Below are positions 1-64,000 of a stretch of 64,000 nt of DNA, in pieces (position 1 is the first letter of the stretch; each line of letters starts with the position of its first letter). The notes below the pieces were generated by a model. That model was given only the letters and a program-made list of their open reading frames with translations, made no database searches and had not been told where the DNA came from. The stretch is from a bacterium (GTDB taxonomy: Bacteria; CAIWAD01): assembly GCA_030429345.1 (NCBI GenBank), contig JAUIFJ010000011.1, positions 62,001 to 126,000 on the forward strand, written 5' to 3'. The position numbers and the translations under genes were made by a program.

Positions 1-3000
1 CAGGGCTGCGACCACAGCCAAAGCAGTACGAAGGCGCCGGCAAATGCCACTGCAATGCCGCTGAAGACGAGCAGGGTCGCACGCAGCCGGCGGAATTGAA
101 GCCAGAGCAGTGTCATGATGATCACCAGCGCGACAGGGATCACGACCAGCAGCCGCTTCTGGGCGCGCAGCTGGTTTTCCCAGGTACCCGCGAAGCGCAG
201 CTGCACGCCGGCGGGAAGCTTCAGGCTGCCGTCCGCCCGGCCCTTCTCGATCTGCTCCGAGGCGGCGCTGACGACTTCTCCATCCGACAGGCCCGGACGT
301 CCGTCGAAGAGGACGTATCCCGTCAGGAAGGTGTCCTCGCTTTTCAGGACCTGGGGACCCCGGACGATTTCCACGTGACCCAGTTCGGCGAGCGGGACCA
401 GCCGGCCGTCCATAGCCTTGACCGGGATCGCCTCCAGATCCTCCGGGGAATCGCGCAGCTCGCGCGGGAAGCGCAGGCGCAGGGCCGTGCGTTCCCGGCC
501 CTCGTAGAGCGTCGCGGCGACGGCGCCGCCGGTCGCCGCGGAGAAGGCGCGCTGGGCCGCGTCCATGGTCACGCCGCGCTCGCGCAGGCGGGAACGGTCG
601 AGCGAGAGCTCCAGGTAGGGCTTGCCGATCACGCGGTCGGCTACGACAGCAGGCGCGTATACTTCCGGCACTTCGCGCAGGCTCTCTTCGACGGCCAGGG
701 CCGCGCGCTCGAGCGCCGGGAGGTCGGGAGCCTGGATCTTGATGCCCATGGGTGCGCGCATGCCGCTCTGCAGCATCACCAGCCGGGTGGAGATCGGCTG
801 CAGTTTCGGCGCGGAGGTGACGCCCGTGACCTCGCCCGCGGCGAGAATCTCCTGCCAGATGGCTTCTGTGTCACGAATACCGGGCCATGCATCGCGTCCC
901 TCGTTCAGCTCCGGATCCAGCGGCGGTCGCCAGAGCGGAAAGAAGCGCCCCCCGCTGTCGGCGACCAGCTGTCCGTCGCCGTCCCGCTCGAAGCGTCCCT
1001 GGACGAGATAGGGCCGGCCGTCCGCGGCGGGCACGGGCTCGCCGGCCGCGTTGCGGAAGGTGTCACGCGCGGCCGGGTCGAAGCTCCAGCGTGTACGATG
1101 GCCGTTCTCGTCCTGCAGGTAGCTTGGATGATACTGGATCACGGTCTCGATCATCGAGAGCGGGGCGGGATCCAGCGGGCTGTCCACGCGTCCCAGCTTG
1201 CCGACGGCCTCGCGGATCTCGGGAATCGCCCGGAAGCTCTGGTCCTGGATCGCGAGCACATCCAGCACTTCGCCGATGGAGGCGTGAGGCATGGTGCTCG
1301 GCATGTAGAGGAAGCTGCCCTCGTCGAGAGCGGGCATGAACTCGCTGCCGGTCCGCGACCAGATCCAGCCGGCGCAGGCCACTAGGAGCGCGGGGACGAC
1401 CATGAACAACAGAGGGCGATGCAGGACACGGCGCAGCAGCGTCTCGTAGTGCCGCATCAGCACGTAATACAAGGAAAGGAAACTAGCGAGGAGAAGAGCG
1501 CTGAAGCCCAGGTTGAGCCAGGGACTACTGTCTCCCCCCATGGGGAGCCAGTGTTCGCTCAGCACACTCAAGGCCAGGGCCATCACCAGCAAAGGCTGGA
1601 ACCAGGCAGCCATAGTGGTCGACAGGCGCCGCTCCCAAAGGGGGCGCAAGAGCTCGGACAGGCCGAGTACAAGCAGCAGCACGGCTACAAACTGTGATAC
1701 AGGAAGGTACCAGCCGGCTGCCGCCGTCAGGCCAAGGGCCGGCAGTCCGGTATAGCGACGCAGGGATCTACCCTTTCGGCGGAAGAACAAGAGCTGCGCC
1801 AGGGCGGGTAGTACGAAAAGCGCCAGCACCAGGGCGGCCACCAGGGAAAAAGTCTTTGTCCAGGCCAGAGGCGTGAAGAGTTTGCCCTCCGCTGCTTGCA
1901 GGCTGAAGACGGGCAGGAAGCTGACGACGGTGGTGGCCAGCGCCGTCAGCACGGGGCGGGCCACACGCTGTACGGCACGCTCCACGACGGCCAGAGGGGC
2001 GTCTGTCGGTCGACGCTCCTTCTCGCTGAGGATCGCCTCGCAGATCACGATGCCCATGTCCACCATGGTGCCGATGGCGATGGCGATGCCGGAGAGCGCG
2101 ACGATGTTGGCGTCGACTCCGAATTGCTTCATGGCAATGAAGGCCAGCAGGACGGCGGCCGGCAACAGGGCCGCGATCAGCAGCGAGCTGCGCAGGTGGC
2201 GCACCATGACCAGGATCACCAGGGCCGTCACCAAGATCTCGTCCAGCAGGGCGTGAAACAGCGTGGCGATGGTCTCGTCGATCAGCGTGCTGCGATCGTA
2301 GAAAGGGACGATGGAAACACGGCTTCTGCCGGCATCCGTCTCACGGACCGGCAAGCCGGGCTCCAGCTCATGGATCCGTTCCTTGACGCCCTGGATCACG
2401 GCCTTGGGATTGGCCCCGTAGCGGGCGACGACCACTCCGCCGACGGCCTCGACGCCGTCCTTGTCCAGAGCACCCCGACGCGGAGCCGGCCCCTCGCTGA
2501 CGTGGGCCAGATCCGAAACGCGCAGGGCCTGGCCGCCGCGCATGGCGACGACGGTTTCGCCCACATCCTCGACGCTGCGCAGGAAGCCTCGACCGCGGAT
2601 GAGATACTCGACTTGGTTAATCTCGACGCTGCCGCCTCCGCTGTCCTCGCCGCTGAGACTCAGGGCCTTGTAGAGCTCCTGCAGGCCGATCTCGTAGCGT
2701 TTGAGCGCCAGGGGGTCCGCCTCGACGATGATCTCCCGGGTGTGTCCGCCTACGGAGGCCACTTCCGCCACGCCTTCCACGGAGAGCAGCGCGGGCCGCA
2801 CGGTCCAGTCCTGGATCGAACGCAGCTCGTGGAGATCCCAGCCGCCGGCCACCTCGCCTTTTGCATCACGGCCTTCCAGCGTATACCAGAAAACTTGGCC
2901 CAGCGCGGTCGCGTCGGGCCCCAGGGCGGGTCGCACTCCCTGCGGCAGCAGGTCCGGAGGCAGGCTGGCCAGTTTCTCCAGCAGGCGGCTGCGGGAATCG

Positions 3001-3371
3001 TAGAATCCGGCCTCTTCCTCGAAGATCACGTAGATCGTGGAAAAGCCGAACATCGAGAGCGCGCGCACCGTGCGCACATCGGCGACCCCCAGCAGCGTGC
3101 TGGAAAGCGGATAGGTGATCTGGTCCTCGATGTCGCGCGGGGAATGGCCGGGCCAGGTGGTGAAGACGATCTGCTGGTTCTCGCCCAGGTCGGGGATCGC
3201 GTCCACGGGAACCGGATCACGCTCCAGGCCGCCCAGCTCGAAATCGAATGGAGCGACCCGCAGGGACCCGAACAGCGCCAGCAGACAGATCGCGAAGAGT
3301 ACGGGCTTGTTGCGCAGGGCGATGCCGATCAGGCTCTCCAGCCAGCCTTTCGCTTGCGGCTCAGTGTTCAT
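1..3371 (-). CDS. CusA/CzcA-type heavy-metal RND efflux pump, 3' end cut by window edge
   Basis: Inner-membrane proton-driven pump of the HME branch of the RND family, which moves metal ions out through a tripartite CusCBA-type complex. About 1120 codons are in the window and the C-terminus lies beyond base 1. The N-terminus (MNTEPQAKGWLESLIGIAL) is followed by a first membrane helix. The pore domain begins near VPVDAIPDLGENQQIVFT, and the TM4 charged residues typical of HME pumps are present (GTMVDMGIVICEA, with Asp and Glu). The ATG at 3371 overlaps the end of the adaptor gene by 11 bases, so the two are translationally coupled. Monovalent Cu/Ag cannot be told from divalent Zn/Co/Cd here; the methionine-rich metal path was not checked. 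The family is secure, the metal is not. Confidence 0.93.
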   Translation of the reverse strand, partial: MNTEPQAKGWLESLIGIALRNKPVLFAICLLALFGSLRVAPFDFELGGLERDPVPVDAIPDLGENQQIVFTTWPGHSPRDIEDQITYPLSSTLLGVADVRTVRALSMFGFSTIYVIFEEEAGFYDSRSRLLEKLASLPPDLLPQGVRPALGPDATALGQVFWYTLEGRDAKGEVAGGWDLHELRSIQDWTVRPALLSVEGVAEVASVGGHTREIIVEADPLALKRYEIGLQELYKALSLSGEDSGGGSVEINQVEYLIRGRGFLRSVEDVGETVVAMRGGQALRVSDLAHVSEGPAPRRGALDKDGVEAVGGVVVARYGANPKAVIQGVKERIHELEPGLPVRETDAGRSRVSIVPFYDRSTLIDETIATLFHALLDEILVTALVILVMVRHLRSSLLIAALLPAAVLLAFIAMKQFGVDANIVALSGIAIAIGTMVDMGIVICEAILSEKERRPTDAPLAVVERAVQRVARPVLTALATTVVSFLPVFSLQAAEGKLFTPLAWTKTFSLVAALVLALFVLPALAQLLFFRRKGRSLRRYTGLPALGLTAAAGWYLPVSQFVAVLLLVLGLSELLRPLWERRLSTTMAAWFQPLLVMALALSVLSEHWLPMGGDSSPWLNLGFSALLLASFLSLYYVLMRHYETLLRRVLHRPLLFMVVPALLVACAGWIWSRTGSEFMPALDEGSFLYMPSTMPHASIGEVLDVLAIQDQSFRAIPEIREAVGKLGRVDSPLDPAPLSMIETVIQYHPSYLQDENGHRTRWSFDPAARDTFRNAAGEPVPAADGRPYLVQGRFERDGDGQLVADSGGRFFPLWRPPLDPELNEGRDAWPGIRDTEAIWQEILAAGEVTGVTSAPKLQPISTRLVMLQSGMRAPMGIKIQAPDLPALERAALAVEESLREVPEVYAPAVVADRVIGKPYLELSLDRSRLRERGVTMDAAQRAFSAATGGAVAATLYEGRERTALRLRFPRELRDSPEDLEAIPVKAMDGRLVPLAELGHVEIVRGPQVLKSEDTFLTGYVLFDGRPGLSDGEVVSAASEQIEKGRADGSLKLPAGVQLRFAGTWENQLRAQKRLLVVIPVALVIIMTLLWLQFRRLRATLLVFSGIAVAFAGAFVLLWLWSQP

Positions 3372-4728
3372 GCTGCATGGGCTCCCCAGCCTCCGAGGGC
3401 TGCATCAGGCTGGCGGCGCCGCGGATCTGCAGAGCACTGTCGATGCGGAATGCGCCCTCCGCGACAACTTCCTCTCCCGGCTCCAGTCCCTGCAGCACAG
3501 CGCGCCAGCCGTCGCCGGCGGGTCCGACGAGGATTTCGCGAGGCTGGTAGCGGCCGGGAGCGCTCTGTACGTAGACAAGCGTCCGCTCGCCGCCGAAGAG
3601 CACGGCGCTTTCCGGAATGCTGAGCGGAGCGCGGCCGTCCACGCGGATGGGAACTTCCAGTTCGGCGCGCAGCAATTGGCCGACGCGCAGGCGACCTTCG
3701 GCATTGGCCAACAGGACGCGTGCGCGTGCACGGCGTTCACCGGCCTGTAAGACAGGATCGATGAAGGCGATTTCCGCCCGGATTTCCTCGCCGGGCAGGC
3801 CGTCGACGCGGATTGTGACACCCGCACCTTCGTCGATGTGCGGCAAGTCCACCTGGTCGATCCAGAGCTGGCCCCACAATAGGTCCAGCTCGGCCAGCCG
3901 GAAGAGGCGGCTGCCGGCGGCGAGCTGCGCGCCGGGTTCGACCAGGCGCTCCAGCACGATGCCGCCGGCTTCGGCCCGCACGGGCAGCGTCTCGCGCACC
4001 TGTCCCCCGGCGATGATCGCCTCCAGATCCTCGCGGGCGATGCCCCACAGGCGCAGGCGTTCGCGGGCCGCCTCGCGGGTGGCGGGCAGCAGCAGTTCGC
4101 GCTGGGCGGCCAGCAGCTCGGGACTGTACAGTTCGTAGAGTGGTCGCCCCTCGCGCACCCGCTCGCCGGGCCGCGCCCCGTGGATGGCTGTGACCCGGCC
4201 CGCGACCCAGGTGCGGATCTCGCTCAACCGGTCCTCGGCGACGGAGACTTCGCCGGGAACCTGCAGCTCGCGTGTCACAAATCGGCGGCGCACGATGCTG
4301 GTGGAGATACCCGCGCGTCGCGCCGCCTCCTCGCTCAGGGAAAGTTCCGGGGTCTTGTCGGACTTGGAGCCCTCCACGGGGACCATGTCCATGCCGCATA
4401 CCGGGCACTCGCCCGGCTCTGGCAGGGGCGGCACGCAGTTCATGGCGCAGGCCCAGCCGCCGCTGTCCGTGTCGTGATCCATTCCGTCATGCATGCTGTC
4501 CGTGCTCCTGGCTTCCGTCGGCTCTTTCGCTGTAACGAGCTCCATGCCGCAGATCGGACAGTCGCCCGGCTGATTCATGCGGATCTGCGGGTGCATGGAG
4601 CAGGTCCAGACACTGCCGGCGTCTTCGACGCTGTTTCCCTGGCCGTTCGGTGAGCCGCAGGCGTATACGAGGAGCATCAGGATCGTCCATAGGGGAAAGA
4701 ACTTGTGTTGTGCGACAAGGTTGCTCAT
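3361..4728 (-). CDS. CusB-like RND periplasmic adaptor lipoprotein with two heavy-metal-binding domains
   Basis: Membrane-fusion protein that bridges the RND pump and the outer-membrane channel. 455 aa. The signal sequence ends in a lipobox (LLVYAC, Cys near residue 25), so the protein is probably a lipoprotein. Two N-terminal heavy-metal-binding domains follow. The first is canonical (CSMHPQIR...PGDCPICGMEL). The second keeps CPVCGMDMV but has a degenerate first half (CAMNCVPPLPEPGE). The adaptor body follows: barrel-sandwich half motifs (GRVTAIHGARPGERVREG, RAEAGGIVLERLVEPGAQL), hairpin and beta-barrel. Its ATG (4728) shares one base with the stop of the upstream channel gene (TGATG) and has an AGGAGA ribosome site. 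The C-terminus is His-rich (MQHEH). Confidence 0.92.
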   Translation of the reverse strand: MSNLVAQHKFFPLWTILMLLVYACGSPNGQGNSVEDAGSVWTCSMHPQIRMNQPGDCPICGMELVTAKEPTEARSTDSMHDGMDHDTDSGGWACAMNCVPPLPEPGECPVCGMDMVPVEGSKSDKTPELSLSEEAARRAGISTSIVRRRFVTRELQVPGEVSVAEDRLSEIRTWVAGRVTAIHGARPGERVREGRPLYELYSPELLAAQRELLLPATREAARERLRLWGIAREDLEAIIAGGQVRETLPVRAEAGGIVLERLVEPGAQLAAGSRLFRLAELDLLWGQLWIDQVDLPHIDEGAGVTIRVDGLPGEEIRAEIAFIDPVLQAGERRARARVLLANAEGRLRVGQLLRAELEVPIRVDGRAPLSIPESAVLFGGERTLVYVQSAPGRYQPREILVGPAGDGWRAVLQGLEPGEEVVAEGAFRIDSALQIRGAASLMQPSEAGEPMQHEH

Positions 4729-5993
4729 CAATCTCTCCTCGTCTCGCCCTGTGCGGAGCGCGTCATTCCATCGGTCTCGGAGCGGGCGGGTCGCGCCAGC
4801 TCCTCCAGTTCCAGGGTCGCCTTCCAGAGGCGGACCAGGCTGGCGTCTCGCTGAAGGCGGAGGCGTGTCCGATCCATGGCGGCGGAGGCGAGCTCGTCGT
4901 AGCGCGCCAGTCCCCCGCGGTATTCTTCTTCGGTGGATTCCAGCAGGGCTTCCGCGATGGGAAGCAGGTCGATCCGCAAGCGCTCTTCGTCCCGTTCGGC
5001 GCTGATTCGCGCGTCTTGCGCCAGCCGCCAGCGCTCAAGAAGGCGCAGCTCCGTGTCCCGCAAGCCGGCGGAGGCGCCCGCGCGCTCCTGAGCGGCAAGG
5101 GCGCGACGCGCCTGGTTCGCGCCTTGCCAGAGGGGCAGGCGTATGGACAGGTTCAGGGCGAGGGCGTCTCGTCCTGACTCCTGCACCGGCATTTCCGCTT
5201 CTCCAATGAAAAGCCAGGAGAGTCCGAAGCTAAGATCCGGGCGCGAGGCCAGACGGCTCAGCTCTTCGCTGGATCGTGCTCGAAGTACACTCGAGGTTGC
5301 CTGCAGCACCGCGGGGTGATCTTGCACTCCCGCGTTGTCCGGCAGTGAGCCGGGCAGGGTCAAGTCGGCGGGCAGGACCAGGTCCTCTCCCTGCGATCGG
5401 CCGATGGCCCGGGCAAGGGCCTGCCGAAGTCCGTGCAAGCGATCCCCACCTTCCGCCAGGCGCAGGCGAGCCTGCTCTTCGCCGAGGCGGGCCCGCAGGC
5501 TGGCGCCGGAGCGCCCGATGCCCGCCGCATACTCCGCTTCCAGGCTGGCGCGCTGTCGGCTGCTCCAGTCCAGCAGATCCGACAAGTGTTCGATCTCGCG
5601 CTCCTGCTGCCATAGGGCGAGCCAGGCTTTGCCGGCGGCCAGGCGCAGCTCCCTTTCCTCATTCTGCAGCCGGTAGAACTCTCCACGGGCCTCCGCGTGG
5701 GCACGCTCCTTCTGCACCTGCAGAGTTCCGGGCCAGGGCAGGGGCTGCTGCAGCTGCAGGGCGCCCTGCTGGGGGCCCAGACGGGTTTCCACGGGACGGG
5801 GTTGCAGACTCACGCCCAGACGAGGTTCCGGCAGAGTGCCCGCCAGCTGGATTCCTTCGCGGCTGGCCTCTGCCATTGCCAATGCTGCCTCGAACCTGGG
5901 CGTCCTGGTGGCGGCTTCCTGTGCTTCTCGCAGGTTCAGCTCTTCCGCTTGTAGCAGGGAAGGGAACAGGAGCAGGCAGATGAGCAGATGCAT
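4728..5993 (-). CDS. CusC/TolC-family outer-membrane efflux channel
   Basis: Outer-membrane component of the metal efflux complex. The chosen ATG gives 421 aa with a clean signal peptide (MHLLICLLLFPSLLQA) and a GCGAGG ribosome site 7 nt upstream. The frame is open further upstream to 6293, but that extension has no signal sequence or ribosome site. The body is long alpha-helical repeats rich in Glu, Arg and Leu, as in TolC proteins, for example LNLREAQEAATRTPRFEAAL at the start of the mature chain and SLEAEYAAGIGRSGASL in mid-protein. It lacks the second lipobox Cys seen in some CusC proteins. It is the first gene of the contiguous channel-adaptor-pump trio. Confidence 0.88.
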   Translation of the reverse strand: MHLLICLLLFPSLLQAEELNLREAQEAATRTPRFEAALAMAEASREGIQLAGTLPEPRLGVSLQPRPVETRLGPQQGALQLQQPLPWPGTLQVQKERAHAEARGEFYRLQNEERELRLAAGKAWLALWQQEREIEHLSDLLDWSSRQRASLEAEYAAGIGRSGASLRARLGEEQARLRLAEGGDRLHGLRQALARAIGRSQGEDLVLPADLTLPGSLPDNAGVQDHPAVLQATSSVLRARSSEELSRLASRPDLSFGLSWLFIGEAEMPVQESGRDALALNLSIRLPLWQGANQARRALAAQERAGASAGLRDTELRLLERWRLAQDARISAERDEERLRIDLLPIAEALLESTEEEYRGGLARYDELASAAMDRTRLRLQRDASLVRLWKATLELEELARPARSETDGMTRSAQGETRRD

Positions 5994-6178
5994 GGCAATC
6001 CTCGCTTGATGAATGCTCATCAGGCAAGAGCCGGGCCAATAGAAGAAAGTGGTGGTAGCCCTGCCTGCAGTGGCGGACCGGGCGGAGGAGGGCGAGGAGA
6101 ATTCGTCGTAGATGTCGAGACCTTCGACCTGCAGGTCGAATCGGGGCCATGCAACTGGATCCGCGGGGAGCCTGGATT

Positions 6179-6562
6179 TCAGTGACTGCACCGGCAACGG
6201 ATGCAGCCGCAGCCGCAGCCGAGTTCCTTGCGGGTCCAGCTTTGCCAATTGCTCCAGGCCAGGGCCGGGTCGTTTCCGTGTACTCGACGCCACCAGCGCG
6301 AGAAGGCCAGGCTATCTCCCCCGACACTGTCGGGAACAGCGCGGAAAAGGGCCCAGCGAAGCTCCAGGCTGTCGAGCTGCAGGGCATCGGGGCGGCCGTC
6401 CGCGTCACGGTCGGCCGCCAGGTCGTTGAGGCCGTCGTGGTTGCCATCGACGAAGCGCGTTTCCGGAGAAGCGGTGGCTTCCGGCGACAGGGGCCGGTCC
6501 TTGCCCATGGAATGCAGCAGCACGGGCAGAATCAGGATCAGGTAGAAAACGGCGCGTTTCAT
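6179..6562 (-). CDS. Small secreted protein with Asp-rich loops and a Cys/His-rich C-terminal tail
   Basis: 127 aa, not assigned to a named family. It has a hydrophobic signal sequence (MKRAVFYLILILPVLLHS), an acidic stretch resembling tandem EF-hand or dockerin-type calcium loops (DGNHDGLNDLAADRDADGRP), a Trp-rich central part and an unusual ending, CGCGCIRCRCSH, with five alternating cysteines and a terminal His. AAAGGAG lies 8 nt before the ATG. It sits 27 bp after the sigma54 regulator gene and before the efflux channel gene in the same direction, so it is probably co-transcribed with the metal-resistance genes. A periplasmic metal-binding or metal-delivery role, functionally like CusF, is an inference from the tail and the context. 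Confidence 0.75.
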   Translation of the reverse strand: MKRAVFYLILILPVLLHSMGKDRPLSPEATASPETRFVDGNHDGLNDLAADRDADGRPDALQLDSLELRWALFRAVPDSVGGDSLAFSRWWRRVHGNDPALAWSNWQSWTRKELGCGCGCIRCRCSH

Positions 6563-6589
6563 GGCAGGGCTCCTTTTGTCGAGGCCTCC

Positions 6590-7966
6590 TCAGGCAAGCT
6601 CCGTGCCATCCGAATCACCATGCCAGCGTCGCAGCCGGTCCCGAATGTTCTTCTCCGACAAGCCCAGGCGCCGGGCCGCTGCGCTGCGGTTGCCGCCCTG
6701 TGCACGGATCTCCGCCAGCACCAGATCCCGCTCGGCGAGTTCCAGTCGACGGGGCAGGGGAAGATCTTCGCGCTCAAGCCAGCTGACCGTCGCTTCGGAA
6801 CCTTTGTCGCTCAGGCCCAGGTCGGCCGGTCCGACGGTCTCGCCCCGGCAGAGAACGGCGGCGCGTTCCATCACATTGGACAGCTCGCGCACATTGCCCG
6901 GCCAGGAACCAGCCTGCAGCGCGTCGATCGCACGGGCCGAGAGCTCGAGTTCACCGCGGCCAAGGCGCTCGCAGAAACGCCGCAAGAAGTACCGGGCCAG
7001 GGGAGCCAGGTCCTCCCGGCGCGCCCGCAGGGGGGGGATTTCGATGCGCACCACGTTCAATCTGTAATACAAATCCTGGCGAAAGCGGCCCTGTCTCACT
7101 TCCCTTTCGAGCTCCCGGTGAGTCGCCGCGAGAATGCGCAGGTCGACGGGGACCTCCTCGCTGCCGCCGACCCGTTCGATCACGCGTTCCTGGAGCACGC
7201 GCAGGAGCTTGAGCTGCGCTGCCGCCGGCATGTCGCCGACCTCGTCGATGAACAGCGTGCCGCCGCGGGCCCGCTCGATCACACCCAGGCGCTGCCGATC
7301 GGCGCCGGTGAAGGCTCCCTTCTCGTGGCCGAAGAGTTCGCTTTCGAGCAGGCTTTCGGGGATCGCGCCCACATTGACGGCCACGAAGGGCGCTTCCGTG
7401 CGCGCGGAGAGGCGGTGCAGGCTGCGTGCGATCACTTCCTTGCCTGTTCCCGACTCGCCCTGGATCAGTACCGTGGAGTCGCTGGGCGCTGCCCGTGATA
7501 CAAGCGAGTAGACCTGCCGCATGGCTTCGCTTTCGCAGACCAGTCCGGACTGCTCATAGCGATCGAGGCGTTCGCGCAGCACGCGGTTCTCGCCCAACAG
7601 GCGCCTGTGCTCCAGGGCCTGGCGCAGCTGGGGCAGCAGGGCGTCCAGGTCGACCGGCTTTGTAATGTAGCCGAATGCGCCTTCCCGCATGGCCTGGACG
7701 GCGTTCTCGATGCTGCCGAAAGCGGTGAGCAGCAGGACGGAGATCTCCGGATTGCGCTCCCGAACACGGCGCAACAACTCCAGCCCACCCATGCCGGGCA
7801 TGCGCTGGTCACTGAGCACGGCGTCCGCGCCTTCCCGCGCCAGCTGTTCCAGCGCCTCCTCGCCGGAGGAAGCCTCGCGGACCTCGAAGCCTTGCTTTCG
7901 GAGGAAGCCTGCCAGCATACCCCGCTGGAGAACCTCGTCGTCGACGATCAGCAGCTTGTGTGTCAA
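6590..7966 (-). CDS. NtrC-family sigma54-dependent response regulator
   Basis: DNA-binding activator of sigma54 RNA polymerase, phosphorylated by the adjacent kinase. 458 aa from a TTG start whose ribosome site (GGGAGGT) lies 4 nt upstream; the TTG overlaps the kinase stop (TTGA). Receiver domain: acidic pair IVDDE, phospho-acceptor Asp53 (LSDQRMPG), LLLTAFG and ITKPVD. AAA+ domain: Walker A GESGTGKE, intact sigma54-contact loop GAFTGA, Walker B TLFIDEVGD. The C-terminus is a Fis-type helix-turn-helix (NRSAAARRLGLSEKNIRDRL). Gene order resembles ZraSR- or HydHG-type metal sensing and suggests control of the downstream efflux genes. The open frame continues upstream inside the kinase gene, but that part is a shadow. 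Confidence 0.94.
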   Translation of the reverse strand: MTHKLLIVDDEVLQRGMLAGFLRKQGFEVREASSGEEALEQLAREGADAVLSDQRMPGMGGLELLRRVRERNPEISVLLLTAFGSIENAVQAMREGAFGYITKPVDLDALLPQLRQALEHRRLLGENRVLRERLDRYEQSGLVCESEAMRQVYSLVSRAAPSDSTVLIQGESGTGKEVIARSLHRLSARTEAPFVAVNVGAIPESLLESELFGHEKGAFTGADRQRLGVIERARGGTLFIDEVGDMPAAAQLKLLRVLQERVIERVGGSEEVPVDLRILAATHRELEREVRQGRFRQDLYYRLNVVRIEIPPLRARREDLAPLARYFLRRFCERLGRGELELSARAIDALQAGSWPGNVRELSNVMERAAVLCRGETVGPADLGLSDKGSEATVSWLEREDLPLPRRLELAERDLVLAEIRAQGGNRSAAARRLGLSEKNIRDRLRRWHGDSDGTELA

Positions 7967-9621
7967 ATTGACCTCCCGTCCAGGGTCATGCGAAGACGCG
8001 CACCTCCTAGAGGAGACGCCTCCGCGACCAGGTCGCCGCCGTGATCCAGGGCCACGCGGCGCGCCAGGGGCAGTCCCAGGCCCGTGCCCTCCGGCCGGCT
8101 GGTGTAATACAAATCGAATACCCTGCCACGCTCTTCCGCGGGAATGCCCGGTCCGTCGTCGTCGACCAGGATCTCCACCCGACCATCCGCGGACCTCGCC
8201 AAAATCCGCAGGTGGCCGCCCTGCCCTTTCGCGGAAAGGGTCTGCAGGGCGTTTTCCAGAAGATTGCCGAGCGCCTCGCGGAGCTGACCGGCATCGGCCA
8301 TGATGGGGAGTTCTTCGGGCGAGTCCAGCTCGCAAAGGATGCCGGTTTTCTCGATGGCTTCCCGGTGCAGCCTTAGCAGGTCCTCCAGGAGCAGGCGCAG
8401 GTCGATCGCTTCCGGCCGAGCCGGATGCGGGCGGGCCACGGACAGGAAGTCCCCGACGATGCCGCCCATGCGCGCCGCCTCTGCCTGCATGGCTTGCAGG
8501 AGGTGGTCGAATTCCTCGCCGTCTTCCCGGGGCTCGAACTCGCGGCGCAGACGCTGGCTGCTCATGGAAATCGTGTTCAAGGGGTTGCGCAACGCGTGTG
8601 CGACGCCCGCGGCGGTTTCGGCCATCGAGCGCGTGCGCTCGTCCAACGCGCGACGTTCCTCCAGTGCCCGGACTTCCCGTGTCACGCGATCGCGCTCCAG
8701 TTCCAGCTCGCGGTTGCGACCGCGTGTCACCTGCCATCCCAGCAGGGCCATGGCCAGGGCCAGCAGGGCGGCGGCGCGAAGCCACAGGCCCGCGAAACCG
8801 CGCTGGCGCAGGCTGCTGAAGGCGGCATCGGAGAGAAGCACGCGCAGGACCAGGTTCTGTTGCGGATCCAGCGATACACGGCAATGGAACCCGTCGGGAG
8901 ATCGTATCACGTCCGTGCCGTCTGTTCGCGTTGAGGACAGGAAGGACGGCACGGGGTCAGGGAGGTCCCCGGCGGCAGCCAGGATCTGCTCATCCTGTTG
9001 CACCAGGGCCCAGCGAATGTGATCCTGGGCGCAGGCCTGTCGCAGGCTCTGTCCCATACCCGACAGGCGACGAAGGCCCAGCCATTCCTCGGCGCGGATC
9101 GCCGCGCAGGCGAAGCCGCCATGATCCGTGATCACAGCGACGGCGAAGACCTGTCCCTCCGGAGGGCCCACCAGGCCCAGCTTGCGTTCCCGAAGCTGGC
9201 TGGGGGAATGCTTCGCGGCAAGGGCCTTCGCAATTTCCTCGAGCAGCATGCTGTCGTCGGTGGTGGCTTCCTGTACCTTCACGGATGAGTCGAAACGGGC
9301 CAGCAGGGCGACGCCTCCCCGACCCAGCAGAGTGCCCAGGTCCGTCCAGGCAGCCGACTCTGCCTGTGCCGCAAGCCAGGCAGCCGCAAAAAGCTGATCC
9401 GTCAAGGATTCACTGAGCAAGGCTTCCGAGTTCCGGGCCTGGAGCACGGCCTGCTGAATGCGGTCCGCCAGTTCCCCGGCCTGCACTCCAGCGAGGGTTT
9501 CCAGGTTGCGCTCCAGTGAGCGCTGCTCCCAGAAGGCAGCTGCAAGCAGCAGCAGGGCCAGGAGCACAAGAGGAACCAGCCGGGTGCGGATGTGAGTCCG
9601 GTCCATGGCCGAATATGCCAT
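7963..9621 (-). CDS. Membrane sensor histidine kinase of a metal-linked two-component system
   Basis: Partner of the downstream NtrC-type regulator. 552 aa: N-terminal membrane helix (LVPLVLLALLLLAAAFW), a periplasmic sensor region of roughly 240 residues, a second helix (ALLALAMALLG), and a short coiled coil. The HisKA H-box reads GVAHALRNPLNTIS and is followed by an HATPase domain with N-box (LLENALQTL), G1 (DDDGPGIP) and G2 (GTGLGLPLARR). The layout matches ZraS/HydH-type kinases. The start could also be the Met five codons later (9606); neither has a strong ribosome site. It is first in the minus-strand metal operon, and a 20-bp element shared with another locus lies about 107 bp upstream. 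Confidence 0.93.
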   Translation of the reverse strand: MAYSAMDRTHIRTRLVPLVLLALLLLAAAFWEQRSLERNLETLAGVQAGELADRIQQAVLQARNSEALLSESLTDQLFAAAWLAAQAESAAWTDLGTLLGRGGVALLARFDSSVKVQEATTDDSMLLEEIAKALAAKHSPSQLRERKLGLVGPPEGQVFAVAVITDHGGFACAAIRAEEWLGLRRLSGMGQSLRQACAQDHIRWALVQQDEQILAAAGDLPDPVPSFLSSTRTDGTDVIRSPDGFHCRVSLDPQQNLVLRVLLSDAAFSSLRQRGFAGLWLRAAALLALAMALLGWQVTRGRNRELELERDRVTREVRALEERRALDERTRSMAETAAGVAHALRNPLNTISMSSQRLRREFEPREDGEEFDHLLQAMQAEAARMGGIVGDFLSVARPHPARPEAIDLRLLLEDLLRLHREAIEKTGILCELDSPEELPIMADAGQLREALGNLLENALQTLSAKGQGGHLRILARSADGRVEILVDDDGPGIPAEERGRVFDLYYTSRPEGTGLGLPLARRVALDHGGDLVAEASPLGGARLRMTLDGRSI

Positions 9622-9728
9622 TCCCGTGTGGCTTCAATAAGGAAGGGCGTGGAACAAGGCGCCCGGGTTCCGCGGCATGCCGGAGTGTCCAGTTTGCCGG
9701 AAAGAGTGTTAGGGATTTTTTTGGCAAT

Positions 9729-9748
9729 AAAGCTGTGCACTGTGAGTA
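9729..9748 (-). promoter_or_regulatory. 20-bp element upstream of the sensor-kinase operon, identical to one at 53557-53576
   Basis: Read on the minus strand the element is TACTCACAGTGCACAGCTTT, a perfect 20/20 match to plus-strand 53557-53576. In both copies a further TGCAC lies 19 nt upstream of the TGCAC inside the element, so the match is a phased arrangement and not only a core. The flanks otherwise differ. The element is 107 bp from the kinase start. A promoter or operator role is inferred from position; no sigma54 -24/-12 pair fits it. Confidence 0.5.
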
Positions 9749-9788
9749 GGAGCGTGCACACTTCGCACTTCTCCCTCCCACCCCAGCC

Positions 9789-10166
9789 TCAGGCCGTCCG
9801 GCTATACAGCCTGGAGCTGTGCGGCGGCCGGGCGCTGTGCGTACGCAGTTCGCTGACTGTAATCCCTTCCGAGGCCAGTCCGCTGAAGACCCGCTCGCGA
9901 TTCTGTTCCGGGTCTCCCATGAACAGGCTGTAGTCCGGATCGATCAGAACCACCCGCTGGCTGTCGCTGGCCAGGACTTCCTGCACGAGCGATTCGATCC
10001 AGGGGCGCGGGGAGCCCAGGCGCGTTGCCAGATCCACCTCGCGGATCCGGTCCATGGACAAGCTGCGGCCACCCCAGGCGCTCAGACCGCGCACGGCATC
10101 GGCCCTGTCGCGGAAGTGGATCATCAGCGGTACGGTCGGGTTCTTTGTGGGAAGGCTCTGCTTCAT
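9789..10166 (-). CDS. Small protein of unknown function
   Basis: 125 aa, family not recognised. The gene is supported by a strong ribosome site (AAAGGAG, 7 nt before the ATG) and by ordinary GC-rich codon use. There is no signal peptide and no membrane helix. Visible stretches are a basic N-terminus (MKQSLPTKNP), a central SWIESLVQEVL-like helix region and a hydrophobic strand followed by acidic residues (RVVLIDPDYSLFMGD), which looks like a small alpha/beta fold. It lies alone between the metal-sensor operon, transcribed the same way, and the divergent selenoprotein gene. Confidence 0.55.
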   Translation of the reverse strand: MKQSLPTKNPTVPLMIHFRDRADAVRGLSAWGGRSLSMDRIREVDLATRLGSPRPWIESLVQEVLASDSQRVVLIDPDYSLFMGDPEQNRERVFSGLASEGITVSELRTHSARPPHSSRLYSRTA

Positions 10167-10582
10167 GGTGGTCTCCTTTGGTTGTTTGCCGCAGGATCGC
10201 TGGGGGGTGAGACATTTTATGACTGACAGGGCTGGGGGGATCTGGACTGAATAACGTTGTTCGTTACAGATCTTTGATTTCCATAGGGTTTAAAGCTATT
10301 GACAGTTTGTTGGTCTTGTCCCTTTTTAGGTCTTCCGGCCTGCCTATAATAGTAGGCGGGTTTCCAGTACCTGAACCGCGCCGCTGTCCGGATCGGCGCA
10401 AAGTCGGCCAGGCAAAGCCGTTTTCAGCGTTGAATTCTGCCGATACCTCGTGTATCACGCCCATCGAGGGGCCGATGGCACGAAACAGTCCGTGCTCCAG
10501 TGCCGAATGGGCGCCCGCGCGGAATGGAAACATACCGGAATCGAAAAAGACAACTGCATCCTCAGAACGAAAGGAACCGTCT
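10167..10582 (+). promoter_or_regulatory. Intergenic leader of the selenoprotein gene
   Basis: 416 bp without a convincing gene, between divergent genes. The first half is clearly more A+T-rich than the surroundings. A perfect TATAAT lies at 10345-10350, but the bases 17 nt upstream (CTTTTT) are a poor -35 box. A perfect TTGACA at 10299-10304 is 40 nt from it, too far to pair with it. If TATAAT is used, the leader is about 225 nt long and could be structured (it includes GGCGCAAAGTCGGCC and AGGCAAAGCCG). The ribosome site AAAGGAA is at 10570-10576. Confidence 0.35.
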
Positions 10583-12394
10583 ATGCGTAAGGCAATCCTT
10601 CTTGGCGCCATGGTGGCTGGCCTTGCCGTGTCTGCCCACGCCGAGTACGCGATTGGCGAAACTCCGCCGGACTTCACCTGCGACACCACGTTGCCGGGCG
10701 AATTCGGTGCGGAGTGGAACCTGTATGAACACCGCGGCCAGGTCGTGCTGATCAACTTCGGGGCCACGTGGTGACCGGCTTGTAATACGGAGTTTCCGCA
10801 TTTACAAACCGATTTTCGCGAAGTCTACAGTGAAGCCGAGCTGGAGATCGTCCACATTGACACCGACGGTATTTCGGCCAGTGCGCTGAACAACCACTGG
10901 AGTCAATACAACCCGACCTTCCCCATCCTGCAGGGCTGCAACAGCATCTATGGCCCCTACGGCACGGGTTACATCCCCCACACCACCATCCTGGACACCG
11001 AGGGCATCGTCCGCGGCAACTGGGTCGGCTACAGCAGTGGAGTCGGCGCCGAAATGGCCGCCATCATCGAGCAGTTCGCCTCCATCGACCATCCTGCCCT
11101 GGCCATCGAGATGCTCGAACTGAGTGGCGACGCCAACGGCGACGGCCGCCCGGATCCGGGTGAGACCATCGACCTGGCCCTGACCCTGGTCAATCCCGGC
11201 ATCGCCGTGGACGGCACCAGCATCAGTGCCACCTTGACCTGCAGCGATCCCGGCATCACCGTGCTGAACGACATGGTCACCTTTGCCGACTGCCCCGCGG
11301 GCGGCACCACCACGGGTGACGCCATGTTCAGCTTCAGCGTTGCCGAGGGCACCGATCCCTTCTTCGCCACCTTCTCCTTCGAGATGTCGGCGGATTACGA
11401 AGGCGCCAGCGAGCCCTTCATTTCCATGGAAGACCAGATGGTCCGCATCGGCCGTCCCGCCACCCTGGTGGTCGACAGCGACGGTCCGGACGACGATAAC
11501 GAGACTTTCCTGACCAGCGAACTGGCCAGCCGCGGCATCGGCTATGATGTCTGGGCCACCCCCACCACCGGTGAGATCGACGGCGACGAGCTGATGCGCT
11601 ATGATCGCGTCTATTGGCTGGGCGGCACGAATCCCAACGACCTGATGGCGACGGAAGCCTTCGGCCTGGCCGCCTTCCTGGACAACGGCGGCGAGCTGAT
11701 CATGAGCAGCCAGTACGCCACCGACAACAGCGAGAACAGCCAGTTCATCGAGGACTACTTCGGCGTGCAGCTGGAGCAGGACCTGGGTGTGACCACCTTC
11801 CTGCTGGAAGGCGTCGAGGGCGATCCCTACTTCGGCAACACCAACTTCGTCATCACCGGCAGCGGCGGCGCCTCGAACAACGAGCATCCCGACCGCCTGA
11901 TGGTGACCGGCGACCACGCTACCGGCTTCACCACCTGGTTGCAGGGCGGCGGCACAGGCGGTGTCTATGTCGAGACCGACGACTACAAGGCGATTTTCAT
12001 GGGCTTCCCGGTGGAGGCTGCGCGTACGCACAGCAGCTATCCCAACAGCCTGACCATGGACACCTTCCTGGACCGCGCGGAGAACTTCTTCAGCGGCAAC
12101 ACCAGTGTGGGCGAGCCGGCCCTGGCCAGCGAGTTCCGCATTGAAGGCGCCTGGCCGAATCCCTTCAACCCGAGCACGATGCTATCCTTCACCCTGCCCC
12201 AGGCTTCGAATGTGAACTTCACGGTTTACAATACCCTGGGCCGCAAGGTGGCGAACATCGAAGGCGGCGCCCTGCCCGCCGGCACCCATGAGGTGACGGT
12301 TGACGGCAGCGCCCTCGCCAGCGGCCTCTACTTCATCCAGATGAGCGCCGACGAGCAGGTCCGCGACCTGATCAAGGTGAGTCTGGTCAAGTAG
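10583..12394 (+). CDS. Secreted selenocysteine-containing thioredoxin-fold protein with T9SS C-terminal domain (TGA read as Sec64)
   Basis: 603 aa if TGA 10772-10774 is read as selenocysteine. The signal peptide is MRKAILLGAMVAGLAVSAHA. The thioredoxin/TlpA-like domain has GQVVLINFGATW, then TGA, then PAC: Sec64 replaces the first Cys of CXXC and Cys67 is the resolving Cys. The later cis-Pro strand GYIPHTTILDTEGIV completes the fold, so both sides of the TGA belong to one domain. A beta-sandwich follows (GDANGDGRPDPGETIDLALT), then an amidotransferase-like alpha/beta domain (DRVYWLGGTN, FLDNGGELIMSSQ) and a T9SS type A sorting domain (WPNPFNPSTMLSFTLPQ...SGLYFIQM). Ribosome site AAAGGAA. A hairpin directly after the TGA fits a bacterial SECIS, and a strong terminator follows. 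The likely role is surface or extracellular thiol redox chemistry. The alternative, a nonsense mutation, is less likely. Confidence 0.85.
10775..10810 (+). promoter_or_regulatory. Bacterial SECIS-like hairpin directly after the in-frame TGA
   Basis: The 36 nt after TGA 10772-10774 fold into a two-part stem. The lower stem pairs 10777-10785 with 10802-10810 (GG, one C/A mismatch, TTGTAA against TTACAA, CC). A small internal loop follows. The apical stem pairs 10788-10791 (CGGA) with 10795-10798 (TCCG) and closes a GTT loop at 10792-10794. Known bacterial SECIS elements place a short stem with G-U at the start of its loop about 16-37 nt after the UGA; here the gap is 17 nt. The codons here (TTT, CAT, TTA, CAA) are unusually A+T-rich for the gene, as expected if the RNA structure is constrained. 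Confidence 0.75.
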
Positions 12395-12416
12395 ACCGAT
12401 TCCCGGATGTATCCGG

Positions 12417-12449
12417 AGCCCCGCGATCGCTTGGATCGCGGGGCTTTTT
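12417..12449 (+). terminator. Rho-independent terminator after the selenoprotein gene
   Basis: A near-perfect GC-rich stem (AGCCCCGCGATC at 12417-12428 pairing with GATCGCGGGGCT at 12434-12445) with a 5-nt loop, followed by a run of T. It lies 23 bp after the stop codon. It ends transcription after the full 603-codon frame and not after the internal TGA, which supports a single transcription unit. Confidence 0.93.
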
Positions 12450-12541
12450 CACTTTTTCCACATGGCGGTACCGGAGACGCAAGTTCCGCTTTCATCGGTC
12501 GATATTCTGGAAAGAGACCCCTCTGAATCGGAAACGGAGCC

Positions 12542-12901
12542 GTGAGCGAAATCAGGCCTGAACACTGCATCCTCCTGGCGGATGATGAAGCCGTCCTGCT
12601 GAAGACCTGCGCCCAGCTGCTGAACCTGCTGGGCTATGAAGTGGTGACGGCGGAAAACGGCCTGCGCGCCCTGGACCTGTTCCAGGAAAGCCCGGAGCGC
12701 TTCTCGCTGGTCATGGTGGACGAGAACATGCCCAAGCTCACCGGACGCGAAGTCTGCAAGCGGATCCGCCAGTCCTTCCCGGACCAGAAGGTGCTCATCT
12801 GTTCCGGGTACCGGGACATGAGAGACTGCGATCTGCCCAACCTGCACAAGCCCTACAGCCTGGGCGATCTTGAATCCACCCTGAACAGCCTGCTCCCCTA
12901 G
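12542..12901 (+). CDS. Single-domain response regulator (receiver only)
   Basis: 119 aa from a GTG start with GGAAACGGAG just upstream. It is only a CheY-like receiver: acidic pair in CILLADDEAVLL, phospho-acceptor Asp in MVDENMPKLTG, Ser in LICSGYRD and the conserved Lys in LHKPYS. There is no output domain, so it must signal through a partner protein. The kinase is not adjacent. It stands alone between the terminator of the selenoprotein gene and rlmN. Confidence 0.88.
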   Translation: MSEIRPEHCILLADDEAVLLKTCAQLLNLLGYEVVTAENGLRALDLFQESPERFSLVMVDENMPKLTGREVCKRIRQSFPDQKVLICSGYRDMRDCDLPNLHKPYSLGDLESTLNSLLP

Positions 12902-12963
12902 CGCAATGGCTTCAGGCCCTGCAGTTCCGGCCGCTTCTCCAGCGGCTCGAGCGGGGTCCGTCT

Positions 12964-12991
12964 TTGAATATCTTGGCTTCGGGGCTATCTT
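12964..12991 (+). promoter_or_regulatory. Candidate promoter giving a leaderless rlmN transcript
   Basis: TTGAAT (12964-12969), 16 nt, then TATCTT (12986-12991). Six bases later comes the rlmN ATG, so transcription would start at or beside the start codon. This fits the absence of a ribosome site before rlmN. Sequence-based guess only. Confidence 0.35.
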
Positions 12992-12997
12992 TCCCGG

Positions 12998-14047
12998 ATG
13001 CAAAAAAGTGCCTGCGATTCACGCCCCAATCTTTGCGGCCATACCCCTGTCGAGCTGGCGGAACTCTTCCGCGAGCGCGGGGAGGCCTCGTGGCGTTCGG
13101 ACCAGGTCTTCCAGTGGATCCACAAGAAGCAGATCTTCGATTTCGGCGAGATGAGCAACCTGGGCAAGGGGCTCCGCGAGCAGCTTGCCGGCGAGTTCGC
13201 GACCATGGACCTGGTCGCCGTGAGACATGCCGTCAGCCGGATCAGCGACTGCGAGAAGTTCCTCTTCCGCCTCTCGGACGGGGAGCACATCGAATCCGTC
13301 TGGATGGATTTCGGGGACCGGCAGACCCTCTGCGTCTCGAGCCAGGTGGGATGCGCAATGGGCTGCAGCTTTTGTGCGACAGCGACCATGGGGCTCAAGC
13401 GCCACCTGCAGGCCGACGAGATCCTGCAGCAGGTGCTCTACGTGCAATCCCTGCCGGGGAAGGACCTGCGCAACATCGTCTTCATGGGCATGGGCGAGCC
13501 CCTGCACAACTTCGACGAGGTCGATCGCGCCGTCCGCCTGCTCAATGACCCCCTCGGCATGGCCATCGGCGCGCGGCGTATCACCGTGTCGACTTCCGGC
13601 CTGGTGCCGCAGATCCGTCGCCTGGCCGACGAGGGCGTGCCCTGCAGGCTGGCCGTGAGCCTCAACGCGGTCAACGATCCGCTGCGCGGCGAACTGATGC
13701 CGATCAACCGCAAATGGGGGCTGGACGAGCTCTTCGATGCCTGTCGCTACTGGACCGACAAACGCAAGGACCGTGTGACTTTCGAGTACATCCTCATGGA
13801 TGGGGTCAACGATGCCGAAGAGGACCTGAAGGGCCTGCGCAGCCGGCTCTCCCGCCTGCCCTGCAAGCTGAACCTGATCTACTACAACCCGACGGACCGC
13901 GGCTACCGCAGCAGCGAGACGCGTGTATACGACCGCTTCTTCGAGGCGCTGAGGAACTCGCCCTTCGCCGTCACCCTGCGCCAGAACATGGGAACCGACA
14001 TCAGCGCCGCCTGCGGGCAGCTGCTCGTAGAGGAGAGTCGCGGCTGA
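12998..14047 (+). CDS. rlmN: Dual-specificity 23S rRNA/tRNA adenine-C2 methyltransferase RlmN
   Basis: Radical-SAM enzyme that methylates C2 of A2503 in 23S rRNA and A37 in some tRNAs. 349 aa, normal for the family. The [4Fe-4S]-binding CXXXCXXC motif is CAMGCSFC near residue 121. VFMGMGEPLHNFDEV is the GEP motif, and the C-terminal catalytic Cys lies in DISAACGQL. The N-terminal accessory domain starts at HTPVELAELFRERGE. The start lacks a clear ribosome site but a promoter-like sequence ends 6 nt upstream. The stop overlaps the ATG of the next gene (TGATG), so it leads a tightly coupled run of genes through murI. Confidence 0.96.
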   Translation: MQKSACDSRPNLCGHTPVELAELFRERGEASWRSDQVFQWIHKKQIFDFGEMSNLGKGLREQLAGEFATMDLVAVRHAVSRISDCEKFLFRLSDGEHIESVWMDFGDRQTLCVSSQVGCAMGCSFCATATMGLKRHLQADEILQQVLYVQSLPGKDLRNIVFMGMGEPLHNFDEVDRAVRLLNDPLGMAIGARRITVSTSGLVPQIRRLADEGVPCRLAVSLNAVNDPLRGELMPINRKWGLDELFDACRYWTDKRKDRVTFEYILMDGVNDAEEDLKGLRSRLSRLPCKLNLIYYNPTDRGYRSSETRVYDRFFEALRNSPFAVTLRQNMGTDISAACGQLLVEESRG

Positions 14048-14943
14048 TGCAATCCCCGCAGGCGAAGGCGCCGCGCGTCTCGATCGTCATTGTGCACTAC
14101 AACACGCTGGAGCTTACGCGTGCCTGCCTGCGCAGCATCGAGCGGGATGCCGCGGACCTGGCCGTAGAGACCTGGCTGGTCGACAACGGCAGCGATGACG
14201 GTTCGGGATTCACCCTGGCGAAGGAGTTTCCCTGGATTCGCCATGAACGCAGCGATGCCCGCCTGGGATTCGCCGCGGCCAACAACCTGGCCGCCCGCAA
14301 GGCAGGGGGCGAGTTCCTGCTCTTCCTCAATTCGGACACGGAACTGCGCAACCGCGTGTTGCAGCAGCATTGCGTTTTCATGGACGAGCACCCGCAGTGC
14401 GCGCTGAGCGGCTGTCGGCTGCTCCGCCAGGACGGCAGCCTGGACCGGGCCTGCCGCAGGAGCTTCCCCACGCCGCTGGTTTCCCTCTACAAGGTCCTGG
14501 GGCTGAACGCGCTCTTCCCGAAGGTGAAGCACTTCTCGCGCTACGACCTGAGCTACCTGCCGGAAAACGAACGCTACCCCATCGACTGCGGAGTCGGCGC
14601 CTTCCTCTTCTGCCGCCGGGAAGTGGTCCTGCCCCTGGGGCCCTTCGACGAGGACTATTTCTTCTACGGCGAGGACATCGACCTGTGCTACAAGGTCCGC
14701 GAGGCAGGGCACGACATCTGGTATTTGGGCGACATTGACATCCTGCATCACAAGCGCGGCACGAGCCTGCGCAACGGAAGCTGGGTGATCCACCACTTCC
14801 ATCGCAGCATGTGGATCTTCTATCGCAAGCACTACCGACACCGCTATCCCTTCTTCGTCAACTGGATGGTCTATGCCGGCATCGGCCTGCGCTGGCTGTC
14901 GGTCCGCGCGGCGGGAGCCATGCTTGGAAGGCGGGGGGCGTGA
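14047..14943 (+). CDS. Family 2 glycosyltransferase (rhamnosyltransferase-like)
   Basis: Cytoplasmic transferase moving a sugar from a nucleotide donor onto a cell-surface glycan precursor. 298 aa with a GT-A fold: N-terminal VSIVIVHYNTLELT, VDNGSDDGS, donor-metal site FLFLNSDTEL, and acceptor region FDEDYFFYGEDIDLCYKVREAG, typical of rhamnosyltransferase-type GT2 enzymes. There is a short hydrophobic C-terminal region. The ATG overlaps the rlmN stop by one base, and its own stop overlaps the GTG of the following sugar-phosphate transferase, so the two probably act in one surface polysaccharide pathway. Confidence 0.9.
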   Translation: MQSPQAKAPRVSIVIVHYNTLELTRACLRSIERDAADLAVETWLVDNGSDDGSGFTLAKEFPWIRHERSDARLGFAAANNLAARKAGGEFLLFLNSDTELRNRVLQQHCVFMDEHPQCALSGCRLLRQDGSLDRACRRSFPTPLVSLYKVLGLNALFPKVKHFSRYDLSYLPENERYPIDCGVGAFLFCRREVVLPLGPFDEDYFFYGEDIDLCYKVREAGHDIWYLGDIDILHHKRGTSLRNGSWVIHHFHRSMWIFYRKHYRHRYPFFVNWMVYAGIGLRWLSVRAAGAMLGRRGA

Positions 14944-16271
14944 TCGCCCGCTACCTGCTGCGCTTCGCCCTGGCCGTGCTCGACCTGTCGGCCCTGCTGA
15001 TCGCCGCCGGCCTTGGCTGGTGGCTGCGCTTCGAGATCCTGCCGCGTTTCCTGCCGGGCATGGTTCATGTGACACAACCCATGGGCAAGATGACCGGCTT
15101 CCTGGTCTTCTGCGCCCTGGCCCAGCTCTTCTTCGCCGCGAACAGCGGCCTGTACCACTTCCGGACCAACATCTTCCGCCAGCAGTTCTTCGGCAGCCTG
15201 CGCACCGTCTCCCTGCTCTTCCTGCTGGTCGTCGCCTACCTGGTCGTCTTCAAGATCAACTTCGAGTTCAGCCGCCTGGCGACGCTGATGAGCATGCTCA
15301 TCCTGGCTATCCTGATGCCGGTGCTGCGATTCGTCTTCCTGCGGCTTGTCGTCCGAGTCGGAGTGTTGCGGCTGCCTGCGCTGTTGATCGGGACGGAAAG
15401 CGCCCGCAAGGCCTTCGCCGAGCACATGGAAGACCGGCACTTCGAGCGTCAGACACGCGTATTGGCGCGCCTCTCGCCGGACGAACTGATCGATCCGGAA
15501 AACCACCTGCTGCGGGAGGAGTGGGATCGTCGCATCGAGCAGATGATCCGCTCCGACGGGCTGGGGAAGATCGTGATCCTGATGGAGGGCCTGCCGCGCC
15601 GGCAGCTGGTGGCCCTGCTGCGCGAATTCGAGATCCGCCTGAAGTACATCCAGCTCGTGCCGGACGCGCCCTCGCTGGCCCTGGTCGGCAGCACGCCGGT
15701 CGAGACGGACAATGCCCTGATGCTCAGCCTGCGCCAGACCCTGATGCGTCCGGCGGCGCGGATCACAAAGCGCCTCGTGGACAATCTGCTGATTCTGCCC
15801 TTCCTGCTTCCCCTGGGCCTGCTGCTGTTCCTTTGCCTGCCCTTCTTCCGCGGGAAGCCCCTGACGCGTATACAGCGCTTTGACCTGGAGGGGCGCCCTT
15901 TCCATCTCTGGCAGTTGGCGGTCGACTACGAGCGCGGCGGTTTCCTGTTCCAGAGCGGCCTCTACAAGCTCCCGGAGATCCTGGGCATCCTGACCGGACG
16001 CCAGGCCCTGGTCGGTCCGGCGCCGCTGATCGAGCGCGAACTGGGCGAGTATCACCACATGAGCGGGGCCCTGCGCCGTGTCCGGCCCGGCATGACGGGC
16101 CTGTGGCAGATCAGCGATTTCGGCTATTTCAACGCGGATCACCGCATGGCGCTGGACCTGTACTACGCCATGAACTGGTCCCCGCTGCTGGACCTGCGCA
16201 TTCTCGCGGAGTCCGGGTGGAAAGGCGTCTACAGCCTCTTCCGTCCCCGCCAGGGAGGCATGCGTGCCTAG
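14940..16271 (+). CDS. WcaJ-like polyisoprenyl-phosphate sugar-1-phosphate transferase
   Basis: Membrane enzyme that would start glycan assembly on undecaprenyl phosphate. 443 aa from GTG (ribosome site GGAAGG). Four to five N-terminal helices are followed by a Rossmann-like domain, a further helix (LLILPFLLPLGLLLFLCLPF) and the C-terminal transferase domain (ITKRLVD, LTRIQRFDLEGRPFHLWQL, ALVGPAPLIERE, RPGMTGLWQISD). The position that normally carries the Asp-Glu catalytic pair (in the usual LDELPQ-type segment) reads GLYKLPEILGIL here, so the dyad is missing or moved. The family is clear, but activity is uncertain. Confidence 0.87.
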   Translation: MIARYLLRFALAVLDLSALLIAAGLGWWLRFEILPRFLPGMVHVTQPMGKMTGFLVFCALAQLFFAANSGLYHFRTNIFRQQFFGSLRTVSLLFLLVVAYLVVFKINFEFSRLATLMSMLILAILMPVLRFVFLRLVVRVGVLRLPALLIGTESARKAFAEHMEDRHFERQTRVLARLSPDELIDPENHLLREEWDRRIEQMIRSDGLGKIVILMEGLPRRQLVALLREFEIRLKYIQLVPDAPSLALVGSTPVETDNALMLSLRQTLMRPAARITKRLVDNLLILPFLLPLGLLLFLCLPFFRGKPLTRIQRFDLEGRPFHLWQLAVDYERGGFLFQSGLYKLPEILGILTGRQALVGPAPLIERELGEYHHMSGALRRVRPGMTGLWQISDFGYFNADHRMALDLYYAMNWSPLLDLRILAESGWKGVYSLFRPRQGGMRA

Positions 16272-17733
16272 GGCCGGGGCATCCCGCCTGGCTGCCCTGG
16301 AGGGCGTGATCCGGAACCGGCTCCCGGCCGGACATGCCTGGGCCGCGCCGCGCGAGGAGGGGCCGCGCTTGTGCACGGATCACCGCCATGCCCGCCCCGG
16401 CGATCTCTTCGTCGCCGTGCGCGGCGAGCGCTTCGACGGCCACCGGGTCGTGGACGGGCTGCGCGCCCGCGGAGTCCAATGCGTGATCCAGCAGGGGGAA
16501 GCGGCTTCTGAGGCCGAGCTGGTCGTTTCCGACAGCAGGGCCTGGCTGGCCCGGGCGGCGGAACTGCTGGAAGGGGATCCCAGCCGCTCGCTGCGCCTCT
16601 ACGCGTTTACCGGAACCAACGGCAAGACGACCACGGCCTGGATCCTGCAGCACCTGCTGCTGCGGGAAGACCCCCGCGCCGGTTTGTGTGGCACGCTGGG
16701 CATGAGGATCGGCGACAGTCCCCTGGAAAAGGGATCGCTGACGACTCCTCCGGCCTGGGAGTTGAGCGGCTTCTGCGCCGATGTCGTACGGCAGGGCGGG
16801 CGGTCGCTCGTGCTGGAGGCCTCGAGTCACGCCATCGACCAGCGCAGGCTGCATGGCCTTCATGTATACGCAGCGGCCTTCCTGAACCTGGCTCCCGAAC
16901 ACCTGGACTACCACGGGGACATGGACCGGTACTTCCGCTGCAAGGCCGGCTTCCTGCAACGCGAGGAACTGCAGCTGCGCGTCGTGCTCTGCGAGGATGA
17001 CTGGGGCCGCCGCCTGGCGCAGACGCCGGGCTATTCCTGGACCCGGGTGGGCGGGAATCCGGATTGCCGCTGGCAGCTTCTCCTGCGGGAATCCAGCGAA
17101 CACGGGCAACGGATGCGTCTGCGCGGACCGCAGGGAGAAGAAGACTACACCCTGCCCCTGCCGGGCGTCTACAATGCGCAGAATGCCCTTGCGGCCATCG
17201 TCTTGGCGCGTGAAAGCGGTTTGTCCCGTGAAGCTGTCCGCGATTCCCTTGGGACCCTGCCTCTTGTTCCCGGGCGGATGGAGCTATTGCGCGCCCCGGG
17301 TCGGCCGACCGTGGTCATCGACTACGCGCATACGCCGGACGGCTATCGGGCCTGCCTGCAGAGCCTGGCCGAGTGGCACAAAGGGCCGCTGACCTGCCTC
17401 TTCGGCTGCGGCGGCGAACGCGATCGCGAAAAGCGCCCCGAGATGGTGCGCGCCGCGGCCGAGCACGCCGGCCAGCTGGTGTTTTGCCTGGACAATCCAC
17501 GGGGGGAGGATCCGGAGCAGATCTTCAGGGACATGCAGGCCGGTCTCGATTCGCGTATACAGGCCCGGCGCGTGGACGACCGGCGGGAAGCCATCCGCTG
17601 GGCGATCGGGAACACGCCCGCCGAGGGCCTTGTGGTCCTTTTGGGGAAGGGACATGAACGCTACCAGCTCATCGGGAAGGAACGCCTGCCCTTCGATGAG
17701 CCGGCCATCGTGCGCGAGGTCTTCGATGGCTGA
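16264..17733 (+). CDS. murE: UDP-MurNAc-tripeptide synthetase MurE, meso-diaminopimelate type
   Basis: Cytoplasmic ATP-dependent ligase adding the third residue to UDP-MurNAc-L-Ala-D-Glu in peptidoglycan synthesis. 489 aa. ATP loop GTNGKTTTAWIL, EASSHAIDQRRL, Lys of CKAGF that is usually carbamylated, C-terminal ligase-domain DYAHTPDGY and GCGGERDREKRPEM. The DNPRGEDPEQI motif (DNPR) marks enzymes that add meso-diaminopimelate, so this organism probably has DAP-type peptidoglycan. GTG start, overlapping the previous gene by 8 bases and the next by 8. Confidence 0.96.
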   Translation: MPRAGASRLAALEGVIRNRLPAGHAWAAPREEGPRLCTDHRHARPGDLFVAVRGERFDGHRVVDGLRARGVQCVIQQGEAASEAELVVSDSRAWLARAAELLEGDPSRSLRLYAFTGTNGKTTTAWILQHLLLREDPRAGLCGTLGMRIGDSPLEKGSLTTPPAWELSGFCADVVRQGGRSLVLEASSHAIDQRRLHGLHVYAAAFLNLAPEHLDYHGDMDRYFRCKAGFLQREELQLRVVLCEDDWGRRLAQTPGYSWTRVGGNPDCRWQLLLRESSEHGQRMRLRGPQGEEDYTLPLPGVYNAQNALAAIVLARESGLSREAVRDSLGTLPLVPGRMELLRAPGRPTVVIDYAHTPDGYRACLQSLAEWHKGPLTCLFGCGGERDREKRPEMVRAAAEHAGQLVFCLDNPRGEDPEQIFRDMQAGLDSRIQARRVDDRREAIRWAIGNTPAEGLVVLLGKGHERYQLIGKERLPFDEPAIVREVFDG

Positions 17734-19054
17734 GCGGATCCTGCTCATCGGCAGTGGCCTCAGCGCCATGGCCGCCGCCCGCCTGGCCCGCAGCCGACAG
17801 GCGGAGGTCGCGCTCTGCGACGACAGGGATCTCCGCGAGGAGCGCAAGGGTGAATTGCGGGAGCTGGGTGTCACCGTTCTCGCGCCGGCGCAGGCTGCCG
17901 CTTTCCTGGAGGAAGACGGCACGGTCCTGCCCAGCCCGGCAGTGCCCATGTCGCACGGAATCCTGAAGGAAGCCCGCCGCCTGGGGCGACGTATACAAAG
18001 CGAGATCTCCTACTCCCGTTCCTTCTTCGACGGCCGCCTGACCGGAATCACGGGAAGCAACGGGAAGTCGACGGTCACGGCGCTGACGGCGCATGTGCTG
18101 CAGCAGGCCGGGCGGAAGGCGGAAGCCGGGGGCAACATCGGCCTGCCCTTCGCGGAACTCGCCTTGCGGACTCCCCCGGTGGAACACGCCGTGCTGGAGC
18201 TCAGCAGCTACCAGCTCGAGACCACCGACGAGCTGCAGGCCGACTGCGCCCTGCTGCTCAACCTGAGTCCGGACCACCTGGAGCGGCACGGCAGCCTGGA
18301 AGCCTACGGGAAGGCCAAGCTGAGACTGGCGGAGCAGCTCCGGCCGGACGGCTGCCTGGTGCTGGGACGTGATGCCGCCTTTTTCGCCGAAGGGACGAAG
18401 GGGCTGAAGCGGCGGCGCCTGTTCTTCGGCCGAAGCCCGGACTGCGCCATCTGGCGCGAGGGCTCCGTGATCCATTTTCCGGAAGCCGGCCTGAAGGACT
18501 GGCTGCGCGAAGAGGACCTGATCCTTCGCGGATCACACAATCTGGACAACGCCATGGCGGCGGCATTGGCCTGCTTCTGCGCGGGACTTGGAGCGGAAGA
18601 GACGGCGCGCGGGCTGTCCACCTTCCATCCCCTGGCGCACAGGCTGGAACCGGTGGCGAGTCGGCATCCCGCGCACTGGATCAACGACAGCAAGGCGACC
18701 AATGTAGACGCCGGCCGCATGGCGATTCTCAGCGTGCGGACGGGAGGGCTGTGGCTACTTGCAGGCGGAGAAGCCAAGGGCCCCGATTTCAGCCTGGTCC
18801 GTGATTGCCTGCAGGGGCGGGGCGCCCGGGTGATCTGCTACGGGAGGCATCGCGACTGGATCCGCGAGGGCCTGTCTTCGGTGGCTGAAGTCCGCTGTCT
18901 CGAGACCCTCGAAGAGGCTGTCGCACAGGCGGCGCGAGAGGCGGGAGCGGGGGACACGGTGCTCTTCAGTCCGCTCTGCGCCAGCTTCGACCAGTACCGG
19001 AATTTCGTAGAACGAGGAGAGCATTTCCGCCGGCTAGTGGAGGAGCTGCAATGA
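17726..19054 (+). CDS. murD: UDP-MurNAc-L-alanine:D-glutamate ligase MurD
   Basis: Adds D-Glu to UDP-MurNAc-L-Ala in the cytoplasm. 442 aa from the ATG at 17726, which overlaps the murE stop. N-terminal nucleotide-binding start AERILLIGSGLSAMAAARL, ATP loop GSNGKSTVTAL, ELSSYQLET, NLSPDHLERHGS with the modified Lys in AYGKAK, and NDSKATN before the C-terminal domain. It lies between murE and murI, which makes the D-Glu substrate. An upstream in-frame extension to 17630 lies inside murE and is not used. Confidence 0.96.
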   Translation: MAERILLIGSGLSAMAAARLARSRQAEVALCDDRDLREERKGELRELGVTVLAPAQAAAFLEEDGTVLPSPAVPMSHGILKEARRLGRRIQSEISYSRSFFDGRLTGITGSNGKSTVTALTAHVLQQAGRKAEAGGNIGLPFAELALRTPPVEHAVLELSSYQLETTDELQADCALLLNLSPDHLERHGSLEAYGKAKLRLAEQLRPDGCLVLGRDAAFFAEGTKGLKRRRLFFGRSPDCAIWREGSVIHFPEAGLKDWLREEDLILRGSHNLDNAMAAALACFCAGLGAEETARGLSTFHPLAHRLEPVASRHPAHWINDSKATNVDAGRMAILSVRTGGLWLLAGGEAKGPDFSLVRDCLQGRGARVICYGRHRDWIREGLSSVAEVRCLETLEEAVAQAAREAGAGDTVLFSPLCASFDQYRNFVERGEHFRRLVEELQ

Positions 19055-19881
19055 GCCCGAAGGAACGCAGCGCGCCGATCGGCGTCTTCGATTCCGGCGT
19101 CGGCGGCTTGACCGTCCTGGGCGGACTGCGCGCGGTCCTGCCGGGAGAGGACCTGATCTACTTCGGGGACACGGCGCGGATTCCCTGGGGGATCAAAAGC
19201 CCGCAGGTTGTCACACAGTTCAGTCGCGAAATCTGCCGCTTCCTGGAGCGCAAGGGCGTCAAGGCGATCGTCGTCGCCTGCAACACGGCCAGTGCCGCGG
19301 CGCTGCCCGTGCTCGAGCAGGAGCTCTCGCTGCCGATCCTGGGCGTGGTCCGCGCCGGCGCGCGCCATGCGGCCCAGGTGACCCGCACGCGCCGCATTGC
19401 CGTGCTGGGAACGGAAGCCACCATTCGCAGCCGGGCCTACCATCGGGCCATCGAGGCCATCGACCCCGGCCTGCGGATTCTCGGCCGCGCCTGCCCGCTC
19501 TTCGTCCCCATGGTGGAGGAAGGGATTGTCGACGGCCCGCTGGCGGAAGGGATTGTCGAGCACTACCTGGGCGACCTGCGCGGCGAGGAGGTCGATACCA
19601 TCGTGCTGGGATGCACGCACTATCCGCTGCTTGCCGATGTGATCCGCAAGGTGCTCGGCGGCGACCTGCAGGTGGCGGACGCGGCGCGCACCGCGGCCAT
19701 GGAACTGAAGGATCTCCTGGAAGAACAGGATCTGCTGAACCCGAGCCTCGGCCCGCCGAGCGAGCAGTTCTTCTTCAGCGACCGGACCCCGGCCTTCCAG
19801 CGCCTGGCGCGGCTGATCCTGCCGGGCATTCCGGAGGACATGGAACGCGTGGATGTCGAAAGCGAGGACTTTCGTTCCTGA
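19051..19881 (+). CDS. murI: Glutamate racemase MurI
   Basis: Converts L-Glu to D-Glu for peptidoglycan. 276 aa. Both catalytic cysteines are present in their family motifs: VVACNTASA near residue 75 and VLGCTHYPL near residue 185. GVFDSGVGGLTVL opens the protein and YFGDTARIPWG is the usual substrate-loop segment. The ATG overlaps the murD stop by 4 bases (ATGA). Clustering with murD couples D-Glu supply to its use. Confidence 0.96.
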   Translation: MSPKERSAPIGVFDSGVGGLTVLGGLRAVLPGEDLIYFGDTARIPWGIKSPQVVTQFSREICRFLERKGVKAIVVACNTASAAALPVLEQELSLPILGVVRAGARHAAQVTRTRRIAVLGTEATIRSRAYHRAIEAIDPGLRILGRACPLFVPMVEEGIVDGPLAEGIVEHYLGDLRGEEVDTIVLGCTHYPLLADVIRKVLGGDLQVADAARTAAMELKDLLEEQDLLNPSLGPPSEQFFFSDRTPAFQRLARLILPGIPEDMERVDVESEDFRS

Positions 19882-19918
19882 ATGTAGCACAACCCGAAGT
19901 GGACGGGAGGAGAAGACC

Positions 19919-20383
19919 ATGCGCATCGATCTCGACACGGAAGAGTACCGGCGCCTGCTGCAGCTGGCGGCCCTGGGTGCCTGGATGCTGGAAAGCGGAC
20001 ACGAGGAGCCGCGACCCGAACACGAGGCTTTCGTCAAGGTCCTGCAGGACCTCTACCGCGAAGCCTCCGCGGCGGGCTGCGGGGAATGGATCGAGGAGGA
20101 GGACGGCCAGTACTTTGAGTCGGCAAGGCTGGAGGAGTGGATGGCCACGCGCATCCAGGACTACGACAACTACATCTTCTGGGATGAGCTGGTTCTGCGC
20201 ATGGCCGATCGCGACTACGAAGAGGCCGGCGGCATCGACTGGATCGACGGCCTGGGAGAAGTGGAACGCATCGAGGAACAGATGCCCCTCGAGGAGCGCT
20301 GGTGGGAAGAGTTCTCCAGTTTCGGCCTGGACCGGCTGGTCGTCGACGAATCCCGCAAGGCGCGTGATCCAAAGAAAGGCTGA
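19919..20383 (+). CDS. Acidic protein of unknown function
   Basis: 154 aa, family not recognised. Strong ribosome site GGGAGGAG 7 nt before the ATG. It is very rich in Glu, Asp and Trp (for example EEWMATRIQDYDNYIFWDEL and LEERWWEEFSSFG), predicted helical, soluble and without a signal peptide. It follows murI by 37 bp and precedes the kinase-like gene by 5 bp, so it is probably in the same operon. No function can be assigned. Confidence 0.72.
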   Translation: MRIDLDTEEYRRLLQLAALGAWMLESGHEEPRPEHEAFVKVLQDLYREASAAGCGEWIEEEDGQYFESARLEEWMATRIQDYDNYIFWDELVLRMADRDYEEAGGIDWIDGLGEVERIEEQMPLEERWWEEFSSFGLDRLVVDESRKARDPKKG

Positions 20384-20388
20384 GCGCC

Positions 20389-21060
20389 GTGGCCGGCAAA
20401 CTCTGTCCGAAACTGATCCTGGAAGGCACGCGTCTCACGCGCAAGACGGAACTGGCCTTCGCGCTCAACGAGCACGAGCGGATCACCGGCCGCCGCGCCT
20501 ACCGCTATCACACCCCGCTGGTCAGCGGAGAGTGGTGCGGCTTCACCAACGCGCCCTGGGGCCGCGGCCTGCTCAACTACCTGCCCGAAGAGGAAGCCCT
20601 GGCCCTGAGCGCCTACGAGGCCTGGCTGAACCTCTTCGCCCACATGCGCTACTACTCCTGGATCGTCGACCGTTTCCACCTGTCGACGATGCTGGTGCAA
20701 CAGGACCTGCACGGACACGCGCCGGACTTCTCGACACTGGAGGAGCGGCTGGTCGAACTGGGATTCCGGCTGGTGCTATGTACACGGCGCGAGGAGACCT
20801 TTCCGCAAGCGCTGGCCGAGCGCCTGGCCATCAGTGGAAATCCCTCCCAGTACGATGGCTTCGAAGGCTATCTGCGCGAACAGGAGCGCTTCCGCGACCT
20901 GGCGCGGAATTCCAGGCTGCCGCAGCTCGAGCTGGATGTGAGCGATGCCAGCCTCGACGAGTTGTGTCACAGCGTCGCCGACTGGCTGGAAGCCGATGGC
21001 GGCCTGACCCTGCCGGGCGAAAGGGTGCAGCTGGGACCGAAGGGCCCCCATGCCTGCTGA
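20389..21060 (+). CDS. Thymidylate- or deoxynucleoside-kinase-like P-loop protein
   Basis: 223 aa from GTG, 5 bp after the previous stop. The N-terminus has a nucleotide-kinase-like strand and loop (LILEGTRLTRKTELAFALNE), which keeps the Gly and Lys-Thr of a P-loop but has Arg where the second Gly normally sits. YYSWIVDRFHLSTMLVQQD resembles the DR(F/S) segment of dTMP and deoxynucleoside kinases. A specific substrate cannot be named. It is possibly a small-molecule kinase; confidence in the fold is moderate and in the activity low. Confidence 0.62.
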   Translation: MAGKLCPKLILEGTRLTRKTELAFALNEHERITGRRAYRYHTPLVSGEWCGFTNAPWGRGLLNYLPEEEALALSAYEAWLNLFAHMRYYSWIVDRFHLSTMLVQQDLHGHAPDFSTLEERLVELGFRLVLCTRREETFPQALAERLAISGNPSQYDGFEGYLREQERFRDLARNSRLPQLELDVSDASLDELCHSVADWLEADGGLTLPGERVQLGPKGPHAC

Positions 21061-21084
21061 GCTCGTCGTGAACCGGAGATGCCC

Positions 21085-22236
21085 ATGAATACAGGCGCCC
21101 TGCTTTCCCGTCTGCAGAGACAGTGCATCGAGGACTTTCGCCGGGCAGAGGCGCTCTCCGCCGAGCAGGCGCGGACCCTGTCGGAGCTCGGTCAAAGGGA
21201 GAGTTTCGCCTTCCAGCGACTTCGAGTCGCGGGTGTAATACGGGAGTGCGGTGGCGGACGCTTCTACCTGGTCGAAGAGCGCGTCAGCCAGTGGAAATGG
21301 CGCCGCCGCCTCCGCGTGCTGTTCGCCGTGCTGCTGGCGCTGGGCATTCTGGCTGTGTCACGGATCGCGCGGGGACAGCAGCAGGCGGATCCGGAGTTCC
21401 GTCCCGCCGAGCGTGTCCCGCGCTACGCGGACAACGGGCCCCGAGTCCTGATCGACGAAGCGCATCACAACTTCCACACGGCGAGTGGCCGCTACCGGCC
21501 GTTCGCCCGCGTCCTGCAGAGTGACGGATACCGTGTGGAAGCCTGGCGAGGCCCCCTCCAAGGGGACAGCCTGGCGGAGGCGGATGTCCTCGTCCTCGCC
21601 AACGCGCTCCACGAAAGCAATGCGCAGGACTGGAGCCTGCCGAATCCTTCGGCCTTCACGCGGGAGGAGATCGTCGAGCTGCGCCGGTGGATCGAAGAGG
21701 GAGGATCGCTCCTGCTGATCGCGGATCACATGCCCTTTGCCGGGGCAGCGGCGGAGCTGGCGGCGGCTTTCGGTTTCGCATTCCACAATGGCTTTGCCAT
21801 CGACAGCACGAGCGGCGGGCGCGAGCTGTTCTCGAGGAACGACGGAAGCCTGCTGGATCACGCCCTGACGACAGGGGGTCCGGGGTTCGAGCGCATCGAC
21901 TCCCTGCGCACCTTCACCGGGCAGGCCTTTCATGCGCCTCCGCAGGCGCAGGTGCTGTTGCGCCTGCGCGCGCCCTTCCTCAGCCTGCTGCCGGAACGCC
22001 CCTGGGCATTCGAAGAGAACACGCCGGCCGTGAATGCAGCCGGCTGGTCGCAGGGGGCGCTGCTGGAGATCGGTCAGGGCCGCGTCGCGGTCTTCGGAGA
22101 GGCGGCCATGTTCACGGCCCAGTACCTTGCCGAGCATCAACTCTGGTTCGGCATGGGCTCACCCGGCGCGGAGCAGAACGAGGCCTTCCTGCTCAATGTG
22201 ATGCACTGGCTCAGCGGGGACGACCCTCGCCCCTAG
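21085..22236 (+). CDS. Membrane-anchored protein with DUF4350/amidotransferase-like domain
   Basis: 383 aa. The cytoplasmic N-terminal region of about 70 residues looks like a small winged helix (SAEQARTLSELGQRESFAFQ, VAGVIRECGGGRFYLVEER). One membrane helix follows (LRVLFAVLLALGILAVS), then an external alpha/beta domain: VLIDEAHHNF, ADVLVLANALH, REEIVELRRWIEEGGSLLLI and GRVAVFGEAAMFTAQ, as in DUF4350 and class I amidotransferase-like folds. The ATG at 21085 has CCGGAG 7 nt upstream; an ATG two codons earlier is also possible. Its stop overlaps the stop of the convergent stress-protein gene. Confidence 0.7.
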   Translation: MNTGALLSRLQRQCIEDFRRAEALSAEQARTLSELGQRESFAFQRLRVAGVIRECGGGRFYLVEERVSQWKWRRRLRVLFAVLLALGILAVSRIARGQQQADPEFRPAERVPRYADNGPRVLIDEAHHNFHTASGRYRPFARVLQSDGYRVEAWRGPLQGDSLAEADVLVLANALHESNAQDWSLPNPSAFTREEIVELRRWIEEGGSLLLIADHMPFAGAAAELAAAFGFAFHNGFAIDSTSGGRELFSRNDGSLLDHALTTGGPGFERIDSLRTFTGQAFHAPPQAQVLLRLRAPFLSLLPERPWAFEENTPAVNAAGWSQGALLEIGQGRVAVFGEAAMFTAQYLAEHQLWFGMGSPGAEQNEAFLLNVMHWLSGDDPRP

Positions 22237-22745
22237 GTCATCTGGGACATGTCCTGCTTGCCTTCGGGTACCTGCACGACCAGCACGGGGACCGGGCTTT
22301 CGCTGATCACCTGCTGGGTCGAGCTGCCCATCAGCCGTTCGATCATGGTCGCCTGGGCATGGGCGCCCATGACGACGATGTCCGGCTTGTGCTTTTCGAT
22401 CTGCTCCAGGATCACCTGGCGCACCTTGCCGCGGATCACGAGGATCCCGGTGATGCGCTCCTTCTGGAAGTGCTCCGCGCTGGCCTTGCGGCAGAACTCC
22501 TCGACCCTCGCGCGCAGACGGTTTTCGGAGAACTGTTCCTGCTCGCTGACCACTTCGCTCAGGCTGCCCTCGCCCGTGTATCCTTCCACGAGCTTCGTGT
22601 CATCCTTGCGGATGCCCTCGATGACGTGCAGCACGATGATCTGCGCGTCCAGGTTGCGCGCCAGGCTGGCCGCCCAGCGGAAGACGTAGGGCGTGTTCGG
22701 TCCCATCTGCGTGCAATACAGGATGGTCTTGAGTTGGGGTAGCAT
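22233..22745 (-). CDS. Universal stress protein (UspA family)
   Basis: 170 aa cytoplasmic protein of the UspA superfamily. N-terminal strand LKTILYCTQMGPNTPYVFRWA, then IIVLHVIEG, PDIVVMGAH and the C-terminal MGSSTQQVISESPVPVLVVQV. The usual G-2x-G-9x-G(S/T) nucleotide loop is only partly kept (GAHAQ...MGSST). The gene starts 12 bp after the TRAP permease stop. A UspA protein beside a TRAP transporter is a known arrangement (TeaD with TeaABC), where it modulates transport; the same role here is an inference. Confidence 0.9.
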   Translation of the reverse strand: MLPQLKTILYCTQMGPNTPYVFRWAASLARNLDAQIIVLHVIEGIRKDDTKLVEGYTGEGSLSEVVSEQEQFSENRLRARVEEFCRKASAEHFQKERITGILVIRGKVRQVILEQIEKHKPDIVVMGAHAQATMIERLMGSSTQQVISESPVPVLVVQVPEGKQDMSQMT

Positions 22746-22757
22746 TCGATATGCCTT

Positions 22758-25166
22758 TCAAGCCCTTGCGGGTTGCAGGTCGTCCCTGCGGTTCTTGGCC
22801 TTCTGCATGATGTATACGGCGGCGACCAGGACCAGTCCCGCGCCGTCCGTCAGGAAGGTCGGCCAGTAGAGCAGAACTGTTCCGACGGCCAGCAGCGCCC
22901 ATTCCGGGATTGTCGTACGGCGGATCAGGTAGAACATGGTCAGGGCCGAGAAGGCGAGCGTGCCTAGGAAGGCCGAGAACATGGAGGAGAAGACATCCAG
23001 TCGTCGGGCGCGCGTCTCGGCGAAGATGCTTCCGCCTTCGACGAAGTTGCCCTGCATCACGGTCAGTTCCTTGATGATGCCGGCGCGCTGCGCCTGGACG
23101 TCGACCAGGTTGTCGCCGTCGAGCAGGGTGGCCAGCTTGTCTCCCTTGTCGAACTCGTCTCCGACCTGCACGTGGATCTCGGTGACCATGGCCCCCATGA
23201 TCTCGTCCTGCACCTCCGGCAGGTGGACAGCCTTGCCTTCCAGCAGGATCGCCGGCGTGAAGGCGAAGAGCAGGGGCATCACATAGAGCAGCTTGGCGAA
23301 CTTGAAGGCCGTCCAGCCGGTCTTCCAGGGGTCCGCCCCGGCAATGGCCGCCCCGGCGTAGGCGGCCACACAGACCGGCGGGGTGATGTTCGAGTCCTGG
23401 CTGAACCAGTAGACGATCATGTGGGCCGCGATCAGGACCACGCCCATTTCCATCAGGGGCGGGACGGCGAGCACGGCGGTGATCAGGTAGGCCGCGGTCA
23501 CGGGTACGCCCATGCCGAGCACAAGCGAGGCGATGCCGACCAGGAAGATCGCCGGCAGCAGGTGCCCCTGGGCCAGGCTGATGATGATGTCGGAGAACTT
23601 CAGCCCGATGCCCGTCAGCGAGATCGTGCCGACGATCACGCCGATCACGCCGAGAGTCGCTCCAATGATCAGCGTATTACGCGCGCCGGTCTGGATCGCT
23701 TCCCAGATCTCCTTCGGCCCCATGCGCGTCTCCTTGCGCACCCAGCTCACCGCGATACAGGACAGCGTCGCCCAGAAGGCGGCATTGCCGGGCGAACGGC
23801 CGAGCAGCATCAGCACGGTAATTATCACCAAGGGCATGGCGAAGTACCATTCGCGCTTGAGCACTGTGGTCCAGTGCGGCGCGTTCTCGTCCTGCAGGCC
23901 CTCGATCTTGTGCTTCTTGGCCTCGAAGTGGATCATGCAGAACACGGAGAAGAAGTACAGCATGGCCGGCACGATGGCGATCAGCATGATGTGCGCGTAG
24001 GGGGTTTCCGTGAGCTCCGCCATCAGGAATCCGCCGGCTCCCATGATCGGCGGCATGAACATGCCCCCGATGGAAGCGGAGGGCTCGATGGCGCCCGCAA
24101 CGTGCGGCCGGAAGCCGGCACGCTTCATCAACGGAATCGTGAAAGCGCCCGTCGACACGGTGTTGGCGATCGCGCTTCCGGAGACCGAACCGAAGAGCGC
24201 GGAGGCCATGACGGCGACCTTGGCAGGGCCCCCCGCCGACCTGCCCGCGAGTGACATGGGCACGTCGATGAAGAACTTGCCCGCGCCGGATTTCTGCAGG
24301 AAGGCCCCGAAGAAAATGAACAGGATCACATAGGTCGCCAGCACGCTGGCCATGACTCCGAAGACGCCGTTGGTCGTGATGAAGAGCGCCGTGCAGAGCC
24401 GTTCGATGCCGAAGCCCCGGTGGGCGATGATGTCCGGCATGTATGCCCCGAAGTGGGCGTAGAGCAGGAAGCCGACGCCGATCATCGTCATCACCCAGCC
24501 GAGCACGCGGCGGCAGACTTCCAGGGAGAGCAGGATTCCCAGGATGCTGATCAGCGCGTCCAGGTTGGTCTCGGCCCCCGCGCGGAAGTTCAGGTTCTCG
24601 AATTCGTGGATCCAGTAGTATACCGCTCCGGCCGAGCACAGGGCCAACAGCACATCCGATAGCGTCGGATTGCGCGGCCAGCGGCGACGGGCGAACTCGT
24701 TGACCAGATGGATCACGGCCGCCGCCGCCAGGGCCAACAGGATCAGCGGCCAGAAGGAGGCGATCGCCGACAGGGTCGCCCCTGCGCCCTCGGCCGCTCC
24801 CACGCCCATCAGGCGTTCGTGGAACACATCCGTGCTTCCGGACTGGAAGATGCCTGCGCAAACGGCAATCACGGCGCCCAGCAGGAAGGGAAGGGCGTAG
24901 CGCACTCCCTTGTGGCCCACCGGGTAGATCAGGAAGACCAGGACATAGGTCAGGAATACGTATACGCCGCGGTGGTACTGGGTGGCCACCGAGGCGACCC
25001 CGGCGGAATAGAAATAGAACAGGACCATGCTCCCGGCCAGGATCGAGACCAGGGCCTTCCAGGAGCCGGTCGCTTCGCGGCCGCTCTTGGCGTCCTTCTC
25101 CAGCAGCGCCTGGAGCTGCTCGTTGTGCTCTTCCTGCTGCCTTGCGTCGGGTTCGTGTTCGCTCAT
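22758..25166 (-). CDS. TRAP transporter fused DctQM permease with added barrel-sandwich-like domain
   Basis: Inner-membrane secondary transporter subunit of the TAXI type (4TM and 12TM parts fused). 802 aa, longer than the roughly 650 residues of the transport core. Core hallmarks: GVFGVMASVLATYVILFIFFG, GSVSGSAIANTVSTGAFTIP, EPSASIGGMFMPPIMGAG. After the last core helix, near residues 655-735, comes an unusual soluble segment with the pattern of a biotinyl/lipoyl or barrel-sandwich fold (VGDEFDKGDKLATLLDGDN, QRAGIIKELTVMQGNFVEG). It carries no lysine at the usual attachment position. Two further helices follow. Ribosome site CGGGAGAG. It lies between the binding-protein and UspA genes. Confidence 0.92.
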   Translation of the reverse strand: MSEHEPDARQQEEHNEQLQALLEKDAKSGREATGSWKALVSILAGSMVLFYFYSAGVASVATQYHRGVYVFLTYVLVFLIYPVGHKGVRYALPFLLGAVIAVCAGIFQSGSTDVFHERLMGVGAAEGAGATLSAIASFWPLILLALAAAAVIHLVNEFARRRWPRNPTLSDVLLALCSAGAVYYWIHEFENLNFRAGAETNLDALISILGILLSLEVCRRVLGWVMTMIGVGFLLYAHFGAYMPDIIAHRGFGIERLCTALFITTNGVFGVMASVLATYVILFIFFGAFLQKSGAGKFFIDVPMSLAGRSAGGPAKVAVMASALFGSVSGSAIANTVSTGAFTIPLMKRAGFRPHVAGAIEPSASIGGMFMPPIMGAGGFLMAELTETPYAHIMLIAIVPAMLYFFSVFCMIHFEAKKHKIEGLQDENAPHWTTVLKREWYFAMPLVIITVLMLLGRSPGNAAFWATLSCIAVSWVRKETRMGPKEIWEAIQTGARNTLIIGATLGVIGVIVGTISLTGIGLKFSDIIISLAQGHLLPAIFLVGIASLVLGMGVPVTAAYLITAVLAVPPLMEMGVVLIAAHMIVYWFSQDSNITPPVCVAAYAGAAIAGADPWKTGWTAFKFAKLLYVMPLLFAFTPAILLEGKAVHLPEVQDEIMGAMVTEIHVQVGDEFDKGDKLATLLDGDNLVDVQAQRAGIIKELTVMQGNFVEGGSIFAETRARRLDVFSSMFSAFLGTLAFSALTMFYLIRRTTIPEWALLAVGTVLLYWPTFLTDGAGLVLVAAVYIMQKAKNRRDDLQPARA

Positions 25167-25194
25167 GGACTCTCCCGGGATTCCCTGGAAAGAA

Positions 25195-25219
25195 CCGCCG
25201 GGATCCGGGATCCCGGCGG
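25195..25219 (-). terminator. Strong hairpin between the TAXI binding-protein and permease genes
   Basis: Perfect 11-bp stem (CCGCCGGGATC with GATCCCGGCGG) and a 3-nt loop, located in the 75-bp gap. On the minus strand it is followed by TTCTTTCC, a broken U-run. Such intercistronic hairpins often act as partial terminators or 3' stabilisers, giving more binding protein than permease. That role is inferred. Confidence 0.6.
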
Positions 25220-25241
25220 CTTTGCTGATTGTGCCCGGAGA

Positions 25242-26192
25242 CTAGTTGCCCGTCTGGGCGGGTTGCAGTGTCAGGCCGTTCTCCTGCCAGAAACGGGCCG
25301 CGCCGGGGTGCACGCGGCTGACGATTCCGCTGAGCGCGCCCTGGATGCTCATGGCCTTGGCCGTGCTCTTGACCTTGACCATGTAGGCCAGACCTTCCCG
25401 GGAGAAGATGTCGGATACGGCATTGTATACCAGGTCCGCGTCCACGTGGCTGCCGGCGATCCAGAGAGCGCTGTCCTGGAAGGAGAGCACGTCGTAGTCC
25501 ACGCCGCTGTAGGTGCCCTTGGGAATGGTGATCTTCGTGTAGAAGGGATAGGTATCGAAGAAGCCGGCTTCCATGCCCGCCTCCTCGAGCGACAGCAGGC
25601 GGATCGGGTTGCTGGCAGCGGCCTGGATCACGGCGGACATGGGATAGCCCGCGAAGACCCAGAAGCCGTCCAGCAGTTTGTCTCCCATGGCAGAGGCCGC
25701 GTCGCTGTAGCCCAGGTACTCCACGTTCATCTTGTCCCACAGTCCAAGGGCCTGGAAATAGCGGCCCGCCGCGGTGGCGGCGCCGGAACCGGCTCCGCCG
25801 ACCGCCACGCGCTTGCCTTCCAGCTGGCTGACGGAGGTGATGCCGCTCTCCTCGAGCACGACAAGGTGCGCGGGCGCGCCGTAGAGATAGGCCAGGGCCT
25901 GTACGTCTGTATACTTTCTTGTTTCCCTGGTCAGTCTTCCGTTGGCTGCCAGGAACACATCCCCGGAGTAGGAGATGCCGAAATCGGCTTCTCCGCTGTT
26001 TACCCGCCGCAGATTCTCCAGCGAGCCGGCGGAGGCCGTGTTGCTCACTTCGGTATCCGGCAGGTTCTTCGACAGCCGCGAGCTGATGCCGTTGGAGAAG
26101 TACTGGAATGTGCCGCCCTGCGGGCCGCCGGAAAAGGCCAGCCGCTGCTTGGCGATGCTGACGCCCAGCGAGAGCGCGACGCTGGCGCCCAA
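25242..26192 (-). CDS. TAXI-family TRAP transporter solute-binding protein
   Basis: Periplasmic binding protein of the TAXI branch, feeding the fused permease downstream. 316 aa from the TTG at 26192: LAFSGGPQGGTFQYFSNGIS is the typical N-terminal ligand-loop start, then NTASAGSLENLRRVNSGEADFG, GKRVAVGGAGSGAATAA and ALWIAGSHVDADLVY. From the TTG the signal sequence is truncated. The frame is open further upstream, and an ATA at 26225, with GAGAGGA 4 nt before it, gives a complete signal peptide (ITRTTRILALALGASVALSL). The true start is probably upstream of 26192, perhaps at this non-standard codon. Confidence 0.9.
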   Translation of the reverse strand: MGASVALSLGVSIAKQRLAFSGGPQGGTFQYFSNGISSRLSKNLPDTEVSNTASAGSLENLRRVNSGEADFGISYSGDVFLAANGRLTRETRKYTDVQALAYLYGAPAHLVVLEESGITSVSQLEGKRVAVGGAGSGAATAAGRYFQALGLWDKMNVEYLGYSDAASAMGDKLLDGFWVFAGYPMSAVIQAAASNPIRLLSLEEAGMEAGFFDTYPFYTKITIPKGTYSGVDYDVLSFQDSALWIAGSHVDADLVYNAVSDIFSREGLAYMVKVKSTAKAMSIQGALSGIVSRVHPGAARFWQENGLTLQPAQTGN

Positions 26193-26238
26193 GGCCAGGG
26201 CCAGGATCCGGGTTGTTCGTGTTATAGAGTCCTCTCTT

Positions 26239-26700
26239 TCAGGGATCTTCCACGGAACCGCTCAGGTCCTCGGGCTCCCAGCGGAGCTGAAGGCCGGATT
26301 CCGTTTCCTTGTCGTACAGCGTATTCATGTTGCCGAGCAGGCCTGCAAGACTCCTCAGGCTGTCGATGCCCGCGTGGCGCAGGCGCTCCCGCTCGATGAC
26401 CGCGGCGATCAGCTCGTCGAGCAGCTCGTTCCGGCTCCCTTCCTCGAGAAGGGACGCGCGCAGTCGCTGCAGTTGATCGTTCTCGATCCGCAAGCGCTCC
26501 GTGTGCCGCGCCTCCAGCGAATCGGCTCGTGCTAGTATGCGTGCCGGCAGCCGGTCCTCGGCCGCGGCTCTTCTCAGTGAGTCGTGCAGAGTCCGGAAGG
26601 CCGGCTCCGGCTGTGCGACTTCTGTCTTGTCGCACAGACCGGAGCCGTTGGTCGCCAGGAGAAGAGCGCATACCGGCAGGAAGTGGATCTTTCGGATCAC
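26239..26700 (-). CDS. Secreted coiled-coil protein of unknown function
   Basis: 153 aa. The signal sequence is MIRKIHFLPVCALLLATNGSG. The mature part is almost all charged helix (SLRRAAAEDRLPARILARAD, RHTERLRIENDQLQRLRASL), consistent with a coiled coil, and ends in an acidic tail. It lies 13 bp after the porin gene and is followed by the TAXI gene in the same direction, so it belongs to the uptake operon. It is possibly a periplasmic spacer or porin partner, which is a guess from context. Confidence 0.68.
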   Translation of the reverse strand: MIRKIHFLPVCALLLATNGSGLCDKTEVAQPEPAFRTLHDSLRRAAAEDRLPARILARADSLEARHTERLRIENDQLQRLRASLLEEGSRNELLDELIAAVIERERLRHAGIDSLRSLAGLLGNMNTLYDKETESGLQLRWEPEDLSGSVEDP

Positions 26701-26713
26701 GCCGTTTCGCTCG

Positions 26714-27877
26714 CTAGTAGGTCGTGTAGAAGCCGATCATGATGGTCGAGATCGCATCCTCGTTCGTACCATCGATCGGGGCGTCGGCCGTGAAGTTCTC
26801 GAAGCCGATCTTGATGTTCGCGTTGTGGCCCTTGATGAAGTAGGTCAGGCCCAGGCGCAGGGTCGTGGAGCTGCCCATGTCCACCTCGGCGATCCAGTTC
26901 TCGTAGAGGAACCAGGGCTGCCATTGCTTGTTCGGCAGCAGATAGCCGGCCTGCAGGTAGAGGCCGCTGCCCTCGATCTGGTCCATCAGCCCGCCCAGAT
27001 CCAGGGTGGAGTAGCCGAGTTCGGCGCTCAGGGAGCCATCGCCCAGGGGCTGTTCGGCGAAGACATCGGCACTCATGTATCCGTAGTCGACATCCTCCAT
27101 GCCTGCCGTGGCGACCTTTCCCTGCATGTCGTACGAGACGCCCACGCCGATGGTCTGCTTCTTCCCCAGGTAGCTGCCACTGTTGTAGTACCCGCCTTCC
27201 GCGTCGCCCAGGTTGAACTGGACGCGTGCGGTCATGCGACTCTCGTCGTCCTTGGTTCCTCCGACGGGGAGGCCGTTGTACATGCCGAGGTAGTACTTCA
27301 TGTGCAGGTCGTCGCTCAGGTCCCTCGTACCGAAGACGGTGCACCCCAGATCCCGGACATTGTACTCCGTACGCAAGGTGGAGTCGCTGTCCTTGTAGGT
27401 CGAGGTCGTGAAGGTGTGCAGGGAGCGCATGCCCCAGTTCATGGACTTGTAGGACGAGCCTGTGAAGTCCATGGCCATGAGGGCGCCGGAACTGGTCACG
27501 TTCTGACGGTTTGCAGGCACCAGGTTCTCGCCGACGATGAACTGCAGCATTGCCATGGGCTTGTAGTGGATATAGGCGTCGATCATCTGCATGGCGGCCT
27601 TCGAGACATCCGTCTGGAAGAACATGCTGACCTGGCTGTTGACTACGCCCTTCAGGCGGAAGCGGGCGCGTCTCACTTTCCATTCCGTATAGGGATCGTA
27701 CTCGCCGTCGCCGTCGAAGTCCCGGTTGGTGAAAATGGACTGTACCTGTAGACGGAAGCCGAGATCGATGGAGGATTCGTCATTGATCTTGATCTTCGCG
27801 CCGGCTTCGGCGGTCTGCCAGCCACAGGCAAGGATCGTTGCCAGGGCAAATCCTGTTACAAGCCCTTTGCTACGCAT
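26714..27877 (-). CDS. Outer-membrane porin, phosphate-selective porin O/P-like
   Basis: 387 aa beta-barrel. The ATG at 27877 has CAGGAG 8 nt upstream and starts a signal peptide (MRSKGLVTGFALATILACGW, cleaved near TAEA). Amphipathic strands alternate through the protein, with typical OprO/P segments: WKVRRARFRLKGVVN, FFQTDVSKAAMQMIDAYIHY, FIVGENLVPANRQNVTSSGA. It ends in an aromatic residue (GFYTTY) as Omp barrels do for BAM recognition. First gene of the porin, TAXI, TRAP permease, UspA operon, so it probably passes the same solute across the outer membrane. The solute is unknown. Confidence 0.82.
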   Translation of the reverse strand: MRSKGLVTGFALATILACGWQTAEAGAKIKINDESSIDLGFRLQVQSIFTNRDFDGDGEYDPYTEWKVRRARFRLKGVVNSQVSMFFQTDVSKAAMQMIDAYIHYKPMAMLQFIVGENLVPANRQNVTSSGALMAMDFTGSSYKSMNWGMRSLHTFTTSTYKDSDSTLRTEYNVRDLGCTVFGTRDLSDDLHMKYYLGMYNGLPVGGTKDDESRMTARVQFNLGDAEGGYYNSGSYLGKKQTIGVGVSYDMQGKVATAGMEDVDYGYMSADVFAEQPLGDGSLSAELGYSTLDLGGLMDQIEGSGLYLQAGYLLPNKQWQPWFLYENWIAEVDMGSSTTLRLGLTYFIKGHNANIKIGFENFTADAPIDGTNEDAISTIMIGFYTTY

Positions 27878-28586
27878 ACGCGGTTCTCCTGATTTGGGGT
27901 CGTGAGGTCTCTTTTTTGGAATGGCTATGGATTTCCATCGCACATGAAATGCATAGCGGTGTTCTCATTGAACGCCCGGAGTGAATCACGGTGGACAAAC
28001 GGAAGGTTTGCCTGTCGATGGACCGCCGGATTGCGGCTTGGCGGCCCGGATACTGAGCTGCGACTTTGAGCAGGGCAGCCGATCTATGGCGATGCACTAT
28101 CGCCGAATCGTGAGGATTTCTCGTTTCTCAAGTGAGACAAGCAGGGGCGTGGATCAGGGTTCGAACAGTCTGTAATCGCCCCAACCCCAAGAAAGTACAA
28201 ATCGTGTGAGGGCCGGATTCTTGATGTAGGTCATACAATTAAGGAGAGGCGAAGAAGTTTTGCATCTGCTGCGTGACTTTTGCAGGGAAGAGGTCGGCGG
28301 AACAGGGCCCTTATGTTTGAGTCTCGTCGCCGAAGTCTGCAAGTTACTGTCCAGATTGCCGTCGGTGCCGGATTCAGGACAGTGCTGCAGGAAATGCGGC
28401 CCTGACCGCTTTGTTCCGTGTACCCGTCTTACTTCGGAGAGAGCACAGGACGAGTATACAGGAAATAATTATAGCTAAGACTGCAGGGTTGCTTCCCAAG
28501 TGGACACTGTCAGAAGCATTCTGCCTCTGGCTGCTGGATTTCCTTCGGGAAATGTGCTCGGACAGGCAGGTTTTTCAGGTGAGAGC
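27878..28586. other. 709-bp intergenic region without a supported gene
   Basis: Gap between the porin gene (reading left) and the end of the fatty-acid operon, which also reads left. The part next to the porin would hold its promoter. An open frame at 28260-28478 (TTG start, AAGGAGAGG 10 nt upstream, six Cys) is possible but its codon use is poor and I do not call it. A small hairpin with a CGAA/TTCG tetraloop (28538-28556) lies just past the operon end but has no T-run. Nothing else was seen. Confidence 0.4.
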
Positions 28587-29855
28587 TCAAAGCCTGGGCA
28601 CGGAAGGGAGGCGGCACTCGGGACGGGTCAGCAGGACCTGCACATCGCCGATGGCGCGCTCCAGGAAACCGCCCTCGCAATAGGCCAGATAGTAGTCCCA
28701 CATGCGGATGAATTCCTCCGGATAGCCCAGTTCCCGCACATCCGCCAGGCGCTCGTGGAAGTTCCGCCTCCAGTGGCGCAGCGTTGTCGTGTAGTGCGGG
28801 CCGATGTCTTCCAGGTGGAAGATCTTCATGTCCGTACTCCGCACCAGGCTGTCGCTGATCGCCCCCACGGACGGAATGAAGCTTCCCGGAAAGATATAGC
28901 GCTTGATGAAGTCGATGGTCTTCAGCGCTTTCCTGTAGCGCTGGTCCTGGATCGTGATCGCCTGGAGCAGCATGGCGCCCTGCGGCTTGAGCAGCCTGCA
29001 GCAGGTTTCCAGGTAGGTGTCCAGGAACTGGTGGCCCACCGCTTCGATCATCTCGATCGAGACCAGCTTGTCGTACTGCCCTTCCAGGTCGCGATAATCC
29101 TTCAGCAGGAGCATGACCCGGTCCTCGAGGCCGGCCTCGCGCACTCGCTGGCGGGCCAGGTCGTACTGTTCCCGCGAGATGGTGGTCGTTGTCACACGAC
29201 AGCCATAGTTGGCGGCTGCGTGCAGGGCGAACCCGCCCCAGCCGGTGCCGATCTCGACCACGTGATCCGCCGGCCCCAGGTCGAGCTTGCGGCAGATGCG
29301 GTCCAGCTTGTTCACGGAGGCTTCGTGGAGGGTGCTGGTCTCCTTCTCGTATACGGCGGAGCTGTACATCATGGTCGGATCCAGCCAGAGCCGGAAGAAG
29401 TCGTTGCCCAGGTCGTAGTGGGCGGCGATGTTGCGTCGGCTGCCGCTGCGCGTGTTCCGTCGCAGGGAGTGCATTGTGCCGAGCAGCGGGCGCCTCAGGC
29501 TTGCGCCGACGCCGTCCATCCCCTCCAGGACCTCCCGGTTGCGCAGCAGGATGCGCACGAGCTCGACCAGGTCCGCCGTCTTCCAGGCCCCTTCCATGTA
29601 GGATTCCCCGGCGCCGAGCGCGCCTCCGAAGGCGATCGAGGAATAGAATCCCGGATCGTTCACATGTAGAGCGGCCTCCAGCCCGTCCGGGACAGAGCCG
29701 AATGAATGCTGTCCTTCCGCCTCGTGAAGGTGTATACGGCCTTCGCGAATCTGCTCGAGCTTCTTGTGCACCTGGTTGCGGGCCAATCGATCGAGAAAGG
29801 ACGGAGTCGCGTTCTGCGCTGTGATACGGGCGCCCTCGAGGCTGGCGGTCTTCAT
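28587..29855 (-). CDS. cfa: Cyclopropane-fatty-acyl-phospholipid synthase (CFA synthase)
   Basis: SAM-dependent enzyme adding a methylene across the double bond of unsaturated acyl chains in membrane phospholipids. 422 aa, close to the family size. Contains the N-terminal lipid-binding part (GSVPDGLEAALHVNDPGFYS, GESYMEGAWKTADL), HYDLGNDFFRLWLDPTMMYS, SAM motif VVEIGTGWGGFALHAA, and the active-site region KLVSIEMIEAVGHQFLD and FIKRYIFPGSFIPS. The ATG at 29855 has GGAG 8 nt upstream and overlaps the DUF1365 stop (ATGA). Last gene of the nine-gene lipid operon. Confidence 0.95.
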   Translation of the reverse strand: MKTASLEGARITAQNATPSFLDRLARNQVHKKLEQIREGRIHLHEAEGQHSFGSVPDGLEAALHVNDPGFYSSIAFGGALGAGESYMEGAWKTADLVELVRILLRNREVLEGMDGVGASLRRPLLGTMHSLRRNTRSGSRRNIAAHYDLGNDFFRLWLDPTMMYSSAVYEKETSTLHEASVNKLDRICRKLDLGPADHVVEIGTGWGGFALHAAANYGCRVTTTTISREQYDLARQRVREAGLEDRVMLLLKDYRDLEGQYDKLVSIEMIEAVGHQFLDTYLETCCRLLKPQGAMLLQAITIQDQRYRKALKTIDFIKRYIFPGSFIPSVGAISDSLVRSTDMKIFHLEDIGPHYTTTLRHWRRNFHERLADVRELGYPEEFIRMWDYYLAYCEGGFLERAIGDVQVLLTRPECRLPSVPRL

Positions 29856-30631
29856 GCGGGGTTCTCCAATTCTTGCTTCAGCTTGTCCGGGTGCGTGTGG
29901 AAAGGGGCTTTCTTGAGCCACAGGCGAAGGGCCTGCCAGTAGATGGCGGCAATGACCTTGAAGGGCAACACGGCACTGCGCAGCAAGTTGCCCGCCAGCG
30001 CGTTCCGGGAGATTGCGCGGCGCTGCAGCTTCATGCGGGCGGAGAAGAAGCCCCTGTCCTCCCGGCGGCAGATCATGGTGACATTCAGCTCATTCCCGGG
30101 AGCGCTGAAGCGCCATTCATAGTCCACGTCCATGGGCATGAAGGGTGAGACATGGAAGTCCTTGCGAAAACGGAAGCTTCCCTGTCCTCCTTCCTTCCAG
30201 GGGTGTACATAGCAATGCTGCTCTCCCCAGGGCGTGTTGTTGACTTCCGAGACCACGGCCCGAAGATCATGGCCGTTCTCTTCGTAGACGAAGTAGAAGC
30301 TGACCGGATTGAAGCCGTAGCCGAAGGAGCGCAGTGTCGTCAACAGACGAACCGGTCCGCGGACTTCCCGCCCCGTGTCGCTGGCGACCCGTTCGCGGAC
30401 ACAGTCGGCCAGCGGACGTTCGGGATCCCCCATGTGATCCGAGCGCTTCATCCAGAGCAGGGCCGGCTTGCGGACGGACCACAGCCAGCGTCCCTTCAGC
30501 AGGCGCGGAGCCTCGTCCAGGTCGAGGTAGAGCATCGTGTGGGCATAGTCGAAACCGTGATCAACCGGCGCAGTCCGCCGGTGCCACACGCGCCCCTCGT
30601 AGATGCAGCTCTTGTGTGCCGTGTTGCTCAT
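29852..30631 (-). CDS. DUF1365 family protein
   Basis: 259 aa. Family signature: SCIYEGRVWHRRTAPVDHGF at the start, LRSFGYGFNPVSFYFVYEE, VSEVNNTPWGEQHCYV and FHVSPFMPMDVDYEW. The biochemical function is unknown. Genes of this family regularly sit between a flavin oxidase and a CFA synthase gene in bacterial lipid-modification operons, exactly as here. It overlaps the upstream oxidase gene by 71 bases; the ATG keeps its own GGAG ribosome site inside that gene. Confidence 0.92.
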   Translation of the reverse strand: MSNTAHKSCIYEGRVWHRRTAPVDHGFDYAHTMLYLDLDEAPRLLKGRWLWSVRKPALLWMKRSDHMGDPERPLADCVRERVASDTGREVRGPVRLLTTLRSFGYGFNPVSFYFVYEENGHDLRAVVSEVNNTPWGEQHCYVHPWKEGGQGSFRFRKDFHVSPFMPMDVDYEWRFSAPGNELNVTMICRREDRGFFSARMKLQRRAISRNALAGNLLRSAVLPFKVIAAIYWQALRLWLKKAPFHTHPDKLKQELENPA

Positions 30632-31858
30632 GGAAGTGCTCCAGGGCTGCCAGCGCGCTGACGACCCCGTCCTCGTGGAATCCGTTTCTCCAGTAGGCTC
30701 CGCAGTACCAGGTCCGCTGCGTGCCGTTGAGTTCCTTGTGCCGTTGCTGTGCGGCGATGCCCTCGGGGGTGAAGACCGGGTGACGATAGCTGATCCGGCG
30801 GATCACATGCTCCGGGGCGATCGCTTCCGTATTGTTCAAGGTCACGCAGAAGTCCACCGGGGCATCGAGGCCCTGCAGAATGTTCATGTTGTAGCTCAGG
30901 GCGACCTGTTTCTTCGGCTCGGCCGGGAGGTGGTAGTTCCAGGCCGCCCAGGCGAGCCGGCGACGCGGCATCAGGGAGGCATCCGTGTGCAGCACCGCCT
31001 CGTTGGCCTGGTAGGGAATCGCTCCCAGCACTTCTCGCTCAGCCTCCGTGGGCTTTTCCAGCAGGGCCAGGGCCTCGTCGCTGTGACAGGCCAGGAAAAC
31101 CTGGTCGAAGCGCTCCGGCGCGTGGCCTTCGCATTCCACCCAGACGGCATCCTCCTCCCGTCGCAGGCGTCTCACAGGCATGCCGGCGCGAATGCGCTCC
31201 CGGTGCCCGGCGATCAGGCGGTTCATGTAGTTCACCGACCCGCCCTGGATCACGCGCCAGACCGGACGGTCCTTCAGGTCAAGCATGCCGTGGTTGTGGA
31301 AGAAGCGCACGAAGAAGCCGGCCGGCATGCCCCTCAGGCGGCGCGGTTCGGCGGACCAGATGGCGGCTCCCATGGGCAGGATATAGTGCTCGACGAACTC
31401 CCGCGAGTAGCTTTCCCGCACCAGGTAGCTGCCCAGGCTCAGGTTCTCGTCCGGACCGTCAAGCAGGGTCGGGGCCTCGCGATTGAAGCGGAGGATATCC
31501 CGGATCATGCGGTGGAAGGATGGCCGCAGCAGGTTGCGCCTCTGGGCGAAGAGCGTGTTGAGGGTGTGACCGCAGTATTCCAGTCCGCTCCGCTCGCAGC
31601 GCACGCTGAAGCTCATGCGGCTTTCCCGGGTCGGCACCTGCAGCTCGTCCAGCAGGCGGCAGAAGTTGGGATAGGTGCGCTCATTGTAGACAATGAACCC
31701 CGTATCCACGGACCAGCTCTTTCCGCCGTGCTCCAGTTCCACCGTATGCACATGGCCGCCGATGCGCTGATCCGCCTCGAAGACCGTGATCTCGTGATCC
31801 CGGGCCAGTTCGCGGGCGGCAAGGTTGCCCGCGATTCCCGTTCCGACAATGGCGATTT

Positions 31859-31862
<4 letters not shown>
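30561..31862 (-). CDS. FAD-dependent amine-oxidase-like oxidoreductase of the CFA operon
   Basis: 433 aa flavoprotein. N-terminal Rossmann motif IAIVGTGIAGNLAARELA, second nucleotide contact ITVFEADQRIGGHVHTV, then DTGFIVYNERTYPNFCRLLD, YILPMGAAIWSA and IQGGSVNYMNRLI, as in the FAD/NAD(P)-binding proteins linked to DUF1365 and cfa. Substrate not established; an oxidation step on a modified acyl chain is the likely job, since homologues are co-inherited with CFA synthase. Start ATG 31862 with GGAGGG, overlapping the desaturase stop (ATGA). Confidence 0.9.
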
Positions 31863-32817
<955 letters not shown>

Positions 32818-32821
<4 letters not shown>

Positions 32822-33369
32822 TGTCCGGCTCCGGCCTGTGGCACTTTTCTCAGCAGGTTCGTGTCGTAGCCCATGGCGCGCACCTTGTCGACCAGCATCT
32901 CGTATACGGGAGCAGACAGAACCGGCTCGCGGGCCATGATCCAGACATAGTCCCGCTTTTCCCGGGCGATGATGGTCGTGCTGTAGGTCTCGTCCAGCCA
33001 GGCAATGCGGAAGTCCGCGCGGAAGGGCCAGATGAATCTCATGCCCCAGACCGCGTTGCTTTCCGTATCACGAATCACGGCCTTTGGGTGATAGACCTTC
33101 TCCGGGCCTTCCGGCCCGCCCTTCCGGAAGCGGAAGGTGGTCTGCACGCGGCCCTGCTCATCCAGCCGGTAGCTCTCGACGGCATGCCAGGCCTCCTTCT
33201 CGAGGAAGGTGGGGATGGAGGCGATCACGTACCAGTCGCCCATGAAGCGTTCCAGGTCCACCGATTCCTCGATCACCAGGGGAGGCAGATCCCGGCATCC
33301 GGAAAGCACTCCGAAGAGAAGGGCAGCAAGGCCCGCCAGTACAATGGACTTCGGGCTAGCGGCGTACAT
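32818..33369 (-). CDS. Bacterial lipocalin (Blc-like outer-membrane lipoprotein)
   Basis: 183 aa. Signal sequence with lipobox LSGC (Cys near residue 25). Lipocalin GXW motif in FMGDWYVIASIPTFLEKEAW, then VQTTFRFRKGG, WPFRADFRIAWLDETYSTTI and YVWIMAREPVL. Blc-type lipocalins bind fatty acids or lysophospholipids at the membrane. Here it may carry modified lipid or lyso-lipid from the enzymes encoded in the same operon. Overlaps the neighbouring genes on both sides. Confidence 0.92.
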
Positions 33370-34000
33370 AGTCCAGCACCTTGCCTTCGACTGTTTTCGA
33401 GCGCAGTCCCAGCCACTCCTTGTCTTCGCCGTACCACAGGTCCAGGCTCAGGTCCTCGCCCTTCAGGCGGTAGCGCGTTGCCACTCGTTCTCCGTCCTGC
33501 ATGCGCTCCTGCCCGAGTTCGTCCACTGTCACGTCGACCAGTTCACCCGTCTGGGCATTCAGCAGGCGCTCGCTTTCCAGGAAATCCGTGTTCCAGTAGG
33601 CAAAACTCATCACGCAGCCGGGCAGGGATTCATTCCGCTCTCCGCCGGAGTCGACAAGCAGGCCGTTGTCGTTGCGTCGGGCCTCCACGACCTCTGTCCG
33701 GCCGTTGGTCACGGTTTTCGAGTCGAGGCGTTCCAGGCAGTCGCCTTTCCAGACTTCGCGGTTCCTGTGACTGTAGCTCCAGGCCTCGATAAAGAGGATC
33801 TTGACCGAGAAGTCGGCCCGGCTGTCGACCCACAGGGTTTCTCCCTGGCGGCGCAGCTCATAGCGGTGTGTGCCAATGCTGTTGCCGTCCAGGAGCACAT
33901 CGAATTCCAATTGCTTCGATTCGATGTCGGCGAGGCTCAGTGCAGTCGTGAAAAGAAGCCCTGCGCAGAGCAGCCCACTGGAACGCGCGAGCGTGTTCAT
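33356..34000 (-). CDS. Secreted DUF6134-like protein
   Basis: 214 aa from the ATG at 34000, with signal peptide MNTLARSSGLLCAGLLFTTA cleaved near SLA. The mature part is beta-rich (LEFDVLLDGNSIGTHRYEL, TLWVDSRADFSVKILFIEAW, CLERLDSKTVTNGRTEVVEA), as in DUF6134 proteins found in CFA/DUF1295 operons. Function unknown; probably a periplasmic lipid-related protein by context. Overlaps the DUF1295 stop by 4 bases and the lipocalin start by 14. Confidence 0.75.
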   Translation of the reverse strand: MNTLARSSGLLCAGLLFTTALSLADIESKQLEFDVLLDGNSIGTHRYELRRQGETLWVDSRADFSVKILFIEAWSYSHRNREVWKGDCLERLDSKTVTNGRTEVVEARRNDNGLLVDSGGERNESLPGCVMSFAYWNTDFLESERLLNAQTGELVDVTVDELGQERMQDGERVATRYRLKGEDLSLDLWYGEDKEWLGLRSKTVEGKVLDYVRR

Positions 34001-34800
34001 TGTCCGCTCTCTCCCTGCAGGGAGTCCGATGCCTGCGCAGAGCGCCGGGGAACGCCCGGCAGGAAGGCGGGGGTGCGACGCATGTACTCGCGGTAGGCCG
34101 GGCGGCGTTCGTGGATGTCCTTCTCCAGGAGGCTGACACCTGAAACACGAAGCAGGAGAAGGGTCATTCCCGCAGGGGCGAAAAGCGTCCACCAGGCCCC
34201 CGCGGACAGGGCACACAAGTAGAAGCCCCACCAGACAACGGCTTCGCCGAAGTAGTTGGGGTGCCGACTCAGACCCCACAGTCCCGAGTCGAGCACACGC
34301 CCCCTGTTTGAAGGGCGGGCAAGAAACCTGCTGAGCTGAGCATCGGCAATGGATTCCCAGAGCAGGCCCGCGAAGGCGACCAGCAGTCCGGCAAGGAATA
34401 GGGGCGTCAGAATTGCCTCACTTCGCAGGGCAAAGGCTAGGGGCTGGGAGATCACGAAGGCCAGCAGGCCCTGCAGCAGGAAAACCTTGTACAGGCTGGA
34501 ACTCTCGAAGCCCGGTGAATTGCGCTTGCGGATTTCCTGGTAGCGGCGATCCTCGGGCTTGCCGTGGTTGCGCCAGGTGAGGTAGACCGACAGACGCAGG
34601 GACCAGGCGATCACCAGGGCCAGCAGCAGCTGGCCGGCGAATCCCGGCGTGTTGCCCACCAGGGCGTAGCACAGGGCTGCCGCCAGGAAGAACAGGGACC
34701 ACAGGCTGTCCACGATGCTCACATCGTGGATGCTTCGGCTGATTGCCCAGCCCGCGAATGCAATGGCGACGATGGCCAGCAGTGCTGTGATCCAGGCCAT
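33997..34800 (-). CDS. DUF1295 membrane protein (steroid 5-alpha-reductase-like)
   Basis: 267 aa with about six helices. C-terminal catalytic-like signature of the DUF1295/5-alpha-reductase group: SGLWGLSRHPNYFGEAVVWW, plus SIVDSLWSLFFLAAALCYAL and YLTWRNHGKPEDRRYQEIRK. Family members reduce or methylate lipid-like substrates using NADPH or SAM; the exact reaction is unknown here. Start ATG 34800 overlaps the DUF2878 stop. DUF1295 genes are a steady part of this operon type. Confidence 0.9.
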   Translation of the reverse strand: MAWITALLAIVAIAFAGWAISRSIHDVSIVDSLWSLFFLAAALCYALVGNTPGFAGQLLLALVIAWSLRLSVYLTWRNHGKPEDRRYQEIRKRNSPGFESSSLYKVFLLQGLLAFVISQPLAFALRSEAILTPLFLAGLLVAFAGLLWESIADAQLSRFLARPSNRGRVLDSGLWGLSRHPNYFGEAVVWWGFYLCALSAGAWWTLFAPAGMTLLLLRVSGVSLLEKDIHERRPAYREYMRRTPAFLPGVPRRSAQASDSLQGESGQ

Positions 34801-35357
34801 CAGGCTACCTGCCCTTCCACCGACTTGTCGGACCTGTTTCCGGAAGAGGCGGCATGCAAGCTGGCTGCCCGCTGGAGCAGCAGGGGCATGGAGATCGCCC
34901 AGATCACGCCGATCACGGCCAGCCCGGCGATCCCGCCATGGATCTCGACCGCTCCCAGTCCCTGGCCGCCCAGATAGGCCAGAGGTCCTCCCGCCAGTCC
35001 GACCAGGGCTGCCAGGATCGGCTTCCCCTGCAGAAAGCGGAATGCCGTATTCAACAACGGCGCGAAGTTGATCCACATGACCACGATCCAGATGGCCGCG
35101 GTTCCAGGGAGTATCACGCCGGACTGGAAGCTCAAAAGGCCCGCACCGGCGAGGAGGCTTTCAAACAGGACACCGATCAACCCCGAGAACAGTGCCAGTT
35201 GAATCTCCTGCGCCGGGCGGGCCGACAGGCTGATGTGAGTCGTCACGATGGCCAGCGCCACCAGGCTTCCGAGGATGGGCCACCCCTGCGCTCCCCCCAG
35301 AACACAGGCGAACCAGCCCACATTGAAGGCGACCAGCGGAAACAGCGTTTTCATCAT
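34800..35357 (-). CDS. DUF2878 membrane protein
   Basis: 185 aa, about five membrane helices (for example LFPLVAFNVGWFACVLGGA, LAALVGLAGGPLAYLGG). Family signature NVGWF near the start and GGPLAY later, as in DUF2878. No known activity. The two adjacent ATG codons (35357, 35354) follow GGAAGAG; the first overlaps the preceding stop. It is always seen with cfa, DUF1295 and DUF1365 genes. Confidence 0.85.
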   Translation of the reverse strand: MMKTLFPLVAFNVGWFACVLGGAQGWPILGSLVALAIVTTHISLSARPAQEIQLALFSGLIGVLFESLLAGAGLLSFQSGVILPGTAAIWIVVMWINFAPLLNTAFRFLQGKPILAALVGLAGGPLAYLGGQGLGAVEIHGGIAGLAVIGVIWAISMPLLLQRAASLHAASSGNRSDKSVEGQVA

Positions 35358-36436
35358 GAGACGCTCTTCCCGGCTTGCGGGCCGCGGCCCAGAAGGGTGT
35401 GCGCCACCATCCACTCGCAGCCCTGGCGGTAGCCGAAGAGCTCTTCGCAGGCCATGAAGAACAGCCGCCACCGCATCCACCAGCGCGGGGCCTCCGCTTC
35501 GCCGTATACGGACTGCAGGACGGGAAACAGCTCTTTCCGTGATGCGTCCATGCGGTCCAGCCATGCCCGGGCCGTCTTCTCGTAGTGCCGGCCGCTCCAG
35601 CACCACTGGTCCTCGACCCGGAGACTGTGGGGAAAGCGCAGGGGAAGGTCCCGGCTGGGCATGATCCCGCCGCTGAAGAAATGGCGGCTCATCCAATCGG
35701 ATGGGCCTCGGTCCTCGAAGAGATAGGGTGTGCTGCGATGGCAGAACACATGCATGAAGAACAGGCCGTCGTCCTGCAGCCAGTCTGCCACACGCGAAAA
35801 CAGGGTCGGCCAGTTGCGCATGTGTTCGAACATTTCGATGGACACGATGCGATCGAAGCGGCCTTCCGGGTGAAACTCGTTCATGTCCTTCGTGACTACC
35901 TGCAGATTCGTCAGCCCCCGCTCCTTGGCGCGATCCAGAATGAACTCTTTCTGGCTGGCCGAATTGGAAACGGAGGTGATGCGGCTTTCCGGGTAGTGCT
36001 CGGCCATCCACAGGCTCAGCGAGCCCCAGCCGCAGCCCAACTCGAGGACACGCTGACCGTCCTCGAGCCGGGCGCGTTGGCAGGAAATGGTCAAGGCCTC
36101 CGCTTCGGCCTCATCCAGTGTGGAGGTTGTCTCACTCCAATGACAGCTGCTGTACTTCAAGTGGGCGCCCAGCACCTTTGTATAGAAGGCGGCGGGAATC
36201 TCGTAGTGCTGCTCATTGGCCTTTTCCGGCACAGCGGCAACGGGCGCGTGGTGCAGCATTTCAATGAAGGCACTGAGACGCCGGGAGGCGGCTTCCGGGT
36301 TCGAGGCCTCGATTTCGTCCAGGCGCTGTTGCAGCAGGCGACGAATGCCCAGGCGGATCACCGGATCCGGCAGGTATCGTACGGGATCCATGCTTTCCCT
36401 AGGCTCTGCTGTGTTGGCGCGTGCTGCCAGGCCCAT
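35354..36436 (-). CDS. CFA-synthase-family SAM methyltransferase (second paralogue)
   Basis: 360 aa. SAM motif VLELGCGWGSLSLWMAEHYP, KYSSCHWSETTSTLDEAEAE, IVSIEMFEHMRNWPTLFSRV and HRSTPYLFEDRGPSDWMSRH. It is clearly different from the canonical Cfa at 28587: it is shorter, lacks the HYDLGNDFF segment and has EQHYEIPAAFYTKVLG instead. Enzymes of this type methylate unsaturated fatty acids, for example in furan or methyl-branched fatty acid formation; that product is an inference. First gene of the operon, with AAAGGAG 8 nt before the ATG. Confidence 0.9.
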   Translation of the reverse strand: MGLAARANTAEPRESMDPVRYLPDPVIRLGIRRLLQQRLDEIEASNPEAASRRLSAFIEMLHHAPVAAVPEKANEQHYEIPAAFYTKVLGAHLKYSSCHWSETTSTLDEAEAEALTISCQRARLEDGQRVLELGCGWGSLSLWMAEHYPESRITSVSNSASQKEFILDRAKERGLTNLQVVTKDMNEFHPEGRFDRIVSIEMFEHMRNWPTLFSRVADWLQDDGLFFMHVFCHRSTPYLFEDRGPSDWMSRHFFSGGIMPSRDLPLRFPHSLRVEDQWCWSGRHYEKTARAWLDRMDASRKELFPVLQSVYGEAEAPRWWMRWRLFFMACEELFGYRQGCEWMVAHTLLGRGPQAGKSVS

Positions 36437-36670
36437 GGTGTGCTCCTTTTTTGTTCACGCCAAAATGTAAACAAAAACTAGACAGAATCAAGATGTTTGA
36501 GACGATTTTGTCCAGATTTCTGCATCTATTGGCCTTAATAATTGAAATATCAAGACATAAAGTTTTGATGCAAACTGGACAAATATTGAACACGGCGATT
36601 CGGGCTGGGTTCCGGTCCGGGGAGCATTTTTCGATCTTCCTGCCACATGCCAGGGTGAAAGGGAAATTCA
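36437..36670. promoter_or_regulatory. A+T-rich divergent promoter region of the lipid operon and the methyltransferase gene
   Basis: 234 bp, distinctly A+T-rich. An imperfect inverted repeat lies in the middle: TTTTGTCCAG-N6-GCATC (36506-36526) facing GATGC-N3-CTGGACAAA (36567-36583), a likely operator for a shared regulator. On the minus strand TTG, 19 nt, TACATTTTG (about 36456-36487) resembles the TTG/TAnnTTTG promoter type of Bacteroidetes. No sigma/ChrR regulator gene and no classical ECF site was seen. Confidence 0.45.
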
Positions 36671-37489
36671 ATGCCAAAGCATCCGAGTGAGATTGCGGGA
36701 AGTCGGTGGAACACGGAGCAGTACGGCCTCTTCGACCGGGAGAGACTGCAGCCTGGCCTGGACCTGCTGGCGCGCATCGAGCACAGACAGGTTCAACATG
36801 CCATCGACCTGGGGTGCGGCAGGGGAGAGCTCACGGAGCTCATTGCAGCACGCTGGCCGAAGGCGCGGGTCGTCGGTTTGGATCACAGCGCGGAGATGCT
36901 GGCCAAGGCTCCAGGCGGTTCGCGCATACAGTGGCTGCACACGGATCTGGCAGAATGGGATCCCGGGCAGAAATGGGACCTGATCTTTTCCAACGCGGCC
37001 CTGCATTGGCTGCCGGATCACGCAACCCTGTTCCCGCGGCTTGCGGCGATGTTGAATCACAACGGGTGCCTGGCCGTGCAGATGCCCGACAATTTCTCCG
37101 AACCTTCCCACCAGTTGATTCTCGAGGCGCTGCGAACCGGATGTGCTGGAGGAGCAGCACTCTGTGAAGCCGACCTGCTGGAAAGCCTGTCTACGAAACG
37201 GGTTCTTCCGGCGAGTGCCTACTACGACCTGCTCTCGTCCCTGGGTGGCAGAGTCTCACTGTGGTGCACGACCTATATCCATTCACTGCAGGGAGAGAAC
37301 CCGGTACTGGAATGGGTGCGCGGCAGCGCTCTTCGGCCGGTCCTGGCTTCCCTGGGACCCGGGCAGGCGGAACGCTTCGAAGAGGTCTACGCGCAGCAAC
37401 TGCGCGCGGCCTATCCCGCATCGACTGACGGCCGTACGCTCTTCCCCTTCCGCCGGCTCTTTCTGTTATACAGTGCGAAGGAGCGCTAA
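36671..37489 (+). CDS. Class I SAM methyltransferase (trans-aconitate methyltransferase-like)
   Basis: 272 aa soluble enzyme. SAM motifs: AIDLGCGRGELTELIA, VVGLDHSAEMLAKA, and FSNAALHWLPDHATLFPRL with VQMPDNFSEPSHQ, as in Tam-type trans-aconitate 2-methyltransferases. Residue-level substrate specificity cannot be read. AAAGGGAA lies before the ATG. It is divergent from the lipid operon and shares its A+T-rich control region, so it may be co-regulated. Confidence 0.85.
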   Translation: MPKHPSEIAGSRWNTEQYGLFDRERLQPGLDLLARIEHRQVQHAIDLGCGRGELTELIAARWPKARVVGLDHSAEMLAKAPGGSRIQWLHTDLAEWDPGQKWDLIFSNAALHWLPDHATLFPRLAAMLNHNGCLAVQMPDNFSEPSHQLILEALRTGCAGGAALCEADLLESLSTKRVLPASAYYDLLSSLGGRVSLWCTTYIHSLQGENPVLEWVRGSALRPVLASLGPGQAERFEEVYAQQLRAAYPASTDGRTLFPFRRLFLLYSAKER

Positions 37490-37639
37490 AGAGCCCTGCC
37501 GGGTGCACCGATAGGCATCCGGAACCATGAAGCGCGGATCCTGTACCACGCGTACTTTCCATCTGATTCGGGATGTGCGATATTGGGCCGCTATTCATTG
37601 CCGGAACACACCGACCACAAACTGGCCAGACAGAGTTCA

Positions 37640-38362
37640 ATGTTGCACCCACTGCCCGAGAACGAGGCCGCGCGCCTGCGACTGCTTCGCCTGCATGACA
37701 TTCTGGATACAGCTTCGGAAAAGGCTTTCGACGAGTTGACGCGCCTAGCGGCCACCCTGTTCGATGTGCCGATCAGCCTGATCTCCCTGGTGGACGAGAA
37801 CCGGCAATGGTTCAAGTCCCGCGTTGGGCTGGAGGCCGAGCAGACGCCCCGCAGCCACGCCTTCTGCGCCCACGCCATCATGGGACCGGAACTGATGGTT
37901 GTCGAGGACGCGACGCAGGATCCGCGCTTTCGCAGCAATCCGCTGGTTCAGGGTGAACCGCGCATCCGCTTCTATGCCGGTGCTCCGCTGGAGCTTGAAC
38001 CGGGCCGCTGCATTGGTACGCTGTGTGTCATTGACAGGAAGCCGCGTCGCCTGGACGAGCGCCAGCGCGAGAGCCTGGCCAGCCTGCGAAATGCTGTTGT
38101 CTCACAGCTGGAACTCCGAAAGGCAATGGAAGAACTGCGCTCTCTGCGCAGCCTGCTTCCGGTCTGCGCCTGGTGCAGCAGCATTCGCGTGGAAGGCCCT
38201 CAGGGAACCAGCTGGCACGGCCTCAAGGACTATGTCAACGGCTTGTCGGGTGTGACACACAGCATCTGCCCCGACTGCAGCGAGAGCATGACGGCAGAGA
38301 TGAACGGCATGGGGCGCGGCCCGGCCGAGGGCGAAGCCCCTACTTCCGCCATTTCCAGCTGA
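37640..38362 (+). CDS. GAF-domain sensor protein with C-terminal zinc-ribbon-like Cys motifs
   Basis: 240 aa. GAF domain: LRLLRLHDILDTASEKAFDE, TLFDVPISLISLVDENRQWF, SHAFCAHAIMG, YAGAPLELEPG. A short coiled linker leads to LLPVCAWCSSIR and HSICPDCSE, the paired CXXC module often found at the end of GAF or response-regulator proteins. There is no kinase or cyclase output, so it probably signals by protein contact. ATG 37640 is the preferred start, without a clear ribosome site; a TTG at 37583 is possible. The 3' end overlaps the convergent tamB gene by 23 bp. Confidence 0.82.
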   Translation: MLHPLPENEAARLRLLRLHDILDTASEKAFDELTRLAATLFDVPISLISLVDENRQWFKSRVGLEAEQTPRSHAFCAHAIMGPELMVVEDATQDPRFRSNPLVQGEPRIRFYAGAPLELEPGRCIGTLCVIDRKPRRLDERQRESLASLRNAVVSQLELRKAMEELRSLRSLLPVCAWCSSIRVEGPQGTSWHGLKDYVNGLSGVTHSICPDCSESMTAEMNGMGRGPAEGEAPTSAISS

Positions 38363-41300
38363 AGGCCAGGCCGGACTGGCTTTGCCGTCCCAGCGTCGAT
38401 TCCAGCCTCAGGTTGCTGCTGAGCACGTAGTCCAGCCGCAGGCGGAAAATGTCCTGCCGATCCAGTGCCTGCTCGTAGCGCACGAAGACCCGCGGTCCCA
38501 GGTATTTCCCAAGTTCCAGGCTGCTGCCGCCTCCGGCGCCTTCGCGATTGAAGCGCAGCAGGTCCACGCCGAATTCTCGTGCAACACGCGCGCCGAGCTG
38601 CGCCATGCCGTACTCGGTCGCCATGTTCGTTGCCCGCTGTTGCAGGAGCTCTTGCTGGTCCATGTCCAGTTCCTGCCCCGGGCGACCGAAGAGCAGCAGG
38701 GACAGGATCTCGCCTTCGGCCAGCTCCGGTTCCGAGGAAAGCGAGAGCACCGGCTTCTGGAAGCTGCCTCGCAGGCCGACGAAGACTTCCGTTTCATCGA
38801 TCTGTGTTCCAAGCTCCAGGTCCAGCGCCGGGTCCAGGGCGCCTTCCCCGTAGAAGCCGATCTCGCCCCGTGACAGCTCGACCTGCCGTCCCATGATGCT
38901 GAACTGCCCATCGCTGGCCGCCAGTTCCCCGCTCAATCGCGGCATGCCGCCCTCGCCTTCGATGTCCAGTTCTCCGCTGGCGGCGAGCTGCAGGTCCCGG
39001 CCCTCGAATCGAATCGGTCGTGGCACACGCAGCTGGACCTTCAGCTGCAGGGAGTCGGCGATGCCGGCGCTTGTCCTTCCGGCAGTCGAGTCGGCGTCGG
39101 GCGCCTCGAGCTGCCACAGCCGGGCCTCGCCTTCCACGGGATGCAGGCTGCGGGGCAGGTCCGGAATGGCGACCACGCCATTGTCCAGCGAGACCCATCC
39201 TTCGATCGAGGGGCGACTCAGGCGGCCTGCCAATTGCAGGTCGGCAGAGGTATACAGGCGCGTGCCGCTGGCCTGGCCGATCTTCAGTTCCCGCAGACGG
39301 ACGTGTCCGCTCAGGGAGGGGTTGATGGCCTCGCCGGCGGCAGTCAGCGCCACACGGCCGTTCCCGTCGAGCCACAGGTCGGCGGGGAGCCAGTCGTTCA
39401 GCCTGCGGAAATCCAGACTGTCCGCCTGCAGCTCCGCCCGCAGCGAGTCGGGGCGCCAGGCGCCCTCTTCCTCCTTCAGGAAGGCCAGGCGGCCCCGCCC
39501 TTTCAGGATCGATTCCCTGTGATGCAGAATCGATGTCTCGGCAAGCAGGACCGCGCTCGTCGAGGATGCCGGGATCTCGCCCTTCAGGATCACGCGCCAG
39601 CCCTCCAGGCGACGGCTTCCGGTGAAGGCGAGAGAAAGATCGGTTGCCAGATCCAGCCGATCCGCCCTGCCGTCCAGGTGCAAGGATCCCGACAGCGCGC
39701 CCTGTTCACCGCTACGGAAGGCCTCTGGAGCGAGATCCGCGAAGGGCAGGGGAAAGGCGCGGGCTTCGAGAACCAGCTGCAGGCGCTCCGGGTGTGTCTG
39801 TAGTTGGCCGGCAGTGGCGGACACGCTGTAGGGCAGGGTCGTACGGCTGGAGAGCAGGGAGTCGCCGGCAGACAGCGCGTGGGCGTGCAACACGGGGCGC
39901 TGCAGTCCTCCCTGCAGCGAGAGTTCCAGGTCCAGTCTGTTCCTGGAGTCCAGTCGCATTCCCCCGAGGACCACGTCGGCGTGATGCAGGCTGTCACCGT
40001 CCAGGAACAGGTCCAGTTCCAGGGAATCGGGGCGCAGGGCCTCGGGAACCTCCAGCCGCTCCAGCAGGGCGAAAGGAGCCAGGCGGGCCGCCAGGCGGAC
40101 ACGGTGACCGTCCGCCTGGCGGGAGCCCTCTGCCAGCACTGTGCCCAGGCTGCCTTCCAGTTCCATGGCGCTCAGCTCCAGTCCGCCTTCCGGACCCTGG
40201 ATCACACGGAAGGGCGAGCGGCTGCGCAGGTCCCCTTCAGGGCCGGAAAGCGCGAGGAGCTGCCAGTCCAGCACCAGGCTGTCCCCCAGGCTTGCGCTCA
40301 GTTCCTGTTCGTGGCGCCAGCCGCCTCCGGAAAGCTCCAGGGCGGCCCGGCCGGAGCGGGCATTCGCCGGCCCCTCCCAATGAAGGGAGAGGGCATCCAG
40401 AACCGGGCCGGGACCCTTGAGGCCCTTCGCGAGATCCAGGTGCGCCAGGAGCCGCGTGTCATTTCGTGATACATCCAGAGTAAGGGTGTCGATGTTCCAG
40501 TCGCCATAACCAAGGGATCCGGCCAGCCGCGCGTGCAGCAGGGGCGCTTCCGCGGTTCCGCGCAGGTCGGCCTCCAGGCCCAGCCTGGGCTGCAGATCCT
40601 TCAGCGCCGGGCTGAGGCGGGACGCGAATTCCGTGCCATCGAAGTCGATGCGCGTGTCCAGGGCCAGTGTATCACCGGGCAACGCGCCCAGGGCACGAAG
40701 CTTCAACCCGGGAAGGGCAAGGGCCAGGCTGTCCAGGAGAAGCCCGCCGGAAGGCTGCGGTTGCAGCGAGGCCGCCAGTTCGCGGAGCCATTCCGAGGGG
40801 AGGGCCTGCAGTTGGATGGATCCTTCGCCCAGGGAGAGACGCAGATCCAGGTCCTCCAGGTCCTCGACGCGTGCTCCGGGCGGAAGAAGTGCGCGCAGGC
40901 GAGCCGGGCCGGGCAGGTGCAGTTCCGCTTCGGCACGCGCGCCCCAGGGCAGGTCCTCCTTCGCCCAGATGGCTCGGGCCGAAAAGCCCGGAGGTGCCCC
41001 GCGGGACCAGTCGCTTTGGAAAAGACTGTCCCTTTCGGCCGGGACGAAGGTCTGTCGTATACGGTCCGGCAGACGTCGCAGCCGCAGGTCGAGCCTTGCC
41101 TCGTTCGTTCCGCTCCCCAGCGCGCCGTCGAGTGACAGCTCCAGCCAGTTGCCTCCAAGCTGCAGGGTCTCGACGTGGATCACGCCCGTTTCGGAGCGTG
41201 TGACCCGTACTTTTCCGTCTGGACCGGAAAAGGCGCCCGTGGCTTCATCCAGGCGGAACTCCCGCAGGTCGGCGCGCAGTTGTGCTCCGGTGTGGACGGC

Positions 41301-42719
41301 TCCGGCCAGGCTCAGGCGCTGCTCGAAGGCCAGGGCTTCCACTTCGATCTGGAGCGGGGCGTCCTCTCCTTCCTGCCGTTCCGCGCTCAGAGTCAGGCTG
41401 TCCAGGTGTGATCCATTCAGATCGGCTGCGAGCCCGCCGTGAAGACGAAAGCCCGAATGGCTCGTGGATCCGAAGACTTCTCCCTGGAAGGCCGCCTGCA
41501 GGTCAAGTCCCTCCGGCAGATCGAGATCCAGGCGACGAGCCCATTCCAGGTTCCGGTTTTCCACTTGCACGGAACCCTTCAGGCTCTCCTCCCGGACAAG
41601 TGCCTCCGCCAGGATTTCCATGCCGCCCAGGGCGACACGCAGTTCCTGTAGACGCGTCTGTTCCTTGTTGTGATCCACCGCGGCAACAAAGACAAGGTCC
41701 CAGGCGTTCGGAGCCAGGCGCGTCTTCAGTTCGGCGCTGCCTTCTTCCGGACGGAAGAGCCCCTGCAGCTCCAGGGCCAGTTCCGGCCAGGAAGGAAGAC
41801 CGGACACGTCCAGCTCCAGCTGCTCCAGTTCGCCTGCTGTCGGGAGGGCGACTCGCGCTTCCAGGCCCAGGCTTTCCAGGCGTCTGTCATCGGTCCAGGT
41901 CAGGGCGCCGCCCAGTTCCAGCTGTCGTGTCCAGTCGCCGCGCTTCAGGTCGAGCAGCGTACTCCATCGATCGCGCCCGACGGTCTGCGCCTGGAGGGAG
42001 AGCCTTCCGGCCTCCCCCGCGTCCAGGGCCAGGAACCCGCTGAAATGGCCGGCGGCGGGATCCAGCCGGAAGGAGCCGCCAGAGGCGGACAGGCCCTTCG
42101 CCCTGTCTGCCAGGGCCAGGGTATCCACGACGAGACTGGGCGCGCTCCCCGACAGGGCGCGGACCTCGCCGACCAGCCGCAGGTTCTCCACTGTGCTCAA
42201 GCTGTCGAGTCGCAGCTCATCGCCCTGGATCCGGATCTCCAGCACAGCCAGGGAGGGCAGGCCCGGCAGGGAGCCCTCGCGCAGCCATCCGCCGGCTTCC
42301 GTGCTGCTCGTGTCCGTCTCCTGCGCGGGGGGCAAGTGCTGCAGGATGGCGGGCAGATCGGCACTCAGGCCTTCCAGCCGAAGCTCGCGCAGCAGCAGGT
42401 CGCGCTGCAGGAGCGCCCCAAGATCCACCTCGATGGCCAGGGGCCCCAGGGTAGCCAGTGTGTCCGCCCCTTCGGTCCATGTGATCCATTCCGCCTCCAG
42501 TCGCCCGAGGCGCGACCAGTCCAACCCGCGGATCACAAGGTCCCCCGGAAGTCGCGGAACGACTTCCTGGATCACGCGATCCAGGGCCGATGTGCGCAGG
42601 CCGGGCAGGGCCAGCCCCGCGGCCAGCAGGAGCAGTAGCAGGATCAGCAGTGCCAAGGGAGTTGCCAGCGCCCACAACCAGGGCCTGCGCGGCCCTTTCT
42701 CGCGTGTTGCCTTGCCCAT
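38340..42719 (-). CDS. tamB: TamB-family translocation/assembly protein (DUF490)
   Basis: 1459 aa. One N-terminal membrane anchor (WALATPLALLILLLLLLAAG) is followed by a very long beta-rich AsmA/TamB-type repeat body with short hydrophobic strands, which in this family forms a groove carrying lipid or protein between the membranes. The C-terminal TamB domain ends with IDETEVFVGLRGSFQKPVLS, EGEILSLLLFGRPG and the barrel-like final strands (RLRLDYVLSSNLRLESTLG). The ATG (42719) overlaps the stop of the Omp85 gene (TGATG). TamA and TamB act together in outer-membrane protein or lipid placement. Confidence 0.92.
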   Translation of the reverse strand: MGKATREKGPRRPWLWALATPLALLILLLLLLAAGLALPGLRTSALDRVIQEVVPRLPGDLVIRGLDWSRLGRLEAEWITWTEGADTLATLGPLAIEVDLGALLQRDLLLRELRLEGLSADLPAILQHLPPAQETDTSSTEAGGWLREGSLPGLPSLAVLEIRIQGDELRLDSLSTVENLRLVGEVRALSGSAPSLVVDTLALADRAKGLSASGGSFRLDPAAGHFSGFLALDAGEAGRLSLQAQTVGRDRWSTLLDLKRGDWTRQLELGGALTWTDDRRLESLGLEARVALPTAGELEQLELDVSGLPSWPELALELQGLFRPEEGSAELKTRLAPNAWDLVFVAAVDHNKEQTRLQELRVALGGMEILAEALVREESLKGSVQVENRNLEWARRLDLDLPEGLDLQAAFQGEVFGSTSHSGFRLHGGLAADLNGSHLDSLTLSAERQEGEDAPLQIEVEALAFEQRLSLAGAVHTGAQLRADLREFRLDEATGAFSGPDGKVRVTRSETGVIHVETLQLGGNWLELSLDGALGSGTNEARLDLRLRRLPDRIRQTFVPAERDSLFQSDWSRGAPPGFSARAIWAKEDLPWGARAEAELHLPGPARLRALLPPGARVEDLEDLDLRLSLGEGSIQLQALPSEWLRELAASLQPQPSGGLLLDSLALALPGLKLRALGALPGDTLALDTRIDFDGTEFASRLSPALKDLQPRLGLEADLRGTAEAPLLHARLAGSLGYGDWNIDTLTLDVSRNDTRLLAHLDLAKGLKGPGPVLDALSLHWEGPANARSGRAALELSGGGWRHEQELSASLGDSLVLDWQLLALSGPEGDLRSRSPFRVIQGPEGGLELSAMELEGSLGTVLAEGSRQADGHRVRLAARLAPFALLERLEVPEALRPDSLELDLFLDGDSLHHADVVLGGMRLDSRNRLDLELSLQGGLQRPVLHAHALSAGDSLLSSRTTLPYSVSATAGQLQTHPERLQLVLEARAFPLPFADLAPEAFRSGEQGALSGSLHLDGRADRLDLATDLSLAFTGSRRLEGWRVILKGEIPASSTSAVLLAETSILHHRESILKGRGRLAFLKEEEGAWRPDSLRAELQADSLDFRRLNDWLPADLWLDGNGRVALTAAGEAINPSLSGHVRLRELKIGQASGTRLYTSADLQLAGRLSRPSIEGWVSLDNGVVAIPDLPRSLHPVEGEARLWQLEAPDADSTAGRTSAGIADSLQLKVQLRVPRPIRFEGRDLQLAASGELDIEGEGGMPRLSGELAASDGQFSIMGRQVELSRGEIGFYGEGALDPALDLELGTQIDETEVFVGLRGSFQKPVLSLSSEPELAEGEILSLLLFGRPGQELDMDQQELLQQRATNMATEYGMAQLGARVAREFGVDLLRFNREGAGGGSSLELGKYLGPRVFVRYEQALDRQDIFRLRLDYVLSSNLRLESTLGRQSQSGLAFSWKWRK

Positions 42720-44560
42720 CAGAAGGGGTGTCCAATGCTGAAGTGGAGCGCCTGGGAGGGGCGATCGTCCCCGGCTCCCAGGCGGTGTCCCCAGTCGACG
42801 CGCAGGGGACCAACCGGTGTCGACAGCAGCAGGGCCGGTCCTGCCGCCACTTCCAGGTCGTCGGCCGCGATCTCGGACTGCCGGGACCAGACCTGCCCCG
42901 CGTCTACGAAGAGCGCCATCGAGAAGCGGCCGGGAAGGGGAATGCGCGCCTCCAGGGACGTGATCGCCAGGAAGCGTCCGCCCAGCGGTCCGTCGTCGTC
43001 GTCCAGCGGTCCCAGCCCGCGGCGACTGAATCCGCGGTGGGATCCGCCGCCGGCATAGAAGCGGTGCGTCGGCAGGAGCTCGCTGCTCCCGGCGATCGGC
43101 CAGGCCGCGCCCCCGTGCAGGCGGAAGGCGAACACGATTCCGCCGACGGCGTGATACGCGGTGCGCTCGCCCTCCAGCCGGATCAGGTCCACGTCGCTCA
43201 GGAAGCCCGGAACGGTCCATTCGAGGCGCAGGGAATGCACGCCGCCGCGGGTCGGGTGGAAGGGGTCGTCGCTGTTGTCGTGGAGCGCGCTCATGTAGAA
43301 GGTGGTCAGTTTGAGGGGCTCGACGGGCAGCGTGCTCAGTTCGACGCTCAGGTCGCTGAGTCTCACATCCGAGAAGCCGATGCCGCCCAGGAACTGCATC
43401 TGCAGCGTGGGGCGCCAGTTCAGCCCGAGCCGCAGGGTGCGTTCCAGGCTCTTGAAGCTGTTCTCGTTCTGGCGGTCGATGCGGTAGCTGGTCTCTCCGT
43501 CTACAAGCCGCCCGGCAAGGGTGGGCCACCAGAAGCGAAGCTGGCCCGTCTGCCTCCTGGGACTCAGGCTTCCGCGTGTTTCCATGCCGCGGCCGACCTT
43601 GAAAAGATTGGCGTGCTTCCAGGAGGCCTCGACGCGAGGCCCCTCGTCGCTCCAGTAGCCGATGCCGGACTGGATCGTGATCGGTTTGCGGCTGGCGAGT
43701 TTCGCGCGAAGGACGCGATCCCCCTCCTGCCCGCTGGCGGAATCCGCCGGCAGGTCGAGACGGATCTCGCGGAAGAGGTTCAACAGGCGCAGGCGATCAC
43801 GCACTTCCGTGATACGCTCCGGATCGTAGTCGCGATCCTTGAGCGTGCGCAGCTGGCGCATGGCAAGCTTGCGCAGATCCGGCGCGACTCCGGTGGCTTC
43901 CACGCGCACGATCCGGCAGGGCGGACCCGGGGTCAGCCGATAATCGAGTCGCACGCGGTCGTCCTTCAGGCTGTCCGCCCGGCCCTCGCTGCTTGCCAGG
44001 GCGAAGCCTTGTTCGCGCAGGGCCGTTTCCAGCCGTCCCGTATCTGCCTTCAGGCCGGCGTCATGGAAGACCTGTCCCGGTTTCAGCTCCAGGCGGCTTT
44101 GCAGCAGGCTGTCCAGGCCCCCGGGAGCGCCGTGTATCTGCACGGTCCCGACGCAGATCGCCTCGCCGCGCTCGATGCGAAGGCGCAGCTCCAGTTCCCG
44201 CTCCTTGGCATCCGGCAGGAAATCGACCTGGATCTGCGCGCGCGGATAGCCTCGCCGCGCCAGGTAGAGGCGGATCCGCTGAAGGTCACTTTCCAGAAGG
44301 GGGGAGCTGAGCGCCGGGCGTTTGCGTCCCAGCAGGCCGAAAAAGCGCGCTTCGCCGTGGCAGGCCAGTCCCGAGCGCAGGCGAAAGCCCTGCAGACGCG
44401 ACAGGCCATCCAGCTCGAAGTCCTTGATCTGCCAGCCCTTGTAGCGAGCGGCTTCTTCGAGCGACGGGTGGCCCTGCGCCTTCGACAGGACTGCCAGGCC
44501 AAGGAGGGCGATACAGGAAATGAGAGTAAACAGGCGCAGGGTGGTTTCCACTTCTAGCAT
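42719..44560 (-). CDS. tamA: TamA-like Omp85 outer-membrane protein with POTRA domains
   Basis: 613 aa. A signal sequence (FTLISCIALLGLAVLSKAQG) is followed by POTRA-type repeats in the first half (GTVQIHGAPGGLDSLLQSRL, IVRVEATGVAPDLRKLAMRQ) and a 16-strand barrel (FFYAGG-type region read here as RFYAGGGSHRGFSRRGLGPL, the conserved G-x-R-G-F/Y motif of loop 6). It ends VDWGHRLGAGDDRPSQALHF-SIGHPF with a terminal Phe, the BAM-targeting signal. No lipobox. Coupled to tamB. Confidence 0.93.
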   Translation of the reverse strand: MLEVETTLRLFTLISCIALLGLAVLSKAQGHPSLEEAARYKGWQIKDFELDGLSRLQGFRLRSGLACHGEARFFGLLGRKRPALSSPLLESDLQRIRLYLARRGYPRAQIQVDFLPDAKERELELRLRIERGEAICVGTVQIHGAPGGLDSLLQSRLELKPGQVFHDAGLKADTGRLETALREQGFALASSEGRADSLKDDRVRLDYRLTPGPPCRIVRVEATGVAPDLRKLAMRQLRTLKDRDYDPERITEVRDRLRLLNLFREIRLDLPADSASGQEGDRVLRAKLASRKPITIQSGIGYWSDEGPRVEASWKHANLFKVGRGMETRGSLSPRRQTGQLRFWWPTLAGRLVDGETSYRIDRQNENSFKSLERTLRLGLNWRPTLQMQFLGGIGFSDVRLSDLSVELSTLPVEPLKLTTFYMSALHDNSDDPFHPTRGGVHSLRLEWTVPGFLSDVDLIRLEGERTAYHAVGGIVFAFRLHGGAAWPIAGSSELLPTHRFYAGGGSHRGFSRRGLGPLDDDDGPLGGRFLAITSLEARIPLPGRFSMALFVDAGQVWSRQSEIAADDLEVAAGPALLLSTPVGPLRVDWGHRLGAGDDRPSQALHFSIGHPF

Positions 44561-44836
44561 TCATGATCCGAGTGCGGAATCTAGCGATCAGGAAGGGGGA
44601 GTGAAGCGTCCCCAGCGCGGGCAGGCCTTCCCGGAAGCCGCAGGCAGATTGTTCGCAGGAGATCGATTCAGCCTGAATCCGGTCGGCCGCTGTCGTACCT
44701 TCCTGTCATGACCCGCGAAACCATTCGTATGACCCTTTGCCACGCTTCCGCTGCTCGATCCGCGCAGTCGGATGTGGCTCATCTTGAACCTGCCGAGCGT
44801 TTGGCCGAGGAAAGAGATTGGAGGAAGCTGTCCCAG

Positions 44837-45148
44837 CTAATCCATCAGTAGCAGGCAGCCGATCGCCAGCGTCCACAGGAGAATCCCGAGAAAGCGCCAA
44901 ATCTCGATGGGTGTGGATGTCGTTCCGAAGCGGCGGCTCTTGAGGAAGCCCGCGTGATGGAACGGGCCCCGCATCAGTGAGTCCATGATGCCACCAAGGA
45001 AGAAGGTCATTCCTCCCCACAAGGTTAGAATACGCACGATTCTGCCCTTGGGCCGTGTCATGTCGAAGGACAGATAGACCAGCAGGACGGTTCCTGCCGC
45101 AAGCAGGATGTACACAACAATGCGTATCGTGGAGCGTCGGTCCGGCAT
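44837..45148 (-). CDS. Small membrane protein of unknown function
   Basis: 103 aa from the ATG at 45148 (GAAGGG 6-7 nt upstream). Three hydrophobic segments: IVVYILLAAGTVLLVYLSFD, LTLWGGMTFFLGGIMDSLM and FLGILLWTLAIGCLLLMD, with a basic loop between the last two. Family not recognised. It lies between the tam genes and the divergent secreted protein gene at 45258. The 276-bp stretch 44561-44836 before tamA holds nothing that I can support. Confidence 0.6.
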   Translation of the reverse strand: MPDRRSTIRIVVYILLAAGTVLLVYLSFDMTRPKGRIVRILTLWGGMTFFLGGIMDSLMRGPFHHAGFLKSRRFGTTSTPIEIWRFLGILLWTLAIGCLLLMD

Positions 45149-45257
45149 GGTTGACCCTTCCGCTGGCGGTTGGAGTGAAAACCAGAACACCGCCGGGAAT
45201 CTAGCTCTGCCGGAGGATAGATTGCCTGGCGGGCCGATGGTTCGGGCAGGTGGTAGA

Positions 45258-45671
45258 ATGATGCTTGCTGCATCCCTGCGATGCAAATGGATCTCCTGGT
45301 TTCTCATTGTGGGCCATCTTCTGTCAGTCGGCATGGCGGAAGCGTATACGCCCGCTGAATCAATCCAACGGTTGCAGGATCAGATTCGAGCAGGTGCCCT
45401 TCTGAAGGTGGGAGACCAGGTCGAGCTGACGACCAGACAGGGAGATGTTCGCGACGTCCGAATCATTGGACTCGACCAGCACTTTATCACGATTTACGAG
45501 AAGGGCGAGAAGATCGCCATCGAGGATGTGGTTGCGGTTCGAGACCTGAATCAAGACGGATACAAGGTCTGGACGACCGTCGGAGCCACGGCAGGAGCAG
45601 CTGCCGCCACAGTTGCCGTGGTGACGATTGCGTTGATTGTCGTGTTTGTTTCGAACTTCCGTCTCTGGTAG
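45258..45671 (+). CDS. Exported small protein with SH3-like beta domain and C-terminal membrane hairpin
   Basis: 137 aa. Two adjacent ATGs (45258, 45261) after GGTGGTAG. Signal-like N-terminus (CKWISWFLIVGHLLSVGMA), then a short beta-rich domain (ALLKVGDQVELTTRQGDVRD, HFITIYEKGEKIAIEDVVAV) that looks SH3/Sm-like, and a Gly/Ala/Val-rich membrane segment (GATAGAAAATVAVVTIALIV). No family name can be given. The same frame continues beyond its TAG into a 57-codon stretch with coding character. Confidence 0.6.
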   Translation: MMLAASLRCKWISWFLIVGHLLSVGMAEAYTPAESIQRLQDQIRAGALLKVGDQVELTTRQGDVRDVRIIGLDQHFITIYEKGEKIAIEDVVAVRDLNQDGYKVWTTVGATAGAAAATVAVVTIALIVVFVSNFRLW

Positions 45672-45842
45672 GCGCATCCAGGTGAACAGGAACAGCGCGT
45701 CGACGCCCTGGCTCTCTACTGCATGGCGGCCCCCCCGGGGCAGGTTGCCCGGCGCTTGCAATGGATTCGCGAAGGCCGCCAGGACAGCCTCTACCGCCCC
45801 CTGTTGCCGGAATTGCAGAGGCTGATCGGCCGGAACCCCTGA
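45672..45842 (+). pseudogene. Possible gene remnant in frame after the TAG of the previous gene
   Basis: 57 codons, in the same frame as the preceding gene after its TAG, ending in TGA. It reads as a protein-like tail (VDALALYCMAAPPGQVARRL, WIREGRQDSLYRPLLPEL, QRLIGRNP) with GC-rich codon use typical of this genome, but has no start signal. It may be the C-terminus of a decayed gene or a very short gene starting at an internal ATG. The 136 bp that follow, up to the cytochrome gene, show nothing. Confidence 0.25.
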
Positions 45843-45978
45843 TTCCTTCGTGAAGCAGCGGGCAGCATTCCGTTCTCGCTCATCCCGCCCTCATTTTGTA
45901 CTGTCTTTCCACACAGCGTCTCCAACCACTTCACTGGACTCAAGAGGCCGCTGCAGCCGCGGCGGGAAAGGGTGTTCC

Positions 45979-47217
45979 ATGCGCATGGTTCTCAAGATCC
46001 TTCTGGGCCTGATTGTTCTGCTTCTCGTGATCGGCGGAAGCTTCGTCGCCGTGATCCATTTCGGCGGCGTGCCGCAGTATGATCCTCCGCGGATCGACCT
46101 GCAGGTCGAGCTCACGCCGGAACGCGTTGCGCGCGGCAAGGATCTTTCGCGCATGTCCTGCAACGAGTGTCACCTGGATTTCGAGAAGGGACGCTTGAGC
46201 GGGCGGCGCATGTTCGATGTTCCGCCGGTCTTCGGCGTCGCCTATTCGACCAATATCACCCAGGACCCGGTGCATGGGATCGGCTCGTGGACCGATGGCG
46301 AGCTGATCGGCCTGCTGCGGACGGGCATCGGCCGCGATGGGCATTTCAGCATGCCCTGGATGCCCAAGCTGCCGCGCATGGCCGACGAGGATCTGTACTC
46401 GCTGATCGCCTGGCTGCGTTCGGATGATCCTCTCCTGGAGGCCACGCCGGAACCGAACCGGCCCCAGGAATTGAGCTTCCTGGCCAAGTTCCTCAGCCGT
46501 GTGGCCTTCAAGCCCTTCGAGTGGGACGGCGCTCCCCGTGTAGCACCGTCTCCGGCGGATCCCGTCGAGTTCGGCCGCTACCTGGTCCACGACCACCTGG
46601 AGTGCTACAGCTGCCACAGCGCGGATTTCAAGACCGTCGACGACCTGGATCCACCGGCCAGCGAGGGCTACATGGGCGGCGGCAACCGCCTGCTCAGCCT
46701 GGACGGGGAGATCATCCTCAGCGCCAACATCACGCCGGATCACGAAACGGGCATCGGCGCGTGGAGCGAAGAGGACTTCGTGCGCGCCCTCCGCGAGGGG
46801 ATTCGCCCCGACGGGCGCGTGCTGCGCTATCCGATGAGCCGCCGTCCGGAGTATACGGTGGAAGAGGCGCAGGCCATGTTCGCCTACCTGCGCACGGTTC
46901 CCGCGCTCCGCAACCCGGTCGACCGGCGCTTCCACGAACAGGGCGGACCGGCCCTCGCCGACGGGCGGGCGATCTACGAGAAATACGGATGTATCACCTG
47001 CCACGGACCGGATGGCAGGGGCCTGGGCAACCTGGCCGCGAACCTGAAGCGCTTTCCACAGGACTCGACCCTGGCCGCCTGGATCCGCAACGCCTCCCTC
47101 TTCGATCCGCACACGCGCATGCCCAGCTACGAGGGCCGGATCCGCGAGAGCGAGTACGAACCCCTTGTCCGCTTCGTCAGGGGCTTCGCGGACCAGGCCG
47201 CCGCCAGCCATCGCTGA
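45979..47217 (+). CDS. Membrane-anchored triheme cytochrome c
   Basis: 412 aa. N-terminal membrane helix (MVLKILLGLIVLLLVIGGSF) and three CXXCH haem sites: CNECH, CYSCH and CITCH, spaced as three cytochrome c domains. The context resembles the cytochrome subunit of periplasmic alcohol/aldehyde or sugar dehydrogenases (for example YSTNITQDPVHGIGSWTDGE, ANITPDHETGIGAWSEEDFV), but no dehydrogenase gene is next to it, so its electron donor is unknown. Ribosome site AAAGGG before the ATG. Confidence 0.93.
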   Translation: MRMVLKILLGLIVLLLVIGGSFVAVIHFGGVPQYDPPRIDLQVELTPERVARGKDLSRMSCNECHLDFEKGRLSGRRMFDVPPVFGVAYSTNITQDPVHGIGSWTDGELIGLLRTGIGRDGHFSMPWMPKLPRMADEDLYSLIAWLRSDDPLLEATPEPNRPQELSFLAKFLSRVAFKPFEWDGAPRVAPSPADPVEFGRYLVHDHLECYSCHSADFKTVDDLDPPASEGYMGGGNRLLSLDGEIILSANITPDHETGIGAWSEEDFVRALREGIRPDGRVLRYPMSRRPEYTVEEAQAMFAYLRTVPALRNPVDRRFHEQGGPALADGRAIYEKYGCITCHGPDGRGLGNLAANLKRFPQDSTLAAWIRNASLFDPHTRMPSYEGRIRESEYEPLVRFVRGFADQAAASHR

Positions 47218-47230
47218 TACGGTCTTCGCC

Positions 47231-47767
47231 ATGAGTGAAACACAAGTTGCCTTCCACTCCCCTCGCCTGTCCATGCGCCCCTGGCGCCTGGAGGACCGGG
47301 AGGCCTTCCTGGCCCTCTTCGGCGATCCGCGCGTGATCTGGTGGAGGGATCCGCCCCGGACTGCGCAGCAGCTGGAGGAGGACCTGCAGCGCGTCGTCGC
47401 CGAACCGATCACGGATGGACTGGGCCGTTTCGCCGCCGTGAGACAAGGGGAGAACCGGCCGATCGGCAATGTGGTCCTGCAGCCGGCGCCCTTCGTGGAG
47501 GGAGTGGAGGTCGGCTACCATTTCGCCCATGCGGAATGGGGCAAGGGCTTTGCCTCGGAAGGCGCTCGCGCGGCCATGCAGCACGGTTTCGAGAGCCTCG
47601 GGCTGGAGGAGATCTGGGCGATTGTCGCCCTGCAGAATCCGGCCTCCCTGCGCATCGTCGAAAAGCTGGGCATGCGGGCCGTGCGCGACATGGATCGCCT
47701 GGGCCTGCCTCACCGTCTCTTCCGCATGGGGGCGGGGGAATGGAACACGGACGGAAACGGACGATGA
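47231..47767 (+). CDS. GNAT-family N-acetyltransferase (RimJ/RimL type)
   Basis: 178 aa. N-terminal LSMRPWRLEDREAFLALFGD, acetyl-CoA loop region GYHFAHAEWGKGFASEGARA and IWAIVALQNPASLRIVEKLG, which are the RimJ-type signatures. It may modify a protein N-terminus or a small amine. The gene starts 13 bp after the cytochrome gene and its stop overlaps the ATG of the phosphodiesterase gene (ATGA). Confidence 0.88.
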   Translation: MSETQVAFHSPRLSMRPWRLEDREAFLALFGDPRVIWWRDPPRTAQQLEEDLQRVVAEPITDGLGRFAAVRQGENRPIGNVVLQPAPFVEGVEVGYHFAHAEWGKGFASEGARAAMQHGFESLGLEEIWAIVALQNPASLRIVEKLGMRAVRDMDRLGLPHRLFRMGAGEWNTDGNGR

Positions 47768-48546
47768 CGGGCGCAAGGCCCTTGCTGTGCATTGCCCACC
47801 GCGGAGCGAGCTATCACCAGCCGGAGAACACGCTTCCAGCCATCCGCAAGGCCCTGGAACTGGGGGCGCGGGCCATCGAGATTGATGTGTGGGCCATTGG
47901 TGGCGAAGTCTTCGTATTCCACGACCGGCGCCTCGAGCGTCTCACGGCAAGCCGCGGACTCCTCGCGGACTGCACAATCGCGGAAGTCCGCGCTCTGCGC
48001 ATTCGGGGGCAGGAACCGCTGCCGACGCTGCAGGAAGTCCTGGAGCTGGTCCAGGGAAAGGCCCTGCTCAACATCGAGCTGAAGGGGCCGGAAACGGCCG
48101 CGCCGGTTGCCGGCGTTCTACGGCACGCGCTCGCCGGCGGCTGGAAGAGCGGGGACCTGCTCGTCAGCTCCTTCCGCCACGGCGAGCTGCATCGTTTCGC
48201 CGCCCTGCTGCCGGAGGTTCCGCGCGGCGCGATCGTCTACGGAGCTCCGCTGGATCACGCCGCCTGCGCCACGGCACTACAGGCCTGGTCGATCCACGCG
48301 GCCCTCGAGTTCGTCGACAGGGCCCTCGTAGAGGATGCCCGCCACAGAGGCCTTCGCGTGTTCGTCTACACGGTCAATCATCCGGACGATCTGGAACACG
48401 CCCGCGCTCTCGGCGTGGACGGGGCCTTCAGCGATGATCCCGGGATGATCCTGGAGCACACTCCGCAACCGGATACGGCTTCCGGCTGGGTCGGCCTGCC
48501 TCACTTGTCCTATGGCGCTGGAGCGCGCCGGGATGGTTTCGCATGA
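47764..48546 (+). CDS. Glycerophosphodiester phosphodiesterase
   Basis: Hydrolyses deacylated phospholipid to glycerol-3-phosphate and an alcohol. 260 aa TIM-barrel enzyme. Catalytic His and metal residues: AHRGASYHQPENTLPAIRKA, AIEIDVW, VFHDRRLERLT, and NIELKGPE; C-terminal VFVYTVNHPDDLEHARALGV. No signal peptide, so a cytoplasmic GlpQ/UgpQ-like enzyme. Coupled to the acetyltransferase gene. The last 30 residues are an atypical tail. Confidence 0.92.
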   Translation: MTGARPLLCIAHRGASYHQPENTLPAIRKALELGARAIEIDVWAIGGEVFVFHDRRLERLTASRGLLADCTIAEVRALRIRGQEPLPTLQEVLELVQGKALLNIELKGPETAAPVAGVLRHALAGGWKSGDLLVSSFRHGELHRFAALLPEVPRGAIVYGAPLDHAACATALQAWSIHAALEFVDRALVEDARHRGLRVFVYTVNHPDDLEHARALGVDGAFSDDPGMILEHTPQPDTASGWVGLPHLSYGAGARRDGFA

Positions 48547-48688
48547 AAGATCCCGCTCCTTGTTTCGGGGAAAGCTCGGAAGAAGACCGTCCAACCGGGA
48601 TCCACGCACGCGAACGCAAGGCCGGCCACCGCATCGATTTCGCTTCATGGAGTGGCTCATGAGCACAGGGATTGGCTATACTGGATGC

Positions 48689-49324
48689 ATGAAGAATTTC
48701 CCTATCCTCCTCTGCGGCCTGCTGGCCGCCGCGCCTGCCCTGCGGGCGGACAGTCCGAATCCCGGCCTCGACACTCTGACGGAATGGATGACCGGCTCCT
48801 TCGACAGCCGGCGCCAGGCCGAGGCGGACACCAACTACCTGGAAATCCACCTGCAGATGGCGCGCATCTGGCCCGAGCGCAAGGATGCCGTCTGGCTCTA
48901 CGTGGAGCAGGCGGCCGGCTGGGCGCTGGAACGGCCCTACCGCCAGCGCGTATACCGTGTCAGCGAACTGGACAAGGGCTACGAGAGCGCCGTCTACACG
49001 CTCGAGGATCCCCTGCGCTTCACGGGTGCCGCGAAGAACCTCGACCTGCTGGCCGGGATCACGCCGGATTCGCTGGAGCTGCGCGAGGGCTGCGCCATCC
49101 ACCTGCGCTGGGACGGCGAGGCCTTCAGCGGCAGCACCCACGACAAGGACTGCGGCAGCACCCTTCGCGGGGCGAGCTACGCCACTTCGGAGGTGCGGAT
49201 CACGGCGGATCTGCTGGAAAGCTGGGATCGAGGCTTCGACGCCGGGGACGAGCATGTCTGGGGCGCGGAGAATGGTCCCTATCTCTTCCGCCGCCAGGAA
49301 CTTGCCGCGACCGATGGCCGCTGA
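48689..49324 (+). CDS. Exported CpcT/CpeT-family protein
   Basis: 211 aa. Signal peptide MKNFPILLCGLLAAAPALRA. The mature part matches the chromophore lyase CpcT/CpeT fold: LTEWMTGSFDSRRQAEADTN, MARIWPERKDAVWLYVEQA, YRQRVYRVSELDKGYESAVY, and STHDKDCGSTLRGASYATSE. In cyanobacteria the family attaches bilins to phycobiliproteins; outside them its role is unknown, and export makes bilin attachment unlikely here. A TATACT box ends 6 nt before the ATG, suggesting a leaderless transcript. The stop lies inside the next gene (11-bp overlap). Confidence 0.85.
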   Translation: MKNFPILLCGLLAAAPALRADSPNPGLDTLTEWMTGSFDSRRQAEADTNYLEIHLQMARIWPERKDAVWLYVEQAAGWALERPYRQRVYRVSELDKGYESAVYTLEDPLRFTGAAKNLDLLAGITPDSLELREGCAIHLRWDGEAFSGSTHDKDCGSTLRGASYATSEVRITADLLESWDRGFDAGDEHVWGAENGPYLFRRQELAATDGR

Positions 49325-49961
49325 GCGACTGCTGATCCTGGGCGCCTCCGGCCATGCGCGCGTGCTGATCGACATCGTCGAGAAGCAGGGAGTGTGTGAC
49401 ATCATCGGCCTGCTGGATCCGCGCCACGCGGAGCTGCCCGAGCGGATGGGCTATCCCGTGCTCGGCCCCGACGAGATGCTCGCCGCGCTGGTCGCCGAAC
49501 ACGGCATCACCTGCCTGCTGCTCGCCATCGGCGAGAACCGCCTGCGCAGGCGTGTCGCGCAATACGCATCCAAGGCCTGCCCCGCGCTGGGCTTCCACAC
49601 GGCCATTCATCCCGACAGCAGCCTGGCGCGGGACGTGAAGCTCGGGGAGGGCACGGTCGTGATGGCGGGGGCGCGGATCAATTCCGGCTGCCGCGTCGGA
49701 CGCCATGCCATCCTGAACACGAACTGTTCGCTGGATCACGAAAGCCGGCTCGGGGATTTCGCCAGCATGGGACCGAACACGGCGAGCGGCGGGAACTGCG
49801 ACATCGGCGAAGAGGCGATGATCGGCATCGGCGCGAACCTGCTACCCGGCGTGACTGTCGGGGCGCGGACGCAAGTAGGCGGAGGGGCCACCGTGACCCG
49901 TGATCTCCCCGACGACTGCGTCGCCGTGGGCACGCCGGCGCGAACGGTCAAGCGGAACTGA
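49314..49961 (+). CDS. NeuD-like sugar O-acyltransferase (left-handed beta-helix)
   Basis: 215 aa. N-terminal nucleotide-sugar-binding-like strand ERLLILGASGHARVLIDIVE, then hexapeptide repeats: LGEGTVVMAGARINSGCRVG, RHAILNTNCSLDHESRLGDF and IGEEAMIGIGANLLPGVTVG, ending in the usual VAVGTPARTVKR. Acetyltransferases of this group (NeuD, PglD) decorate sugars of surface glycans. The catalytic His of the repeat region is in DHESRLGDFASMGPN. Overlaps the CpcT-like gene. Confidence 0.9.
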   Translation: MAAERLLILGASGHARVLIDIVEKQGVCDIIGLLDPRHAELPERMGYPVLGPDEMLAALVAEHGITCLLLAIGENRLRRRVAQYASKACPALGFHTAIHPDSSLARDVKLGEGTVVMAGARINSGCRVGRHAILNTNCSLDHESRLGDFASMGPNTASGGNCDIGEEAMIGIGANLLPGVTVGARTQVGGGATVTRDLPDDCVAVGTPARTVKRN

Positions 49962-50050
49962 GTTCGCCCTTTCGGCATTCTACCCTGAGATCTGCACCGC
50001 AGCACTGTGCGGCCAGACGAGCGATGGACAGTCCCAGACGAAGGAGAGCC

Positions 50051-50668
50051 ATGAAGACTCTTGAACGACTGCTTGAGCGGAACCGGAATGCCGTCCGCAA
50101 CCTGGAATCCGGGAAGCCCGAATGGCTGGAGGCAATTGCCGCGCCCCAGAAACCGGATATCTATTGGATCGGCTGCTCCGACAGCCGCACCGCGCCGGAA
50201 CGCATTCTGCAGGCCATTCCGGGGGAATTGTTCGTGCGTCGCGGAATCGCCAACCAGTTCCGGCCGGAGGAATCCGGCGATCGAGCCCTTTTGCATTTCG
50301 CGGTCAATGTGCTCGGTGTCTGCCAGATCGTGGTCTGTGGCCACACGGACTGCGGCGGCGTGCTGGGAAGTCTGCAGGACGGCCCCTCCGGTGCGCTGGA
50401 CGAGTGGCTCGAGCCGATCCGCGGCCTGCGGCGTACACGCCAGGAGGAGCTCGCCGGCCTGGAGACCGGAGCCCAGGAACGCAAGCTCTCCGAATGGAAC
50501 GTGATCCACCAGGTGGAGCTGCTGCGGCAAAGCGATGTCGTGCGACAGGCCTGGAAGGAGGGCCGGCCGCTGAGCGTCTCCGGGCTCCTGCTGGACCTCA
50601 AGGATCCGCGGCTTCACAAGCTGATCAGCTACCAGGGAACCGCATCGGGCGAGGGGATCGAGGCGTGA
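50051..50668 (+). CDS. Beta-class carbonic anhydrase
   Basis: Interconverts CO2 and bicarbonate in the cytoplasm. 205 aa. Zinc ligands are in the family motifs CSDSR (Cys, Asp-Arg pair) and CGHTDCGG (His, Cys), with FVRRGIANQF and the C-terminal Plant-type region LSEWNVIHQVELLRQSDVVR. AAGGAGAGCC before the ATG. The stop overlaps the start of the VOC gene. Confidence 0.95.
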   Translation: MKTLERLLERNRNAVRNLESGKPEWLEAIAAPQKPDIYWIGCSDSRTAPERILQAIPGELFVRRGIANQFRPEESGDRALLHFAVNVLGVCQIVVCGHTDCGGVLGSLQDGPSGALDEWLEPIRGLRRTRQEELAGLETGAQERKLSEWNVIHQVELLRQSDVVRQAWKEGRPLSVSGLLLDLKDPRLHKLISYQGTASGEGIEA

Positions 50669-51015
50669 TCGACAAGATCACGCTCGCCGTCCGGAAGGGG
50701 GAGGCCATGGCGGCCTTCTACGGCGCCCTGCTCGACACGGACTTCGTCCCTTTCGAGGTGGCCGGTCACAAGCTGTATTCCGGCAAGCGTGATGGCGTAG
50801 AATGGCTGCTCTGTCCGCGCGAGTTGGCGGGCATCGGGGACGGCAGCAACACGATCCAATTGCGAATCGTCGTCGACGACCTGCGCGCTGCCCATGCGAA
50901 GGGGTTGTCACATGGCGGCGAGGAGCTGAACGCCCCCGCCGAGCAGGAGGGGCGCCTGTTTTCCGCCCTGAGGGACCCGGACGGCAACTCGCTCGAACTC
51001 GTGCAGGCGCTGTAG
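50665..51015 (+). CDS. VOC-fold (glyoxalase/bleomycin-resistance-like) protein
   Basis: 116 aa from GTG, which overlaps the carbonic anhydrase stop. Single glyoxalase-type module: AAFYGALLDTDFVPFEVAGH, TIQLRIVVDDLRAAHAKGLS and SALRDPDGNSLELVQAL, the typical closing motif with its metal Glu. The usual first metal ligand His is not clear, so it may not be metal-dependent. Substrate unknown. Convergent with the next gene, 6 bp away. Confidence 0.87.
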   Translation: MIDKITLAVRKGEAMAAFYGALLDTDFVPFEVAGHKLYSGKRDGVEWLLCPRELAGIGDGSNTIQLRIVVDDLRAAHAKGLSHGGEELNAPAEQEGRLFSALRDPDGNSLELVQAL

Positions 51016-51021
51016 ACGAGC

Positions 51022-51903
51022 TTATCCGACCAGCCGCTCCAGCGCCAGGCCATGCACGGCGTTCCAGGGCAGGAAGCGCAGCTGCTGGAATCCGCGTCCC
51101 TCCAGCAGGGTGCGCACGATGGCCAGCGTGTCCCGCAGCATGTGCCCCTTGCCCTTCAGCAGCGGCAGCATGCCGCGCTGTTCCCCGTCCAGCTCGAGCA
51201 GTCGCTCCTCGAAGGCGGCCAGATCCTCCGGCGCCCACTCCCGCTCCTCGAGCATCTCCGTATCCATGTACGCCATGCGCCGCAGCTGGGCGCCGAGCAG
51301 CCAGGCCGGATGTCCGCAGAGCAGCAGTTCCTTCAGGTGTCCGCGCAGGACCTGTTTCAGGGCCGCCTCCGCCGGCTCGTCGAGCACGGCCTCGTCGTTC
51401 ATCACGCCGGGGCGTTCGCTGCCAAGGGGCAGCAGGCGGCAGTGCAGCTGGCGTCCCAGGTCGGCCACCAACAGCGTGGCATGTGCACCGGGCTGGACAA
51501 GGTAGACGCCTTCGATGCTGGCTTTTCTCGCCTGGCGCGCTCCCAGCAGCAGGCGCGCTTCCTCGAATGGCGTGAGACAAAGCGTGTCGCTGATCACCCC
51601 GCCGACAAGGGAGCGCAGCTCCCCGGGCGAGGAGGAATCCGGCAGCAGGCCCTCGCCGAGCGCGCTGCCGATCACGCAGCAGCTCTCGTCGGCCCGGTTG
51701 TGGAAATCGGCCATCAGGCCGCGCAGCTGGCGCGCGAGCAGCTCCAGGGCCTGCTTCCGGAAGACCCCGTGTCGCGCAAGGGATTCGCCCAGGGCATTGT
51801 CCAGGAACCGGTGCTCGTGCACCTTCAGCCGGACGCCGCTCCTCGAGGCCAGCAGGGCCTGTGTCCATCCGTCGTATACGCCGATGACCAGCAGCATTTT
51901 CAT
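51022..51903 (-). CDS. Ppx/GppA-like (actin-fold) protein of unknown activity
   Basis: 293 aa. The start MKMLLVIGVYDGWTQALLA resembles the first phosphate loop of exopolyphosphatases, though the usual DXGSNS is not kept. RFLDNALGESLARHGVFRKQ matches the typical LGEGL...G Ppx segment, and ESCCVIGSALGEGLLPDSSS, EEARLLLGARQA and LVADLGRQL fit the rest of that fold. Divergent catalytic loops make polyphosphatase activity doubtful. The ATG overlaps the prmA stop, so the two are co-transcribed. Confidence 0.6.
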   Translation of the reverse strand: MKMLLVIGVYDGWTQALLASRSGVRLKVHEHRFLDNALGESLARHGVFRKQALELLARQLRGLMADFHNRADESCCVIGSALGEGLLPDSSSPGELRSLVGGVISDTLCLTPFEEARLLLGARQARKASIEGVYLVQPGAHATLLVADLGRQLHCRLLPLGSERPGVMNDEAVLDEPAEAALKQVLRGHLKELLLCGHPAWLLGAQLRRMAYMDTEMLEEREWAPEDLAAFEERLLELDGEQRGMLPLLKGKGHMLRDTLAIVRTLLEGRGFQQLRFLPWNAVHGLALERLVG

Positions 51904-52772
51904 CAGGAGGCATCCGGGTTGGTGTAGCACAGGGCGATCCACTCGCCGCGGCGGCGGACTTCCTCCAGCGCGCAGTCGTACTCTCCGGCCAGGGCCCGCA
52001 TGCGTTCTTCCTCTTCCGCCAGGATTCCGCTGACCAGCAGCCGCCCGCCGGGCGCCAGGGCCTGGATCAGGTCGGGATAGAATTCCTCGATCACGCTGCG
52101 CTGGATGTTGGCCAACACCACTTCGAACTTGAATCCCGTGTTGAGCAGGCGCGGGTTGTCGACCTTGAAATGGCTGTTCGTGCGACAGCCGTTGGCTTCG
52201 GCGTTCTCGCGCGCCGCCGTGATCGCTTCCTCCTCGATGTCGATGCCCCAGCAGAATCCCGCTCCCAGCTTGAGCGCGGCGATGCCCAGGATGCCTGTGC
52301 CGCATCCCGCGTCGAGTACGTTGGCCTGCTCGAGCTCCAGGTCCTCCAGCCACTCCAGCAGCAGGCCGGTGGTTTCATGGGTGCCCGTGCCGAAAGCGCT
52401 GCCGGGATCCACGCGCAACACGATGCGCCCCTCGTGTTCGGCCCCGGGCTCGATCCAGCTCGGGCAGACCAGCAGGCGCTTCCCGCTGGGCAGGGCCTGC
52501 CAGTGGGATTTCCACTCGCTGTTCCAGTCCGCGTCGGCATGTTCCTCGACACGGTGGTTCCAGCTCAGGAGCTGCTCCGGGTGCATCTCGGCCAGGCTTT
52601 CCAGATAGCTGTCCAGCGAGGCGCGCAACTGGTCCATGGAATGCTCGGCGGAGAACCAGGCCTCGATGCGGTCCTCGTCCTCCTCGATGCCGCTGCAGCC
52701 CTGGTCGAAGAGCCAGGAAGAGAGCGCCTCCCGGGCCCAGTCGTTGTAGCGGATGCTCAGTTTGTAATGCAT
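51903..52772 (-). CDS. prmA: Ribosomal protein L11 methyltransferase PrmA
   Basis: SAM-dependent trimethylation of ribosomal protein L11. 289 aa, family length. N-terminal substrate domain, linker, then the methyltransferase domain: RVDPGSAFGTGTHETTGLLL, VLDAGCGTGILGIAALKLGA and LANIQRSVIEEF, the PrmA form of motif IV (NIQ in place of NPPY). C-terminal GRLLVSGILAEEEERM. Its stop overlaps the next gene by one base. Confidence 0.95.
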   Translation of the reverse strand: MHYKLSIRYNDWAREALSSWLFDQGCSGIEEDEDRIEAWFSAEHSMDQLRASLDSYLESLAEMHPEQLLSWNHRVEEHADADWNSEWKSHWQALPSGKRLLVCPSWIEPGAEHEGRIVLRVDPGSAFGTGTHETTGLLLEWLEDLELEQANVLDAGCGTGILGIAALKLGAGFCWGIDIEEEAITAARENAEANGCRTNSHFKVDNPRLLNTGFKFEVVLANIQRSVIEEFYPDLIQALAPGGRLLVSGILAEEEERMRALAGEYDCALEEVRRRGEWIALCYTNPDAS

Positions 52773-52788
52773 GGGTCTCCTGGGTTGG

Positions 52789-53403
52789 TCATCCGGGCAT
52801 TCCGAGCCAGGCGGCTCTTCCGGCTCCGAGCAGCGCTCCGCCGAGGATCAGCCAGGTCGTGTTGACTTTCCAGCGGAAGAGCAGCAGCGCCGACAGGGCC
52901 AGGATGCCGATCGACACCGGATCGACCAGGGCCGTTTCGGCAAGGTAGAAACTCACTGCCGCCATCAGCCCCAGCGAAGCCGCGTTGACTCCGTCCAATA
53001 GGGCCCCGGCCCAGGGCGAGCGGCGTATACGGGGAATCAGCGGATTGGAGAGGGCGACGAAAACGAAGGACGGCAGGAAGATGGCCAGCGTGCCCACCAG
53101 CGCGCCGGGCACTCCGCCGAGCACATAGCCGACGAAGGTCGCCGTCGTGAACACCGGGCCGGGCATGGCCAGCCCGGGCCAGCCGGCGCGGCGGAAGCCC
53201 AGGTGGATCGCCATTTCCGTCGAGTTGGGACCCGGAATCAGGTTGGTCGCGCCCATCAGGTCCATGAACTCTTCGTCGCTGAGCCACTTGCGGCGCTGCA
53301 CGCATTCATCGTGCAGCATGGCAATGTGCGCCGCCGGGCCGCCAAAGGCGGTAAAGCCCAGGCGCGTCATGAGAGCGGCGACTTCTCCGAGGTGGGACGG
53401 CAC
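52789..53403 (-). CDS. Half-size chromate transporter with joined N- and C-half motifs
   Basis: 204 aa; ChrA family proteins are normally either about 200 aa single-domain pairs or about 400 aa two-domain pumps. The first part matches the N-half of the long form (RLGFTAFGGPAAHIAMLHDE, DLMGATNLIPGPNSTEMAIH, LGFRRAGWPGL). Directly after it comes text of the C-half (PGPVFTTATFVGYVLGGVPG, FLPSFVFVALSNPLIPRIRR, LLDGVNAASLGLMAAV). About 190 residues that separate these in long ChrA are absent, so it looks like an in-frame deletion product. Function uncertain. Divergent from the channel gene across 292 bp. Confidence 0.85.
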   Translation of the reverse strand: MPSHLGEVAALMTRLGFTAFGGPAAHIAMLHDECVQRRKWLSDEEFMDLMGATNLIPGPNSTEMAIHLGFRRAGWPGLAMPGPVFTTATFVGYVLGGVPGALVGTLAIFLPSFVFVALSNPLIPRIRRSPWAGALLDGVNAASLGLMAAVSFYLAETALVDPVSIGILALSALLLFRWKVNTTWLILGGALLGAGRAAWLGMPG

Positions 53404-53556
53404 GCTGTTCTCCCGCTAGATCCGTGTGTCGGGCCGATCGGGGGACCGGCTGCGGGTCAACTTGGCAATCGCAGTGGATTCTTCCCGCAGGATCTTCCTT
53501 GCCGATTGTGCTCGTCCCCTCCCGGCAGGAGTACGGTTTGGCACTCTGCACACAGG

Positions 53557-53576
53557 TACTCACAGTGCACAGCTTT
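53557..53576 (+). promoter_or_regulatory. 20-bp element identical to that upstream of the metal-sensor operon
   Basis: TACTCACAGTGCACAGCTTT, a perfect copy of minus-strand 9729-9748, again with another TGCAC 19 nt upstream. It lies in the 292-bp region between the divergent chromate transporter (start 53403) and the channel gene (start 53696), 119 bp before the latter, almost the same distance as at the other locus (107 bp). A shared regulator or promoter type is likely. Confidence 0.5.
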
Positions 53577-53695
53577 GAACCCCCCTCCACTATCCACCAC
53601 ACTGCCCGGATTTCCGGACGCACAATACGCGCGCCCCTGGAGGAAAGACTATCTTGCCCGCCGGTGCCACTTCGTCCATCAAGTCCCGGGGACCC

Positions 53696-54757
53696 ATGTC
53701 TCGCTTCATCCTTTTTCTGCTGTCGCTGCTGCTGCTTGCCTCCGCCGGATTCTCGTCTTCCGACACCCTGCATGTCGGTCTGCGCCTCACTCCGCCCTTC
53801 GCCACCCTGGACGATGCGGGCCGGCCGGAAGGGCTGGCCGCCGGGCTCTTCGAGGAGATTTCCCTGGGCCTGAACCGTCCCTGGACCTGGGAGGCCGTCG
53901 AGCTGCAGGAACTGCTGGACGGCATCCAGGAGCAGCGCTTCGACATTGGCGTCGGCGGCCTGACGATTACCGCCGAACGCGAGGAAGAGATGGATTTCAG
54001 CCACCGCTTCCATTCCGGCGGCCTGGGAGTGGCCGTGCATCAGCAGTCGGATGGCCTGGGGCCCTTGCGCAGCCTGCTCAGCGGCCCCCTCCTGCGCGTG
54101 CTGGGAGTGCTGGTGATCGTCCTGCTGCTGGTCGGACTGTTGATCTGGCTCCTGGAACGGCGCAGCAATCCGGACGATTTCGGAGGGGGCGCGCTGAAGG
54201 GCATCGGGGCCGGATTCTGGTTCAGCGCGGTGACCATGACCACCGTCGGCTATGGCGACAAGGCGCCGAAGAGCCTGGGCGGGAGGATCCTGACCCTCTT
54301 CTGGATGTTTGCCGGCCTGATTCTCGCGTCCTCCTTCACGGCGGCAATCACGACGGCCCTGACTGTCGGCCGCCTGGAGAGCGGGATCTCTTCCTTGAAG
54401 GATCTCCGCGGCCAGCCCGTGGCGACGCTCAAGGAGAGCACGGCCGTGGACGCGGTGCGCGACTACGGCCTGGCGGCCGTCAGTTTCGCGACCATCGACG
54501 AGTGCCTGGATGCGCTGCAGAGGGAAGAAGTCCGTGCCGTGATCTACGACTCGGCCATTCTCCGCTACATCCTGCTGGGCGGCTACCCGGAACTGCGCCT
54601 GCTTCCCGATGAATTCTATGTGCGACACTACGGCTTCCTGCTGCCCCAGGATTCGCCGCTGCGCGAGCCGCTGAACCGTGAGCTTCTGCGCGTGCTGGAG
54701 GAAGAGCGCTGGATCAGCCTCAAGCGCCGCTGGCTGGGGCAGGACCAGGAACGATGA
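53696..54757 (+). CDS. Prokaryotic glutamate-receptor-type potassium channel (GluR0-like)
   Basis: 353 aa ligand-gated ion channel. Signal peptide MSRFILFLLSLLLLASAG. Split periplasmic binding domain: S1 (TLHVGLRLTPPFATLDDAGR, FDIGVGGLTITAEREEEMDF with the ligand-contact Arg), helix 1 (VLGVLVIVLLLVGLLIWLLE), pore loop with the potassium filter TMTTVGYGDKAP, helix 2 (LTLFWMFAGLILASSFTAAI), then S2 (LRGQPVATLKESTAVDAVRD). The topology is that of Synechocystis GluR0. Start ATG 53696 has GGGGA upstream. Its stop overlaps the next ATG (ATGA). The ligand is probably an amino acid, not proven. Confidence 0.93.
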   Translation: MSRFILFLLSLLLLASAGFSSSDTLHVGLRLTPPFATLDDAGRPEGLAAGLFEEISLGLNRPWTWEAVELQELLDGIQEQRFDIGVGGLTITAEREEEMDFSHRFHSGGLGVAVHQQSDGLGPLRSLLSGPLLRVLGVLVIVLLLVGLLIWLLERRSNPDDFGGGALKGIGAGFWFSAVTMTTVGYGDKAPKSLGGRILTLFWMFAGLILASSFTAAITTALTVGRLESGISSLKDLRGQPVATLKESTAVDAVRDYGLAAVSFATIDECLDALQREEVRAVIYDSAILRYILLGGYPELRLLPDEFYVRHYGFLLPQDSPLREPLNRELLRVLEEERWISLKRRWLGQDQER

Positions 54758-55458
54758 CTCCCGGCAGCTGCGCGAAATCGATCCTGTCCGAACTGCGCGC
54801 CCTGGGGCCCGGGCCGCGGGACGGGCATCGTCCGAGCGCGGAAAGAGACCTGGGCGTCTACGCGAAGGACATGGCCGCCGTGTTGCGTGCCTGGAAGCAG
54901 CGCCTCAAGACGGAAGAGGCGGAGTTCGTGATCCAGCTGACGCGGAGCCTGCGCCGATTCGGCGTGCGCGAGTGTAGACAGCTGGGCTGTGAGCTGCTGG
55001 CCGGACATGCCGCGGCCTTCGCCCGTGTCGACCGCGCCCTGCTGGAAGAGTTCGGGACAGGCATGGACAACTGGTCCTGGGTCGACCATTTCGCCTGCAC
55101 TTTGGCCGGGCCGGCATGGCGGGCCGGACAACTCCGGGATTCGGTGGTCCTTGCCTGGAGCCGTTCGACGGACCTGTGGTGGAGAAGGGCGGCCCTCGTG
55201 GCGACGGTGCAGCTCAACACGAAGAGCCGCGGGGGCCGCGGGGACGCCGAACGCACCCTGGCCGTCTGCCGCGCACTTGTCGAGGATCACGAGGAGATGA
55301 TCGAGAAGGCCCTCAGCTGGGCCCTGCGCTGCCTGGCTCCCTGGGATGCGAAGGCGGTCAGCGGGTTCCTGGAGACGCATGACGCCGCCCTGGGCACGCG
55401 GATCCGGCGCGAAGTAGCACGCAAGCTGCAGACGGGGACGAAGCGCGGCTCTAGTTGA
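54754..55458 (+). CDS. AlkD-like DNA alkylation repair protein (HEAT-repeat glycosylase)
   Basis: 234 aa all-helical protein. Family features: LRRFGVRECRQLGCELLAGH, MDNWSWVDHFACTLAGP (the Trp-Asp region that holds damaged DNA), LWWRRAALVATVQLNTKSRG and EKALSWALRCLAPWDAKAVS. AlkD excises bulky cationic alkylpurines. Some catalytic Asp/Arg positions appear kept (WVDH, WRRAA). The ATG overlaps the channel stop by 4 bases; the 3' end overlaps the convergent peptidase gene by 8 bp. Confidence 0.86.
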   Translation: MTPGSCAKSILSELRALGPGPRDGHRPSAERDLGVYAKDMAAVLRAWKQRLKTEEAEFVIQLTRSLRRFGVRECRQLGCELLAGHAAAFARVDRALLEEFGTGMDNWSWVDHFACTLAGPAWRAGQLRDSVVLAWSRSTDLWWRRAALVATVQLNTKSRGGRGDAERTLAVCRALVEDHEEMIEKALSWALRCLAPWDAKAVSGFLETHDAALGTRIRREVARKLQTGTKRGSS

Positions 55459-56377
55459 GCCCCTTGAGCACTTCCCAGACGACCTCTCCGACGATGCCGA
55501 GGCTTTCGGCGCTGCACTGGTCGGGTGTGTCACGGTTCGTGTGCCAGGCGGGATAGTCGAAATCGATGATGTTGATCACCGGAATGCCGACCTCGATCAG
55601 CGGCACGTGGTCGTCGAGGATCTGCTGGCCGATCTCGTCGACGAAGATGTGCTCGTAGCCCAGGGCTTTCGCCGTGCCCCAGACCTGCCCGACCAGCGGG
55701 CGATTGGCGATCAGGCTGTTGACCTCCACCGGAATGCGCAGGTCGCGATCCCCGATCATGTCCAGGTTCATGCCCAGGGAGGGGCGGGGGTCGGGAATGT
55801 TCTGCGCGAAATAGCGTGATCCGATCAGGTATTGGTGGGAATCGCCTTCCTCGCCCCAGTCCTCGCCGTCATAGAGCACAATGTCCACGCCGACGGCCAC
55901 GGGCTGCTCCTTCAGCAGGCGGGCCAGTTCCAGCAGCACCACGACTCCGCTGGCGGCGTCGTTGGCGCCGACGAGCGGAACGGCGGCCTTGTCCGGATCC
56001 GTTTCCCGGTCCGAGAAGGGGCGGCTTTCCCAGTGCGCGCTGAGCAGGATGCGCCGTGATTCAAAGGGATTGAAACGGCAGAGGATGTTCGACAATTCCA
56101 GGTAGGGCTTGTCCCTGTCGTACATCGGGTGCTTCTCTTCCACCGGGTGCTGGAAGTTCTGCAGGAAGGTCACATCGCCCAGGTCTTCCAGGCGCTCCAC
56201 GATCCAGTCCCTGGCCACCGTGTGACCAGGCGCTCCGGGATAGCGGGGCCCGATGTCGCAGAAGGCGATCAGGTCCTCCATGGCCTTCTCGCCCGAGAAT
56301 TCGGAAGCGAGGCCAGTGCCGGTCGCGGCCAGCAGGCAAGAGGTCGTCAGGCCCAGGAACAGGCTTCGCATGCTCAT
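55451..56377 (-). CDS. Secreted M28-family peptidase / glutaminyl-cyclase-like hydrolase
   Basis: 308 aa. Signal peptide MSMRSLFLGLTTSCLLAATG. M28 zinc residues: ILLSAHWESRPFSD (His), GANDAASGVVVLLE (Asp), YDGEDWGEEGD (Glu), LGMNLDMIGD (Asp), and DYPAWHTNRDTPDQC (His). The DGEDWGEE segment and overall size are like glutaminyl-peptide cyclotransferases, which make N-terminal pyroglutamate; aminopeptidase activity is the alternative. Downstream of sprA with overlapping stop and start (ATGA; GGAGGAA ribosome site), so probably co-transcribed. N-terminal pyroglutamate formation is common on T9SS-exported proteins, which would fit this context. Confidence 0.9.
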   Translation of the reverse strand: MSMRSLFLGLTTSCLLAATGTGLASEFSGEKAMEDLIAFCDIGPRYPGAPGHTVARDWIVERLEDLGDVTFLQNFQHPVEEKHPMYDRDKPYLELSNILCRFNPFESRRILLSAHWESRPFSDRETDPDKAAVPLVGANDAASGVVVLLELARLLKEQPVAVGVDIVLYDGEDWGEEGDSHQYLIGSRYFAQNIPDPRPSLGMNLDMIGDRDLRIPVEVNSLIANRPLVGQVWGTAKALGYEHIFVDEIGQQILDDHVPLIEVGIPVINIIDFDYPAWHTNRDTPDQCSAESLGIVGEVVWEVLKGLN

Positions 56378-59300
56378 CGGTTTCCTCCCGAGCCGCCGCG
56401 GCGGCCGCGGCTGTTGCGGATCTGGATCGTGCAGTTCACGCCGAACTCGGTGTAGGAGGTCTTGTTGCTGATGGTGCCCGTCTCGCTGGAACCGAATTCG
56501 TAGAAGGCGCCGCCGCTCACATTGGTGCTGAACTGGAAGTCGGCGCTTCCGCGCAGCGTCCAGCTGCGGTCCTCCTGCGGCGTGTTCCAGACCAGTTCCT
56601 CCAGCGCCTCCTCGCCGTTCTCCTGCGGCGTTCTGCGAGTGGTACTGTTGATCGAGGTGTCCAGGTTCCGCGTGTACTCCAGCCTCAGGGTGGTCTGGTT
56701 GCGGAAGGGGGTCTTCATGAAAGGCAGCTTGAAGCCCTTCTCCAGCCGCCGGTTTCCGGAGATCGAGAGGCTGTTGCGGCTGGTGTAGCTCAGGCTGCGG
56801 CTGTCCGAGTCCGGGTCGTTGACGCGGATCGAGCGGTTGGCGTTGTAGTTCAGGCTGCCGCTCCAGCCCTTGCCGGTGTTGAAGTCCAGGCCGACCAGCG
56901 GACTGAAGGAGCGGCTGAAGTTCAGCTGGCTGCGGAACAGGCCGCCGCTCGTGCTCGCGCTGTAGGAGGTCTGCAGGCGCCCGGTGTAGTTGTGATTCAT
57001 GTTCACGCTGTTGAAGGCGCTCTTCAAGAGCGGCAGCTTTTCCAGGCCGCCAATGGAGAAACTGTAGTTGGGAATGGCCCGCAGGGCGGGGTTCCCGCCG
57101 ATCACGTCGCCGTCTCCCAGCGTCCCCTTGCCCAGCAGTTCCTCGTTGTCGAAGTCGTACCAGCCGTTCTCGCTTTCCGAGCGGATGGTCTCCCGCTCGT
57201 CGGTGAAGCTCTGGCTGAACTCGTACTCGTAGCTCAGGTCCAGCGGAATGCGGGGGATCACCTTGAGCTGCGTGTTCAGGCGGTAGTCGTAGCCGAAGGT
57301 GCGCTGCGACTGGACCGTGTAGTTGCCTACATTGATCGTGTCGATTCCCGTATCACGGCTGAGGCCCAGCTGGTAGGCCAGGCTGGCGTGGCGATCCGTC
57401 CAGTCGCTCGTCCAGGGATAGACCGCCTGGCCCGGATTGGTGAAGCTGTTGTTGCGGTTGAAGTTGATGCTCAGGTCGTCGAGAACCTCCGTCAACAGGG
57501 CCAGTCGGTGATACACGGCGCGCGTGCCGCGTGCCAGGATCCCCGGGCCCTTGTCCTCTTCCGGCTCTTCCTGGATCACGGGTCCGGCGCTTTCCCGCGC
57601 CTCGACGGAATCCGGCAAGGCGGCGGCAGGCAGGCTCTCTTCCGTGTCCAGGCTGTCGCTGCCGCTTTCCCCCATGCGGGAGAAGACGGGTTCCTGGCCC
57701 TCGTCCCTGCCGGCCATGTCTTCCCGGCTCGCCTCGAGGGGCGGCGGCGGCGGCGGAAGCAGGTCGTTCCCGTCCACGGTGCCGTCCTCGCCGTTCTTGC
57801 GCGCCTCTTTCTCCTGGCGCTTGCGCTCCTTTTCCGCCTTCCGCTCCTCGCGGCGTTCCTGGCGCTCGGCCTTCTTGCGCTGGCGCTCCTCGGCCCGCTC
57901 GGCCTTCCGCTCCTGGTGCGTGTTCTTGATTTCACGCATCTCCTCGGTATCGAGGAAGAGCATGGTCTGCAGGACCTGCGGCGTCTGCAGGCGGAAGCGC
58001 GTGCTGAAGTCGCCGCGGCTGGCCACATCCACGCCGCGGGCAGGCTCGATCAGTGTGCGCCGCCAGGTATAGCTGCTCGAGTAGCTGAAGCTCGTGCTGA
58101 GCCAGTCCAGCAGGTCCGGGTCGAAACTGGCGCTGAAGGGCTGGCTGATGTTGTGATCCCCCTCGAAGAAGCCGGCGCTGCCCTCCAGCCAGCGCTCGTA
58201 GCCCTCGTAGAAGGCGTCGTCCGATTCGCGGGTCGGGTCGTCTTCCGGAACGGTCGTGAGACGCCGGTCGAAAAGCAGGTTGTTCTGGTACTGGCGGCTG
58301 ATGTTGAAGCCCAGGTTGCTGAAGAGCTGCCAGCCGGTCGAGGCGTTGCGGTCCAGCGTATACTGCTCGGTGTGGAGGAAGGTGCCGTCCCGGTCCAGCT
58401 TGTCGCGCAGCGTGCGGCGGGCCGAGGCGGTCAGGTTCAGGTTGGTGGGGAAGTAGTTCAGCTCCACTTCGCCCAGTCCGCCGATCAGCGGCCAGTCGGG
58501 CACGAAGACCAGCGGCTGCAGGCGGTGCTTCCAGTTGAAGTTGCCGCTGTTGAAGCCGACGTTGAAGTTCTGTGTCACGGTCGTGTCGCCGGCGACCAGC
58601 TTGTTGCGGCTGACGGTCTCGGCAATGTCGTAGCTCAGGGAGACCTTATCGACGAGCACGCGGCCGACCAGCGACTCGGACTCGTTCTTGTCGAAGCCGA
58701 TGCGCGCGTTGCGGCGGCGTGAGACATCCTCGACCCATTCCGGATGGTCGTCGGGATCCACCTCGTCGTCGTCGTTGGGGAAGTACTTGGGCAGCTTGAA
58801 GTCGTGCGACCAGCTGCCGGATACGGCGATGCTCGTGTTCCACGAAGGGGGCAGGAAGCGCCCCAGGTCCGTGTTGCCGTTGAAACTGCGCTTGCGCTGG
58901 AAGGTCTGGTTCGTGCCCGAGCTGCGCTGTTTCACATTGTGGAACTCGGCATCCTGCTGCTCGAAGTTGACATCCATGCGCAGGAAGTCGCTGAACTTGG
59001 CGTCGACCTCCGCTCGCACGGCGGTGGCGTTCTCCTTCTTGACATCGGAAACGCGCAGCTCATTGAACCAGACTTCGGTCGTCGCGGGACGCGCGTCGTG
59101 GTTCTTGACGCCGAAGAGCAGCGTGCGCACCTGGTTGATCGAGGGACTGCCGACCACGCGGACCTGCCCCCCGTCGCTCAGGAGGATCGGCTTGTCCGGC
59201 TCCTCCTGCTGCTTGCGCGCCTCGCTGAAGGTTTCCAGTCCGGTGATCTCCCGCAGGATGATGTCCACGGAGTTGCTCTCCGCCCAGCCTTCCTCGATGA

Positions 59301-62300
59301 ACTTGCTGTACTCGTAGTAGTTGCCCTCGCTGGACTGGATGCGGAAGATGAATTCCAGCTTGTCCTCGCCGACGAAATCGACCACGCCGGGCAGCTCGCC
59401 GCTTTCCGCCGTTCTCGTGAAGGAGCCGCCGTGCAGGAACATGCGCAGCTTGCGGTACTCGGTGAAGCTGGCGGCGGTGGCGAACTGCTTGCGCGCCCAG
59501 GCCGTCTGGCCGAAGGGCATGTCCTCGAGTTGCATCACGAGGCTCTGCTCGCGGCTGACCTGGTTGGTCAGGAAGTCCAGCTGGCCCTGCACGCCCGGCG
59601 GGCCGTAGTAGTCCTGCCGGTTGTCGAAGTTGTTGAGCACGGTCAGCTCGTAGTGGCTTGTATCACTGTCGGCGATCTGGATCTCGCGCCATTCGTTGCC
59701 GACCACGTTGAACTCGACCAGGTCCATCGTCAGCGGCTCGACATTGCCGGTGAACCACAGGCGCACGCCGTTGACCAGGGTCAGGCTGGGCGCGCCGACG
59801 CGCTCGGCCTCGTCCGGGTCCAGGGGAATGCGCACGTAATACCAGTCGTTGTCCAGCGGCGAGGCGTAGACCGGGAATTCCGGGTGGTTCGGATTGAGCG
59901 GGATCGAGTAGGTGTAGTACGCGTCTTCCTGGTCCAGGCTCTTGTTGCCGTTGCGGTCCTCCGTGTCCGGGTAGTTCTGCTCGGCGTTCAGCCGGTTGCC
60001 TTCCCAGCCGTGTCCCCTGTCGAATCCGTCGACAGCGGGGTCGTTGTCCGGCAACACGGTCAGTTCGGTCGGGCTGCGCACCCAGTTGTCGTAGGACCAG
60101 GGCTCGGCGGGTTCCTTGACGCCGTTGAAATTGATGTCCCAGAAGTCGTAGGGCAGTTCCGTGCTCAGACCCGTCGCGCCGAAGAGCTCGTCCGGCATCG
60201 GCCAGGGCGGGTCCTCGCCGATGGCCCCGTCCAGGCCCACGTCCTCGCTGGTCGCCAGCAGATTGTCGTTGTTGATGTCCTCGGTGTCGAGGGTGCCGTT
60301 GGGGATCACATCCTCGCTGACGCGCCCCAGGTCGATGTGCATCGTGCCGCTGCGGTCGCCGTAGGCGCGGAAAGTCAGTTCCAGGTATTTCTTGTCGCTC
60401 AGGTCGTCGTAGGCGCCGCGGAAGTCGTAGTAGATGCCGCCCCAGCCGTCTCGCCGCTCGATGGGCGTGCCGTTGGGGCCGATCTCCGTGTCCGTGCCGA
60501 CCTGGCTCTCCAGGGTGAAGGGGTAGTAGTGGATGCGGAAGACGCGCAGGTTGTTTTCCGCGGTCTGGTTGTCGCCCTGTTGGAACTGCTTCCAGATGTC
60601 GCGCGCCTCCACGCGGTCCCGCGGATTCCACCAGCCGATCTGTCCGCGGTAGCCCAGAATGCCGTTGGCCGGCCGGGAGCTGATGAACCACTGGTTGTGA
60701 CTCAGGCCCATGGGGATTTCCTGCTTCGAGCTCTCGAAGTCGTCCACGTAGGCCACGCCGTTGTTGTCCCCCGTGTTGCCGTTGTTGCTCGGATTGGGAT
60801 CCGGCAGCACCATGGCGAACTCGGCTTCCAGGTTGAGCTCCGACTCGGCATCGGCCTCCACCAGGGGCAGGGCGTCTACAAGGGAGGTCATCAGCCGCGG
60901 CTTGAAGCCGATCTTCCCGTTTACATCGAAGATCAGGTTCTTGATCGGCTCGTTGCCCAGGCGGATCTTCCGCTCGCTGCTCTCCTCGTTGAAGTAGATC
61001 ATGCTCGCGCCCAGGAAGTTGTTCTGTCCCAGGTCGTACTTGGCGCTCAGGCCGGCATAGGTCTTCTTGCGCAGCTGGAAGAGCTGCGGCGTCTCGTAGG
61101 TGACCTCGATCTCCTGGTTGGGCGCCGTATACTGTGCGTTCGTGATGCGCACGATGCCGGCGAACTCGTCCAGTTCGTAGTCCGTGCCCTCGGTGAGACG
61201 GCGCCCGTTGGCCGTCACGCTGACATTGGTCACATTCCAGCCCAGGCTGATCACTTCCGTGCCCACCTGTGCCGTGCTCTCCAGCGTATACTTCGAGATC
61301 AGGTCCAGGTAGTCGATGGCCGTCTCGCGGATCGAGTAGAGCGTGTCGATCTCCGCCGCGTCCTCAAAGGGCGTATAGCGCGAATCGGTGGTGGAATTGA
61401 CCACGTTCGGCAGCACGGTCCGTCCCGAGGGATTGTCACTCAGCGCCACGTTCCAGGTCGTGTCCGCGCCGAAGGGCTCGACGACGGGAAACCACAGCTC
61501 GCCCTTTTCCGTGTCCAGCCAGTCCAGGTCGACCTTGCCGTCCTTTCCGGGAATGCCGGTGGCGTTGTTCTTCGTGTCCAGGTAGAACAGCGAGAGGTAG
61601 CTGTCGCTGCCCTGGCTGGGATTGCCCGTGCTGCCGCTTCGCGTCTGCAGGATGCGCATGCTGAAGTCGCCGTCCTCCGCGTTCTGCGCGTTCATGCGGT
61701 AGACGTTCTTCAGCTGCAGCTCCCAGTAGGGATCCGTGTCCGGACTCATGTTCTGCGGCACGAGGACGACCACCTCGTCGCCGTTGGCGGCCGTGTTGCC
61801 GTTGTTCCCCGTGAGCACGCCCTGGTTGAAGGGGCCGTGTGTCAGCCCGCTCTGGGCGAGGGTGATCTGCCCGTCGAAGAGGCCTGGTGTGGAGGTCGAG
61901 TAGGCCATGGCGACGAACTCGTTGCGGCTGGGGCGGAAGTTGAGCCTCACGATGCCGCGGTAGGGATCGATCTCGAAGTCCAGGTCCTCCGTCGTGCCCG
62001 GCGTCCAGGTCTGGGGGATCATCAGGTAGCCGCCCTCGAAGGGGCTGGGCCCGCCCGGTTCGGGGTGGGCCAGCTGCAGCTCCTTGCGCTCGGCGTCGTC
62101 GGCGGCCGAAAAGCGGAAGAGCGTGAAGCGCGTGATGCGCGCATCCTCGATGTAGTTGTGATCCATCGTCCCGGAGGTATACATGCGGTAGCGGTCGCGG
62201 TAGAAGGAATTGATGAAGAAGATGTTCTTCACCCAGTCGCCCAGGTTGCGCTCGGTCAGGCTTTCGCTGCTGCCGTCGCCACGGGCCTTCTGGCTCTTCG

Positions 62301-63312
62301 ACTCGTTGCGCTCGCTGGAGGCGACGCCGGTCAGCTCCAGGGGGCCGAAGCGGGTGACGGCCTTCAGGCCGAAGAGGCCGCTGGAGCGCTCGCTGAAATT
62401 GACAAAGCGCGTCGAGGGCAGGCTGAGCGAGATGTTGCCCACCTGCAGGCTCTGGATCACCTCTTCCGGCTCGCCGGTGTAGGTGATCGAGAGACTGTTC
62501 TCGAAATCGAAGGTGCGTTCCGTGTCCTGGTCGATGTGCACATCCACCTTCTCGCCGATCTTGCCGACCACGGTGAACTGCTGGCTCTGTTCCAGGTTGA
62601 AGTTGCTGTTGTTGTTGGCGAACTGGCTGGCGCTTTCCGATTCGCGCTTCTCGCGACGGAAGGCGCCGCGAATGCCGATCTGGCCGGTGACATTCATGCC
62701 GATGCGGCCGCTGCCGAAAATGCGCTGGAAGGTCTGGCTGCGGATCTTGAAGGGAATGTCGATCTGGATATGCTCGCCCGTGGAGCTGCCTCCGCCGAGG
62801 CTCTCTTCCTGGATGTCCTTGCGCAGCAAGGAGTGGTTGCGGTCCCGCCGTTGGCTTTCGCGCAGCTGCTCGAAGCTCAGGAAGCGGGTTTCCAGCAACT
62901 GGCCGCTGTAGTCGTAGCGGCGCTGCACCACGCCCGTCGCCAGGGTGTCCAGGACGATGCGCCCTGGCGCCAGGCCGAGCAGGTTGTTCAGGGATGCATC
63001 CGGGGCCGTGCCCAGCCAATCCGTGGAAGCGCCGCTTCGAAAGCCGGTTTGCAGGGAGCGGTCCTCTTCCTGCGCCGTCAGCCGGGCACAGAACAGCCCG
63101 ACCAGCAGAAGTGCCAGTCCGAGCGCATGCCATCCTCGAGTGGGAATCCCTTGCCTCTTCAGTGGTGAGATGTGGGGTGTCCTTTGGAAGTCCTTGAGCG
63201 GGAAAGCCCTGCTTTCCTGCGCCGCCGCGAGAAAATCCTTAGCAGTAGATCCGGATGGTCCTCCTTTCGGACACGAGACAAGGCAGAACGGTCTGCCGGC
63301 GAAGTCGCCCAT
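56374..63312 (-). CDS. sprA: SprA-family T9SS outer-membrane translocon
   Basis: 2312 aa giant barrel protein through which T9SS cargo crosses the outer membrane. Family segments are present along the length: GEHIQIDIPFKIRSQTFQRI near residue 155, YRGIVRLNFRPSRNEFVAMA, GYRGQIGWWNPRDRVEARDI, DNDWYYVRIPLDPDEAERVG and a C-terminus of amphipathic strands (ETGTISNKTSYTEFGVNCTI). An unusual Lys/Arg/Glu-rich helix (residues about 1790-1850, followed by polyPro) lies inside. The ATG at 63312 has no ribosome site; the signal peptide (IPTRGWHALGLALLLVGLF) begins only near residue 55, so the real start may be the ATC at 63171, which has AAAGGA 8 nt upstream. Confidence 0.93.
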   Translation of the reverse strand: MGDFAGRPFCLVSCPKGGPSGSTAKDFLAAAQESRAFPLKDFQRTPHISPLKRQGIPTRGWHALGLALLLVGLFCARLTAQEEDRSLQTGFRSGASTDWLGTAPDASLNNLLGLAPGRIVLDTLATGVVQRRYDYSGQLLETRFLSFEQLRESQRRDRNHSLLRKDIQEESLGGGSSTGEHIQIDIPFKIRSQTFQRIFGSGRIGMNVTGQIGIRGAFRREKRESESASQFANNNSNFNLEQSQQFTVVGKIGEKVDVHIDQDTERTFDFENSLSITYTGEPEEVIQSLQVGNISLSLPSTRFVNFSERSSGLFGLKAVTRFGPLELTGVASSERNESKSQKARGDGSSESLTERNLGDWVKNIFFINSFYRDRYRMYTSGTMDHNYIEDARITRFTLFRFSAADDAERKELQLAHPEPGGPSPFEGGYLMIPQTWTPGTTEDLDFEIDPYRGIVRLNFRPSRNEFVAMAYSTSTPGLFDGQITLAQSGLTHGPFNQGVLTGNNGNTAANGDEVVVLVPQNMSPDTDPYWELQLKNVYRMNAQNAEDGDFSMRILQTRSGSTGNPSQGSDSYLSLFYLDTKNNATGIPGKDGKVDLDWLDTEKGELWFPVVEPFGADTTWNVALSDNPSGRTVLPNVVNSTTDSRYTPFEDAAEIDTLYSIRETAIDYLDLISKYTLESTAQVGTEVISLGWNVTNVSVTANGRRLTEGTDYELDEFAGIVRITNAQYTAPNQEIEVTYETPQLFQLRKKTYAGLSAKYDLGQNNFLGASMIYFNEESSERKIRLGNEPIKNLIFDVNGKIGFKPRLMTSLVDALPLVEADAESELNLEAEFAMVLPDPNPSNNGNTGDNNGVAYVDDFESSKQEIPMGLSHNQWFISSRPANGILGYRGQIGWWNPRDRVEARDIWKQFQQGDNQTAENNLRVFRIHYYPFTLESQVGTDTEIGPNGTPIERRDGWGGIYYDFRGAYDDLSDKKYLELTFRAYGDRSGTMHIDLGRVSEDVIPNGTLDTEDINNDNLLATSEDVGLDGAIGEDPPWPMPDELFGATGLSTELPYDFWDINFNGVKEPAEPWSYDNWVRSPTELTVLPDNDPAVDGFDRGHGWEGNRLNAEQNYPDTEDRNGNKSLDQEDAYYTYSIPLNPNHPEFPVYASPLDNDWYYVRIPLDPDEAERVGAPSLTLVNGVRLWFTGNVEPLTMDLVEFNVVGNEWREIQIADSDTSHYELTVLNNFDNRQDYYGPPGVQGQLDFLTNQVSREQSLVMQLEDMPFGQTAWARKQFATAASFTEYRKLRMFLHGGSFTRTAESGELPGVVDFVGEDKLEFIFRIQSSEGNYYEYSKFIEEGWAESNSVDIILREITGLETFSEARKQQEEPDKPILLSDGGQVRVVGSPSINQVRTLLFGVKNHDARPATTEVWFNELRVSDVKKENATAVRAEVDAKFSDFLRMDVNFEQQDAEFHNVKQRSSGTNQTFQRKRSFNGNTDLGRFLPPSWNTSIAVSGSWSHDFKLPKYFPNDDDEVDPDDHPEWVEDVSRRRNARIGFDKNESESLVGRVLVDKVSLSYDIAETVSRNKLVAGDTTVTQNFNVGFNSGNFNWKHRLQPLVFVPDWPLIGGLGEVELNYFPTNLNLTASARRTLRDKLDRDGTFLHTEQYTLDRNASTGWQLFSNLGFNISRQYQNNLLFDRRLTTVPEDDPTRESDDAFYEGYERWLEGSAGFFEGDHNISQPFSASFDPDLLDWLSTSFSYSSSYTWRRTLIEPARGVDVASRGDFSTRFRLQTPQVLQTMLFLDTEEMREIKNTHQERKAERAEERQRKKAERQERREERKAEKERKRQEKEARKNGEDGTVDGNDLLPPPPPPLEASREDMAGRDEGQEPVFSRMGESGSDSLDTEESLPAAALPDSVEARESAGPVIQEEPEEDKGPGILARGTRAVYHRLALLTEVLDDLSINFNRNNSFTNPGQAVYPWTSDWTDRHASLAYQLGLSRDTGIDTINVGNYTVQSQRTFGYDYRLNTQLKVIPRIPLDLSYEYEFSQSFTDERETIRSESENGWYDFDNEELLGKGTLGDGDVIGGNPALRAIPNYSFSIGGLEKLPLLKSAFNSVNMNHNYTGRLQTSYSASTSGGLFRSQLNFSRSFSPLVGLDFNTGKGWSGSLNYNANRSIRVNDPDSDSRSLSYTSRNSLSISGNRRLEKGFKLPFMKTPFRNQTTLRLEYTRNLDTSINSTTRRTPQENGEEALEELVWNTPQEDRSWTLRGSADFQFSTNVSGGAFYEFGSSETGTISNKTSYTEFGVNCTIQIRNSRGRRGGSGGNR

Positions 63313-63529
63313 GGCTTAAATCGTCAGCCGGGGGCCGGAATTCAAGCGGGGATCGAATCGGATGTCAGGCGTGAGGCGACGGCCAAGGACTCGCCTGACA
63401 GCAGTCGGCAAATATAGGTTTGTGCCTCTAATAGTCAGGATCGATCCGGGTTCCCCGCGGTTCCTGAGAAATGGCAATAAACGCCCATGAGTGCCGTTTG
63501 AGCAGACAGAAACAACAAGGAGAAACCAC
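63313..63529. promoter_or_regulatory. Divergent intergenic region between sprA and the Spy-like gene
   Basis: 217 bp, mixed composition, with an A+T-rich block at 63410-63480. It must hold the promoters of both divergent genes. The ribosome site AAGGAG for the plus gene is at 63518-63523. No clear -35/-10 pair and no repeat was found. Confidence 0.35.
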
Positions 63530-64000
63530 ATGCACCACTTACGAATTCTGACCCTGCTGCTCCTTGCGGGCAGCCTGCAGGCAGCCGGCTTGAGAACCGT
63601 CCTCATGGATCCCGCCTTCGACCTGGACTCGGAACAGCGAGTGCGTGTCGAAAACCTGCTCGAGGAACACGAACTGGAGCTGATCGACCTGCGAGCGTCC
63701 AGGGTGCGCGCCGAACTGGCACTTCAGCAGGCCGTGCGCAAAGGCGAGGAGTCCATATCCCGGTTGGAAAAGCGAGTGGACGAGGTCGCCGAGGCCCGCG
63801 CAAGCCTGGAGAAGAAGCGCCTGCGGACGCGGATGGAAGTGAGGAAAGTGCTAAGCAAGGAACAGCGGGAGCTCTTCGACCGCCTGCAACCGGCACATCC
63901 GCCGCGAGCCGGCCTGCGCAAGGGGCCGCGCGTACAGGGCCCGCAGTGCCACGCCCGACTGCACGGACCGCCGCCGGCGAAAGGGCGGCATCGTGGTCTG
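63530..64000 (+). CDS. Spy/CpxP-like periplasmic protein, 3' end cut by window edge
   Basis: At least 157 aa. Signal peptide MHHLRILTLLLLAGSLQAAG. The helical mature part is like Spy, CpxP and ZraP: DPAFDLDSEQRVRVENLLEE, a long charged helix (AVRKGEESISRLEKRVDEVA) and VLSKEQRELFDRL, which is the second LTXXQ-type repeat. The tail is Pro-, His- and Cys-rich (PQCHARLHGPPP), as in metal-binding ZraP. Such proteins act as periplasmic chaperones or metal buffers. AAGGAG lies 7 nt before the ATG. Confidence 0.75.
   Translation, partial: MHHLRILTLLLLAGSLQAAGLRTVLMDPAFDLDSEQRVRVENLLEEHELELIDLRASRVRAELALQQAVRKGEESISRLEKRVDEVAEARASLEKKRLRTRMEVRKVLSKEQRELFDRLQPAHPPRAGLRKGPRVQGPQCHARLHGPPPAKGRHRGL

Follow-up and report, generated by a model that had tools for sequence, protein, structure and literature searches.

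A putative secreted selenoprotein with a ResA/TlpA-like redox center and a T9SS tail in an uncultured Delongbacteria-related bacterium

Gene frame and features of the locus

The window, the whole 64-kb stretch of DNA, contains a frame at 10583-12391, followed by TAG, whose only internal stop is a TGA at codon 64 (Table 1). The first-pass annotation had described a 603-codon frame interrupted solely by this codon, with Trp-TGA-Pro-Ala-Cys at a CXXC site and a cis-Pro downstream, and the translation bore this out: the surrounding residues read GATW-TGA-PACNTEFP, and the cis-Pro loop reads GYIPH (Pro132). One thioredoxin domain spans the TGA, as had been stated, with the Pfam AhpC-TSA profile matching residues 25-144 (2.2e-11). 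The anticipated split of the gene was also found, with an upstream piece that stops at the TGA 63 codons past the ATG at 10583 and a 446-aa ORF that starts at 11054, i.e., at residue 158, which the structure model places in the last helix of the redoxin domain.

Table 1. Features of the putative selenoprotein gene, its likely exporter and its TGA-less paralogues; positions are those of the window unless a locus is named.
Feature	Position	Strand	Basis
Whole gene	10583..12394	+	603 codons, putative Sec at codon 64, TAG stop
Predicted signal peptide MRKAILLGAMVAGLAVSAHA	10583..10642	+	N-terminal charge, then a hydrophobic stretch and A-H-A; layout shared by homologues
ResA/TlpA-like thioredoxin-fold domain	10643..11080	+	PF00578, PDB profile matches to ResA, Foldseek
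UGA codon, predicted Sec residue 64, place of first catalytic Cys	10772..10774	+	TGA column in 18 genes, Cys elsewhere, first Cys of ResA CxxC
SECIS-like hairpin with GUU (10792-10794) as apical loop	10776..10811	+	Fold, synonymous shuffles, covariation
Cys67, expected resolving residue of U-x-x-C pair	10781..10783	+	Nearly invariant in family alignments
cis-Pro (Pro132)	10976..10978	+	At least 90% conserved in family alignment; aligns with ResA cis-Pro region
All-beta (Ig-like) domain, residues 170-285	11090..11437	+	AlphaFold2 secondary structure
Cys-free ThuA/GIFT-like (class I amidotransferase fold) domain, residues 286-505	11438..12097	+	Model, Foldseek, weak DUF4159
T9SS type-A C-terminal sorting domain, residues 524-594	12152..12364	+	TIGR04183, PF18962
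Likely intrinsic terminator	12415..12447	+	14-pair stem, T-run after; consensus match only
sprA/sov, T9SS outer-membrane translocon, likely exporter	56374..63312	-	TIGR04189; 2312 aa
TGA-less Ser paralogues	L058:3479-5182, L060:3-899, L062:2137-3843	-	T-A-S-Q-P-C, hairpin lost

Domain architecture and predicted export

The domain around the TGA scored above the gathering cut-offs of both PF00578 (AhpC-TSA; 44.2 against 26 bits) and PF08534 (Redoxin; 32.9 against 26.6). When a profile of this domain was compared with the PDB, ResA and its relatives were retrieved, and the column of the TGA fell on the first Cys of their CxxC. AlphaFold2, run on the family alignment, gave a model with a mean pLDDT of 86 in which codon 64 lies directly ahead of the active-site helix (residues 65-79); its pTM of 0.58 is low, so the relative placement of the domains is uncertain.

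Residues 286-505, modeled alone, reached a pLDDT of 85 and a pTM of 0.87, and Foldseek matched them to ThuA-like proteins, IFT52 and oligosaccharyltransferase subunits (E about 1e-7, TM about 0.6). In the window protein this region has no Cys, which makes amidotransferase catalysis through a Cys nucleophile unlikely; our guess is that it may bind a sugar or a surface. In one relative (contig C44 of genome G001) and in one of the Ser paralogues, an InhA-like MAM domain replaces the ThuA-like domain, and the relatives in genomes G080 and G223 have Pro/Thr-rich ends, that of G080 with a weak dockerin match. Judged from these sequences, the constant part is the putative Sec-redoxin with its signal peptide, and the surface modules vary. 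The part that follows the redoxin domain also recurs without a thioredoxin domain in many proteins of this genome, large ones among them (contigs C71, C25 and C27).

The first-pass annotation had called the protein secreted, and this is supported by the predicted signal peptide, by the C-terminal tail, and by an SprA gene within the same window. The tail scored 35.1 bits against a cut-off of 23 with TIGR04183 and matched Por_Secre_tail (PF18962) at residues 524-592 (3.2e-8). TIGR04189 summed to 663.9 bits over the sprA frame against a cut-off of 200, and the genome thus encodes a T9SS translocon, SprA being the component searched for. Export that begins with the signal peptide and is completed through the T9SS tail and SprA is the likely route. 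The protein could instead be held in the periplasm or outer membrane with the tail as a structural domain, given that FlgD_ig also matches the tail, that the G080 and G223 relatives have no such tail, and that several family members are without one. We consider this unlikely, as the sorting-domain match is above its cut-off, SprA lies in the same window, and the tail is common to many proteins of this genome.

Selenocysteine machinery and the genetic code

The genome of the window (4.24 Mb, 92 contigs, 98% complete) was searched for the genes of selenocysteine (Sec) incorporation. All four of selA, selB, selC and selD, whose presence the first-pass annotation had proposed to check, were found: a tRNA-Sec (anticodon UCA; 54 bits, above the Rfam cut-off), selB (307 bits against a cut-off of 242), selA (499 bits) and selD (341 bits). 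The selA and selB genes lie near each other on contig C87, with two TlpA-like genes without TGA (C87:30006-31698) close by. The selD gene (contig C46, locus L067, about 4890-5960, minus strand) has an in-frame TGA of its own in the motif CG-U-AAK, which matches the UxxK site given for Sec-containing SelD in PMC13188914. Rfam and tRNA scans of the 64-kb window itself returned no matches.

Amongst the genomes with related genes, both selA and tRNA-Sec were found in G001, in G002 and in G005, which belongs to a phylum other than that of the window. In G003, selA was found and no tRNA-Sec scored above the cut-off; in G004 (Candidatus Delongbacteria BS150m-G50, 67% complete), tRNA-Sec was found and no selA was detected. 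These two absences may come from incomplete assemblies.

A different decoding of the codon was considered, in which UGA is reassigned generally or locally (e.g., to Trp) or is read by a suppressor tRNA inserting Cys or another residue. The family plainly does read through its UGA, and some homologues have Cys at the column, which would fit such decoding. However, four genes of the window end in TGA: those at 12998-14047, 16264-17733 and 17630-19054, named from their sequences as rlmN, murE and murD, respectively, and the one at 56374-63312, named sprA by the TIGR04189 profile. Ordinary genes of the window therefore stop at TGA, indicating that the code is not reassigned. Additionally, the genome carries a complete Sec system including a tRNA-Sec with UCA anticodon, and Trp at residue 64 would destroy the redox motif. 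Altogether, these observations make a different decoding highly improbable.

Conservation of the TGA column amongst relatives

Relatives were collected from 98 genomes with the full protein as query and from 386 genomes with the domain profile. Counting the window gene, TGA occurs at the identical alignment column in 18 genes from nine genomes and six family-level groups (three genes each in G000 and G001, two each in G002 and G223, four in G004, and one each in G003, G005, G080 and G106). The residue ahead of the TGA is mostly Trp and sometimes Thr, and the TGA is almost always followed three residues later by a Cys; a copy in G004 has UPPWC. Four relatives (in G029, G259, G122 and G185) carry Cys at the column, so that the alignment proposed by the first-pass annotation yields TGA or Cys at this position. 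Three TGA-less paralogues in G001, G002 and G003 read T-A-S-Q-P-C, with Ala-Ser replacing Trp-Sec. A further relative (contig C280 of G003) was omitted from the set, its frame being broken inside the domain.

Broken genes can also show an in-frame TGA, and the codon might simply end a gene affected by a nonsense mutation, pseudogene decay or a sequencing error. A TGA column fixed in 18 separate genes rejects such explanations, which can be practically dismissed: the frames of the relatives are intact on both sides of the TGA, unlike those of pseudogenes, and a covarying hairpin lies behind it. It was also considered that the UGA serves as a regulated stop, yielding mainly a 63-residue peptide, with the full protein as a selenium-dependent minority product. 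Recoding in E. coli is indeed partial, at 30-40% in vivo according to PMC4513850. However, a 63-residue product would end within the fold, the entire downstream protein is conserved, and the TGA-less paralogues retain the full protein length in the family alignment. We therefore regard a regulated stop as very unlikely.

A maximum-likelihood tree placed every Sec and Ser row, together with the four Cys rows, in one group (99/98) separate from the ordinary ResA/TlpA proteins sampled, and the Ser rows formed a single branch nested among the Sec rows. Due to this nesting, the Ser form is most simply read as derived from the Sec form within the Delongbacteria-related part of the tree. In G001, a Ser paralogue adjoins a Sec copy. 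The window's own genome carries two further Sec copies in tandem (C46:30194-32619, locus L055), both paralogous to the window gene; the second of them is only 237 aa long, provided that its later TGA acts as a stop.

A SECIS-like hairpin behind the UGA

The SECIS element described for bacteria is a stem-loop that immediately follows the UGA and has a G in its small apical loop (PMC1088965). Directly behind the TGA of the window gene lies the sequence UGACCGGCUUGUAAUACGGAGUUUCCGCAUUUACAAACCG, predicted to fold into a hairpin with a G at nucleotide 21 (the U of UGA being 1) in the apical loop; its z-score against dinucleotide shuffles is -1.97. The window hairpin agrees with the described element.

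Compared with synonymous-codon shuffles, 16 of the 18 genes folded better than the shuffle mean, and in six of the 16 the fraction was at most 0.05; since the 18 genes are related, these tests are not independent of one another. The hairpins of the two remaining genes (G001 C44 and one G001 C59 copy) were no more stable than their synonymous shuffles, and the same comparison revealed no comparable hairpin in the three Ser paralogues. Fold energies compared with other windows of the same gene, with no control for codons, were uninformative.

Covariation was assessed in 13 genes that share one register, where 83% of the cells pair. Cells with double changes numbered 18, compared to 7.4 in shuffles (0/500) and at most 9 in slid controls; for the seven apical pairs alone, double changes numbered 13 compared to 3.8. 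RNAalifold on 14 genes gave no single rigid SECIS consensus, the reason being that in five genes of G001-G003 the stem is displaced by one pair (ACCGAGUUUCCGGU). When the displaced structure was imposed on the full set of 14, it did no better than shuffles, and clear covariation was confined to the one-register set. A covariance model of the hairpin, run over this genome, matched only the three known family genes and thus revealed no further selenoproteins.

As the same TGA and hairpin recur in relatives of several lineages, routine annotation would be expected to split such genes and lose their active site.

Proposed function and significance

The best explanation is a secreted or cell-surface selenoprotein in which UGA 64 is decoded as Sec within a ResA/TlpA-like redox center, to which we assign a probability of roughly 90%. 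The suggestion of a Sec-containing protein in the first-pass annotation is thus upheld by the Sec genes, the TGA/Cys column and the covarying SECIS-like hairpin, all of them lines of evidence drawn from sequence. The middle domain, the T9SS translocon, the Ser paralogues and the occurrence in further phyla go beyond what that annotation had described. SelB and tRNA-Sec would decode UGA 64 with the aid of the hairpin directly downstream, as conservation, covariation and the machinery present suggest. From the fold and the motif, the Sec-x-x-Cys center is expected to work outside the cytoplasm as a thiol:disulfide or peroxide oxidoreductase, in which the selenolate would attack the substrate and Cys67 would resolve the selenenylsulfide. 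The signal peptide would lead the protein into the periplasm, from where it would pass through the T9SS to the outside, as its C-terminal tail and the presence of SprA suggest. The beta and ThuA/GIFT-like domains would probably anchor it to a glycan or surface, which is the weakest step of the proposed mechanism.

More broadly, we consider it somewhat probable that the gene belongs to a family of large, T9SS-exported and surface- or glycan-associated selenoenzymes in uncultured Delongbacteria-related bacteria. Sec would be the ancestral active residue there, the genes would occur partly in tandem, and a Ser form would have arisen at least once, keeping the protein but losing the Sec codon and the hairpin; in other phyla, the same Sec domain would be joined to other surface modules. 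Sec is costly and easily oxidized, and its use outside the cell raises the questions of which reaction demands it and what keeps it in the reduced state. The natural Sec/Cys/Ser series inside one clade makes the advantage of Sec testable. The protein would also extend the prokaryotic selenoproteome by a multi-domain, T9SS-tagged architecture, from lineages whose genes of this kind are cut at the UGA during annotation.

Comparison with known systems

Selenoproteins of the UxxC Prx-like, redoxin and TlpA type are known, with PF00578, PF08534 and cd02966 entries in Table 1 of PMC13188914, a review that lists 119 families or subfamilies and whose text, as searched, does not mention secretion or signal peptides. 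A search of one literature library returned no paper linking selenoproteins to T9SS, to a C-terminal sorting domain or to Delongbacteria, an absence that does not amount to proof. The window protein shares with the known UxxC redoxins the fold, Sec as the first residue of UxxC and a SECIS-like hairpin directly behind the UGA. It is set apart from them, by description, through its 603 residues, its predicted export and its beta, ThuA/GIFT-like and T9SS domains.

The window protein reached no NCBIfam redoxin or selenoprotein cut-off. It has a ResA-like domain and a putative Sec in common with the ResA-like WAxxUGC selenoprotein NF041054, but that family has U-G-C spacing in place of U-P-A-C, and the score was 22.9 bits, with the cut-off at 300. 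With ResA, TlpA and StoA, it shares the fold (Foldseek TM reaching 0.87 over the target) and the position of the catalytic pair, whereas those proteins are single-domain and have Cys instead of Sec; with 62.9 bits against the NF002854 cut-off of 170, it is ResA-like by fold and is not filed as a ResA member. The analogy to Sec thioredoxins drawn in the first-pass annotation applies to Sec at the first Cys of CxxC; thioredoxin proper, in contrast, is small and single-domain (18.1 bits against the TIGR01068 cut-off of 96.8). As in T9SS type-A cargo, a sorting domain above the cut-off is present and SprA is encoded in the genome; the literature library searched gave no example of such cargo with Sec. 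As UxxC redoxin selenoproteins are well known, the active site itself is not of a new kind; what seems new is the large, T9SS-tagged architecture of a putative exported Sec protein in poorly studied phyla.
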